From: Isoperla grammatica
Lineage: Eukaryota > Arthropoda > Insecta > Plecoptera > Perlodidae
Reading direction: 5' to 3'
Assembly (NCBI GenBank): GCA_945910005.1
Contig: OX246740.1
Span: forward strand, 612,917 to 676,916
DNA: 64,000 nucleotides
Position 1 is the first letter of the stretch. Every line of letters begins with the position of its first letter. The position numbers and the translations under genes are program-made. The notes beneath the pieces are model-generated. The model was given only the letters and a program-made list of their open reading frames with translations. It ran no database searches and was not told the origin of the DNA. Below are positions 1 to 64,000 of the stretch, in pieces.

Positions 1-1240
1 CCAATTTATTCTTTAATTGTAAACAGGACCGAGATCCCACTTGTGCAGAGTTAATAAATGGTGATTGATAAGTAATGATGAAGAATGGAGGAGGAAACCT
101 GGTACCGACACGTAGGCTACTCCTGTTGAAAAGTACATCGGCTTTACGTCCCATTCGAAAGGACGGTGTAACCAAAGATAATCTTCCACAATCTTTGGTG
201 TAAATCTAACCACTCACAGGTTCCTCCACTAACCTGATCTACCGAACAGTTGATGAGAAGAACGTATCTGTTACCAGTACACAAGCTTTCAAACCCTCCA
301 ATCTGCTGTAACCAACGACATAGCATAGTGTTTCGGAGGCGAGCAGTCACCCTGACCTGGTCCGATGTTGCTTTACCTTCGCCAGATTGATATGTTCGAA
401 AAGGGTATAATACGGTGTAAATGTAATCAAGCCATAAAATATGGCAATATGTTAAAATAATGCAAATCAGGTGTGCACAACGACAAAACAAAATTATCGA
501 CAATCGAGTGGTGTCATCAATCGATATTTTATATATAACGATAATTACACGAAATATACGCATGTGGTAAAAAAAAAAAACGTATTTTAACGGTTAAATG
601 GCAAAATAGTCAATTTTATTCTGGTTAATTAAATAACATTGTCTGCCATTAAAAATTTACTGAGCAAGGAGCTTATTACTGACATTAGTATTGGGAGCTA
701 TGATTCGGAACTGAATGAATAAGGTTTGAATTTCTAAAACACGACTCTATAATTAAATAAAATTTATTTGTATAATTGTCAAATTTGTATTCATAATTGA
801 TTATATCGTTTACATCCCTATGCAAACAATGTCAAATAGTATTTTGTTTTTTAAATGAGAAAAATAATACGATCAGAACGCGATTAACATAATATAATCA
901 AAAATCGTTAGTATTTCCTGTTCTGTTATACGTGTATACTAAATTAATTATCTATTTTCTTTGTCCGGAAAACCCATAACAACATTTACTACGTTTACTA
1001 CGCGAGCAGAGGCCGTACCGAATCGTTCGGACTCGGACGTCTATCTTTATAATACACTATTATTGTTTATATTCTATTAAGTGCTAGTAAGTACTAGTAG
1101 TAAGTTTAGTACTAGTAAATACTAGTAAGTAGTAGTATTAAGTACTCTTCAGCAGTCAGATAGTAAATAATAATCTATCGATCTTATAATACTAGGAAAA
1201 AACTCTGCGTTGTCAGATGAGCGATTTTTGTAAAATGTAT
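1..1240. other. Non-coding stretch, no gene seen
   Basis: A+T-rich sequence with no exon, RNA gene or clear repeat that I can support. The two open frames here (13-213 and 144-563, minus strand) have no recognisable motif, splice context or compositional bias and look like chance. At 1078-1140 there is a short run of imperfect AGTACTAGTA units. Confidence 0.5.
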
Positions 1241-1242
1241 AG

Positions 1243-1338
1243 TTATATTTTTGTAGATTGGCATCTTAACTGCATCTAGTATAGTGGTCACATCCGTCAA
1301 GCCACGTTTGACCTGTGTGCGACGAACAAAATTAAAAA
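1243..1338. repeat. Dispersed repeat R3, fragment 1
   Basis: The text around 1297-1335 (CGTTTGACCTG followed by GCGACGAACAAAATTA) recurs almost unchanged at 1605-1637, and in reverse complement at the right edge of the window (about 63950-64000). This marks it as a piece of an interspersed repeat of unknown class. The copy here is shorter and more diverged than the one at 1532-1710. Confidence 0.6.
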
Positions 1339-1531
1339 TTACAAAATATATTGCCGTAAATTAACCATATTTGGTTACAAGATAGCGATTAACAAAACAA
1401 TTTCAAAACTTTTGTCATATGTTGAAACTATTGTTGTGCATACCATTTAAAAAATATTGAAATGCATCGGTAAGTTTTAATTTAAAAGAATAAAATAAAA
1501 CATTGGATTTGTTTCAGTAATTATTTTTTGT

Positions 1532-1710
1532 AGGTTGACATCTTGACGGATTTTGCTGGTTTAGTGGTCACGAGAGTTGCCTGAAAATTTCAACCTAATT
1601 CATCAAGCCGTTTGACCTGTGCACGACGAACAAAATTATGTACACAAACAAACAGACAAAGTGCCGATCGAGTTGAAATGAGATTCACACGCTCGTCGCT
1701 CATCTAAACA
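1532..1710. repeat. Dispersed repeat R3, copy 2
   Basis: This is the longest R3 copy. It runs from a TTGACATCTTGACGG segment through CGTTTGACCTGTGCACGACG to a terminal part reading GATTCACACGCTCGTCGCTC. The reverse complement of its second half is found at 63886-64000. There is no coding potential and the class is unknown. The same order of sub-motifs in all copies argues for a mobile origin. Confidence 0.6.
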
Positions 1711-2245
1711 ACATAAACAATATATTATGATGATAGATGTCCGAACCTCGGCTCGCGCGGTAAATACGGGTAAACGAATAAAACGTTTGAAAACCGAGTG
1801 TATTTTATCGTCTAGCTTACAATCAATTGACGTAACAAATCGGTTGGGAATTCTAATCTAATAAGCAGTACGAGTTCCCCGACACACGTTGTCATCACTA
1901 CCAACCGCATGGAAATACACACTGCAATGGTCACAGCAACATGTGGTTATGCACTGTACATGTGTGCAAGGAAAGTCTACTGAATCGCTTTGGAAGGTCG
2001 AGGACAGACACGATTATCTTATCCTGAAATGCTACCATGTTCACGGCCCGGAAATATAGTCAACTAATTCACTATCAAAACGCAGCAGCACGTTTGGTCT
2101 ATATTGTATACAGGCTTGCGTTCATTTCAATCCACATTATAATCGGTCGGTAGCCCTTAAACGTCAAACTGCTTTTACCAATTATTAATTTAAATACTTC
2201 ATTTACTTGCGGTACTGACACTGACCAATACATGCAATTCAGCGA

Positions 2246-2400
2246 TATCATGGACTCACGTCGACTCGGTACGGCAGGACGCGTGTTCGATTCCTACCGA
2301 TGGCAAACCTGAATGAAGGGTTTCAGAGGTTTTCCACATTCACAAATAGGAATGTAGAGTGAGAATATTCCCGGCCGGGAAATCGATACTATAATTACAA
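2246..2400 (+). repeat. tRNA-like SINE remnant (weak)
   Basis: GTGTTCGATTCCTACC at about 2282-2297 resembles a polymerase III B box with a T-arm stem. It is followed by a tail containing AGGTTTTCCACATTCACAAATAGG, a layout typical of the body of invertebrate tRNA-derived SINEs. No complete A box or tRNA fold is visible. Confidence 0.35.
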
Positions 2401-2578
2401 CAGATTCACGAAAACCACCATTACCAGTAAATAAAAATCATTCCATTCATTACATTCATGTCACATAATTTGTTTTTACATTATTACGACATTATAGATA
2501 TTTATTGGCCTAGCTTGTTTTCATCATATAAATAAAAAAACTCCCAAATTCCCGCCTTGGAGAATATCCTCCCCCTAC

Positions 2579-2600
2579 ACCCCCCCCCCCCCCCCCCCCC
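2579..2600. repeat. Poly-C tract (about 22 nt)
   Basis: An uninterrupted cytosine run, one of about a dozen such G/C homopolymers of 12 nt or more in this window. Confidence 0.9.
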
Positions 2601-2960
2601 AAACATTCATAATTCTCACGTGACGTCGCAGCGGCCATGATTGCGACACAATTGACATTTTCACGTGCCGAAGTGTTCAATATTAATTAATAATAGTTAT
2701 ATTGTGATGATGTGATCTTTTCACTAAAACAATTGGTGCAAATGAAAATAATCGGGGTACCAATTAATTGCTCGCCTACTTTTTGTTTTTACTTAAAATC
2801 CTGCGTGCGCCAACTGCTAGTGCTTGTCTTCAGGAAAATCCTCCTGAATTATCCCAACACCGTGATATGGCGCAAGAAGATACCTGCCTGGCCCAGGCAG
2901 GTAAAACTGAACGAAAAATAGGTCAAGTACTTTTATGTGTGTACACTGTACAATAACGTA

Positions 2961-3225
2961 CATTCACTTCATACGTTACCTGTTATGACTATGTTCTTAT
3001 GCGCCCTAAGCTTCGGTCGTCTGACTTCAGGGCAGAAGCGGTTTTGATTCACTTCATACGTTACCTGTTATGGCTATGTTCTTATGCGCCCTAAGCTTCA
3101 GTCGTCTGGACTTCAGGGCAGAAGCGGTTTTGATTCACTGCATACGTTACAGTGTAATGACTATGTTTGTATATGCACCCTAAGCTTCAGTCGTCTGGAC
3201 TTCAGGGCAGGAGCGGTTTTGACTT
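2961..3225. repeat. Tandem repeat, 3 x about 87 bp
   Basis: Three consecutive units each contain CTTCATACGTTACCTGTTAT (third copy diverged), then ATGCGCCCTAAGCTTC and GACTTCAGGGCAG. They begin near 2961, 3047 and 3134. Units 1 and 2 are almost identical and unit 3 carries several substitutions. The apparent open frame at 3084-3272 is a by-product of the repeat. Confidence 0.85.
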
Positions 3226-3239
3226 TTGAAACATTCATC

Positions 3240-4520
3240 ATGGTACGTGGCGAAAGAACCCGAGATGTTTAAATACAAAAAGTTGTAACTGATAAATTGT
3301 AGTAATACCTCTACGTCAAAAAACGCACAAAATTTTCATTTTTAAATTATATCTCAAGAATGGGTTTCGAAATCGAAAATCTGAATCAACAGCGCACTGT
3401 GGTTTAGTAAGGCCTACACATTGAATGCGCTAAGTCGTGACTTATATTATAATCAGTATGTTTTATAAATTATAAATAATTAATTTTATTACTAATTATA
3501 GAATTATAATCAAAATACTACGCTAATGGTTATATTATTTTATTCTATCTGTAGGGCTTACTAAAGCAAAGTGCGCTGCTGATTTAGATTTTCGATTTCT
3601 TGTTGCAATCTTGAAATCTAATTTAATAATGAACATTTTATGCGGTTTTTGACGTAGAGACTACCCTTTGCCCTTAATCCTGCAGCGTGTTACCACACTA
3701 AACCGTAAACCTGCACCGGCAGACATAAGTACAGGACTAAAACAGAAAGAAGTCGAGTCTTCGGCGCCTTTTAAAATCTTCATCATTAGTGTTGAATCCA
3801 AATGTTTATGTGAACGTTTGCATGCGTTTATGACATACTAACTTCGTTTTAAAACCTATTTCCGTGTAGACCGGTCATAAAACCACTCTGCTCATATATA
3901 ACGCATGCAACTCTGTGAGATACCAAAACATCTTAGATACCAAAGCGAAATACTTGACGTGTTTTCCAACCGTCCGACATTTCATGTAACGTTTACACTT
4001 GCCACTTAAATATCTACATAAGAGGAAAGAAAGGTGAGTGTAAAATAAAGTACGTAGCTGCGCAACGCTAACATTATTTAGCCATATCTCGAGAACGCTA
4101 CACAATATAAATGTCAATAAATATAAAACAGTAAAGCCCAAGTAAGTAACATGTAAAGCCCAGAATGTAGTTTCATAACATCTAAAAACTGGATTAATAA
4201 AATGTTAAAATGTAGTAAACCAATAAACTTGAAAACTTTTAATATCACCATAAATCACTCAGAACCATTCTTATCTATACACGGCTGCCACTTAAAAGCG
4301 GAAAAATTATACCCTGGCAAACACATGATGTAGGCTACGTGATACCACTACAAATATTTCATTCAACTTATTATTCATTCACACATTGTACATAAACTGA
4401 TTTCGTCATATTAAATGCAGCATTAAATCAAACATTTATGAAACCCCAATCCAAAAGATTAATAAAAGCAAAACGTTCAAGCCACTTCATAAAATACTGA
4501 ATTTTCCAAACTCTTAAATC
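3240..4520. other. Non-coding stretch, no gene seen
   Basis: A+T-rich, with no supported gene. A diverged inverted pair is visible: a segment around 3320-3420 (GACGTAGAGGTATTACT read in reverse, plus GCAGCGCACT) reappears inverted around 3560-3665. This suggests an old inverted-repeat element of about 350 bp. The 88-residue minus frame at 3875-4141 has no motif. Confidence 0.4.
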
Positions 4521-4598
4521 GATAACCTGCCCAAGAAGAGACTGCTGCCTTCGTGGTGGGCAGGTTTGCGTGCTTGGTAATCCCGAGCTATGCATCGG

Positions 4599-5860
4599 CA
4601 ACGAACAGTTTGACCCGGAACTAATTGGTACAGAATTTGTTTTGATCAGAAGTTGTTACTTATGTATACCTACATGCGCATACGAAACTTTACAGCTGCC
4701 CGACACCCCTAGTTAGCGTAATTAATTGAAATTTTAAAACTAACTAATGCTCATATTATGGTTGTTTTTTAAGATTTTCAGAATTAATATTTTTACTACA
4801 TCCAACAACCTATTTGGTAATTTAATAAAATTACTAAAATCAATATAAATATCCTGGTAGCCATTAATTAATTACTATAACTTATAATAGCAATTTCAAT
4901 TAAATGTTTCCAGTGTAAAACATGGTGCGATTTAATATTGTTTTGTCAGTTTCAAATATAAGAATAATAACATACAAAACTTGTGTAGAAACTTTACTTC
5001 AATCAAAATATTATTTGTATGACAAACCAGCATAATCAATAATTAATTATTACATTAATAACAGATGAATGATATATACTCTTAAGGTCATGCAAAAAAA
5101 AATCCCGAATTTTTTAGGGGGGTGGAACGAAGGGGGGGGGGGGAGGGCGGGTTAAATAAGGAATATCGTCAAACGTATCAAACGAAAGCTACGACGGTAC
5201 AAACGATACGTTTGACGATATTCCTTAATTAACCCGCCCTCCCCCCCCCCCCCCTTCGTTTTAACCCCCTAAAAAACTTGGAGAATTTTTTTCAATGACC
5301 CTGAGAGTACCAGTATTAAAATCAACGTATCAACAGCTTTCTTTTGATACCCATATTGCCTATGTTCAATACGTATGTCAGTCATGAATGTAATTAATTA
5401 TTAATTAGCTGATATCATGTAAATAGTTTTTTGATTCCAGTAAAGTTTCTACACAAGTTTCGTATGTTATTATTCTTATATTAACAACTGTCAAAACAAT
5501 ATGCAATTGAACCAATTTTACACGGGAAGGATTTATTTGTAATTGTTATTATAATTAATAGTAATTAATTAATGAGTATCGAAATATTTATATTGATGTA
5601 GGCCTAAGTAATTTTTTTAAATTACAAAAGGGGTAGATTGATGTGGAAAACATATAAATTCTGAAAAATCTTTAAAAATAACCATAATATGAGTATTAGG
5701 CCTAATTAGTTTTAACATTTTAATTAATTACGCTAATTAGGGGTGTCGGACAGCGGTAAAGTTTCTTATGCGCACGTAGGTATACATAAATAACAACTTC
5801 TGATAAACAAAATTCTGTACCAATTGGTTCCGGGTCAAGCCTATTTATACGGTTCGTTTC
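4599..5860. mobile_element. Fold-back element, arms about 600 bp
   Basis: The left arm starts near 4599 (AACGAAC...TTGACCCGGAACTAATTGG) and its reverse complement closes the element near 5860. The symmetry runs almost to the centre, where GAATATCGTCAAACGTATC (5161-5180) faces its complement (5206-5224) across a loop of about 25 nt. The arms have diverged by substitutions and indels, and both carry G/C homopolymers near the centre. There is no transposase, so this is a non-autonomous long-inverted-repeat element inserted in R2. Confidence 0.75.
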
Positions 5861-6036
5861 TTGGTCTATAGGGCCACCCTAGCCGGGACAGATCGAAATG
5901 GTGAAGCCAGACGAAATGCAGTCCACGTCGTCCCCTTTCCCTTTCAATATTAGTTCTCATACTTCTTCCTTTTCTCCAAAGACCCCCCCCCCCCCCCCAA
6001 CTACACATGATCATAGTTGTCGAGTACGTCGTTAAA

Positions 6037-6040
6037 CAAA

Positions 6041-6112
<72 letters not shown>

Positions 6113-6124
6113 CAATAATAATAA
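6037..6124. repeat. (AAT)n microsatellite
   Basis: About 28 AAT units with one interruption, forming the 3' tail of the R2 copy. The minus frame rich in tyrosine (5841-6143) is merely this microsatellite translated. Confidence 0.9.
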
Positions 6125-6936
6125 ATCGAGAAAACGAGTCCATTTTATTTATATCAATATAACATATACCTAGGTATGGACCATGGAACCAATTAGCCTA
6201 TTGTAAAATCTTTCACAGCTCATACTTGGACTTTAGAAGTTGTATCTATCGCTGTACCTACATAGGCTACAATTGTTGGGTGTTTCTCAATCCATAAAAC
6301 AGAATTTAGCTATACTATGTAGGAACACATATGGGAGCTCATACTTAAAAAGAACGGCATTCCGCACTATCATCGATTTTCCACCGTATATTGTCTAGAT
6401 ATTTTGATAAATTACAGAGTTATCCGCACACAATTCGTGCGATTAAATCACTTCCCAGAAACCGTTACGGTATTTACTTGAGTCTTCATGCAAGAAGAGC
6501 GTCTGCTTGCGCAAGCCTATTTATACATAACGCGGGCATCCGTCCGTTGGTAAGTCCGCGTCGCAACGCCTCAAGACATGTGTCAGCTGATGGGTGCAGC
6601 AAAAACAGGAGGATGCGAAGTGCGTCATCGCCCCCCAACCATCGGGGTGAGGGCGGATTTAACGGGTGGCGAGGTCGGCGAATGCCGACCGGGCCCCGAC
6701 CCGGTCGGGGCCCCCCAAGACCTCTATTGCTGATAATCATAGCTTTATGTAGTTGTCGTCTACTCAGCCGCTATTTGTTGAAATTTTCCATGAAAGGAAA
6801 ACGAAGCTACAATTGACATAAATTATCTACTCAGCCGCTATTTGTTGAAATTTTCCATGAAAGGAAAACGAAGCTACAATTGACATAAAAAGAGTTTAGT
6901 GTGGGCCTTTCACAATAAAAACAGGTTGTTGGAGCA

Positions 6937-7122
6937 TCGCGCACACTTATCCGAACCGAGCCGCGCCGAACGGAAGAGAAATTTTCCGATCGAATTAAAT
7001 ACATGTATTTCAATGCGAGCCCGCACACTTGTCGGAACCGAAGCGGCCGGTCGGCCGTTCTCGACCGAGAACCCCATCGGAAGACTTCCGTTCGGCGCGG
7101 TTCGGTTCGGATAGGTGTGCGA
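6937..7122. mobile_element. GC-rich MITE with terminal inverted repeats
   Basis: GCACACTTATCCGAACCG near 6941 is inverted as CGGTTCGGATAGGTGTGCG near 7103-7121, and the adjoining CGCGCCGAACGG / CCGTTCGGCGCG continue the pairing. The element is far more GC-rich than its surroundings. Frames spanning it (6831-7376, 7003-7434, 7010-7504) are explained by this composition. A related end is present at 7495-7615. Confidence 0.6.
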
Positions 7123-7494
7123 CCCCTAACGGAACTTGCGATGCCCTTCGTGTACGTTCGACATACTTCGGGGCAGTTCGGCGTTTCACCCTCGCATTTT
7201 GTGCATGCAAGGTGTACGATAAACACGTGCTGTTTGAGCACAACAATGAGCGACGAAAAGTTAATTTCGCTTGTACAACAATACGTTGAGTTATACGACA
7301 AATCGACATATACGACATGTTCGTGTACCCAACATTTTCTCTTCTTTCTTTCTTCCTCTTCCTCTTCATTAACCAAAAGACATACGCCTTACATAATAAT
7401 GTCTTCATCACTAACTGCTCGAATCTATGTCTAAAAACTAACTGAGCAGACTGACATTGCGATCGTGGAAACTGTAAAGCACGTTGAAGTTGGT

Positions 7495-7615
7495 GCGCGC
7501 GCAACTAGCAGCCGTCTTTTCGCTTCCGTTCGGTTCCGACAAATGTGCGCTGAACCATCCGCCGTCGGCCGACGACGGGTCGCTTCGGCGCGGTTCGGTT
7601 CGGATAGGTGTGCGC
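7495..7615. mobile_element. Related GC-rich MITE, short copy
   Basis: It ends with the same CGGCGCGGTTCGGTTCGGAT / AGGTGTGCG block seen at 7090-7121 and begins with a less well preserved inverted counterpart (GTTCCGACAAATGTGCGC). It probably belongs to the same family as 6937-7122. Confidence 0.45.
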
Positions 7616-7619
7616 GGAC

Positions 7620-9640
7620 CTGGTAGGGACAGCGGGACTAGATTTTTTCAGATTTTAAACAGATTTACACCGTTCTGAGGAACAACGCTTCGTAAACATA
7701 AATGCGGATGCACATATTTCAAAGTTCGAGGAAAATCAGTTACTTATGTAGGTGGCCAATGGGGGGTCGGGTGGGGGTGTCTTGTTGTGTCATATTAAAC
7801 CCTAAACACGTGTTCGTAGCTCAGTTGTATTATAAGTTTGGCAAGTGACGTAAGTCAAGTAGTTCTTGCATAATACTGTGCTTCAGCGTGTGCGTGTGTG
7901 TGAGCGTTATTCTGTGGGACAGTTTTCGTTTTATTCCTTTTGTTTGAATGTTTGAATTGTTATGTGGTATTGAAATTGTGCCACTGCTAGGTTCAGGTAT
8001 GTTTAGAAATGAGCGAGAAAGACAAATACAAACAAAACCAGGCTGTCAAAAATGTAAAGATAGGTAACGTTCTCTTTTAACGAGTGAGGGCAGTGATCCT
8101 AAACAAACAAAATTAGCAATTTTTGCTGAGAGGAAGGTATGTTCGAGTGCAATTAAATCAGCACGTGTTGGTGAAGTATAAGTAAACGCGATGAAACGTC
8201 GATTTATATTAAAAATCTCTGTTCTGGTCTCCCCACAGTGCAACAGGAACATGTGTCCGAATCGTCTAGTGATGTCACGAGTATTTCTCAAGTAGAACTT
8301 AATGTTAAGTTTGAAAACCAAACTTCTACTAAAACTTGCTTCGATTTAATCCCATTACCTACTTCAAGCAAAAATTGGGACAGTAATAATTCGTAATTTT
8401 TGGGGGAAAAGTTTCCCACGGACAGGGCTCTTTTTACAAATTAACTTTACGCGTTTTAGGCCATCCAACTTATTGCAGTACCAAAAATATGTTCGTCCTT
8501 ATCGAAATTGTTTCCAGCGGCTGGGGCTTCGCCCCAGACCCCTGCTATTCCGGACTACCTCATCTACACGAAATTACTACAATCATCAATGCCGACCGGG
8601 CCCTTTTTCTTAAATCCGCCCCTGGTGAGGCTATTGTTACCGTTTTCGGTTTTCTAAAATATGCACAACATACAAAAGTTTAACTTTGAAATTGAAACAT
8701 TGACCTCTGAAAGTAGGTATCAAAATTGTGTTGGTCGCCGCCGGTATCAGCATTGCTTCTTTAATCCACCTCACGTCGAAATAAGCTATAGAAGAAATAC
8801 GTGATGGTGGTAATCAATTTGTATTGTGGTTCAAGAACATACTTTGGTCTAGGCCCTAGACTCTAGACCAAGGGGTATTAAGAGTTTCATTTTTCAGTGC
8901 ATTATCTTTATTGGTTTTTTAAAATAAATAAAAATAAAATAAATTCACATTATTTAGTCTACCCACTCAGCAACAAAACTGATTTTCAGTGGGGGACTTA
9001 AATTTAAAGCGACGAAACCAACCCTGTTTATCATTGTTTTAATGTACCGGTACACCAAGTGTATTTGTACCGGTCGATTAAAATAATGATAAACAAAATA
9101 CCGTTAAAGAAAATACACTGAAAACTCTTCATACTCTTCTTGAACCACAATAAACATTGTTTGATTCGCATCACAAGATGTTTGTATTTTGTTGATTTCA
9201 GATGATGATTATGAGTGGCAATCATTGAACGATACCAAATATACCGCTTAACGCACTTGGCTGTACAGTTCAAAATCAATGCAATTAATGATAGTGTGTT
9301 TTACTTGAAATTAAATATTCATTTGTCCTATAGGAATGAACAGTATCTTCCTTTTTTAGTGTAACGTGTAAGGTACCTTCCTACATACATTCTAAGTAAT
9401 CCGTGCTTACAGACGACGCCGTCTTAAAATAAAACACACTTTAAAAGGCATTATAACTAGCAGCAGCTTTAACATATTATGTAAATTGCACGGTGAAAAA
9501 TGTATATTTTTATCACCATAACCCCCTAACGTTCATGGTTTTAAAACGTACAAGTTTTATCATTCGTTCTTGACAAGACGTATGTATATTTATTACGCAT
9601 GGGTAAATAATACCTACGTGTGTAGTAAAATATGTAAGAA
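7620..9640. other. Non-coding stretch with repeat fragments
   Basis: No gene is supported. The text at 8591-8620 (GCCGACCGGGCCC, TTAAATCCGCCCC) matches, in inverted order, the block at 6645-6695, which suggests ends of a DNA-transposon family. At 8935-9030 is a reverse-complement copy of the repeat (R4) seen at 28290-28380. Parts of 8735-8870 and 9030-9170 resemble the CAGCCGCCGGTACCGG-ended MITE at 31430-31679. Confidence 0.5.
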
Positions 9641-9646
9641 CGGGTA

Positions 9647-9935
9647 CTAGGAAAACGCTCTGGTTGACGCGTTGATAAGCGAGCGCGTCCATATCTACGA
9701 ACTTTCTGGAGAAAATTAACAACAATACAACAATGCGCATTGCAAACATTTTTCTAAATTCCATATCTATTATACTTTCCGACCATGTTGGACGTCGTGC
9801 AGTGTGCGTTGCTAAGATTTTTCGCCGCGGTCCGCCACCGATACTAACACTTATTCAGCAATAGAAATGTAATTTCTGGCTCTAATACGTATCAGATCGC
9901 GTTTATATATCGCTCGCTCAATAGTTTATTCCTTT
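9647..9935 (-). mobile_element. R1 Helitron-like repeat, copy i (internally deleted)
   Basis: Read on the minus strand, the element ends in CGTTTTCCTAG with T as the next base. It has the hairpin GACGCG-loop-CGCGTC about 15 nt before the end. The rest matches R1 copies ii-v as far as the polymorphic AAATTACATTTCTATT region, then jumps to a GCGAGCG end. Most of the middle of the element is therefore missing. Confidence 0.6.
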
Positions 9936-10129
9936 AAATAACTTTCAATTTTACCAATATTTAAAAAAACAATATTAAACAATAAACAATATTTGAAACA
10001 AAACACTAGTGTTATAATAATAATAATTTTTGTAGGAATACCCGTCATAGGGTGCACATCAGCTTTACCTGATGTGCCCCTCTTCAGGTGACTAACTAGG
10101 TTATTAGGGTGTTTGGATAGTTGGGCAGG

Positions 10130-10292
10130 AATGTCCGAGGGCTGTTAGTAGGACTCAATCTTAGCATTCGCCAAGTTACGACTGAAGAAAACCTCGGAAA
10201 AAACCTTCAGTCAGAGCTGCCGGTGGCCGGAATCGAACCGGCGACCTCCCGAATTAGAGTCTCGCGTCTTACCGCTGAGCCACCTCTATCGG
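10130..10292 (-). repeat. tRNA-derived SINE (family S1), copy 1
   Basis: On the minus strand it reads GGTGGCTCAGCGGTAAGACG (A-box region), then a perfect T-arm GCCGG-TTCGATT-CCGGC (B box), then a non-tRNA body containing CTGACTGAAGG. The anticodon stem does not pair, so it is not a working tRNA gene. A second copy at 49848-50022 shares both the tRNA part and the body. Confidence 0.75.
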
Positions 10293-10753
10293 TACTAGAT
10301 TTATGATAATAATATGATACAGGTCGCTTCGCCGAGAAGGGGGGCACTAATTACTTGGTTGGCGCGCAGTTGCTACAATGCGGAGAGGGAGAGGTCAACA
10401 GACCAACAGCGGACTTGTGCGCTTCTAGGCGATCACCACCATTACATACAAGAACATGAGTGGGTGTGACCGACGTGATTCACAACGAACGACAACAAAC
10501 TAATGAAGAGTGTTGCCGGAATTATCTCGGACCTCTTGCGGCGTGTGGAATTTGGCATTTTCGCACAAAAGAAACTAATAATGATAACATTGCAGTTAAA
10601 ATTAAATAACAAGTTTCCTCGCCGGGTTATTATATCGCGCCGTGCTCTGCCTGTACGGCCAAAGACTTGTCTTGAATGACATGTAAACAAAAATTATAAA
10701 GGGAATCTTTTCATTTACAAAGAACAACACTGAAAGGAAGACAACGGTTTTGG

Positions 10754-10782
10754 GGGGAGGGGGGGGGGGGGGGGGGGGGTGA
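10754..10782. repeat. Poly-G tract
   Basis: A guanine run of about 28 nt broken once near its start. The Pro-rich and Lys-rich frames around it (10602-11161) are artefacts of this tract and of the A-rich run at 10907-10960. Confidence 0.9.
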
Positions 10783-10857
10783 AAATCGAACTTATCAAAA
10801 GCCAATATGTTTCATCAGAGCGTTTAACACAACAAAGCAGAGCATCGAATCGCGTCA

Positions 10858-11330
10858 CTAACCGGCCGCGGTGGCTCAGGACACAGATCTGTGGGTCGAC
10901 AGACATAAAAAAACAAAAAAAAACAAAAAAAACAAACGAAACCAAAAACAAACAAAACAGAACGAAGTGCCATAAATGTATAATGGAGCCACTGCCAGCT
11001 ACACAATATGGAGCCAAGAAGAGACACAGATGGGACCGGTCGGCATGAATGAAAATGCTAAGAGACAAAGTTGAAAAAGTGAGCACGACCATGATGATGA
11101 GCAAAGGGGTAAGGGCAAGGGAGGGTAATGCACGAGAGACCTCTTTGCGGGAACCGGTCACCGAAAAGAGGGAACCTCCCTCGAAGGCGATGGTAAATAA
11201 ATAAATACAGACATTTTAACATCGTTGTGTGTGCAATGTTATATCTTGAAATCGTAAGGTATTTCTGCTCGTTACAGTGGCGCCTCAACTCAACCTCTTG
11301 GAGACAAGTAATGTAGATAGGCTACGGACC
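10858..11330. other. Non-coding; A-rich tail after a GGTGGCTCAGG block
   Basis: GCGGTGGCTCAGGACACAG at 10868-10886 is followed by about 50 nt of A-rich (CA5-8)n sequence, which looks like a SINE head and tail. The rest to 11330 holds no supported gene. Confidence 0.35.
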
Positions 11331-12226
11331 TCGAAACATAGACCGAGCTGCCGCTCTTTATTCACTCGATTTCCTTCTATTTCCGAAGTCTTCCTCTGAG
11401 TCGTCAACTGGAACTTGTGTTCTATATAAACAGTTCTAGGAACAAAGCAAACAAACACGAGACGCGAGATGGGTTGGATAGATATTGATGATATTCAGTG
11501 GCTCCAAGCGCGGCGATAAAAAGGTGACATTGACTGACTGACGAACTTTCAGATGGGGCGAAACGCCAAACGGGGTTCCTCGCACTAGTGTTGTGAAAAG
11601 TGTCTTCTTCAACATGTAGGAATAGACAGAAGCAATCAAACTATATAAACCAGAGACCTCAGGCCTAGTTAGTGGGTAAGAATCTTGTACTTTATCGAAA
11701 TTGCAAGATAGTTTCTTTTTTGTGTGGGTCATTTTTATTGGTCGTATTTGTGCTTTCAATGAAGTTTTTGATTCCACTGGAGTACGAAGCTATGAAAGCA
11801 ATGACGGCACATCATGTAAGGTATAAGATCAGTTCTTGCAGCTGATTGGATATTGAATAAATACTAATTGTTGATTTGAATTCCACTAATATGAAAGTCG
11901 CCATAAGTCAGTCTATCAGTCTTCATGATGTGCCGAATATAATTTATTGCGGGCCCCATTTGACCCGTTGACCATCAAATGGAGCAACACTAGGCTAGGT
12001 CACAGAGGGCTAGCCGCTAGACGAAGGCGAAGTGTGTTTGTTTGTTTTACTGCAGTTACAACAATGCAAAATCTCACCATGAAATGGAATGCGTTCAATA
12101 TATCGATATCGATATTGATGCTTGATGGGCATTACCAGAAACGTTTTCGTCAAAGTGATCCGATCCCCTTACCTATGTAAAATTATTTCTTTCCGGAAGA
12201 CAAAACTTCTGTATGGATGTGCAAGA
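11331..12226. other. Non-coding stretch, no gene seen
   Basis: No exon or repeat I can support. The 113-residue minus frame at 11436-11777 lacks any recognisable motif or flanking splice sites. Confidence 0.4.
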
Positions 12227-12967
12227 ACTTCACACGTTCGTGTTTTCTGAACGAAGAGACCATTTGTACGCGTTCAACTGCCCTTGGAGCATTCCTATAC
12301 TCCTGACACGCTTTCGTCGCTTCTCCAACGATGCTACTCGACAAGATGAGCCTTCACACGTTCGTGTTTTCTGAACGAAGATACCATTTGTACGCGTTCA
12401 ACTGCCCTTGGAGCATTCCTATACTCTGACACGCTTTCGTCGCTTCTCCAACGATGCTACTCGACAAGATGAGCCTTCACACGTTCGTGTTTTCTGAACG
12501 AAGATACCATTTGTACGCGTTCAACTGCCCTTGGAGCATTCCTATACTCTGACACGCTTTCGTCGCTTCTCCAACGATGCTACTCGACAAGATGAGCCTT
12601 CACACGTTCGTGTTTTCTGAACGAAGAGACCATTTGTACGCGTTCAACTGCCCTTGGAGCATTCCTATACTCTGACACGCTTTCGTCGCTTCTCCAACGA
12701 TGCTACTCGACAAGATGAGCCTTCCCACGTTCGTGTTTTCTGAACGAAGATACCATTTGTACGCGTTCAACTGCCCTTGGAGCATTCCTATACTCTGACA
12801 CGCTTTCGTCGCTTCTCCAACGATGCTACTCGACAAGATGAGCCTTCACACGTTCGTGTTTTCTGAATGAAGAGACCATTTGTACGCGTTCAACTCGTCA
12901 ATTGGAGCATTCCTATACTCTGACACGCTTTCGTCGCTTCTCCAACGATGCTACTCGACAAGATGAG
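12227..12967. repeat. Tandem repeat, 6 x 123 bp
   Basis: Units start with CTTCACACGTTCGTGTTTTC and end CGATGCTACTCGACAAGATG. Starts fall at about 12227, 12348, 12471, 12594, 12717 and 12840. The units are nearly identical, differing by AGAGACC/AGATACC and a few point changes. The last unit runs into unique sequence at 12968. Because 123 is a multiple of three, one minus frame stays open across two units. It has no family resemblance. Confidence 0.9.
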
Positions 12968-13082
12968 CGGCTGCGGGCTGATATACATGACGATGTTGAT
13001 ATGCCCAGGGTGGGGGCAAGGAAGCAGGGAGCAAGGAAGTACATTGCTACAAGCGGGGTTTATATGTTATGTATGCCACCAC

Positions 13083-13441
13083 TAGGGTTGGGCAAAAATA
13101 TCGATGTTATCGAATTATCGATCGATATTCGATATTGGAAAATATTTACGTTATCGATATTAATTTAAGTATCGAACGTATCGAAATTTGAGAATCATTG
13201 AGGATGAATGGGGCGTCTCAGACCTGTTGTAACCGGAATAACGCTGAGAATTGGGAATTAGGCCTACAAAATTTCTTTTACGAATATTTTAAGATTTTTT
13301 TTAAATGGAGCTTAGAATTTTTGCTTGAATTCGACTTACGAAGCTTTATTTTTATCTTTTTTTTTCTCGATATTATCGATCGATAACGATAACGGTCCTC
13401 CGATTATCGATACCCATATTTGGAATCGATGCCCATCCCTA
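13083..13441. mobile_element. hAT-type MITE with 8-bp target-site duplication
   Basis: The left end TAGGGTTGGGCAAAAATATC and right end ATCGATGCCCATCCCTA are imperfect inverted repeats. Both are flanked directly by GCCACCAC (13075-13082 and 13442-13449), an exact 8-bp direct repeat of the size made by hAT transposases. The 359-bp interior is dominated by ATCGAT-type palindromes and has no transposase. Confidence 0.88.
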
Positions 13442-13449
13442 GCCACCAC

Positions 13450-14355
13450 CATTGCCAATACCATAACGCCAACGGAACCTACTTATTTCCCCGTACATAG
13501 TGAGTTTTAAATTTCAAGAGTAAATATAAGTTGTCGCCAAATATTCCAAGCATATGCCCACGTGGAAAGTTACCCCCCCCCCCCCCCCCTGCCTGTCTGT
13601 CTCACCGAGTGCAACACGCGAGCCTATCACGCACGGCCACTCAGCCGCACCTATAACTCCATGGGGCACGGGGTGTCGGACTGCGTTGGAGCGCGGCTTT
13701 CGGACCCGAGGGCACGGGAGCCCAGTGTTGTCACGCCTGGGATTTATCCCTGCATGGGAACGGGGATTTAAAATCAAAAATATTAAATTTGATTGTTGAA
13801 TCCCCATCAAAAATGTTGACGCGCATTCATTTTTGATCTCAAGTTATCTATTATTCTACTGACTTTCAATTACCTTTTCATCATAGTATCGAGGTTTCAA
13901 AAGTGGATGTTCTGTATTAGCCACTGTTCTTTTGAATCTGATCTGTCGAGTTCCACCTGATTTCGTATTCTGTTTATTTTCATGCGACTTAGAATTTACG
14001 TTTCTTGTGACATTGAAATGTTATATTTTCGTACGTGCTACATGCTCACCGAGTTTTACGTTGTAACCCTCGGCCTCAACGCGCTGGTGTGGGCGTACGC
14101 CTGCCGCGATCAGCCAGCTGACTGGAGTTGTAGAGTGCAGCAGGCAGGTTGAATGGTCCACCGTAATTACGTCATACACGCGTAGCAGTCAAGGCTGGCC
14201 CAGACAATGAGGCGGTTGATGTATCATGGAGATTATTCGGTCGGAATGAGGAAGCGGCGGCGTTTCACTACTACCAGTACCGGTACTACTGCCGTAACCT
14301 ACCTTACTGCACCGTGCATCACGATCTTATTACCGTCGTAACTCGTAATGTAGCT
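13450..14355. other. Non-coding stretch with a poly-C tract
   Basis: It contains a poly-C run at 13574-13589. Around it, frames on both strands (13514-13810 minus, 13554-13799 plus) overlap, which argues against real coding in either. No other feature is supported. Confidence 0.4.
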
Positions 14356-14476
14356 AGAGCCCTTTCACACCACGACGCCACTCAGAAGCGCTTCCGATGG
14401 TGAGGTTCACACATATGGCTGCAGACGCGACCACTGGGATCAATCGCTTCTGACTGGAGTCGTGTAAAAGGGTTCT
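14356..14476. mobile_element. Short MITE (about 121 bp)
   Basis: AGAGCCCTTTCACAC...CAGAAGCG at the left is inverted as CGCTTCTGACTGGAGTC...AAAAGGGTTCT at the right. The internal part is short and non-coding. The CCCTTTCACAC terminus is the kind seen in many hAT-like MITEs (family knowledge). No flanking duplication is obvious. Confidence 0.65.
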
Positions 14477-14479
14477 TAC

Positions 14480-15020
14480 AAGGTCGTAGAACAGTGTTCC
14501 ACCCTGTCGCATTACTATTACGACACAAACAGCCGAACATATTATCCATTACCATATTATTATTTAATCGAAACTGTTTAATTAATTAAGAGGAAATAAA
14601 TACTACCGCCAATATTAAAACCGCACGAAATTACCGTTCTCACTGATATCTCAATAATGCTACGCCTCGTTGAAAGAGTGAAAAGCGTGATTAATTTACG
14701 TTCGCAAACATACTAAAACTAAGTGACAAATACATCATCAGCGCTGGCATTTTAAGTTTAATTTGGAATGAAGTAAATTAAAAAAAAAAGGTTTAATAAC
14801 CATATAGCCTAGACTTACTAAATATAATATTATATAATATAGGTGGTTGTGTCAGGCCTGGCTAGCCGGCAACGAAGACATTAGCCCAAGACATGGAGTA
14901 CTTCGCTACTCCCCCCTACCCGATAATTAATGTTGAAAACGGGGTCAAGATATATATAATATAATATAACACAACTTGTGAGTACTCTATACCGGACTCC
15001 AAGTTGTGTTGTTTCTTCTC
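14480..15020. other. Non-coding stretch, no gene seen
   Basis: A+T-rich. It contains TATATAATATAATATA-type runs at 14826-14845 and 14953-14970, and no supported gene. Confidence 0.4.
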
Positions 15021-15025
15021 AGTAA

Positions 15026-15735
15026 GCAAGCAAGGCGCAAATAACCAAGATGTTGGCGTGCCGTTAAACGCCTAACAATCAATCAGCAAGCAGCAAGGCG
15101 CAAATAACCAAGATGTTGACGTGTCGTTAAACGCCTCACAATCAATCAGCAAGCAGCAAATAACCAAGATGTTGACGTGTCGTTAAACGCCTAACAATCA
15201 ATATCAGCAAGCAGCACGGCGCAAATAACCAAGATGTTGACGTGTCGTTAAACGCCTCACAATCAATCAGCAAGCAGCAAGGCGCAAATAACCAAGATGT
15301 TGACGTGTCGTTAAACGCCTAACAATCAATATCAGCAAGCAGTAAGGCGCAAATAACCAAGATGTTGACGTGCCGTTAAACGCCTCACAATCAATCAGCA
15401 AGCAGCAAGGCGCAAATAACCAAGATGTTGACGTGTCGTTAAACGCCTAACAATCAATATCAGCAAGCAGCACGGCGCAAATAACCAAGATGTTGACGTG
15501 TCGTTAAACGCCTAACAATCAATATCAGCAAGCAGCAAGGCGCAAATAACCAAGATGTTGACGTGCCGTTAAACGCCTCACAATCAATCAGCAAGCAGCA
15601 AGGCGCAAATAACCAATTGATGTTGACGTGCCGTTAAACGCCTAACAATCAATATCAGCAAGCAGCAAGGCGCAAATAACCAAGATGTTGACGTGCCGTT
15701 AAACGCCTCACAATCAATCAGCAAGCAGCAAGGTT
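15026..15735. repeat. Tandem array, about 11 x 63/65 bp, dimeric
   Basis: Each unit reads AGCAAGGCGCAAATAACC, AAGATGTTGACGTG, then CCGTTAAACGCCT (or TCGTTAAACGCCT) and ends in CAATCAATCAG or CAATCAATATCAG. Most units alternate between the 63-bp CTCACAATC form and the 65-bp CTAACAATC form, giving a dimer of about 128 bp. CGTTAAAC plus (CAAT)n resembles a SINE 3' tail, so the array probably grew from one. Confidence 0.9.
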
Positions 15736-15739
15736 GACA

Positions 15740-18100
15740 GCTAAATCACCCTCTACATGTTCAATGATTATGTCTGGATAATAACAATAAACATCCATCT
15801 ATAATTACATAGGTGTGGCTTGTTGCTCTAGTGGGTTTATTCCTGCTTCCAATGCAGAAGGCCCAGAGTTCGATATATGTTCCCGGTTCGGGCTCGAGTT
15901 TTTAAACTTTGAAGTGGTGGTGTACATGTAAACAGTGATTTTGGAGTCGTCATATTTATTTATTTTATTTAACATTTACAATATTCCATCATGTTTCATT
16001 TTCATGAATAATTAGTCTACCTCAACATTTTAAACGCGTGTCGTATTTTGTCTTGAAACATGGAACTACACGGCTTCCACGTGTCACCGGTAAATAACCG
16101 TGAGATATTTGGTAAGCGTACGCGAACACGCCGACACGGATGGGCTAGCAAGAAAACCCATAGGACGAGTTTATTGTAGGACACCTGCTGTAGGGTACAA
16201 TACAATGCGTAGGGCGGGGCCTATCGCTTTACGTTTACTTCTCCGTTTTCTATTTACTATTATCAATATAAATTGTTGTGATGTTAGTTCTTCCATTCAT
16301 GTATTAATATCGAGTTACGTTTCCATCATTAATTTTTCAATTTGCATTTTTAAATTTTTTTTCAGGCTACCCCCTCCCAACACATATTTCTTTTAAATGA
16401 GCTATTGAAATTTTCTATTATAAAATTTAGTATTTCGGACACCATTCAACGCACGTTGGCCAGATCCTTGTTAATTGGCACTAGGCCTACCGAATCAAAT
16501 GTGTGAAAGTGAATTAACAGAGACGAACATAATGAGTACCTATTTGAAAATAGATGAACATTCTTTTTTTATTTACTTAAAACATTTTAGAAATTTTCGA
16601 AAAAAAAAATTTACTTTACAGTTCTCTCTTTTAGATGTAACTGTACATTTATCGGCTAGTCCACTAATGTTAAACTTATCGAAGACAAACATTCTTGCCA
16701 CAGGAGACATTTCATGTAGCCTGTCTATAACTGGTTGGCACTGAATGTTAAGATCATATTTAGATGTTATTCTAATATTTTGCCAACGAAACTAATAGGC
16801 CTAGTCATAGAGACAATCAAAACCAAACTGATTAACAATACCCCAACCATATCTGAGTTACATTCAACATGTAGGCATATTTTGCATGGAAATAATTTTT
16901 TAAAATAAAATTCTCATTTCTTAATATTTTTCATTTTGATTCACCTAAAAATTAATTGTTTGCAGGATCCGGTTAGAACCGGTTCCAAACCAACTTCAAA
17001 TACCATCTTATTTGATATTTTTTAATTTTCATAAAACAAAAACAATTAAAAACAAGTATTTTACGCATGGTGCATGGGCGCATGGGCGGCAACCTGCAAC
17101 ACTCACTTTAAGGAAATATAACAAATTTCACCCAATTCAAGGGAAATTATGAAGGAAATTAGTAGGCCCTAGGTGTGAAACTACTTTTCAATATTTTATG
17201 GGCAACTTTGGAGCAAAAGATTTACCACTTTCAAATACATCCAAATTTAGAAGGCAATTTCGAATCACAATGAAATACGTTCCGATCCGGTTTTCGGATC
17301 TAGCCGTCATTCCTACCTTAAACCAAAAATAAATTAAGTGAAGCATTGTGCTATCTTGCTTAATTAGTAATGGAGTGTGATAAAAATATGTGCATGCATT
17401 TCAGGAAAACATGCCAGGGCTAAACTACTAAATTTGTTAACTTACGAAACTAACAAAGGCAATGCACTGGTTTTTAAGTTCTTAATTAAGAAAAACTTTG
17501 CACAAAATACAATCTATATTCATACGGGCCTACGCCTAGGTTACGTTTTGCTGGCTGAACACATTGACATTGGTAGGTTTGAAAATACACTTGCCAATAT
17601 CACTTAAAATCACCTCTGTGACAGGTCTTACATCCATAGAGCTAGGTGTTCAGTAAGAAAAGATATATCACAAGAACCAGTAATTTATAGTTTGTGGTTT
17701 AAAAAAAGGAATAACAAGAACTACACGTCAAACTTCCTAGTTTTTCTATAAACCTGTAACAACCTGATACCAACCATCAACTTCAAAGTAAGCTGTTGTT
17801 TTCCTTTTAATAAAGTTATAGCCTAGCTACACACCTCTCAACGAGACAACGACAAACCAAAAAGAATGACTGGACTTGTGGTCAATAGGGTAGGCTATTT
17901 ATTCTCAATCTTTTTCAAAATGTGCCATAGGACATAAAGGGTAGTCCCTGCCCTACTACAAAAAAAGTGAGTAGCCTATGACCGGATATCAGTTACTCAC
18001 TCCCAGAAATAAACATTTGAGTGTCTAATCGTAGAATGGACGAAATGACAATGTCTATAGATATGTAACACAGTTCATGCAGTTTTAACCAAGTATTGAT
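15740..18100. other. Non-coding stretch, probably myosin-18 intron
   Basis: No exon was recognised on either strand. The small frames (16017-16205, 16100-16396, 16475-16744, 17377-17607) have no motifs or consistent splice sites. Since the minus-strand myosin-18 exon at 18171-19430 ends at a splice donor pointing this way, this DNA is expected to be intronic for that gene. Confidence 0.5.
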
Positions 18101-18170
18101 ACACCTAGCCTACGTACCTAAAGAAAGATGGAAAGAGAAAAATGCTACTAAACATTAGAATTTTACTTAC

Positions 18171-19430
18171 TTTTACAGTGACACTCCCATTCGACGACTT
18201 GATCAGATCGATGATCTCCTCCCGTGTTTTGTCATCCACCACTACACCATTCACTTCAAGTAATCTGTCTCCTGGAAGCAAGCCGGTCTCATTCCTGTGT
18301 TGCACTATTTGTCCAGGTTCCGCAAATATCACTGCTTTCATTTGTTGCTGTCCGCTTAGCAACCTTTCTACGACCATGGCTCTACGTAAACTAAATCCAA
18401 AATCACCACGTGGCTGCCTCTGTATCGTCAAGACCCGTGGCTTCGGTAAAGGAACCGGAGTGATGGGTGGTAAAGACAAATCTAAATCATCGAAACCCTC
18501 CGAAAACCGGTTTGAACGATTGTGAAGGTGAGAGAACCCTTGACTTTCGCCAACTGGGCTTAAACTAAAGGGAGGTGTAGCAAAACTACTGTTGGTAGTT
18601 GTAGTGTCTGTCAAACTATCAGCCGAAGGGCTCGTACTTTGTACTGTAAGTTTACCATCCTGCAATGGTGCAGTAAGATAATTGCTATGGTCCCCAGATC
18701 CACCAGAATGAAGATTTTCGTCACTGGTACGACTCGATTCTGTCGGGCTAGTGTGGTTATCCATTTTGAAAGAGCTTACACGAAGGCTATCACCCCCAGC
18801 AGACGTATCCCTGTTTGAATGATTTGTTTTGTGATGTTTGGAGTTGTTTACAACTTTAGTTACATTTTGATACGTTATAACCTCATTCTGCAAAGTATTT
18901 CGCACAAGAACAATAGAATCGGAATGGATTTCGACACCATTGGAATCGGTAATCGATGTACGCTGAGTCTTAAGTATGCCGCGTTTAGGGGGCCGAGGTG
19001 GAAGCGGCGGCAGAGAGCGTTGTTGGGGGTGACTTAGTGAAGTTAAGCTTGCTTCGCTACTATCGGACTGGTTAAAAGTATTGTCACCGGTGTGATGCCA
19101 AGAACTCCCTGACGGGGATGGGCTACCTGGCACCCGGGCTTGGTTATGACCAGGCAAACTAGAAGAGCCGCCAGCATAGTCGGGCCCTTGGTTCAAACTA
19201 GCAAAGAAGCTTGCCGAGTAATCGGCTGTGATGCCGCTTGGTAACTTTTCCTTTTCTTTTCGACGACCACGAATTTTTAACGACCGGCGAACTTCATCCA
19301 GTCTCAACAATTCCTCTGCAGTCATACTTCCACGGTCACGTTTCTGATTCTCCTTGCGTTCCTTTTTCTCCTTCTTCCTTTTTTCTTTTTCCTCCTTTTC
19401 GGCCCCACCCTTCTTCATAAAGTTGAACAT
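18171..19430 (-). CDS. MYO18A: Unconventional myosin-18 (MYO18A/Mhcl), first coding exon
   Basis: This exon encodes the first 420 residues of a class-18 myosin, an actin-associated scaffold-like myosin. The protein opens MFNFMKKGG and a Lys/Glu-rich block (residues 8-32), matching the KE-rich start of the long MYO18A isoform. A second basic patch lies at 51-63, a Ser-rich linker follows, then PPLPPRPP plus KRGILK (about 141-154). A PDZ domain fills about 332-420: the GDFGFSLRR ligand loop, VIFAEPG, LLPGDRLLEVNG, and a TREEIIDLIK helix. The motor domain would be encoded by later exons. The exon ends at GTAAAA|GTAAGT (donor at 18170-18169), phase 0; the open frame beyond that is intron. The ATG at 19430 is preceded by a likely splice acceptor. 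No further exon was found to the left within the window. Family assignment rests on the N-terminus plus PDZ wording, both of which fit MYO18A closely. Confidence 0.88.
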
Positions 19431-19465
19431 GGTTGATAATAATGTGTCTCATAAAGGCTTCAAAT
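19431..19465 (-). other. Likely 5' UTR part of the myosin-18 exon
   Basis: On the minus strand TTTGTTTTCAG precedes 19465, giving a credible acceptor 35 nt upstream of the ATG. The first coding exon would therefore begin with a short untranslated piece spliced from an upstream non-coding exon. That upstream exon was not located. Confidence 0.45.
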
Positions 19466-19469
19466 CTGA

Positions 19470-20390
19470 AAACAAATTGTATTGAAACATTAAAACGACA
19501 TTCTTTTCACTTTGATATTCAAACCTTGCCCACAACAAGTTCATATCTACTGTAAATAAGTCTAAAATGAGTCGCTAGGCTTGTAAACTAACCTAAAAAA
19601 AATCCCAAGGGAATCTGACATCTGTCACATCTGTCATGTTAGGTTAGAAAGCTGATCGATTTCTCCTATTCGAAATACTGTTTACCTATTTGGAAATGAA
19701 TAGTATACCAATATTTTGCTACTAAATACACAACAAACAAAATTTACAAAGGCCAAAGGGACTAGACTAGCCCTATCTTTCCAGCATTAAACCTACCTCT
19801 TACGTTTTGTTCCATCAACAATCAATCACTTGAAAAACAAACACATTTCACGAAAATAAATGATAAACACGTAACAAAATGACAGTAATAACACGTTCAA
19901 ATGAATTCACAATCAATATTTAATTAATTAAACAACACTTTCACCCGTAATTCTACTCATAAATTACAAATAACTACAAGAATGCACAATGCACCGATTA
20001 ATGCACCATCCATGCGCGATGGGAGTTGGATTTTGACTGCTGTTTATTCAACATGGCGGAATAGTTGCGACCACGTAGTTTGGACTTTTCCAATAGGTCG
20101 CACCACTTGCCTAACTGGGTGCTCTAGCGGCAACTAACGAAAACTCTCAAGAGCGGGACATTTATCTGACATCTGACCATGGATATAAATATTGTTACAT
20201 TTATTCTTATGTAAATTTGACATCTATTAATTTCCGCTCCACACTTCTCTGGATCTACCTCTGGTAGACACGTTGGTTTAGGATCGATCCCTTAAATTTT
20301 GTACATCTTTAAAACAGCATCCAAACCCTCTCGTGAGGTCTCAGTTGGACTTTATGCTCAACCCTCGCGACAGATTTCTCCGGCCAGTCG
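19470..20390. other. Upstream region of myosin-18, no gene seen
   Basis: It probably contains the 5' UTR intron and perhaps the promoter. The segment 20020-20130 is less A+T-rich and includes AACATGGCGGAA, similar to a YY1-type initiator element, but no TATA box or firm start site can be assigned. Confidence 0.35.
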
Positions 20391-20393
20391 CTA

Positions 20394-20451
20394 GCCTTCA
20401 ATTCAGGCCTCCCAACCCCAATATTGGGGTTGGGAGGCCTGAATTGAAGGC
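20394..20451. repeat. Perfect 58-bp palindrome
   Basis: The 29 bases from 20394 to 20422 are followed, with no spacer, by their exact reverse complement (20423-20451). The centre reads CCCAAT|ATTGGG. It can form a cruciform or, as RNA, a 29-bp hairpin. No gene or transposon end explains it. Confidence 0.95.
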
Positions 20452-20685
20452 CACCGCAACATTCGTCCTCCCCTCTTTGCGAAGAAAAGACGGGTGAAGG
20501 TGTAAATCTAGCCATTCCCAGGACCCTTTCTGAACTTACCTATTTTGTTCCTAGAAGTTGTAAATCCAACCTCTTCTATTAATTTCATTCTAATATCACT
20601 CTAAATTCTTTCTGCCTTCGGGCCATTTAATTATTTTTCCAAACATTCTGCCTTCAGCAACACATTCATCACAATCTGTATTCTT

Positions 20686-21131
20686 AAGGCCATATCACAA
20701 TAGGTTCCGAACTGACAATTGCAATCGTAGATTCGAGCTTACGATTGGCGGCGCATGCGCAGTAGCTCAGTTCGGCAAGTCTACGGTTGCAATCTTTTTA
20801 TAGACCGAGCTCTAAAATAAGATTGGGAATCGTAGATCCGAGTCACGTGAACCAATCAGGAAGGAGAACGGTTAAATGCGAATTGATCACTGTCACAACT
20901 CACAACATAACCTCAAGCAAAAACTACTTTGATGGAAACAAAGAGCCAATAAGTTTAATTATATATTTGTTTGTGATTAAGGCTTGTCTTATTAGTTATT
21001 ATTATTGAATTTATTTCCTAGTTGAACGATTTTAGGATTTACAGCTGGTCAAGTGTGATTGGATAATTGTAGATTGCGATTGCAATTAGCGACTCCAGTC
21101 TACGATTCCAAATGTAGTGTGATATGGGCTT
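20686..21131. mobile_element. Non-autonomous DNA element with inverted ends
   Basis: AAGGCCATATCACA at the left is inverted as TGTGATATGGGCTT at the right. Subterminal segments (CAATCGTAGATTCGAG near 20725, AATTGTAGATTGCGATTG near 21066) are repeated in both orientations. About 446 bp long, with no coding capacity. Confidence 0.6.
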
Positions 21132-21134
21132 TAT

Positions 21135-22230
21135 CCCCCTTCTCTTAAGGACACTGTCCGGTCGAGATTGTAAAGCAAAAGGAAATTGAGCCTTATTCCC
21201 ACCATCCAAACGTCCAAACGCTAATTTACGTGTAAAAAAAGAAAAAGAGTTAATTACAATTAATAAAGAGTTTATAAAAAAATAAGTATGCATGGTTTAG
21301 AAGTCAAATTTATCCCAACATAAAACATCCCATTATATGTAATTATAACATTAAAATAAAATGATAAGGTCAGGGTGGGTCCCTCCTCGTGGTGACCTAA
21401 CCGCTGCCCACAAAGAAGGTTCTTGTACATATCTTTTATCACACAATTTCTTATTTATCATGATCTTACTCACTGTCCCCTCTGTTTCGTCTCTTCTCTG
21501 TTCGTCTTTTCGTCTGTTTCATCGGTTAACTTCTCATTCTCATTCATGCTGCTTCTCCTCGCGACCTAAACACTCCCCAAACCCCGAGCCCCGCCTTCCC
21601 CTTTTTAACCAACCCTAAATCCCCACCTGGATTCCGTATGACGACCCCGGCGAAGTGTGCTGGTTCTGATTAGGCCTACGTCATAATATAAATTAGTTGT
21701 CGAGTACGTGATAAAACACAAAATAACAATTATAATGGCACAGTGATTGATGCTAAATCAAACCAGTACCACGGCTAGTGTAGACTAGTACATATTTTTT
21801 TAAATAGTGAAAGAACAATACAAAAATAACATACATTTTTCATGAAATTTCTGAGTTGTTATAGCTATCAATATTTTAACATACAAAATAAAACAAAACA
21901 TATCTTATGGTTAGACTGTGACCCAGCCGTTTTGAAAAGGGGACCCAGAGCGGTCTCGAAACGCGTCAACATGGTTTTAGATGAGTGTGACCGACGTGGC
22001 GTAATAACCTGACATGTTTTTAATTTTACAAACATTAACCCGGGCCTCGAAAGCCTCTCTCTCCCTATATATATATAGATTTGGATACCACATTTTGACA
22101 CCCCTAAGACAACGTATTCAAATTGACGCCCCAACTCAAACCCACTTCTATCATCTTCCACAAAGTAGGTAATATGGGAGTCGTAGACTGACCAAACTAA
22201 GTATTATCAACTCGGAAGTAAACCCAAAAA
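21135..22230. other. Non-coding stretch, no gene seen
   Basis: The frame at 21361-21618 is a low-complexity Ser/Pro reading. A short stretch at 21690-21720 (GTTGTCGAGTACGTGATAAA) resembles the R2 tail. No exon is supported. Confidence 0.4.
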
Positions 22231-22239
22231 TGTATATGA

Positions 22240-23610
22240 AAATCAAGTATTTGAAGTTTTTTAATATTACATACGTCCAAAAATGTTCATTTATTGTGCA
22301 GAATTGCAATTATTGCTCCTTATTTCGCCATATTTGGATGCCCCTGGTGGGTGCATCCACCAAAAATATGTTGGCTAACAAGTTAAATTCGGAAGATAGT
22401 GTACCGAAGTACCCAAAAACAGATCCAAACTTTCCGGCATATGGGGAACGGGGGGTTACAAATGAGGTAAACATTTTATGCTCAAAGTTAACACATAATG
22501 TATATAAATTATTGAATTATATATAATAATACGTTGGCCATCCTTTTATATATATATATATATATATATATCAAACACCCTTATCCAACATTTGTCGGGT
22601 CGGGGGGTGACAAGTCACCAAATTCTCGGGCTATCTTCTAGTGCTTGCTAGCCAGGCTCAGCACCTCATCTTCTTCGTTTTCTTCTATAACCGCCACTTC
22701 TAATAATTCTCTCCACTTCTTTCTGTCTTCCCAGCATCTTTCTTCATTAATTCTATCCCATGATTCCCCTCTTTCTTCGATGCTTTGCTTTATTTTGTCC
22801 CTCCATCTATCTCTTGGAAAAATATATAATTAACAATTTGTGTGTGTTTAAGGTAACATACATACAAAAACTTCATTTTATTGTCAAGATCACAATTATC
22901 ATTAATATTACTAATTATTTCAACATTTTGGATACCTCTGGTGGGTGCATTGACCAAAACCATCTTGGCTAGCAAGTGGAAATCGAAAGACCATGTATCC
23001 ACCATTAAGGAAGGGGTGGGGGATCACAGATAGGGCAAACTTGATACATTTTAACAAAAAAAAAAAAAAAACATAAAATGTGTATAGAAAGATTATCTCA
23101 CCCCTTAAAAAATCATGTTATTAAGTATTTTAGGTGTTCCGAGGTTATAAACTTACAACCATTTTTATAATATTAATATCGATTTGTACGGCGGCACATT
23201 TGTACAACCATGGTAGGTGCATCCGCCAAAACCATGTGGCTAACAAGTGAAAATCGAAAGTCAATTTATCATAGTAATCGATACCACTTTCTTTCAGATC
23301 TTCCACCATTGGAGGGGTGAGGGGTTACAGAGTGGCCAAACTATATACATTTTATGTTCGAAATAAAAACAAAACATGTATACATAACTGGTTTCTGCAA
23401 CCCTGAAAACAAAAAAATCTTATTATTTAGAAGCTTAGGTATTTAAGAGTACCGGTACATGCTTATAAAAGTAGTTAGGCCTAATTATTTCAACTGTCAA
23501 CAGCCGCAACTAATATTTTTAAGGTTTTTATGGTACCATATTTGGAGACAACTGGTGAGTGCACCCACCAAAACCATGTTGACTAACAAGTGAAAATCGA
23601 AAGTCAATAG
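22240..23610. repeat. Degenerate tandem repeat, 4 diverged units
   Basis: Four blocks share GGTGGGTGCATCCACCAAAA-like text, then TTGGCTAACAAGT and GAAAATCGAAAG, at about 22345, 22940, 23214 and 23553. The first three are followed by a GGGGTTACA-like block and an AAAACATAAAATG-type block. Spacing varies from about 275 to 595 bp. An (AT)n run at 22545-22572 and a CT-rich block (22640-22800) interrupt the first unit. There is no coding signal; this is an old local duplication. Confidence 0.7.
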
Positions 23611-23884
23611 GCAAAAAATTATGTTCTCAGTTTTCTCACTCTAGCTGATTCATTCTTACCATGAAAATACCGCCGATCCTAGATTTCAACAAACATTTTC
23701 TCGTCTGCTCAAAAAAATAAATCAAATGAGTGTGGCACATCATATAACAGCTTTCACTCATCAGTGAAAAGCGTGAAAAAGCTTGGAAAGTAGAATAATA
23801 GGGTAAAACGTTTGTGACACGTGGGAGAAAATACATTTTTTTTTTTTATTTCCATGTAAAATTATGAAGACTTTATAAACGAAT

Positions 23885-24015
23885 TTTTTCACGACCAACG
23901 TGAAGAGGGAAAACATCTCCCTTTTGACACGGGAGAAACTTGAAACCCCGAGGAGTCACGATTGCGGTATGGAGTATCGAACCGGTGTCCTCAAGAGGCT
24001 CGCATCTTATCACAG
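23885..24015 (-). repeat. tRNA-like SINE remnant
   Basis: On the minus strand TGTGGCTCTGTGATAAGATG resembles an A-box half and CACCGGTTCGATACTCC the B box, with spacing similar to SINE family S1. The body is diverged. Confidence 0.5.
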
Positions 24016-24394
24016 AGCCACATTTTGACAATAAACTATTCTTCACATATTTTGTACAATGTAACTTGTAAACTAGCAGAGAGAAGGTACCCCCCCCCCC
24101 CCCCCATTCCTTTTGACACATAAATCTCACATATTTAAAATAAACTAGGAAAACGCTTTTGTATGACGCGTTGATAAGCGAGCGCGTCCATATCTACGGT
24201 CTTTCTGGCGAAAAGATCTCAAAGCTAATAAAAACGACAATTAACAACAATTATTCAAGAATGCGCATTGCAAACATTTTTCTAATTTCCATAGCTATTA
24301 TACTTTCCGACATTGTTGATGTCGTGCAATATGAGTTGCTAAGAATTTTCGTTGTCATTCTGTCAAGTGTTTTCAACACGGTCCGCCACCGTTA

Positions 24395-24577
24395 TGCCGA
24401 CATTACACCATTATACATGGTTCAATACTTTCGTCAAACTTATTGAATTCAAGAACAAAAGTGAATCAAAAACAGTTTGGTAAAAAACTGTTACAATATA
24501 GCGTCTATTAGCCGATGCTTTTTTGTCCTTGAATTCAATAAGTTTGACGAAAGTATTGAACCGTGTAATGTGGGTAT
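24395..24577. mobile_element. TA-flanked MITE nested in R1
   Basis: The element begins TGCCGACATTACAC and ends GTGTAATGTGGGTAT. Inside is a perfect 35-bp inverted pair (about 24419-24453 and 24528-24562). Comparison with R1 copy iii shows the empty site GTTACTAACAG, so TA was duplicated on insertion. A TA target is characteristic of Tc1/mariner-type transposition. Confidence 0.75.
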
Positions 24578-24585
24578 TACTAACA

Positions 24586-24776
24586 GTTGAATTGAATTGA
24601 ATTGCATTTATTGGGTTTACGGGCGCTTCAACCAGTTAGGTCATTTTGCGCCACCAAGATGGTGTTTTGCAAGCTAAATAATTAAGTAATCATGAAAGAA
24701 GTAATTAATGTTTTGATTTCATATGAATGAGATTTAAGTAATTTTATATTTAATATTGGTTGTATTGTAAGTTATT
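24586..24776. mobile_element. Second insert in R1 copy ii, (TTGAA)n-headed
   Basis: Other R1 copies run directly from CTAACAG to TTATTGACAG. Here about 190 bp intervene, starting TTGAATTGAATTGAATTG. A similar simple repeat with ATTTATTGG next to it occurs at 50897-50930, suggesting the 3' tail of a retroelement. Confidence 0.5.
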
Positions 24777-25369
24777 GACAGAAATAGAAATGTAATTTCT
24801 GCCTCTAATACGTATAAGATCGCATTTATATTAGTATATTCGTGACCGGACGAAACTTGACTATAATATAGCCACCTCACATTTTGTCGTTACTGCGTTT
24901 GAGAAAAATATTTTCGAGTAACTTTTGTGTAACTTTGCCAATACTCAGATCGCCATAAAATGAACATATTCGTGGCCGGAAGAATCTTTCCAAAAATATG
25001 GCTATCTCACATATTGCCTACTAAGGTGTTTGTAAATTTTTAAACGATTTTTGTCACAAAACTATACACCTTCAATCCACATCGAGGCTTGTGGATGGTC
25101 CAAATTTCAATTTGATCGGACTTTTCATTCGACCGCTATCGACAGACACACAAAAAAAAGAACAGAGCGAAGTGCCATAAAGGTCTAATAGGGACGCTCG
25201 CTTCGCTCGCTTGAAAAATACCAGCATTCAATGGCTTCAAAAATATTTTGTATTGCTTGGCAAACTGAAATAACCCATGAAACAGCCCATGTTGGATCAT
25301 ATTATACTGGGGAAAGTAGAAGGTATGCGAAGTTAATGACAGCATCGACAATTATTTCAATATTTGTTT

Positions 25370-25375
25370 TTTATT
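25370..25375 (-). promoter_or_regulatory. Possible polyadenylation signal of FABP-A
   Basis: The minus strand reads AATAAA, the first such hexamer after the FABP-A stop codon. It lies about 1.15 kb downstream. If used, the whole 39/42-bp exon-derived array would lie in the 3' UTR. Confidence 0.35.
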
Positions 25376-25572
25376 TTATCGAAAATAAATCCATTTTAAA
25401 TAAAAGTATACAAACATAAAATGTTTTGCAAACAAAATGTAAGTTTAACTAAAATTAAAAACCTCATAATTTTGTAAAGTAAAAAAAAATAATTATATAA
25501 CGTGTAATAAAACTTAATATAAGTTCTTCCATGCGCGTAGTTCGGATGGTGGTAATGAAGGCTGGGGTTGGT

Positions 25573-26525
25573 TAACAGGCCTTGTAGATGTCCTTGATCT
25601 ACCAGGCTTTGTAGATGTGGGTGCAGATGTCCTTGATCTACCAGGCTTTGTAGATGTGGGTGCAGATGTCCTTGATCTACCAGGCTTTGTAGATGCGGGT
25701 GCAGATGTCCTTGATCTACCAGGCCTTGTAGATGCGGGTGCAGATGTCCTTGATCTACCAGGCCTTGTAGATGCGGGTGCAGATGTCCTTGATCTACCAG
25801 GTCTTGTAGATGCGGGTGCAGATGTCCTTGATCTACCAGGTCTTGTAGATGCGGGTGCAGATGTCCTTGATCTACCAGGCCTTGTAGATGCGGGTGCAGA
25901 TGTCCTTGATCTACCAGGCCTTGGAGATGCGGGTGCAGTCAATGTCCTTGATCTACCAGGCCTTGTAGATGCGGGTGCAGATGTCCTTGATCTACCAGGC
26001 CTTGGAGATGCGGGTGCAGTCAATGTCCTTGATCTACCAGGCCTTGTAGATGCGGGTGCAGATGTCCTTGATCTACCAGGCCTTGTAGATGTGTGTGCAG
26101 TCAATGTCCTTGATCTACCACCACTTGCAGATGTGTGTGCAGTTGATGTCCTTGATCTAACAGGCCTTGTAGATGTGTGTGCAGTCGGTGTCCTTGATCT
26201 ACCAGGCCTTGTAGATGCGGGTGCAGATGTCCTTGATCTACCAGGCCTTGGAGATGCGGGTGCAGTCAATGTCCTTGATCTACCAGGCCTTGTAGATGCG
26301 GGTGCAGATGTCCTTGATCTACCAGGCCTTGGAGATGCGGGTGCAGTCAATGTCCTTGATCTACCAGGCCTTGTAGATGCGGTTGCAGATGTCCTTGATC
26401 TACCAGGCCTTGTAGATGTGTGTGCAGTCAATGTCCTTGATCTACCACACCTTGCAGATGTGTGTGCAGTCGATGTCCTTGATCTAACAGGCCTTGTAGA
26501 TGTGTGTGCAGTCGATGTCCTTGAT
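25573..26525 (-). repeat. 39/42-bp minisatellite made of the FABP-A last exon
   Basis: About 24 units follow immediately after the FABP-A stop codon. In the gene's reading direction each unit reads ATCAAGGACATC, (GAC, GTC or nothing), TGCACCCGCATCTAC, AAGGCCTG(G/T)TAG. That is the last 13 or 14 codons of FABP-A with the stop codon. The two unit lengths differ by one codon. Units nearest the exon (TGTTAG, CACACATC) resemble it most. Units of types G and T form a duplicated block of about eight units. The 305-residue minus frame and 357-residue plus frame over it are by-products of a unit length divisible by three. Confidence 0.95.
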
Positions 26526-26576
26526 CTAACAGGCCTTGTAGATGCGGGTGCAGACGATGTCCTTGATAGTCATTAC
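26526..26576 (-). CDS. FABP: FABP-A exon 3 (last coding exon)
   Basis: It starts after the acceptor TTGTTTCAG, phase 0, and encodes [16 protein letters not shown] plus TAG. It is exactly 51 nt, as in FABP-B and FABP-C. Its last 42 nt are the founder of the minisatellite that begins at the very next base. Confidence 0.88.
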   Translation of the reverse strand, partial: VMTIKDIVCTRIYKAC

Positions 26577-29500
26577 CTGAAACAATCGCAACAAAACGTA
26601 AGAAGACTGGGTACATTCCGACCACTCACAACGAAAAGCATCACACTAACAAATCCATCCTATTTTGCTCAGATAATTAAAACTATTTGAAACAATTTAA
26701 GTTGATTCCAAAGATTTCAATTTGCTGTGTTATGATTGTATTTAAGATTGCGTTTTCACTTGTTGACTTACATCACATACATCACATACATCACATACAT
26801 ACATCACATACATACATCACATTCATCACATACATCAGATACATCACATACATCACATACATCACATACATACATCACATTCATCACATACATCACATAC
26901 ATCACATACATCACATACATCACATACATCACATACATCACATACATCACATACATCACATACATCACATACATCACATACATACATCACATTCATCACA
27001 TACATCACATACATCACATTCATCACATACATCACACACATCACATACATCACATACATACATCACATTCATCACATACATCACATACATCACATACATC
27101 ACATACATCACATACATCACATACATCACATACATCACATTCATCACATACATCACATACATCACATACATCGCATTGTCAGCACAGAGTTCAATTGTCC
27201 TATTCAAATGGCGCATGACCTCTAGGGAGTGAGTGTTAGGAATTAATTATGTTCAAGAACTTAACACTGTTCAGAAACTTGAGCAAGTCTAAACTAGGCC
27301 TAAACTAAAGTAAATATCAACACGCATAGTTCAGTTAATTTTCATTTAGTGGTTTCCACGGAGAAAACCATTTAAGGTGTTATTTTAGCCAGGTTCGAAT
27401 TAGTGTCTCCTTCACTTCAACCGAGAAAAAGGAAAAAGTAAAGTAAGTGTCGACGAATGGGAGGGGGGAGAGAGAGGGCGAGAGGGCAGTAGTAAACCTG
27501 CACATCTTGATACGTCAATGGAGACAAGACATGTAATGCGGGGGATGATCTGCAATTGTGGGGCAACTATTGCCGACTATAGAATGTTTTATTCTAGGGA
27601 AGATCAATAAGGGAGAACAAGAGTGGGTAGACCTATCTGGCAGGACAATGCCTATCGAGTGAAGGTCAAAGACAGACAAATACTCTTTTCTGGTTAGGGT
27701 CAAAAGGGAGTGGAATGCTCTCCGAAACGGAGTAATAGTGACTCCCACGTCACTAGAAGTTATGGGGGTATGTTTAAAAGTATGCTATATGTGTGTTTAA
27801 TGGCTTAGTTATATAAGTGTATACGGTATGTTACTATTTAGTTATATTGATCTTTTTATATGAAGTATACTGCAGCAGCCACCGATTGACAACGTATAAA
27901 TGTACAATATATAGGCGACTCAAGACTACCTTACATATGCTTTCGTCACAGGCGAGGTATTCGTAGCCAATCAGCGATCGGTATTTGCGCGCTTTTGTCT
28001 CGGGCGGTTCGCTGGTTGGCTATGAGTGCCTCGCCTGTGACGAAAGCATGTGACCATACAATATACAAATTGCTATCAACGAATTGATGCCAAATTAGAT
28101 TTCACTAATCACAAAACAACTTGTCATGCGGTCCCTGTAGTGACTGGCCAAAACACAGCGAATGCACTAAATTTATGTCGTAAGTTAATACTTTATGAAT
28201 GCACTATTCTTCACCAGCACTGTGGCAAAGTGTTTGAAATATCAATCTTTGATTGGTTATCGCTCACTCGTCGATGGTGTTCGAAGCCTACAGGGTTGGT
28301 TTAGTCACTTTAAATTAAAGTCCCCCACTGCAAATCAGTTTCATTACTGAGTGGGTAGACTCTAAATGTGAATTTATTAAGCGAGCGAAGCGAGCGTTTC
28401 CACTTGACTCTTATGGCACTTCATTCTGTTTTTTTTTTTTTTTGTTTGTTTTTTTTTTTTTTTTTTTTTTTGTTTTTATGTCCGTCGATAGCGGTCGAAC
28501 GGAAAGTCCGATCAACTTGAAATTTGGACCATCCACAAGCCTCGATGTGGATTGAAGGTGTATAGTTTTGAGGCAAAATCGTTCGAAAAGTTACAAAGTT
28601 ACACCATAGTTACTGCAAAATATTTTTCTGAAACAAAATGGCGGCAAAATGTGAGATAGCCAGATTTTTTTACAGATTTTTCCGGTCACGAATATGTTAA
28701 TGTAATGGCGATCTGATAAGTATTGGCAAAGTTACACAAAAGTTACTCGAAAATATATTTCTGAAACACAGTAACAGCAAAATGTGAGGTGGCTATCTTA
28801 TAGTAAATTTTCGTCCGGTCACGAATATACTAATGAAAACGCGATTTGATACATATAAGGGCATAAATTACATTTCTATTGCTGTCAATAACTGTTAGTA
28901 ACGGTGGCGGACCGCGGCGAAAACATGTCAGCGAAAATTCTTAGCAACGCACATTGCACTGCATCCAACAATGTCGGGAAGTATAATAGCTATGGAAATT
29001 AGAAAAAATTTTGCAATGCGCATTCTTAAATTGTTGTTAATTGTTGTTTGTATAAGCATTGAAATCTTTTCGCCTGCAAATCAGTTTCATTACTGAGTGG
29101 GTAGACTCTAAATGTGAATTTATTTATTTATTTTATTTATTTATTTAAGTGGGTAAGTGTATTGTAATTTACCAATTTTACCTAGAAAGAGACATTGTAA
29201 TGGTCGTAAGCAGGTTGAGATCCGAATTTCCTTACTAATATCGAGAAAACAGGCTCAAGTTTCCCATTAGGTCCTGACCAAGGACTGCTACCTAATCGTG
29301 ATTGTGTGCTTTGCTGATCTTTAAAAACCTCTAAAACTCACCAAAACGCAAATCGAATCTATGATCCAAAAAGCTTGCCGGGGGCAAACTCCCAACCCCC
29401 ATATGTTGTGACTACCCTGGAAATACATTACCAGCCAGTGATTTTGATTTTTCCCTAGAGAGAACACTGGGTTTCCCTGGGTTTAGGAAGGGCGGGATGG

Positions 29501-32500
29501 GAGAGAAGGGGTACCCCCCCCCCTTAGTTACCTGTGACCTGTGTAAACTCCCCTTGTATAATAAATGATATATTATTTACACACATAGGCTACGTACATT
29601 TTTTCAATACGATCGAACGTAATCACATACTGCACAATTGAATATTTAGAAGGCGAAAAAGTTACGCGGCGCTTTAGATACGCAAAGCCGGCGGTGATTT
29701 TAGAGCCTTCTCAATATTGGCTCTTCACTTAGGAATTCAACATTGCCCTCCCCTCCCCCCACCAAATTCCCGACTGTCTGTAGTTAGAACGTTTGTTTGG
29801 ACTGTGTGTACAGCCCCATACATATTTTCAAAAATGTTCCACTCCTCAATTTAATAATCCACTTTAATAAAAAAAAAAAACTAACCTTAACGAAACGAGG
29901 TGTTATTGTGTCTTCTACAGTTGACTGACCGTTTCTCCATGGCAATGTAAACATCACCAAGATTGCCGCCCTCCGCGGCCGCCTCAATATGTAAACTTTG
30001 AACAACCTTGAGAAAACAAAGTGTTGGCTCGGTGATAAAAGCCAAGTCAGTGCATTGTGGGAGATGGAAAGTCACAACACCAAGGTTGAAGACGAGACAA
30101 GGATAAAGATGACAGTCTTGTATTTTGGACTTTGTTTAACACGAGATAGCTGCGATGACACTCGAGTCAATGACTGACATGTATGTAGATAGTGTAGATT
30201 AGAGAGTGCGGGACCTCTTGAGAACCCAATTCACCGGTTGCTGTGCCAAGAGATTTAGGTGGTTGGATACTCCTAGCATACACAACGCGAAATTACCGTT
30301 CTTGGTCATATTCGACAGTGGTTAACGGTATGCACGCACTACTGCTGTGTAAAGTACACACAAACCGGATACGCCGGGGAGTCTACCTTACACATGCTTT
30401 CGTCACAGGCGAGGCACTCGTAGCCAACCAGCGAACCGCCCGAGACACACCCGCGCACATACCGATCGCTGATTGGCTACGAACCCGTCGCCTGTGACGA
30501 AAGCATGTGTAAGGTAGTCTTGGGCCAACTCTGGGGGGCGCGGGGCCCCAGTTTTGCCCCTCAGGTAATTTTTCTTTTTAGAGTGTTTTTTCACGAACCG
30601 TTTCAATGGCTTTGGAGAGGTGTCGGGGAGGGGTTCAGAACCCATGCATAAATATATTACTTTTGTGGTGGAAAAAAACAAATATTGTAACAGATACTTT
30701 AATAAACATTGGACGAGCAAATATAAAATTAATACAAAGTACAGCAGAACGTTCAACATAATTCCTCAATATGTAGGAAATGGATAAAAATTAGTACCGA
30801 TATGGTATACCGTCGGTATTTTTAGTAACGGTATGCATACCGGCTCATATCGCCCCACTTGAACCACTCGATATTAGAAGAAGTCCTCGATGTCCGTTCA
30901 CGCCGCAAGCAGAGGTCAATACACCTCCTCGGGCCCAAAGTATCTTACATTGTAGTATGCGTTACCTACATTACTATTGAGCGTTCACACGCATTATCAA
31001 CACAGTTAGGTGAGAACGCGCCTATCAGACAATAAAAGGAATTTATTCAGGGCCATTGTTTCCCCCCTCCCCGTGATTGGTTGATAACTTGTTGCTTGAC
31101 GTCTCTATTATTGCAATCAGGGGTGATTGATTGAGGGGCGAAGATGTACAATTAACAAAACATGCTTTATGCGGGATTTGAACCCACGTCCAAACGTACT
31201 GTCCTCTCCCAACAACCGCCTGAGCATTAAAGGCCCAAATGATAATGAAAGTAGGGTTGTCGCTTTTATTTATAATAATACATACATAATATAGTCATTC
31301 ATGTTGCAGCACTTGAGAAGCCATAGGGGCTGCGTTACCAGTCAATCTGTCATCCAGTACATATTATGAGTAAACCATGAACACATAGGTCATACTCAAT
31401 GGTCTAAAATTATTTTGTTCTTAATTTTTCAGCCGCCGGTACCGGAACAAGAACATACTTTATTCATTGTTTTGTTTATCGTTCTTTTAAGCTACCGGTA
31501 CGACGAGTGTGTCGACTAAAGTAATGATAAACAAAATACCGCCACTGAATTTAAACTTTAGACCAAAGTATGCCCTTGAACCGCAATAAAACTTGTTGTT
31601 CACCATCACGTATTTTTAGCACAACTTAGTTCGACGTGAGGTGGATTAAAGAAGCAAATATTGCCGGTACCGGCGGCTGAGAAAATAAGCACAACATAAT
31701 GTTGGTACTTTTAGGGGGGAAATGTTTCAATTTTTTAGAACACTGAAAACGGTGATATGATGAGCCTTATATAATTAAACGAAAGCAATTAGCTAGGCCT
31801 ACAAAATAATGTTCGTAAGTCGTCTGAAATATATTAATGCAAGGAAAACGTAACATTAGAGTAGCCATTGGATATGTAGTTTGTATTTAAAACTTAACGA
31901 TTTTGTTTAATTCGGTATCACGTCAGGTAAAGTCCGATTAATAAAAATCCACTGACGTATTCAAATAGTGCGATTTGATAATGGAAGCATGAATAGCTAG
32001 AAAATAGTGGTATAACATTTTGTATCATTCCATGATCAAAGCAAAGAATGATCTCGGTATTTTGATTATTCCCCCCCCCCCCCCCCCCCCCTAAGGTCGG
32101 CAGACGAGCTCATTGCCATGACGTGTAATGTACTTACTGCCTTAACTTCGCCGTCAGAGAACTACCTCACAATGGTGGTCGGCTCCCCCCCCCCCCCCCG
32201 CCCCTAAGGTCGGCAGACGAGCACATTGCCATGACGTGTAATGTACTTACTGCCTTAACTTCGCCGTCAGAGAACTACCTCACAATGGTGGTCGGCTCCC
32301 CCCCCCCCCCCCGCCCCTAAGGTCGGCAGACGAGCACATTGCCATGACGTGTAATGTACTTGCTGCCTTAACTTCGCCGTCAGAGAACTACCTCACAATG
32401 GTGGTCGGCTCCCCCCCCCCCCCCCCCGCCCCTAAGGTCGGCAGACGAGCACATTGCCATGACGTGTAATGTACTTGCTGCCTTAACTTCGCCGTCAGAG

Positions 32501-35405
32501 AACTACCTCACAATGGTGGTCGGCTCCCCCCCCCCCCCCGCCCCTAAGGTCGGCAGACGAGCACATTGCCATGACGTGTAATGTACTTACTGCCTTAACT
32601 TCGCCGTCAGAGAACTACCTCACAATGGTGGTCGGCTCCCCCCCCCCCCCCCGCCCCTAAGGTCGGCAGACGAGCACATTGCCATGACGTGTAATGTACT
32701 TACTGCCTTAACTTCGCCGTCAGAGAACTACCTCACAATGGTGGTCGGCTCCCCCCCCCCCCCCGCCCCTAAGGTCGGCAGACGAGCACATTGCCATGAC
32801 GTGTAATGTACTTACTGCCTTAACTTCGCCGTCAGAGAACTCCCTCACAATGGTGGTCGGCTTGTCCCCCAGCTGGTTCTCGACGAGTTTGTTCCCCTCT
32901 GACGTCACGATCGTCTTGACCTTGGCGCCATCTGCCCGGTCCTGCGTGAACTCCTCGCCTAGCTTGAAGGTCATGCTCGTGTTCTTGAAGGTCGAGCTGG
33001 ACTTGAGGGTGTACTCGTCGTCCTTGACCTCCAACTCCATGATGGGGCTGACTGCGGCACCCATCTTGCGGACCAGCATTCCCACGCCTGTTAAAGACAC
33101 ACACACATACGATGCTCTCAGTACTCAGTTATACTCGGTTATAGTTTAGTCTTACTATCTTTGATTCGGACACCCATACGCCACTATTTCATGGGTGCTA
33201 TTTTTAAATGTGGTAAATGACAATCAAATCCCTTGCGCGTCGCGGCGATGAAGCCAAGGCATTGGAACTGCCAAAAATATTATAGCGCTCAGCGTCAAGC
33301 GTTGCAACGCGTACATTTTCGCGACCATGGGAACGCGCTGTAAGATCATCCAGTCATAAACCGCTCTCATACATCAACTAGAGAATCAACTGATTTGCAG
33401 TAGTTCACTGTTGTTTAGGTTATCTGTGACAAGGTTCTATAGACGTTCCATGTGCAAAGTATCTTTTGGGTAAAATAAAAGTATTTGGAATTTATAACTT
33501 AAACTCGCATGTGAGAGGCTGCATAATATACAAATGTATTAAAGCAACCCCCCCCCCCCCCCCACCCTTTTCTCTCCGTTCCTATCCGATTTCACCCAAC
33601 ATTATCTAAAACTACCGTACTACATAACATAATCGTGACAGAGCATTATGCAAATATGAACTTATTTAATGCAAACACATTTCTAAATAATAAGGTTTTT
33701 GTATACAGTTTAGATAATTCATATTACGTACAGATAATGTAAATACTGCAGTCAGTAATTTCTGAAAGTAAAGCTTTACCCTGAAGGGGAATCGAACCCG
33801 AGCGCTATGCATTGTATGGATGGAACCAACTCGCAGGTCCAACAATAGACCAAGACTCAATTACCAAAATAGCCGTGTTGCCGTGTTTTGTTTCGGACAA
33901 ACATTGAATGTACACCAATCAAAGAAAGATACAACAATGCAGTTGCCTAGCAACACGTTGTTTGTCCGCCTGTGATGTCACAACCTCCTCAATTGAGTCT
34001 TGTGCTATACACCCACTCATTTGAGTAACTATCTTTACTGCATTCCAATTAGAATAAAAGTAATAAAATCTGTTGCACGATGTTGTGATTGTTTACAATG
34101 TCAAAACAATGGGTGGTACTGGTCTGCGCTATTATGGCACCGTGGATATACTGACTCATGCCAGCTCAGCAGTCGATGACGACGTTTGCTCTGTACGGCT
34201 CATGTTATGGCAACACAACTAATCGCAGTGATGAGTGCATCAGTGGTGACTACAGATGAATTGTGGGGGGGGGGGGGGGGAGGGCTTGGGAAGGGACCCC
34301 ACCCTAAATTCTATTATATCTTTAATGATTGTCAACAATGAATGAATGATACATAAAAATATTAAAGATAACATTTATGAAATTTTAGATATCATATTAC
34401 GTGAAGTCAGTAATCTTATTTGACTCTAGTTTATGGTGCAATAACATCCAGTAGAATTGGTCTGGTACATTTGTACTACTCGCAAAACGGTCAAAACCAG
34501 ATCAGCTCATTATTAAGAAACATTACTTGTGGCGCTGCCGGGTGGAGGGGAGGGGGGTCCATTAACTCCCCCTCCCCCCCCCCCCCCCCCCCCTCCCAAC
34601 AGTCTACATATTTTATGAACTAATTGTGCATCGTTGGCACTACCAAGTTTTATTTTAGCACCACTACGGTTTGGAAGCAATTCCCTTTTCAAATCGGAAG
34701 AGCCATGTTAAAATTGTATTTATTGGTAACCCCCCCAATTTGGAATTCGAGCTCTAAAGTCAAAACTACACTCATATTTATGAACTATCACTGTTTTTGC
34801 ACCATCAACAATTTTGCCAGACTATCTAAGAACAAAATGACGCAAACTTTGATGATAAAATCTGGCAATTAGAAACAAATGTTTTTATCATTATTCAATA
34901 CTTATGTAAGAAGATCATTCCTTACATCATTACGAGTTTTTCGGGATATTTGGGGCGCAAAACTGCACCGGACAGTAATTTATTTTTGCATTGTCATCTA
35001 TGACATGGGTAAATAGTAAATACCTAGAATTTGGAATAGTTCAATTTACAAACGCAGACCGATGCGTGTTTATTAACTATAAGCACCGTCACACCAAATA
35101 AATAACATCGGCTATTACGTTATGCGAAATTACAAAATGGCTAAAACAGCATTTTATTGTTCTTTTAATGCTATTCTAGCATTTCATTAAAATGGACAAC
35201 ATCGAAACTTTCGTCAATATTTCAAATGAAACCATGGCAAATTTCAGATTTCTTCCCGAGAAGCCTTTTAAAGCAACAATGAAGTTGAATGCCTGAAAGT
35301 AAGATTGTAAAGTAATGCGAGCTTACCCAATGCTGACATGTACTCATCGAACTTGTCGCTCTTTTCCAGCTTGTACTTGTTGCCGATGAACGAGGCGAGA
35401 GCCAT
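26526..35405 (-). CDS. FABP: Fatty-acid-binding protein A (three exons)
   Basis: A cytosolic lipid chaperone of the intracellular lipid-binding family, reconstructed as join of 35405-35327, 33087-32816 and 26576-26526 (79 + 272 + 51 nt, 133 residues; the family norm is about 130-135). Exon 1 gives [27 protein letters not shown], matching the FABP signature except Lys where Asn is usual. Exon 2 supplies the beta-barrel ([27 protein letters not shown]). Exon 3 gives [13 protein letters not shown]. The expected carboxylate ligands, the Arg of TIVREF and the Arg-x-Tyr of TRIY, are intact, so I infer long-chain fatty-acid binding. Introns are about 2.2 and 6.2 kb, in phases 1 and 0. The intron that usually splits the vertebrate second and third exons is absent. 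Downstream lies the exon-3-derived array, and inside intron 2 an exon-2-derived array. Pairing of exon 3 with this gene is by position and phase only. Confidence 0.85.
26764..27175. repeat. (ACATACATC)n 9-bp minisatellite
   Basis: About 45 copies of ACATACATC with interspersed ACATTCATC and ACATACATACATC variants. It lies in FABP-A intron 2. All the long His/Ile/Thr frames here are this repeat translated. Confidence 0.95.
27180..27920. other. FABP-A intron 2, no feature seen
   Basis: No exon or repeat is supported, apart from a purine-rich stretch at 27458-27490 (GGGAGGGGGGAGAGAGAGG). Confidence 0.4.
27921..28056. mobile_element. MITE-1, copy 1
   Basis: The element is nearly a palindrome: CTTTCGTCACAGGCGAGG near the left is inverted as CCTCGCCTGTGACGAAAG at the right. 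Outer ends read CAAGACTACCTTACA (left) and its degraded complement. Copies 2 (30381-30524) and 3 (59661-59814) have the same core in the opposite orientation, judged by the asymmetric GATCGGTATTTGCG centre. Confidence 0.85.
28290..28380. repeat. Dispersed repeat R4 fragment
   Basis: The text AGTCCCCCACTG...GTGGGTAGACTCTAAATG matches, in reverse complement, 8935-9030. Its last 51 bp (28330-28380) recur on the far side of R1 copy iii at 29074-29124. Confidence 0.65.
28380..29066 (+). mobile_element. R1 Helitron-like repeat, copy iii (3' truncated)
   Basis: It begins AAGCGAGCGAAGCGAGCG, contains a long T-run (28431-28471), then GGTCGAACGGAAAGTCCG, two related blocks each carrying TCTGAAACA and CCGGTCACGAATAT, and GGTGGCGGACCGCGG. 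It stops at TTTTCGCC without the CTAG end. It is flanked on both sides by the same 51-bp R4 segment. Confidence 0.75.
29130..30380. other. FABP-A intron 2, no gene seen
   Basis: No exon is supported. The minus frames at 29784-30075 overlap each other and lack motifs. A poly-C run lies at 29515-29523. Confidence 0.4.
30381..30524. mobile_element. MITE-1, copy 2
   Basis: It opens CTACCTTACACATGCTTTCG, closes CGAAAGCATGTGTAAGGTAG, and has GTCACAGGCGAGGC inner arms. This is the best preserved of the three copies. The long inverted ends predict an RNA hairpin when transcribed as part of FABP-A intron 2. Confidence 0.85.
31150..31235 (-). repeat. tRNA-like SINE remnant
   Basis: On the minus strand ATGCTCAGGCGGTTG and, about 45 nt later, GTGGGTTCAAATCCCGC resemble polymerase III A and B boxes. 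No full tRNA fold is visible. Confidence 0.45.
31430..31679. mobile_element. MITE with 16-bp perfect inverted ends
   Basis: CAGCCGCCGGTACCGG at 31430-31445 is perfectly inverted at 31664-31679. The 250-bp element lies in FABP-A intron 2. Internal segments (GATAAACAAAATACCG, CGACGTGAGGTGGATTAAAG) recur around 8760-8790 and 9085-9105, marking older relatives. Confidence 0.85.
32071..32815 (-). repeat. 113-bp array derived from FABP-A exon 2 end and donor
   Basis: Units start (CTAAGGTCGG on the plus strand) at 32091, 32204, 32317, 32432, 32544, 32657 and 32769; the last one runs into the real exon. In gene direction each unit has poly-G, about 47 nt of exon 2 end (CCACCATTGTGAGG, TTCTCTGACGGCGAAG), the intact donor GCA|GTAAGT, and about 50 nt of intron ending CCGACCTTAG. 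All six extra copies carry TAG where the true exon has GAG, so they cannot encode FABP. Length differences come from the poly-C run. Confidence 0.95.
32816..33087 (-). CDS. FABP: FABP-A exon 2
   Basis: Acceptor TTTAACAG at 33088 and donor GCA|GTAAGT at 32815-32814. It has 272 nt: two bases completing a Gly codon, then 90 codons from VGMLVRKMG to SDGEVKA. Positions 32836-33011 are nearly identical to FABP-B exon 2. Confidence 0.92.
33088..35326 (-). other. FABP-A intron 1
   Basis: 2.24 kb. It holds a poly-C run (33547-33564), a tRNA-like B box (GGGTTCGATTCCCC on the minus strand near 33788-33801), and a possible MITE at about 33850-34012 whose ends read CAAGACTCAATTA and CTCAATTGAGTCTTG. It also has a poly-G run (34264-34282) and a poly-C run (34563-34592). 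No other coding exon was seen. Confidence 0.6.
35327..35405 (-). CDS. FABP: FABP-A exon 1 (with start codon)
   Basis: ATG at 35405, donor CATTGG|GTAAGC at 35326-35325, 79 nt, phase 1. It encodes the N-terminal strand and helix-turn-helix lid that closes the lipid cavity. No TATA box is obvious in the 120 bp upstream. Confidence 0.9.
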
Positions 35406-35741
35406 GGTTGGAGATGTATGTAATGTCTTGTCTCGACGCAGGTCTGACAGCTAGTGGAGCGGCCGCACCGCCACACTCAGGCTGATAGGGGTCGCAGGAG
35501 GGCAAGGAGGGGAAGTGGTTATTGAACTTCGTCGCAATCATGTTTACTTTTGTGTCTCTCACGTGATTTCCGTCACAGTCAGACTCTACTTGTCATTGAG
35601 TAAATATTTGTGTTATTGGTGGCGACGTGCTATAAGGTGAATAAGAATGTCCAAACATGTCCAAACAAGGAAATCCGCACTGCCTACAGTTTTTAATGCA
35701 CTGTGTGTACAGTAAGGTATTTACATTGTTGCATTGGCGAT

Positions 35742-36326
<585 letters not shown>

Positions 36327-36397
36327 GAATAATAACACATTGATTAATTGACATTTGGGCTTAACGTCTCATATTTTAGTAACGTGGCTAAATGAGT

Positions 36398-36612
36398 GGG
36401 TGCAATTTGAAGATGAGATAGGGGGCTGTTAGGAGGGCGGGGAGAAAAGTGGAAAGGGGAGGAAAAGGGAGTAGGGAGGATGTGGATTGCATTTCGTTTG
36501 ACTTCTCCTCGACCTGTCCGGCTGGGGTGGCCCTACCAAAAGCATACGTTTTCGCCGGCATAGCTCTCGACATCACCAAAGCACGCAAACCTGCCCACCA
36601 CGATGACTGAAT
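36398..36612 (-). repeat. Dispersed repeat R2, copy on minus strand
   Basis: Read on the minus strand: GTGGTGGGCAGGTTTGCGTG, GCTATGCCGGCGAAAACGTA, GCCACCCCAGCCGGACAGGT, then a pyrimidine-rich tail. It collates with 40298-40560 and with the split copy at 4526-6124. Confidence 0.75.
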
Positions 36613-36795
36613 AAATAATGAATGAGGAATACGTTTTTTCAAGATCCTACTCAATTATCTTAGGTCTGAGAAAACAGAATTACCTTGAGTCATAATTGCC
36701 GGTCAAAGGGATCGAACAAGGGACTCCGGAATCATTCGACAATCATAAAACCTTTTTGTGAAAACAAGCCATCATCTTTGACTGGTTTTGTATTA

Positions 36796-37803
36796 TTAAG
36801 GGACCGAAGCGAGCGTCTCCATTGTACTCTTATGGCACTTGCTAGCTGTTTGTTGGTTTTTTATCTCGCGATAGCGGTCGAACGGAAAGTTCGATCAATT
36901 TGAAAATTCGAATATTCACAAGCCTCAATGTGGATTGAATGCCATTAGTTTTGTGGCAAAATCGTTTGAATAGTTAGAAAGTTACACTATAGTTACTGAA
37001 AAGTATTGTTCTGAAACAAAATGGTGACAATATGTAAGATAGTCATTATTTTATTCAAGGTTTGTCCGGTTACGAATGCGTTCATGTTTTGACGACCTGA
37101 CAAGTGTTGGCAAAGTTACACAAAAGTTATTCGAAAATATTTTTCTGAAACACATTAATGGTAAAATGTGAGGTATCTGTAATATAGTAAATTTTTGTCT
37201 GGTCACAAATATACTAAGGGCTGGTCCACACAGATTTTTAAGACATACCATTTAAGGTGTAACGCGTAGTCGTAAAGTTGGATCATAGGAAACACGTACT
37301 GGCGTTCACACAAAGTTTTAGTTTCAAGACGTTGTTTTCATTGTTGTTTTTAAAACAACGTCTTAAAACCTTATGCATTAGGGCTGGTCCACACAGATTT
37401 TTAAGACATACGATTTAAGGTTTAACGCGTAGTCGTAAAGTTGGATCATAGGAAACGCGTACTGGCGTTTACACAAAGTTTTAGTTTTAAGACGTTGTTT
37501 TCATTGTTGTTTTTAAAACAAAGTCTTAAAACCTTATGCATTATGTCTTCAAAATCTGTGTGGACCAGTCTTTATGTCTTAAAAATCTGTGTGGTTAAAT
37601 CTGATAGGTATTACAGGCAAATATTACATTTCTATTGCTGTCAAAAAATGTTAGTAACGGTGGCAGACCGTGCAAAAAACACTAGATGAAATGAGAACGA
37701 AAAATTGTAGCAACGCACATTGCACAACATTCAACAATTTCGGGAAGTATAATAGCTATGGAAATTAGAAAACATTTTACAACAAGCATTCAAGTATTGT
37801 TGT
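36796..37803 (+). mobile_element. R1 Helitron-like repeat, copy iv
   Basis: It begins CGAAGCGAGCGTCTCC and follows R1 order through GGTCGAACGGAAAGTTCG and GTCCGGTTACGAAT to TATACTAA (37213). It is then broken by a nested MITE (37214 to about 37600) and resumes at ATTACATTTCTATTGCTGTC. The 3' end fades after TTGTTGTTAATTTTTG, without the CTAG terminus. Confidence 0.7.
37214..37600. mobile_element. Nested or duplicated MITE inside R1 copy iv
   Basis: Two left ends (GGCTGGTCCACACAGATTTT near 37216 and 37382) and two right ends (AAATCTGTGTGGACCAG near 37551, AAATCTGTGTGG near 37582) are present. The segment from the left end to the CTTATGCATTA motif is itself repeated in tandem. Either one copy inserted into another, or the left half was duplicated. 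Confidence 0.7.
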
Positions 37804-37885
37804 TAATTTTTGTTTGTATTTATTTATTGTTTTAACGAAGAACTCGACAATCATATGAAGTCGTGGGGTGTTTGAAGTAAAAAAT

Positions 37886-38038
37886 AATTCAGGGCGGAAT
37901 GCAGAGTCGAGTTAAGTATGTGATTTGTTTATGGTTGCTATGGAGTATGTTCTTATGGAAAATGGCATGAAATAAACCAATTCCATAGCTTAACACATCC
38001 TGTACTTAACTTGCCACTCTCTGCATACGGCCCCGAAT
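37886..38038. mobile_element. Short inverted-repeat element
   Basis: GCAGAGTCGAGTTAAGTA at the left pairs with TACTTAACTTGCCACTCTCTGC at the right. A relative around 49550-49680 has the same core (GTGATTTGTTTATGGTTGCT, CTTATGGAAAA). Confidence 0.55.
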
Positions 38039-38091
38039 ATGTATACTACAGATTTGTGTGTACAAATGTTTTGGCTTAGGCATATATATGT

Positions 38092-38097
38092 TTTATT
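38092..38097 (-). promoter_or_regulatory. Possible polyadenylation signal of FABP-B
   Basis: AATAAA on the minus strand, about 800 nt after the FABP-B stop codon and beyond the 42-bp array. I saw no canonical hexamer nearer the stop. Confidence 0.3.
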
Positions 38098-38486
38098 TAG
38101 CTATTAATAATATACTAAGCAAGTCGTGCATCATACAGGCTCATCATTCACCTCGTACGACTATCATACAGGGATCGACTTTCAATTTGGCTCTGAAATA
38201 TAACATATCTTTCGTCTTGGGCGTACTGCCCTTGAAAATAGATGTTGACAAATTGGGTCAATATTTATAAGTAACACATCATGTCAAATACAAAATCCAA
38301 ATGTAAGTTGAAACACACAGATGGTTCTGGTAGGTCTACTGGTTCACTGAACCAGAACAATTCCAATGGTAGTTTTTTTCTTATACTGCAGCAAAGCGCC
38401 TTTTTTTTGTTCAGCCACCGCATGAGGAAGTCAATTACTCCAAAAGTCTTGAAACACTCCCTTTTCAACCATAGACTCGCTTATCT

Positions 38487-38893
38487 TGTAGCAGTGCGAG
38501 TCTAGAGAGTTTGTTGTGATCAGCAGGACTTGTAAGTGCGGGTCTATATAGTCTGATGTGATCAGCAGGACTTGTAAGTGCGGGTCTATATAGTCTGATG
38601 TGATCAGCAGGACTTGTAAGTGCGGGTCTAGAGAGTCTGATGTGATTAGCAGGACTTGTAAGTGCGGGTCTATATAGTCTGATGTGATCAGCAGGACTTG
38701 TAAGTGCGGGTCTAGAGAGTCTGATGTGATCAGTAGGACTTGTAAGTGCGAGTCTAGAGAGTCTGATGTGATCAGCAGGACTTGTAAGTGCGGGTCTAGA
38801 GAGTCTGATGTGATCAGCAGGACTTGTAAGTGCGGGTCTAGAGTCTGATGTGATCAGCAGGACTTGTAAGTGCGGGTCTAGAGTCTGACGTGA
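38487..38893 (-). repeat. 42-bp minisatellite made of the FABP-B last exon
   Basis: About nine units plus a partial one lie directly downstream of the FABP-B stop codon. In gene direction each ends ACCCGCACTTACAAG, TCCTGCTGA, the last eight codons of FABP-B. The preceding part of the unit (CACATCAGACT plus a CTCTAGA or ATATAGA segment) is diverged from the exon. Unit length is 42 bp, or 40 bp in the two units next to the exon. The same length and register (unit ends at the stop codon) as the FABP-A array is striking. Confidence 0.93.
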
Positions 38894-38944
38894 TCAGCAG
38901 GACTTGTAAGTGCGAGTGCATACGATGTCATTGCATGTCAGGAT
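38894..38944 (-). CDS. FABP: FABP-B exon 3 (last coding exon)
   Basis: Acceptor CCTCTTTCTAG, phase 0, 51 nt, stop TGA. It encodes the last beta strand with Arg-Thr-Tyr. It borders the 42-bp array on its downstream side only. Confidence 0.88.
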   Translation of the reverse strand: MLTCNDIVCTRTYKSC

Positions 38945-41432
38945 CTAGAAAGAGGAAACACATTTCTCTTCACTTATCTCCTGTTGAGCGAAAAGGTAGT
39001 TCCAATATAAAATGTTAAAATCATGCGAAATGAATGCATTTTATGTAGTTATGTTGAAGTCGCCCAAGTTCACGGAGCCCCAAGGTCACTTACTGGAGTG
39101 ATTTTTAGATTTTAACCCGGACATAATTAGAAGAAAGTTGATTTTTACAGGGTCGCTTGCAAATTTTATTTTATATAACATACTTCGGGTTCGCCAAAAT
39201 CCGCGGTGTGCGTTAGCCGCCATCTTGGAAAATGTTGGCGATTACAGTCTTACATTAAAACACTTGTTGTGAGTGCTTCATATAACATACAATTACGTGA
39301 GTGGTGTCAAATGAAAGACAATGTTATGGTTAATAACAAAAAATTTAGGAATTTCAGTTATTTATCACATTACAATAGAAGGAAGCTATTAAGTGATCGA
39401 CCGCATAAATGGATATTTGTATTTTGATGATTTGCGATAAAAGTAATAACGTATTCATAATTTGTGTTCATACAAAACATAAAGCTTATTCTTTCTAGAA
39501 CACACGTGCTAAGTATTATTTACATAACTTACATAACTATTCAATTCAAAATGTCTTTCTTTTCTGGCCTGCTCAGTGCTCATGTCATTGGGCAGGGACA
39601 TCTAAAAAGATGTGCTCTGCTTTGATCTTCGGAGCTTCGCAATAAATAAAATATAAATAAATATAAATAAATAAATATATTAATATAATACATATAAAAT
39701 AAATTAATTCTTTTACTGCCAACATATTTTTTAATTCCCTTACTGCCAACTTTCCCTTAATGCCAACGTAGTCCAGAGGTATAGTAAATACTATATACGT
39801 CCAAGAATATTGGTATTGAAGGAAGCATACATTTCCATAGCAGTAAGGGAATACATTAATTCCACAATTCGTGTAACATTGCCTTTTGGAACAGAGCAAG
39901 AATAAATGTTGGCATTGCGGGAATAAACAGTTCGTTGGCAGTGCGAGAATCGTTCCAACGTCCACACCTACCATTTTCACTTCGCTATCCAAGAACTCCC
40001 TCACAATGGTGGTCGGCTTGTCCCCCAGCTGGCTCTCGACGAGTTTGTTCCCCTCTGACGTCACGATCGTCTTGACCTTGGCGCCATCTGCCCGGTCCTG
40101 CGTGAACTCCTCGCCCAGCTTGAAGGTCATGCTCGTGTTCTTGAAGGTCGAGCTGGACTTGAGGGTGAACGTGTCCCCGTCAACCTCCAACTCCATCACG
40201 GGGAACACAGCTTGGCCCACCTTGCGCGTCACTATTCCCACGCCTGGAGGGAGGGAGAGACATTAATAGGTCTGGCTGGCACTCCGGCGCACTCCCATAC
40301 CTGCCCAAGGACTGCTGCCTTATCGTGGTGGGCAGGTTTGTGTGCGTTGCTGATCCCGAGAGCTATGCCGACGGAAGCGTATGCTTCTGGTAGGGCCGTA
40401 CCCTAGCCGGACATGTCGCGGGGGAGAAGTCAGACGCAGTCAACATCCACCCTTTTTCCTTTTCCTCCCCTTTCAGTTTTCAACCCCGCCCTCCTACTTG
40501 CTCTTTCCTGCAAACACCCTCCGACGTCATATTATGATCATAGTTGTCGCGTACGTATTGTTCAACTCAAATAATCAATCATGACGTCAGACATGCATGA
40601 TCGCTTGCCAGGTTTCAATTGATTCAACATGACTGTGTTGGCCATATTTACACAGCATTGGGATGTTATTGTTAAATATTAGAAAGTAGAAACAATGCAT
40701 GATATTAGTAGGCCTAGATAATACTACTAGCTCAGTTATTCCGTAGCATAGCAGTGATTTGTTTGCAAAACCAATAGCATAGAGGCCTACATAGGCCTAC
40801 ATTGTTACGTGTGATAAAATCTTTACAACAACATGCAACCCGTCATACGCATTATATGTAGGTGAATAACCATAAGTTAGCTGAAATTATCTCGCTTCAG
40901 TAATATATTGGGCCTACTTTGTTCGTAATCAGCGTACGCCAACTTTGCGTACACGTAACTTATGTTGTAATATCGACACTTCTGTATTTCATGTGGCGTG
41001 ATACAGTGTGGTGTGATAACCTAGTTGCGTACACGTAACTTATGTTGTAATATCGACACTTCTGTATTTCATGTGGCGTGATACAGTGTGGCGTGATAAC
41101 CTAGTTGCGTACACGTAACTTATGTTGTAATATCGACACTTCTGTATTTCATGTGGTGTGATACAATGTGGCGTGATAACCTAATTGCGTACACGTAACT
41201 TAGGGTATGTTGTAATATCGACACTTCTGTTTTTCATGTGGCGTGATACAGTGTGGCGTGATAGCCTGATCAATTTTGTATTTATTATCCACCCATTATC
41301 CCCCAGTGTTGTAACTTTCTCCCCCTTCTAAGCAGGGTTGTTGCACTTACCTAAAGCCTTCAAGTATTCGTCAAAGTTCTCACTCTTAGCCAACTTCCAT
41401 CTCTTCCCAGTGAAGGAAGCGACGGGAGCCAT
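38894..41432 (-). CDS. FABP: Fatty-acid-binding protein B (three exons)
   Basis: Join of 41432-41351, 40243-39972 and 38944-38894 (82 + 272 + 51 nt, 134 residues). Exon 1 gives MAPVASFTGKRWKLAK then SENFDEYLKALG, a full match to the FABP N-terminal signature including Asn-Phe-Asp. Exon 2 runs from VGIVTRKVGQ to LDSEVKM. Exon 3 is ILTCNDIVCTRTYKSC. The ligand residues (Arg of TIVREF, Arg-x-Tyr of TRTY) are intact. The introns, about 1.1 and 1.0 kb, are the shortest of the cluster. The gene lies about 1.1 kb downstream of FABP-C and 3.5 kb upstream of FABP-A, all on the same strand. Most of exon 2 is nearly identical to FABP-A while the other exons are clearly diverged. Confidence 0.9.
39972..40243 (-). 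CDS. FABP: FABP-B exon 2
   Basis: Acceptor CCCTCCAG at 40244 and donor ATG|GTAGGT at 39971-39970, 272 nt. The open frame continues past the donor into the intron, but the donor, the phase and the alignment with FABP-A and FABP-C fix the boundary. At 39992-40167 only two bases differ from FABP-A. Confidence 0.92.
40298..40560 (+). repeat. Dispersed repeat R2, complete copy
   Basis: CCTGCCCAAGGACTGCTGCC, GTGGTGGGCAGGTTTGTGTG, GCTATGCCGACGGAAGCG, CCTAGCCGGACATG, a CT-rich body, then ATAGTTGTCGCGTACG. It lies in FABP-B intron 1 and is the reference copy for R2. Confidence 0.8.
40944..41268. repeat. Tandem repeat, 4 x about 80 bp, in FABP-B intron 1
   Basis: Each unit reads TTGCGTACACGTAACTTATG, TTGTAATATCGACACTTCTG, ATTTCATGTGGCGTGATACA, GTGTGGCGTGATAACC. 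Starts lie near 40944, 41024, 41104 and 41185. The fourth unit has a 5-bp insertion (TAGGG). Confidence 0.9.
41351..41432 (-). CDS. FABP: FABP-B exon 1 (with start codon)
   Basis: ATG at 41432, donor TTTAG|GTAAGTG at 41350-41349, 82 nt, phase 1. The extra residues relative to FABP-C are at the N-terminus (MAPVAS). No TATA box was recognised upstream. Confidence 0.92.
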
Positions 41433-41439
41433 TATTGCG

Positions 41440-42498
41440 CTGAAGGAAGTCTAACCAAATAGAGTAGATAAACAATTTATTATTCTTCAAATTGTCTTGG
41501 TAAAAACAACACTGTTCTTGAATGTGTTCCAGTTTTTTAATGTTTTGGGGAGTGTCAAAAAGTGAAAACTTTAACAATCAACACAAAAAAACAAATGCAT
41601 ACCAACATTGAATCGACGCAAACCACGTGATGTGGGGGCACAGCCTTCTCGACGGGTCAATCCGTGATACACCTTTCAACATGGAAAAAGCGAGAAGTTC
41701 GCAGGTTTGCCGCTAGATGATGTTAAGTGCGCGGCAAATATGTTTGACATTTGATTAAGGATGTATTATTATATTTTGTATTTCCTCAGAAATGATTAGT
41801 TAAGATACTGTTAATCTTAGTTAACATATTTTTAATAATTTGCACTAATTGAAAAATGATGATTTTTCTTTACACAACGATGTACTGTTTGTACTGTTCA
41901 TTATCCTGTCCCCACATCACGTGGTCTGCCTCGATTCAATGTTGGTTTCACTCGCGGCCGGTCGCTAGCATCGGCTTGCTCAAAACCGCATTAAATCTAA
42001 TTGAAATAATTTAATTATACGTGTAATCCATCTACATTTTTAAATGAAATATTCTGAAATCAAATTTTGCATAATAAATTAGTTGATTGAAGTAATAAAC
42101 CAGTTTTTGAAGTGGACACGAGAATGGCGATTTTCGTGCCCATGAGAATACCTTACTTTGAGGTTTACCGGCCAAAACAGGGGTCACTTGGATATTCTTT
42201 CACTTTGGGGTTTGTGTTAGTTTATGGTCATTATTTGTCATGAATGGGAATACATAATATTATTGCAATGTAGCCGAATACCACTAATTGGAATGTGTGG
42301 ATATGAGTATACAGATAAATAGACAAGCCCAAATTGTTTATGAAATAAAAATATATTTTTCGTTGTACATCAGCACAGAAAATAATATTTTCGTTAAAAC
42401 CGAAATATCACATGTACATCAATTTGTTTTTTACAACAAAAACATCGTTAGGGTGTTGTGTCGATCCTCGAGTCGAGGTTCTTGTCGGACGGTGTTGA
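41440..42498. other. FABP-C / FABP-B intergenic region
   Basis: It contains the FABP-C 3' flank and the FABP-B upstream DNA. ATTAAA on the minus strand at 42010-42015 could be the FABP-C polyadenylation signal. The text CACGTGATGTGGGG...GAATCGACG (41607-41640) and its inverted, degraded partner CACATCACGTGGTC...CGATTCAATG (41911-41942) bracket about 330 bp, possibly an old inverted-repeat element. Confidence 0.45.
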
Positions 42499-49179
<6,681 letters not shown>

Positions 49180-49258
49180 GTTGAAGCCGTGGAGAGTTGA
49201 GTTACTGAACGGGGGAGAGTCGGAGACTGAACAGGCCGTACAGAGAAAAGCTCACAGG

Positions 49259-49266
49259 TATTTATA
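49259..49266 (-). promoter_or_regulatory. TATA box of FABP-C
   Basis: The minus strand reads GTATAAATACC 80 nt upstream of the ATG. An initiator-like TCAGTCT lies at 49230-49224, about 36-38 nt downstream of the TATA start. The 5' UTR would be about 50 nt. Confidence 0.65.
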
Positions 49267-49279
49267 CAAGTACTAACCT

Positions 49280-49845
49280 CGCGAGCGGCGGCTATCTTTA
49301 CTTATCTCTATTTTCATCCAGGGAATATTTTTTTACACGCACGTAAGACTTTATGCTTTATTTCGATATCATTTAATACACAATAATATCTCTCACTGAT
49401 ATAAACTTGAAGTGATACTTATTCTTAAATAAAAAGTGAGTCATAGAAATTCAAAGTTTAAAGTTATGATTCTTATATCAGTTTAAATATTTTTAGTTTT
49501 TACCGCCGTTATGTTACTGGGCCCAGATTCACAAAAGTCTACTTAGGCCTGGTGCAGAGTCGATGTGATTTGTTTATGGTTGCTTGCTGTGGAGTTGGGT
49601 TTTCTTATGGAAAAAAGCATGTAATAAAACAATTCCATATAGCCCCTGGCTGATACGGACCTGCACATACCCTCGACGCAACATCGCTAAGAAACCCTAT
49701 AGTAAATAACGAACACTTGAGACCAAAATTTAGGCCCAGTCTGAGTTGCCCTAGGTTGACTTTTTGTGAATCTGGACTCTGGACTTTGGATATATGCCAA
49801 TTATACTATTACTAACAATCATACTAGGCAAGTCGTGCCCCTCTA
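49280..49845. other. Upstream flank of FABP-C, no gene seen
   Basis: It contains a relative of the 37886-38038 inverted-repeat element at about 49550-49680, itself surrounded by an inverted pair (ACAAAAGTCTACTTAGGCC against CCTAGGTTGACTTTTTGTG). Nothing else is supported. Confidence 0.4.
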
Positions 49846-49847
49846 AA

Positions 49848-50022
49848 CCGGTGTGGGGTATTGTATAGGACTAAATCCCAGCATTTGCATTGTGACTGCG
49901 GAGTGAGGAGACACACCAATGGGTATTAATACCCACCTTCAGTCAGGATTGCTGGTGGCGGTATCGAACCGCCGACTACCCGAATTAGCCAGACATCTTA
50001 CCGCTGAGCTACCCCTATCGGT
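49848..50022 (-). repeat. tRNA-derived SINE (family S1), copy 2
   Basis: On the minus strand GGGGTAGCTCAGCGGTAAGA, then GGCGGTTCGATACCGCC, then the body CCTGACTGAAGG. It matches the copy at 10130-10292 in both tRNA part and tail. Confidence 0.75.
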
Positions 50023-50490
50023 ACAATGCTATCTAATGTTTGTTGCTATGTCACTCTTTTATTGGATCCTCATTAATATATAAATGATTAGACTACATTG
50101 TTCTTGCAAACAAATATATTTTATGATAATATTTCGATCCTGAGATCTTTGCCATTACAAAGGCTAATACAATCCCAAACAAAACTACAAGAAATATCAT
50201 AATAACAAAAGCCTGAAACAATAATAATACGGCAGACAAAAATGAAATATTTGGACAGTAACAATTCAAAATGGAAGGGCATTCTATACTCTATATACAT
50301 GTCAATAAGATTAAAATATTTGTGAAAAAAAATGTGTGTATTCCAACTGATCATTTGGAGTTCGACGCCCTGAAGATATAGGGACCATAAGGGCCCTGAA
50401 ACGTCGGCACAATATGGAGGTAGAACGTGGCGGAATAACCAGCAAATATTTTAATTTTATTGACATAAATCATGGCCACGAAAGTTTTAA

Positions 50491-50638
50491 AGGTTGGAAT
50501 TCATAGTCGACCCCTACACCTAGGGGCACCCATTGTTGCTATGGATTTGTTTTGTTTATGGGAAATAACATGCAAACAATTGTTACCTTGGTAACAATGG
50601 GCGCCCCTAGGTGTAGGGGCCGACTATGAATTCCAACC
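50491..50638. mobile_element. MITE with about 35-bp inverted ends
   Basis: GGTTGGAATTCATAGTCG at the left and CGACTATGAATTCCAACC at the right are exact complements, and pairing continues through CCCCTACACCTAGGGGC. The loop is about 75 bp. No coding capacity. Confidence 0.85.
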
Positions 50639-50639
50639 T

Positions 50640-51055
50640 ACAGTGTTTTAATATATACATATATATTATAAAATAATAATTAAATTAATAATTTAATAGA
50701 ATAATTATTTAACATAATATGTTATTATAATAATCAGAACATATAATATATTATAGCCGTGAGAATTTAAAACCTTACACATATATATACTATATTATAT
50801 TACTAGAAGTACTAAAGAACTTGTTAGTATTATTCGTTACTAAAAGCCCTTCCATCAACTTTCTCGTGAAAATATTTATTTCATGACAAATTATGGACGA
50901 GTCAATTCAATTCAATTCAATATTTATTGGCATGGTTCATGTAGGTACATGTTATTTTAACATAGTAACATTATTTTTAGGTTGTTGCTTTTTGGTAACA
51001 CATGTCTGAAGACTTGTGCGTGGGAGCCTAACGCATGTATTTTGCTTATTTATTT
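50640..51055. other. A+T-rich non-coding stretch
   Basis: TATA-rich (50645-50800), with CAATTCAATTCAATTCAATA and ATTTATTGGC at 50903-50930 resembling a retroelement 3' tail. No gene. Confidence 0.4.
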
Positions 51056-51272
51056 TATATAGTGTATTGTGTATTGTGTATTTTATTGTGTACATTGTGT
51101 ATTGTGTATTGTATATTGTATATTGTATATTGTATATTGTGTATTGTGTATTGAGTATTTATATAGTGTATCGTGTATTCAGTATTTTATATTGTGTATT
51201 GGGTATTGTGTATTGTATATATTGTGTATTGTGTATTGTGTATTGTGTATTGTATATTGTGTATTGTGTATC
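51056..51272. repeat. (TGTGTAT)n/(TGTATAT)n array
   Basis: About 30 units of TGTGTAT or TGTATAT. The Cys/Val/Tyr frames are translations of it. Confidence 0.93.
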
Positions 51273-51559
51273 GACGCTGATATAGTTGAGCTGGATCAAG
51301 ACACCGAATACAATGGCCGCCCTTGAGACGCAAGATTGTAATCCTCTAACCGTGATGTGTGTGTCAGTTTGATTATGAGCAATGAATCAAGATTAAGGTT
51401 CTTATTTCAATTCAAGACACATTCAAGTTATCATGAACTTGACGCTTGAGACAAGACTTATGAGACGTTTTCAAGAGGGTATATTATCTTGTTCCTAGCG
51501 CATTATATCGCTTTTATTGTTGATATTGTTTATTTAGTAACACAATTTGAGTTTTGGAT

Positions 51560-52205
51560 TTTGGTCACACAACGTCTCGTCTTCAACGTTGTCCGGTCAC
51601 ACAACATCTCGCCTTCACATTATTCGGTCACACAAAATCTCGTCTTCAACATTCTCCGGGGTCACAATATCTCGCCTTCACATTCTTTGGTCACACAACA
51701 ACTCGCTTTCAACATTCTTGGGTCACACAACATCTCGCCTTCAACATTCTCCGATCACACAACATCTCATCTTCAAAATTCTCCCGTCACACAACAACTC
51801 GCCTTCAACATTCTTACGTCACACAATATCTCGCCTTCACATTCTCCGGTCACACAACATCTCGTCTTTAACATTCTCCGATCACACAATATCTCGCCTT
51901 CACATTCTCCGGTCACACAACATCTCGTCTTCAACATTCTCCGGTCACACAAAATCTCGCCTTCAACATTCTCTGGTCACACAACATCTCGCCTTCAACA
52001 TTCTCCGGTCACACAACATCTCGCCTTCAACATTCTCCGATCACACAACATCTCATCTTCAACATTCTCTGGTCACACAACATCTCGCCTTCAACATTCT
52101 CCGGTCACACAACATCTCGTCTTCAACATTCTCCGGTCACACAACATCTCGTTTTCAACATTCTCCGGTCACACAACATCTCGTCTTCAACATTATCCGG
52201 TCTTA
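51560..52205. repeat. 32-bp tandem array, about 20 units
   Basis: The unit is CGGTCACACAACATCTCG then CCTTCAACATTCTC, with variation at CTCG(C/T)CTTCA and TTCTCCG(G/A). As 32 is not divisible by three, an open array reads through all three plus frames. This explains the 295-, 222- and 105-residue frames without invoking coding. Confidence 0.94.
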
Positions 52206-52209
52206 CATC

Positions 52210-54250
52210 ATCTAGAATACCTCCTCTTATTTTCTCTTTGTGATACAGTTCTGTTCCACATCCGTACATTCGAATCACTCTATGTAGCTTTCATATTTCT
52301 CGACATAAAGTTTTTTTTTTTGTATAATGTCATTTTTAGCATATTGTGCTATTCTGCCTATTTAAACTATAATTAATTAGTAAAAAAAAAACTCATGGTA
52401 CATATTTTATTAGGGCAACACCATTGAGATATGCCTTATTTACACCCGACATTACATCAGCCCAGACGCAAACAAACCATATTAAATTGTTGCCACCTGA
52501 ATTATCAGCGGCTAAGCTACATCCACCAATAACGAGTGGAGTATGGACTTTACCATCCGATACTTATATCTCTACAACTTTGAACATTGGATGTGGAAAG
52601 AGTCCAACTCATGCGTGATAAGATGATAGTAAACACACTCAAAGTAAATTATTACCTTGCAGTGTTTGAAATGTTATGTAACGATTTTTTCTGATGCTCA
52701 TTTAAATAGGGTAGATATTATCTCTGCGTACTTGGAAATTGTTTCAGTTACAAGTTCTAAGTACACATTGTAGGTTTCCTTGCAATGATTTGTAGCCTAC
52801 TATCATTTTGATTGTTGAGGAGAAAGTCTAAATGAAGAACTTCAAGGCTATATCACAGACATACATTGCCAGACCAGTTTTAAACGAATATAAGGGTATT
52901 AATTGTCTGTACCCACCCAGCTACGCGGGGATGAGCTCTTTTCATCCCGCTGAATTAGCTAAAAATTAAAATCCTACGATTCCATTTTAATTTCGTACAA
53001 CTGTACAAGGATATTTTTCAAATATATAATTATGTAATTTCTATCAAACCGTACGTATACCACCATAATCATATTCGTTTCTTTATTTTATCTACCTTAT
53101 ACGATTTGATTTAACCAATTTAACTCTACAACATTCGATTGATTGTAACTACGTAGCGTTTTTCCTCTGAGTGCGTTTTGCACTGGTTCATCTTGTGTAT
53201 GATTGCGCATTGTAAACTGCAGATATTTTAATTTTCACGTAGACCCTACCGTAGTTTAAAAGCTTCACCCGCTACTTACGTGACCTTCGTCCAGAATAAC
53301 AAATATGACTGATTATAAATAATTTAATGTGAAATGAATAAACATGATATGATTGTCGTGTTGTGGTCGCATAGCGATGGAGGGAAGCGTCAAACTAATT
53401 ATAAAGGCGCACTGATCACTGCAATCCAGTGCAGACATTGGAGTTGTCGATGTGTTTATGCGAGGTTGGTATTGGATAATATTATAATGTGTTTGTTCTA
53501 GAAGAGCACTAGCAACACCACAAGAAAACAATGAAACAAATGAATTGAACTGATGGACACACAATCAGCTGTCAAAATAATAAAATTGCAACCATAGAAA
53601 TAAAAACAAGTGTAGCAATAGTAACTGCTCGCCATTTAAAACTTTTAATTATAGACAACGACTAAGTGAAACTTTTGTATGTGTATTTGTATGTTTTTTG
53701 TTTTGTTTTCCAAAATCAGAAGAAATTATTTTTTGACAGCAATTGTTGTTTGTCCATCGATTCAATTCATTTGTTTCATTGTTGTCTTTTGGTGTTGATA
53801 GTAACCTATACACTATGTTATTAGAAATTATTATAAAGTATGAAGAATATTAAGCATTCATGGTGTCATAACAAGACGTGTTTTTAAATTGAATTGTTTT
53901 TTGACACAAATTCAATTGAATAGGAATATTAAATTCTTAGTATTTAATATTCGCATTCAATTAAATTTAAACGTATAATTCATTGATATTGTTAGTAACA
54001 AGCATGGGTATCAATTCATATCCTGGACGTATTAACAATTACTTTAGTAAAATGATGCAATGGCGCTGCTGTTGTGATTGCACATTGTAGAGAGCATGAG
54101 AGCTTGGGAATGCGTGTTGTGATCATTCGACTAAGATCACACAAGTTGAATTAAATAGACATGCACATTAGTACACAATACCAATACAATATAATTTAAA
54201 GATTAAATTATGTCATTAGCAGGGAATTGAATAAAAGCAGCCGAGGGGTT
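52210..54250. other. Non-coding stretch, no gene seen
   Basis: A+T-rich. An inverted pair near 53510-53560 (GAAACAAATGAATTGAA) and 53755-53785 (TTCAATTCATTTGTTTC) brackets about 250 bp and may be an inverted-repeat element. No exon is supported. Confidence 0.4.
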
Positions 54251-54269
54251 GACAACTCGACTGTTTTAT

Positions 54270-54690
54270 GTAGGTACATATTTTTTATTTCGATCAAAAT
54301 TGATCAAAATTGATGTTTTTATTTCACAACTTTGTTTTATTTTTGTAATTTTTTTTATTGATTTTTTTGTAACAACATTAATTTCTTTTACGAAATTGAG
54401 TTTTTTTTGTTACATAGATGATTTCGGTGATTTTTTGCTTGGATTCGATGATTTTTTTATTTCGGTGATTTTTTTGATGTCGTGATCTAATTAAAATCAT
54501 TTTGATTTGATCGATTTTTTTACAATATTTTTTTTTATTTCGTTGATTTTTATTATTTATATTATGAGATTTTTTGATTTTGTTAATTTTCTAAATTTCC
54601 CTGTTTTTATTTTTTTTTCATTTTTTATTATTTCTGATATTTTTACCTTTACCTTTTTTGCATTTTCTAAAGTGACCACCGATATTTTTT
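54270..54690. repeat. T-rich low-complexity block
   Basis: Repeated ATTTTTTTGAT/GATTTTTTT-like words with no fixed period. The Phe-rich frames at 54249-54692 are a consequence. Confidence 0.75.
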
Positions 54691-54835
54691 AGTTGTCAAC
54701 TCCTCTAAAGGAGCCTCATTTGCTAACATAATGGCGGCAACATCTAGCCTACTAGCTAGCCGCTAGACCTACTGGAAAATTAGGGCCAATTAATGGTGTG
54801 TGCTGTAATAAATAAACACTTTAAAGGTAATTTTA

Positions 54836-54935
54836 TTTATCAATTTATTTATTTGTTTATTTATTTAATTATTTAATTATCTATTTATTTATGTATGTAT
54901 GTATTTATTTATTTATGTATTTATTTATTAGCAAC
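54836..54935. repeat. (TTTA)n / (TGTA)n simple repeat
   Basis: Imperfect TTTA tetranucleotides with a TATGTATGTATG insert. It may be the tail of a retroelement copy ending here. Confidence 0.85.
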
Positions 54936-56920
54936 ACAGATGCAGCTATAGAGCATTTTACATTGTATGTAAATCAAAACAAGTATCAAAATTCTAAACT
55001 AATAACCAAATAATCAGTTAGGCTAATTAACTAACCTACTATAATTAGGTAACTAATACTAGCTATCAATCTAAAAAGAGAAATAACTAATTCACACAGT
55101 GAACACATCACTGGCACTGATTATGTTAGGTAATCTATTACTATTACCAAAGATTACTATCTATTACTAATCTATTTTATTAATGTAAACACTTGCTATT
55201 AGGTACTCAATGGAGAGATGTTTCATTTGGTAGAAACTGGTAGAACTAAACTAACTATATGTTTCCCCGATTTCATATTTATACGTGGGTTTCTTCCTTA
55301 TTACTTTCTTTAAAAGTCATACATAATTGTTTTGAGCTCTGTTTTAAAATGCATTTTCCTATACAAACATTTTAAATTATTTGGGAGATTATTCCAAAGA
55401 ATAGGCAACACGCGTACGATTTTTTTTGTTTAACCAAACACTTAGTTTAATAGTATTAGATACAAAAAGTATATTAATGCAAGTCGCACGTAAAAAAGAA
55501 ATTTTTAAATAGCTTTAATGTGGTCGCATTTATTGAAGTTTAAACTGGGGATCTGAAACGCGTACAGGTGGCTGTGACGCAATGGTTATGTAAACGTGGC
55601 GTAACAGACCAATCGCTGAGGCGGTGAGCGTACAAAGTACAAAACCATGACGTCAAATCCACTCTACATGGCGGCGGCTCGTTTTTCGCGCCCTTTTATT
55701 TATCGTTACTAAACCAATTATTTTGAGGCATAGACTGATCCGTTTTTCAAAATTCAAAGACACAAAATTATTAAATGAGAGACGAGGTATTTAAAAATCG
55801 ATTAAAATTTTCATACGCGTGTTCCCTATTGTCATCCTATATTTCAGAGTTCTCTTTCCACTTCTCTCCTTGTTCACTCTAGGAACAAATAGGTCCTTAA
55901 CTCCTTATGGGATTGTGATATGAGAAGAATTTTATTTGTCAGAAGGTGCATTGCGGGATATCTTGAGATAGGTTTTGAATGGATCACATTGAAAACTTTT
56001 ACCACACTATATAGTCATATATTGCATACGGGAACTGCTTAATAATATTTTCTTTCGTTTTCGTTCGCCTGTCTTACACTGAACAGTGAACAGTGTAACA
56101 ATGTTCTGCACTGGCTACACTAGTGTAAGTTTTAATTACGAGAAATATTTACACTGACTTACACGGGTACAAAAGAACGATTCAGTACTGACACTGACTT
56201 ACTCTAGTGTTAGTGTAGGACAAGCGAACGAAGCTCAGAATTATATCCTGTAACCATAGAACTGTGGAACACCTATGGTTGGTGTTACGACCACAGCATC
56301 TACGCAAAAAGATCTAAGAATAGAAGGTAATGGAAAGCTGCCCCAACCGAATCCAAGCATTTACATAGGGTAGGCCTACTAATGATTGACTAATGATGAT
56401 TATTGACTGCGTGAAGGAACAGTTAAATGAAGATGAAGTAAGACTGGCCAAATCCTTATCAGTTTTCAAAGAGTAAAGTGCAAAGATACAAAAAACACAT
56501 TGTGTATTTTTCCAATCGCTGATAAACTGCGCCCTTGATACCCCATTTTGTTTGGCGGTGTGTTTATTGGCGATGTGAATGCTGTCGTATGATTCATACG
56601 GCGCGAGAGAACGATAACAGGTAATAAAGAGCTGTCGAATATGTTATCCACGTTCGGTACTTTTGAAGATATTATCATCATTTCAAGTGTGGCAACTTGG
56701 CGAACTACAGTGCCATAAATGAGTCTAATAAACCGTCCTTCATGTAAAAATGTCAACGTGAATCCAGAAAGGAGTGCACTTTATTTATTAAATTCTATTC
56801 AGTTAAAAAAACTTATTTACAATGGAGACGATAAATACAATGTACAAGAAACACAAGAATAAAAAGTAAGAACACCAAAACAATAAAACAATGAATATTA
56901 TAATTTTTTGATTATTCATG
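54936..56920. other. Non-coding stretch, no gene seen
   Basis: No exon is supported. An inverted-repeat-like region at 56040-56240 (TTCGCCTGTCTTACACTG against TGTAGGACAAGCGAACGAA, with ACACTGACTTAC repeats inside) suggests a MITE of about 200 bp. The 96-residue minus frame at 56466-56756 has no motif. Confidence 0.4.
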
Positions 56921-56923
56921 GTG

Positions 56924-58932
56924 ATTAACGACGTGCTCGACACTCAGCAGCTAGGTTATATGACGTCAGGGTGTTGAACAACGTGCTCGACACTCAGCAG
57001 CTAGGTAATATGACGTCAGGGTGTTGAACAACGTGCTCGACACTCAGCAGCCAGGTAATATGACGTCAGGGTGTTGAACAACGTGCTCGACACTCAGCAG
57101 CTAGGTAATATGACGTCAGGGTATTAACGACGTGGTCGACACTCAGCAGCTAGGTCATATGACGTCAGGGTGTTGAACAACGTGCTCGACACTCAGCAGC
57201 TAGGTAATATGACGTCAGGGTGTTGAACGACGTGCTCGACACTCAGCAGCTAGGTAATATGACGTCAGGGTGTTGAACGACGTGCTCGACACTCAGCAGC
57301 TAGGTAATATGACGTCAGGGTGTTGAACGACGTGCTCGACACTCGGCAGCTAGGTAATATGACGTCAGGGTGTTGAACGACGTGCTCGACACTCAGCAGC
57401 TAGGTAATATGACGTCAGGGTGTTGAACGACGTGCTCGACACTCAGCAGCTAGGTAATATGACGTAAGGGTGTTGAACGACGTGCTCGACACTCAGCAGC
57501 TAGGTAATATGACGTAAGGGTGTTGAACGACGTGCTCGACACTCAGCAGCTAGGTAATATGACGTAAGGGTGTTGAACGACGTGCTCGACACTCAGCAGC
57601 TAGGTAATATGACGTCAGGGTGTTGAACGACGTGCTCGACACTCAGCAGCTAGGTAATATGACGTCAGGGTGTTGAACGACGTGCTCGACACTCAGCAGC
57701 TAGGTAATATGACGTCAGGGTGTTGAACGACGTGCTCGACACTCAGCAGCTAGGTAATATGACGTCAGGGTGTTGAACGACGTGCTCGACACTCAGCAGC
57801 TAGGTAATATGACGTCAGGGTGTTGAACGACGTGCTCGACACTCAGCAGCTAGGTAATATGACGTCAGGGTGTTGAACGACGTGCTCGACACTCGGCAGC
57901 TAGGTAATATGACGTCAGGGTGTTGAACGACGTGCTCGACACTCAGCAGCTAGGCAATATGACGTCAGGGTGTTGAACGACGTGCTCGACACTCGGCAGC
58001 TAGGTAATATGACGTCAGGGTGTTGAACGACGTGCTCGACACTCAGCAGCTAGGTAATATGACGTCAGGGTGTTGAACGACGTGCTCGACACTCAGCAGC
58101 TAGGTAATATGACGTCAGGGTGTTAAACGACGTGCTCGACACTCAGCAGCTAGGTAATATGACGTCAGGGTGTTGAACGACGTGCTCGACACTCAGCAGC
58201 TAGGTAATATGACGTCAGGGTGTTGAACGACGTGCTCGACACTCAGCAGCTAGGTAATATGACGTCAGGGTGTTGAACGACGTGCTCGACACTCAGCAGC
58301 TAGGTAATATGACGTCAGGGTGTTGAACGACGTGCTCGACACTCGGCAGCTAGGTAATATGACGTCAGGGTGTTGAACGACGTGCTCGACACTCAGCAGC
58401 TAGGTAATATGACGTCAGGGTGTTGAACGACGTGCTCGACACTCGGCAGCTAGGTAATATGACGTCAGGGTGTTGAACGACGTGCTCGACACTCGGCAGC
58501 TAGGTAATATGACGTCAGGGTGTTGAACGACGTGCTCGACACTCAGCAGCTAGGTAATATGACGTCAGGGTGTTGAACGACGTGCTCGACACTCGGCAGC
58601 TAGGTCGTATGACGTCAGGGTGTTGAACGATGTGGTCGACACTCAGCAGCTAGGTAATATGACGTCAGGGTGTTGAACGACGTGCTCGACACTCGGCAGC
58701 TAGGTCGTATGACGTCAGGGTGTTGAACGATGTGGTCGACACTCGGCAGCTAGGTAATATGACGTCAGGGTGTTGAACGACGTGCTCGACACTCGGCAGC
58801 TAGGTAATATGACGTCAGGGTGTTGAACGACGTGCTCGACACTCAGCAGCTAGGTAATATGACGTCAGGGTGTTGAACGATGTGGTCGACACTCGGCAGC
58901 TAGGTTATATGACGTCAGGGTCTTGAACGATG
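56924..58932. repeat. 50-bp satellite, about 40 units, each with TGACGTCA
   Basis: The unit is GTTGAACGACGTGCTCGACA, CTCAGCAGCTAGGTAATA, TGACGTCAGGGT. The eight-base palindrome TGACGTCA equals the consensus full cAMP-response element (CRE) and is present in nearly every unit; three units read TGACGTAA. Units differ by AGCAG/GGCAG, AATAT/CGTAT and GTGCTCG/GTGGTCG. The first and last few units are most diverged. The array lies between FABP-C and the FABP-D last exon. Confidence 0.96.
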
Positions 58933-58939
58933 TTGAACT

Positions 58940-59355
58940 TTGTTTTTTGATGCTTTTTTATTTATTCAATTTGAAGATGTCATTTGTTTCATTTTATTTA
59001 ATACACTCAAATCTTCTTTCAATTGAATAAATAAAAAGCATACCTTGTGACTTTGTGTGCAGCCCGTTCCAAATCGGTGTGGTGATGTACGCGAGCCGGT
59101 CACCCCAGCAACCACGCTTTTTTGGTCTCCTCCTACCACTTCCGGAAAAATGTGCTGACATCCGCCGAGCGGCAAAAAGTAGGTAATTACTAAAATGTAG
59201 GAAATTTCAAAGAAGGAATATGAGGAGGCTGATAAAACTATTTTCAAATATGCATAAAAAGAGACTTGTATAAAGATGAATCTTGAAGAAGTCTAGTACC
59301 ATGTTCAGAAATAAGTAAAATATATTACATTTTACATTCACGTCATGCTGCATTC
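58940..59355. other. Non-coding stretch, no gene seen
   Basis: The 93-residue minus frame (58966-59247) has no recognisable domain. A short inverted pair, ATTTATTCAATTTGAAGAT and ATCTTCTTTCAATTGAATAA, flanks 58958-59030. Confidence 0.35.
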
Positions 59356-59356
59356 C

Positions 59357-60400
59357 AGGGGAGAGGGGGGCACATTTGAACGCCTATTACATTTTTTTAG
59401 TTCGAGAGTTATATATTTTGCAACATAGGGTTACATTTTTTTATATGATAACTACACCATTGTCAATATTCCTATGGTGGAAAAATGTAATTTCGAGTAA
59501 ACTAACATTAAATTTTATGTGAACCTAAGCATTTATTCAAAACTGCCCCTACAGCAGGGCACATTTGAACAGCTATGCGGCACATTTTAACTCGGCTTAT
59601 ATTTACAATTTTAAGTTTACGTAACATTAAAATAAAACGATAGTTATTAGTTACTATACTTGGCCCAAGATTACCTTCCACATGCTTTCGTCACAGGCGA
59701 GGCACTCACGGCCAACCAGCGAACCACCCGAGACACACCCGCGCAAATACCGGTCGCCGATTGGCTGCGAACCAGTGGCCTCTGACGAAAGCATGTGTAA
59801 GGTAGTCTTGGGACAACTATACTGACACTTACTTGTTTATTTAGGCCTAGTGGCTGTGAGAGAAACTATTACTTTCGTTAGTTTCATTTTATTTATCTAC
59901 AAACTGTGAAATGTAAACCGGAAATGTCACATGGGATATTCTTCAAATAATTTTTTACTAGGACAGCAAAAACAACATCCCAGACTTTTTTTTAATAGGC
60001 CCACTCAATATTGTAGATCCTTAGACTGCTAAGCCCAAAACGTGATTTTAGCCTAAATGTAATTTTCCCTCCAAACCTCTTGATATTTGGGTTTCCAACT
60101 GTCTACCAATAGTACACCCCTCAAACAGGGTTATAATACTAAACATTACAACCTTTATATCATAATTGTATTCTCTTACATACTCTTACAAATATTAAAT
60201 AAGAAATTTCCAACCTAAACATAGATTTGATGATTGTCCGATCGCTTCTTAACTAGGAGCTATGCCAAATTATGATGCCTGGTCCTCATGTGGTGCTCTC
60301 AGGTGGTACACATTCAAAACTACGTAATTTTTATTGAAACGGTATAAAATATGAACTGTTCTAATGTGCCCCATGTTCAAATCCGCCCCTCTCTCTCCCC
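59357..60400. mobile_element. About 1.05-kb DNA element with inverted ends, contains MITE-1
   Basis: AGGGGAGAGGGGGGCACATT followed by TGAAC at the left is inverted as GTTCAAATCCGCCCC then TCTCTCTCCCCT at the right. No transposase frame is visible, so it is non-autonomous. MITE-1 copy 3 sits inside it. Confidence 0.65.
59661..59814. mobile_element. MITE-1, copy 3
   Basis: TGGCCCAAGATTACCTTCCA and AAGGTAGTCTTGGGACA are the outer ends. The inner arms carry CTTTCGTCACAGGCGAGGC against GGCCTCTGACGAAAG. It shows that the inverted ends extend further out than the CTTTCGTC core. Confidence 0.8.
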
Positions 60401-60404
60401 TATT

Positions 60405-62369
60405 AATGGCGCGCAAGATGAAAGGGTGAAAGTTAATACTTTTTCAACAAGACCTCCTCGCAAAGCCTTCACAAGCAACTACACTCAAGTGTGACTTGTC
60501 GCAGCTTAGAATAAACAGCCTACATTTATTTTAAAAGTGTATTCAAATAACTTTTAACATCAGATTCATATCATTATTTTATTGACAGGAACATTCTCTT
60601 ACATTTATAGATGGAATTATACGTATTTTTTAAACAAAATACGGATATACAAAATACACATTTTGTTTCACTTCTCTGAGGCTATGGTGTCTTTTACATT
60701 TGAATTGAATACAGAGAATGTCTTGAAACATTGACACGATTTGAGAGAGATGCCAGATACTGATATTATTAGTTTAATAAAATTTAACAAAACATTGAAC
60801 AAAAAAATTGAACATAATTCAAAAAGAGAAACTGAGATTCTTAACATATATCCTTTTAATATAATATTGTATTTTATGACCAGGTAAAGCTACATCAGAC
60901 ATGGATTATAGTATCAGTCAAATCCACCTTATCAGGAGAATTTTGCATTTTACTGGAAGGTCAGTGAATTACTTAGTAAACAAGCATCTGGTTAAATAGT
61001 GTTATGTATTTAAAAACTGTTTACCTAACTGTAGAGTGTAGAGACCAAATTTCAAACAACTGGCATTTTGCTGCACAAGTGTAAGGCATGAGAAAAAAAA
61101 ATGCTTTTGCCTGCTCGGAATGGTTTCATCTAGTTTTCACTAGAAACCAAGTGAAGTGTCCAACACAACAGGATTCAGTCGACAAGTTTCATTGAAACGA
61201 TAGACAAAGGGTGTTTATTATATTGTAGATGCCACTCTCGCTTTGGATATATTTCATCACACAGAAATGTATCCAAATTATTGTACAGTGTTCAAATCTC
61301 CTTATATACCTTATGTGCATAACAATCAGTGGCATATCCAGGAAAGGGGGTTGGGAGGGGTGGAGCTCCACCCCCCAAAATCCTAGTTTTAATCATTATA
61401 CTCTTGCAAATAATATAAATTTACACAAAAAATTAAATACATTTACCTATTAATTTCTCTATTTGCTTAGTCGGAAGACATTCCCGTGGATGAAATTGTA
61501 TATGTTGTAATAATATAGTAATTTTTGTATGTCATGTATGTATGTGTAATGTATCCCATCCAGCAAAGGACCCCAACTTCTTCTAAAACACATTAAAACC
61601 ACTTCAAAAATGTGTTTTCTTTTTAAATTGCCTGCGGCGCTTTTGTGGGGGGATTCCACCCACCGGGGCCCATTGTCTCGTTTGTGGAGAACCTTTTACA
61701 GCAATGTTCTACTCTGGGCAGCCCCCTCAGAAATATATTCCTGTATACACCACTGATAACAATGCTTTGTCTAGGAATGTTGTGATATCAGTAATTTGAG
61801 CAATCATTTATTAGTGAGATGTTTTTTAGTGCTTATATTACATCGCTTTATAGAAAAACATGGGGACGTGAAATAGTCCAAGGGTATAGAAAGCTAATTT
61901 ACTAAAATTCTAGGCATGTAACAAATTTTAACTTACAAGGCATTTCTAAAGTGATGCATATGGCGGGCATTTTAAGAATTACATTATGTTCAAAGATAAA
62001 TAAATGTTTGGTGTGTATGTTACACAATACCTATACAAGATAAACAATATCATATATAACACTATTAGGAATTTATCAGATTGTAATATATAGACGAAAT
62101 TTTAAAATAATAATAATATGTATACATATTTATTAAAAAAGAAAATTAGAAACAATTTAAACCAAAGCATATAGTGAGATTTTGAACTTTTGAGAGTAGT
62201 AAGCATATGAACTATTGGGTAATAGTCCGTTATACTCATGATATTCTTAAAGCATATACGTCTTATTCACAATAGTTGACGACTTCTAAGCCGTATGCAT
62301 CTCTCTTAGGGATCAAATTGGATGGAAGCATAAAAGCTCCGATATCGACACATCGAGATGTTAGTTGAC
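60405..62369. other. Downstream flank of FABP-D, no other gene seen
   Basis: A+T-rich sequence. GGCATATCCAGGAAAGGGGG (61331-61350) together with GCAGCCCCCTCAGAAATATA and TATACACCACTGAT (61720-61756) look like the two ends of another DNA transposon relic. No exon was recognised. Confidence 0.4.
62129..62134 (-). promoter_or_regulatory. Possible polyadenylation signal of FABP-D
   Basis: AATAAA on the minus strand, about 236 nt after the FABP-D stop codon, a normal 3' UTR length. Confidence 0.45.
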
Positions 62370-62423
62370 TCATTCAACGAGCTTGTAGATGCGCGTGCAG
62401 ACAAGGTCATCCACCATAACGAG
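62370..62423 (-). CDS. FABP: Fatty-acid-binding protein D, last exon only
   Basis: Acceptor ATGTGTTGCAG, phase 0, 54 nt, encoding LVMVDDLVCTRIYKLVE and TGA. The Arg-x-Tyr pair is present. It is one codon longer than the last exons of A-C and ends in Leu-Val-Glu, not Ala-Cys, so this is a more distant paralogue. Its first two exons must lie to the right of 64000, since every FABP exon 1 and 2 found here is already paired. No exon-derived array accompanies it. Confidence 0.8.
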   Translation of the reverse strand, partial: LVMVDDLVCTRIYKLVE

Positions 62424-63885
62424 CTGCAACACATAGACAAAGGTTAATCTTTGACCAAATTCTGTAACACTTGAAAAATGAATTTTAAAAAATGATCCAA
62501 GTCAGGTTGTTTTAAACCTTAAAGCAGAAAAAATATTTAAAAACACATAAATTGACACAAAATTGTACTTGAAACAGGTTAACACAATCGTTTGTATTAG
62601 TAAAATACAAAATAAACATTATCAAATAAAATAAAATAATAAAGTCATGACATAGGAAATTAGGTTACATTTTCTGTTCCCCGTTTCTGAAACAAAATCT
62701 TGCAATTGTCGTAATCGTAACACAGGTCATTGAAATGTCATGTGTTTCCTACATATTAACCCAAGGCATGAATACGAATTTCTTGATGAACACCAACTCA
62801 TGAAGTGTAATCCAGAACATGTCTAACGCAACATTGGCCAGTACACGATATTGCATTGAATTTACTGATAAAAATCCAACTCATGTAAACAAAGTGTAAT
62901 CCAGAACAACCTTTCTAACCCAACATTGGCCAGTACACAACATTGCAAGAATTTTTTAACTGAGTGTGACAACAACTGTGCTTAGGAGACACCAGTCAAG
63001 ATAGCTAGAAAGAGCGCTTACTTACAAGGAACTGAAGAGGTTGAAGGTAAGATCATGCATCTAAACTAATTGTCGCCTATTTCAATTATTACGGTATGTT
63101 AATTTATGTGATGTGTTTTTAATCATGCACTGTAATTAGTGTAGTAGGTCTTTATCATACATACTGAATGTTACCTTTCTAAAAATTATTGTAATGTAAC
63201 TTCATGGGATAATTTATTTTTAATAACGTGCTATGTTAACAAGTTTTACCCATCAACATGTATCACGCATAGCACGTTAATTGTGATTTGTGTTAATTTT
63301 ATGCTTTGTTATTTTATTTAATAACACGGACTTAGAATATTATACCGAAACGGAATAGCAAATTGTAGATTTACAATTCAGTGTATTATGTAGTAGCATA
63401 ATAAAGAGAGACAACATAAAGAAGATGGGAAAATTGTGCCTTCGGCATGTTGAGGTAAAAAGAAAATAGATTCTGCTGGATAAAGAAGCATTTTCGTTTC
63501 CTTTGTTTACCAATGGTACGACAATAAAAAATTCTGTTGAAATGGGTCTCCCAATCAAAGAAAGCATGTTACTGTTTGTCATACTGATGCTGTCATATAT
63601 TGAAAACATCAAACATGTGTTTTGATAGCGTTGTTAACTACTGAATCTATGGGGAAGGGGGAGGGGTGGGAGGAGGGGGAGATCATGACTGTCCTCTTCC
63701 ATAAAAAAAAATGCACTGTCTTGTTTTTATATCACATAAACATCACATTAGCAAGTTTCACTTTCTGAAGCGAGTGTTTAAATTAAAAGAATGTATTGTA
63801 GTAATAAGCAGTTCTGTAATGCTTGCGATGTCAATCAGCACCAAAAGGGCAATGCAGAGATTGTACTGAATGCCATTGATTAGAT
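62424..63885 (-). other. FABP-D intron 2, no other exon seen
   Basis: It contains a local duplication: CCAACTCATG...GTGTAATCCAGAACA...AACATTGGCCAGTACAC occurs at about 62790-62850 and 62877-62942. It also holds a G-rich stretch at 63651-63682. The remainder is unremarkable A+T-rich DNA. Confidence 0.5.
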
Positions 63886-64000
63886 GAGCGTAGCGAAGCG
63901 GAGTGAATCTCTCCATACAACTCGATCGGCGCTTTGTCTGTGTGTCTGTCTGTATGTGCGCCAAATTCTGTTCGTCGTGCACAGGTCAAACGGCTTGACG
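63886..64000. repeat. Dispersed repeat R3, copy 3 (cut by window edge)
   Basis: GAGCGTAGCGAAGCGGAGTG, CTCGATCGGCGCTTTGTC, then TTCGTCGTGCACAGGTCAAA and CGGCTTGACG. This is the reverse complement of the second half of 1532-1710, and it runs off the right end. Confidence 0.65.

Follow-up and report, generated by a model that had tools for sequence, protein, structure and literature searches.

A minisatellite probably born from the coding end of a fatty-acid-binding protein gene in the insect Isoperla grammatica

The last coding exon of FABP-A, a fatty-acid-binding protein gene of Isoperla grammatica, is followed by a tandem array made of copies of its own final codons and stop. We interpret the array as a local minisatellite that was born from FABP-A itself through duplication of the exon end and that then pushed the old stop codon downstream, and we give this reading a probability of roughly 0.78. 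Two further arrays start at exon ends in the same gene cluster. All positions below refer to the window, the whole 64-kb stretch of DNA that was analysed.

FABP-A consists of three exons that join into an intact spliced frame of 402 nt, coding for 133 amino acids and a stop. The product matches the PF00061 profile (7.4e-17) over nearly its full length and carries the conserved C-R-Y-K positions near the C-terminus, which identifies it as a cytosolic fatty-acid-binding protein. Residues V125, C126, R128, Y130 and K131 are invariant in a 19-sequence alignment. Among the best 120 of 127 matches, insect FABPs are up to 67% identical to the FABP-A product, and the closest comes from Coptotermes formosanus. 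Two complete paralogs, FABP-B (41.4-38.9 kb; PF00061, 1.2e-18) and FABP-C (49.2-42.5 kb; 3.6e-16), lie upstream of FABP-A in the same orientation. A fourth FABP gene, FABP-D, has only its last exon inside the window, and its exon 2 falls outside. The exons used in the analysis are these:

35327 to 35405, minus strand: FABP-A exon 1
32816 to 33087, minus strand: FABP-A exon 2, with a GTAAGT donor behind the exon
26526 to 26576, minus strand: FABP-A exon 3, acceptor ...TTGTTTCAG; array unit 1 is formed by its final 42 nt (26567-26526)
38894 to 38944, minus strand: FABP-B exon 3, ILTCNDIVCTRTYKSC, with stop TGA
42499 to 42549, minus strand: FABP-C exon 3, without expansion; control
62370 to 62423, minus strand: FABP-D last exon, without expansion; control

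No arrays were found at the gene ends of FABP-C and FABP-D or in exon 2 of FABP-B, FABP-C and FABP-D. The exon 2 sequences of FABP-A and FABP-B (33087-32816 vs 40243-39962) differ at only 2 of 176 positions in one stretch, against 24 among the first 76 positions and 5 among the last 14; the near-identical stretch looks like a gene-conversion tract. Simple repeats also occur within and near the gene. A 9-nt repeat, TACATCACA, occurs in 47 copies at 26769-27176 in intron 2, close upstream of exon 3. Upstream of exon 1, at 35744-36324, the 4-nt unit AAAT is repeated about 145 times with 98% matches.

The array at the end of FABP-A was cut into units in the direction of the gene, which gave 25 unit starts: the exon end itself, 23 full copies and a partial copy.

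25599 to 26525, minus strand: 23 full copies in tandem, gapless after the exon TAG at 26526
25572 to 25598, minus strand: distal partial unit of 27 nt, IKDI-YKAC-TAA, with a probable ancestral stop at its end
25370 to 25375, minus strand: candidate poly(A) signal AATAAA of FABP-A, beyond the array

These coordinates bear out the first-pass annotation, made from the sequence alone, which had described an array built from the last coding exon, stop included, that begins at the base after the stop codon and holds about 24 units. Tandem Repeats Finder reports a single array (25586-26554, period 39, 24.1 copies, score 1423) and scores periods of 81 and 327 at 1541 and 1654. Including the partial unit, the array spans 954 nt and contains 11 distinct copy types. 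Such tandem units of about 10-100 nt in related but varying copies make it a minisatellite. As had also been noted, the units come in two lengths one codon apart: 42 nt in the exon and 10 copies, 39 nt in the other 13. The difference is exactly codon 5: the exon has GTC there, the 42-nt copies have GAC or AAC, and the 39-nt copies lack it. Aligned with the exon end, the 42-nt units match at 33-39 of 42 positions and the 39-nt units at 36-38 of 39. The unit had been given as KDI-CTRIYKA followed by TAG. The stop holds, being kept in frame in 23 of 23 full copies; the rest needs small amendments, as the exon ends in YKAC-TAG, 21 of the 23 copies have TGG (Trp) for the exon's TGT (Cys) and TAA closes the partial copy. 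A duplicated block is also present: units 2-9 agree with units 10-17 in 331 of 336 alignment columns, gap columns included, which fits the 327-nt period.

The direction of copying can be read from two codons. Codon 5 is GTC in the FABP-A exon, in FABP-C and in FABP-D, and GTA in FABP-B; none of the 23 copies has GTC. At codon 13, where TGG predominates in the array, FABP-B and FABP-C have TGC. The exon thus holds the family state at both codons, and on this sequence comparison the copies derive from the exon, with the polarity running from exon to array. The distal partial unit reads TGT and TAA, and its neighbours read TGG and TAG. When the bases after the distal TAA were aligned with the FABP-C 3'UTR, anchored at the stop, 6/8, 8/12, 10/16, 11/20 and 14/30 positions matched (P 0.016, 0.011, 0.006, 0.013 and 0.028 against shuffles, in nested windows). 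An unanchored alignment of the same two regions gave no signal, 202 of 1000 shuffles scoring as well, so the evidence for a displaced stop is only moderate. The TAA at the far end is probably the ancestral stop, the array having grown inside the terminal exon, and the working TAG was probably born at the first duplication junction.

The annotation had treated the array as a one-off. It is not, since two further exon-end arrays stand in the same cluster:

38502 to 38917, minus strand: FABP-B terminal array, 10 units of 40-42 nt, the exon end being the first, with a degenerate partial unit after them
32072 to 32861, minus strand: FABP-A exon 2 array, 113 nt x 7, seeded on the 3' end of exon 2 and including the GTAAGT donor

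The FABP-B unit comprises TRTYKSC, the stop and 16-18 nt of 3'UTR. In one of the 10 units the stop is TAA instead of TGA, and in one the final Cys is replaced by Tyr. In the exon 2 array, GAG has become TAG in units 2-7, and the donor reads GTAAGT in 5 of 7 units and GCAAGT in 2. The three arrays have different unit borders, and we therefore count them as separate events. Shared ancestry of the FABP-A and FABP-B terminal arrays was considered and rejected. Their units span different segments, and outside TRxYKxC the 18-nt parts match at 6 of 18 positions (P 0.30); FABP-B's own codons at those 18 nt match those of FABP-A at 14. In all three arrays the exon end is unit 1 and the copies lie beside the exon, as in the phenomenon called exon stuttering, and the FABP-A frame is intact. 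Copies in the adjacent intron that include the splice site occur at FABP-A exon 2; this feature does not apply to arrays that start at a stop codon.

The anatomy of the arrays, the polarity, the differing unit borders and the block duplication are directly visible in the sequence, and from these arrangements we infer the duplication mechanism and the displaced stop. The last 42 coding bases of FABP-A would have been duplicated in tandem with a junction that yielded an in-frame TAG, so that the end residue of the protein would have stayed unchanged. Slippage or unequal exchange would then have expanded the array to 24 full units, one block duplication of 8 units included, and the original TAA and 3'UTR would have been displaced by about 950 bases. 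Exon stuttering of the same kind would have produced the arrays at the FABP-B end and at the 3' border of FABP-A exon 2. By eye, GGGGGA is shared by FABP-A exon 2 and the distal end of the exon 2 array, and ACTCGCACT by FABP-B exon 3 and the distal end of the FABP-B array, where it may be a partial unit. Such short shared words suit slippage or unequal exchange between short repeats, as set out in the available text of PMC6947457. No clear microhomology or flanking repeat is left at the junction of the FABP-A terminal array, where any trace is weak.

DNA folding may have favoured the spread of particular copies. In the TGG form of the FABP-A unit a near-palindrome, GATCTACAAGGCCTGGTAGATC, is complete, and copies prone to hairpins may have spread in the FABP-A terminal array only. 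We rejected hairpins as a general cause of array birth because a DNA fold clearly beyond shuffles was found only for the dimer of the FABP-A 39-nt consensus (z -2.87). The seven other arrays in the window gave z values of -1.62 to +0.32, and the unexpanded ends of FABP-C and FABP-D gave -0.91 and +0.02. A scan for bacterial promoters and terminators has no bearing on an animal gene.

The strongest rival to a special role of exon ends is coincidence: in a genome rich in minisatellites, random seeding would have happened to take in three exon ends, and such arrays would be tolerated because they grow outward. We regard this as a real possibility, short of even odds. Counting arrays with a period of at least 30, at least 3 copies and a score of at least 150, we found 10 in the 64-kb window; 20 samples of 10 kb from the same contig contained 11, which cover 10.5% of bases there. 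The exon-edge pattern, moreover, was tested after it had been seen, and at a single locus. We also considered an exon origin for the remaining arrays and rejected it, as none of 11 frames entering the edges of seven other window arrays and three flanking arrays was convincing by eye. The longest minisatellite in the window (50 nt x 40, 56916-58930) is without an obvious coding origin, and in one contig sample (34500001-34510000) a 179-nt satellite fills 9517 bases of the 10 kb. Against coincidence stands a placement test in which each window array was collapsed to one seed and the exon edges were approximate, those of a neighbouring PDZ-domain frame being guessed. Ten random seeds struck the 3' edges of the 11 modelled exons at least 3 times with P 0.00017, and any of 22 exon edges at least 3 times with P 0.0009, or 0.02 after 40 invented extra edges were added.

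The PDZ-domain frame is a 447-codon open frame on the minus strand at 18108-19448 (PF00595, 1.7e-06), whose N-terminus we take to resemble myosin-XVIII. A search with a myosin motor domain found no motor-domain exons near this frame, and for this reason any later exons were left out of the edge count. Base composition was also compared. GC is 0.41-0.60 in the window arrays, 0.46-0.59 in the exons and 0.38 in the window, and arrays in the 20 contig samples have 0.36-0.58. Arrays and exons in the window are both above the window value, so GC alone may guide seeding. A broader proposal is that exon 3' ends are preferred minisatellite seeds here, that exon stuttering is not confined to birds and that the process can move a gene's stop. 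We consider this broader proposal rather unlikely.

The FABP-A array is predicted to be part of the mRNA as 3'UTR, the position proposed in the annotation. On the gene strand, the only AATAAA or ATTAAA from the array to 24900 is the one at 25375, and none lies within the array. With its poly(A) signal only beyond the array, FABP-A should have a 3'UTR of about 1.15 kb, most of it array. The alternative C-terminal exon ends that had also been suggested find no footing. The array contains no TTTCAG and no run of at least 6 pyrimidines with AG within 3 nt, by a simple test, and the acceptor before unit 1 differs in this respect; the copies lie behind the first stop, and each full copy carries its own TAG. 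Between the exon and 11 distinct copies we counted 9 synonymous and 29 nonsynonymous codon differences, which are not independent counts. Random change would give 20% synonymous, and the observed differences are close to that. The copies thus appear to be without sign of protein constraint, and we take the array to be tolerated, presumably neutral 3'UTR. It would be tolerated because translation stops before it.

A function of the repeated units as hairpins that regulate the FABP-A mRNA seems improbable to us. In its favour, the consensus dimer folds beyond shuffles as described above, and a 246-nt stretch of the FABP-A array folded as RNA gave z -2.70. The dimer of the seed gave only -0.31, the FABP-A copies are heterogeneous, and no fold beyond shuffles was found for the FABP-B array (z -0.08; seed dimer +0.84) or the exon 2 unit (-0.16). 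An assembly artefact is very improbable: assemblies are error-prone at tandem arrays, but this one is shorter than 1 kb within a 60.6-Mb contig, its copy types are diverse and its two sister arrays have other sequences. Translation of the array, whether as a long frame-shifted tail or in a plus-strand frame, is barely credible. Open frames such as those that cross it (351 codons on the gene strand, 390 on the plus strand) are to be expected of a repeat with few stops and a unit length divisible by three, the plus-strand one lacks a Met, and the annotated FABP-A frame stops at TAG.

Together, three arrays in two neighbouring genes, with unexpanded paralogs alongside as controls, provide a clear invertebrate case. 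Exon edges can turn into repetitive DNA in this genome, which hints at a broader path by which coding exons may become satellite DNA. Arrays of the stop-codon kind could give a gene a new stop and about 1 kb of new 3'UTR while its protein stays the same. If the broader proposal on exon 3' ends is correct, the old stop would have become part of a distant 3'UTR while a stop born at a repeat junction took over. Stops arising at such junctions, together with duplicated splice donors, would then keep supplying new gene ends and 3'UTRs.

We compared the FABP arrays with known repeat systems. Tandem repeats just past a coding region are a feature shared with 3'-flank VNTRs of animal genes, such as the human 3'APOB-VNTR. 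The units of such VNTRs, however, are not known to be copied from the final codons and stop of the gene that they follow. The arrays resemble classical minisatellites, following the Haber and Louis model summarised in PMC6947457, in their 39-113-nt units, heterogeneous copies and block duplications and, as read by eye, in the short words shared at unit borders in two arrays out of three. They depart from that model in that the seed is a gene's coding end with its stop and that the FABP-A terminal array has no clear flanking repeat.

Within the open-licence literature searched, exon-derived arrays were found described only in PMC12954441, the one paper in which the term exon stuttering was found, and no array of a terminal exon with its stop codon was found. 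According to the available text of PMC12954441, exon edges with their splice sites are repeated into introns on chicken dot chromosomes, and its authors report it from birds and, apart from gerbil genes (data not shown), from no other vertebrates. As far as that text goes, the likeness is close: a coding exon edge with its splice site is copied outward in local tandem, the exon stays intact, and units measure tens to hundreds of bases in both. The FABP-A exon 2 array is a direct fit. Further hallmarks of exon stuttering are length differences among individuals and enrichment in a class of GC-rich chromosomes or genes; our analysis covers a single assembly. The chicken screen, as described there, concerned introns, whereas two of our three arrays begin at a stop codon and run on into 3' flanking DNA; our host is an insect, and the region, unlike the dot chromosomes, is not GC-rich (0.38). 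We read the FABP arrays as the outcome of an exon-stuttering-like process in an invertebrate, extended to ends that carry a stop codon.
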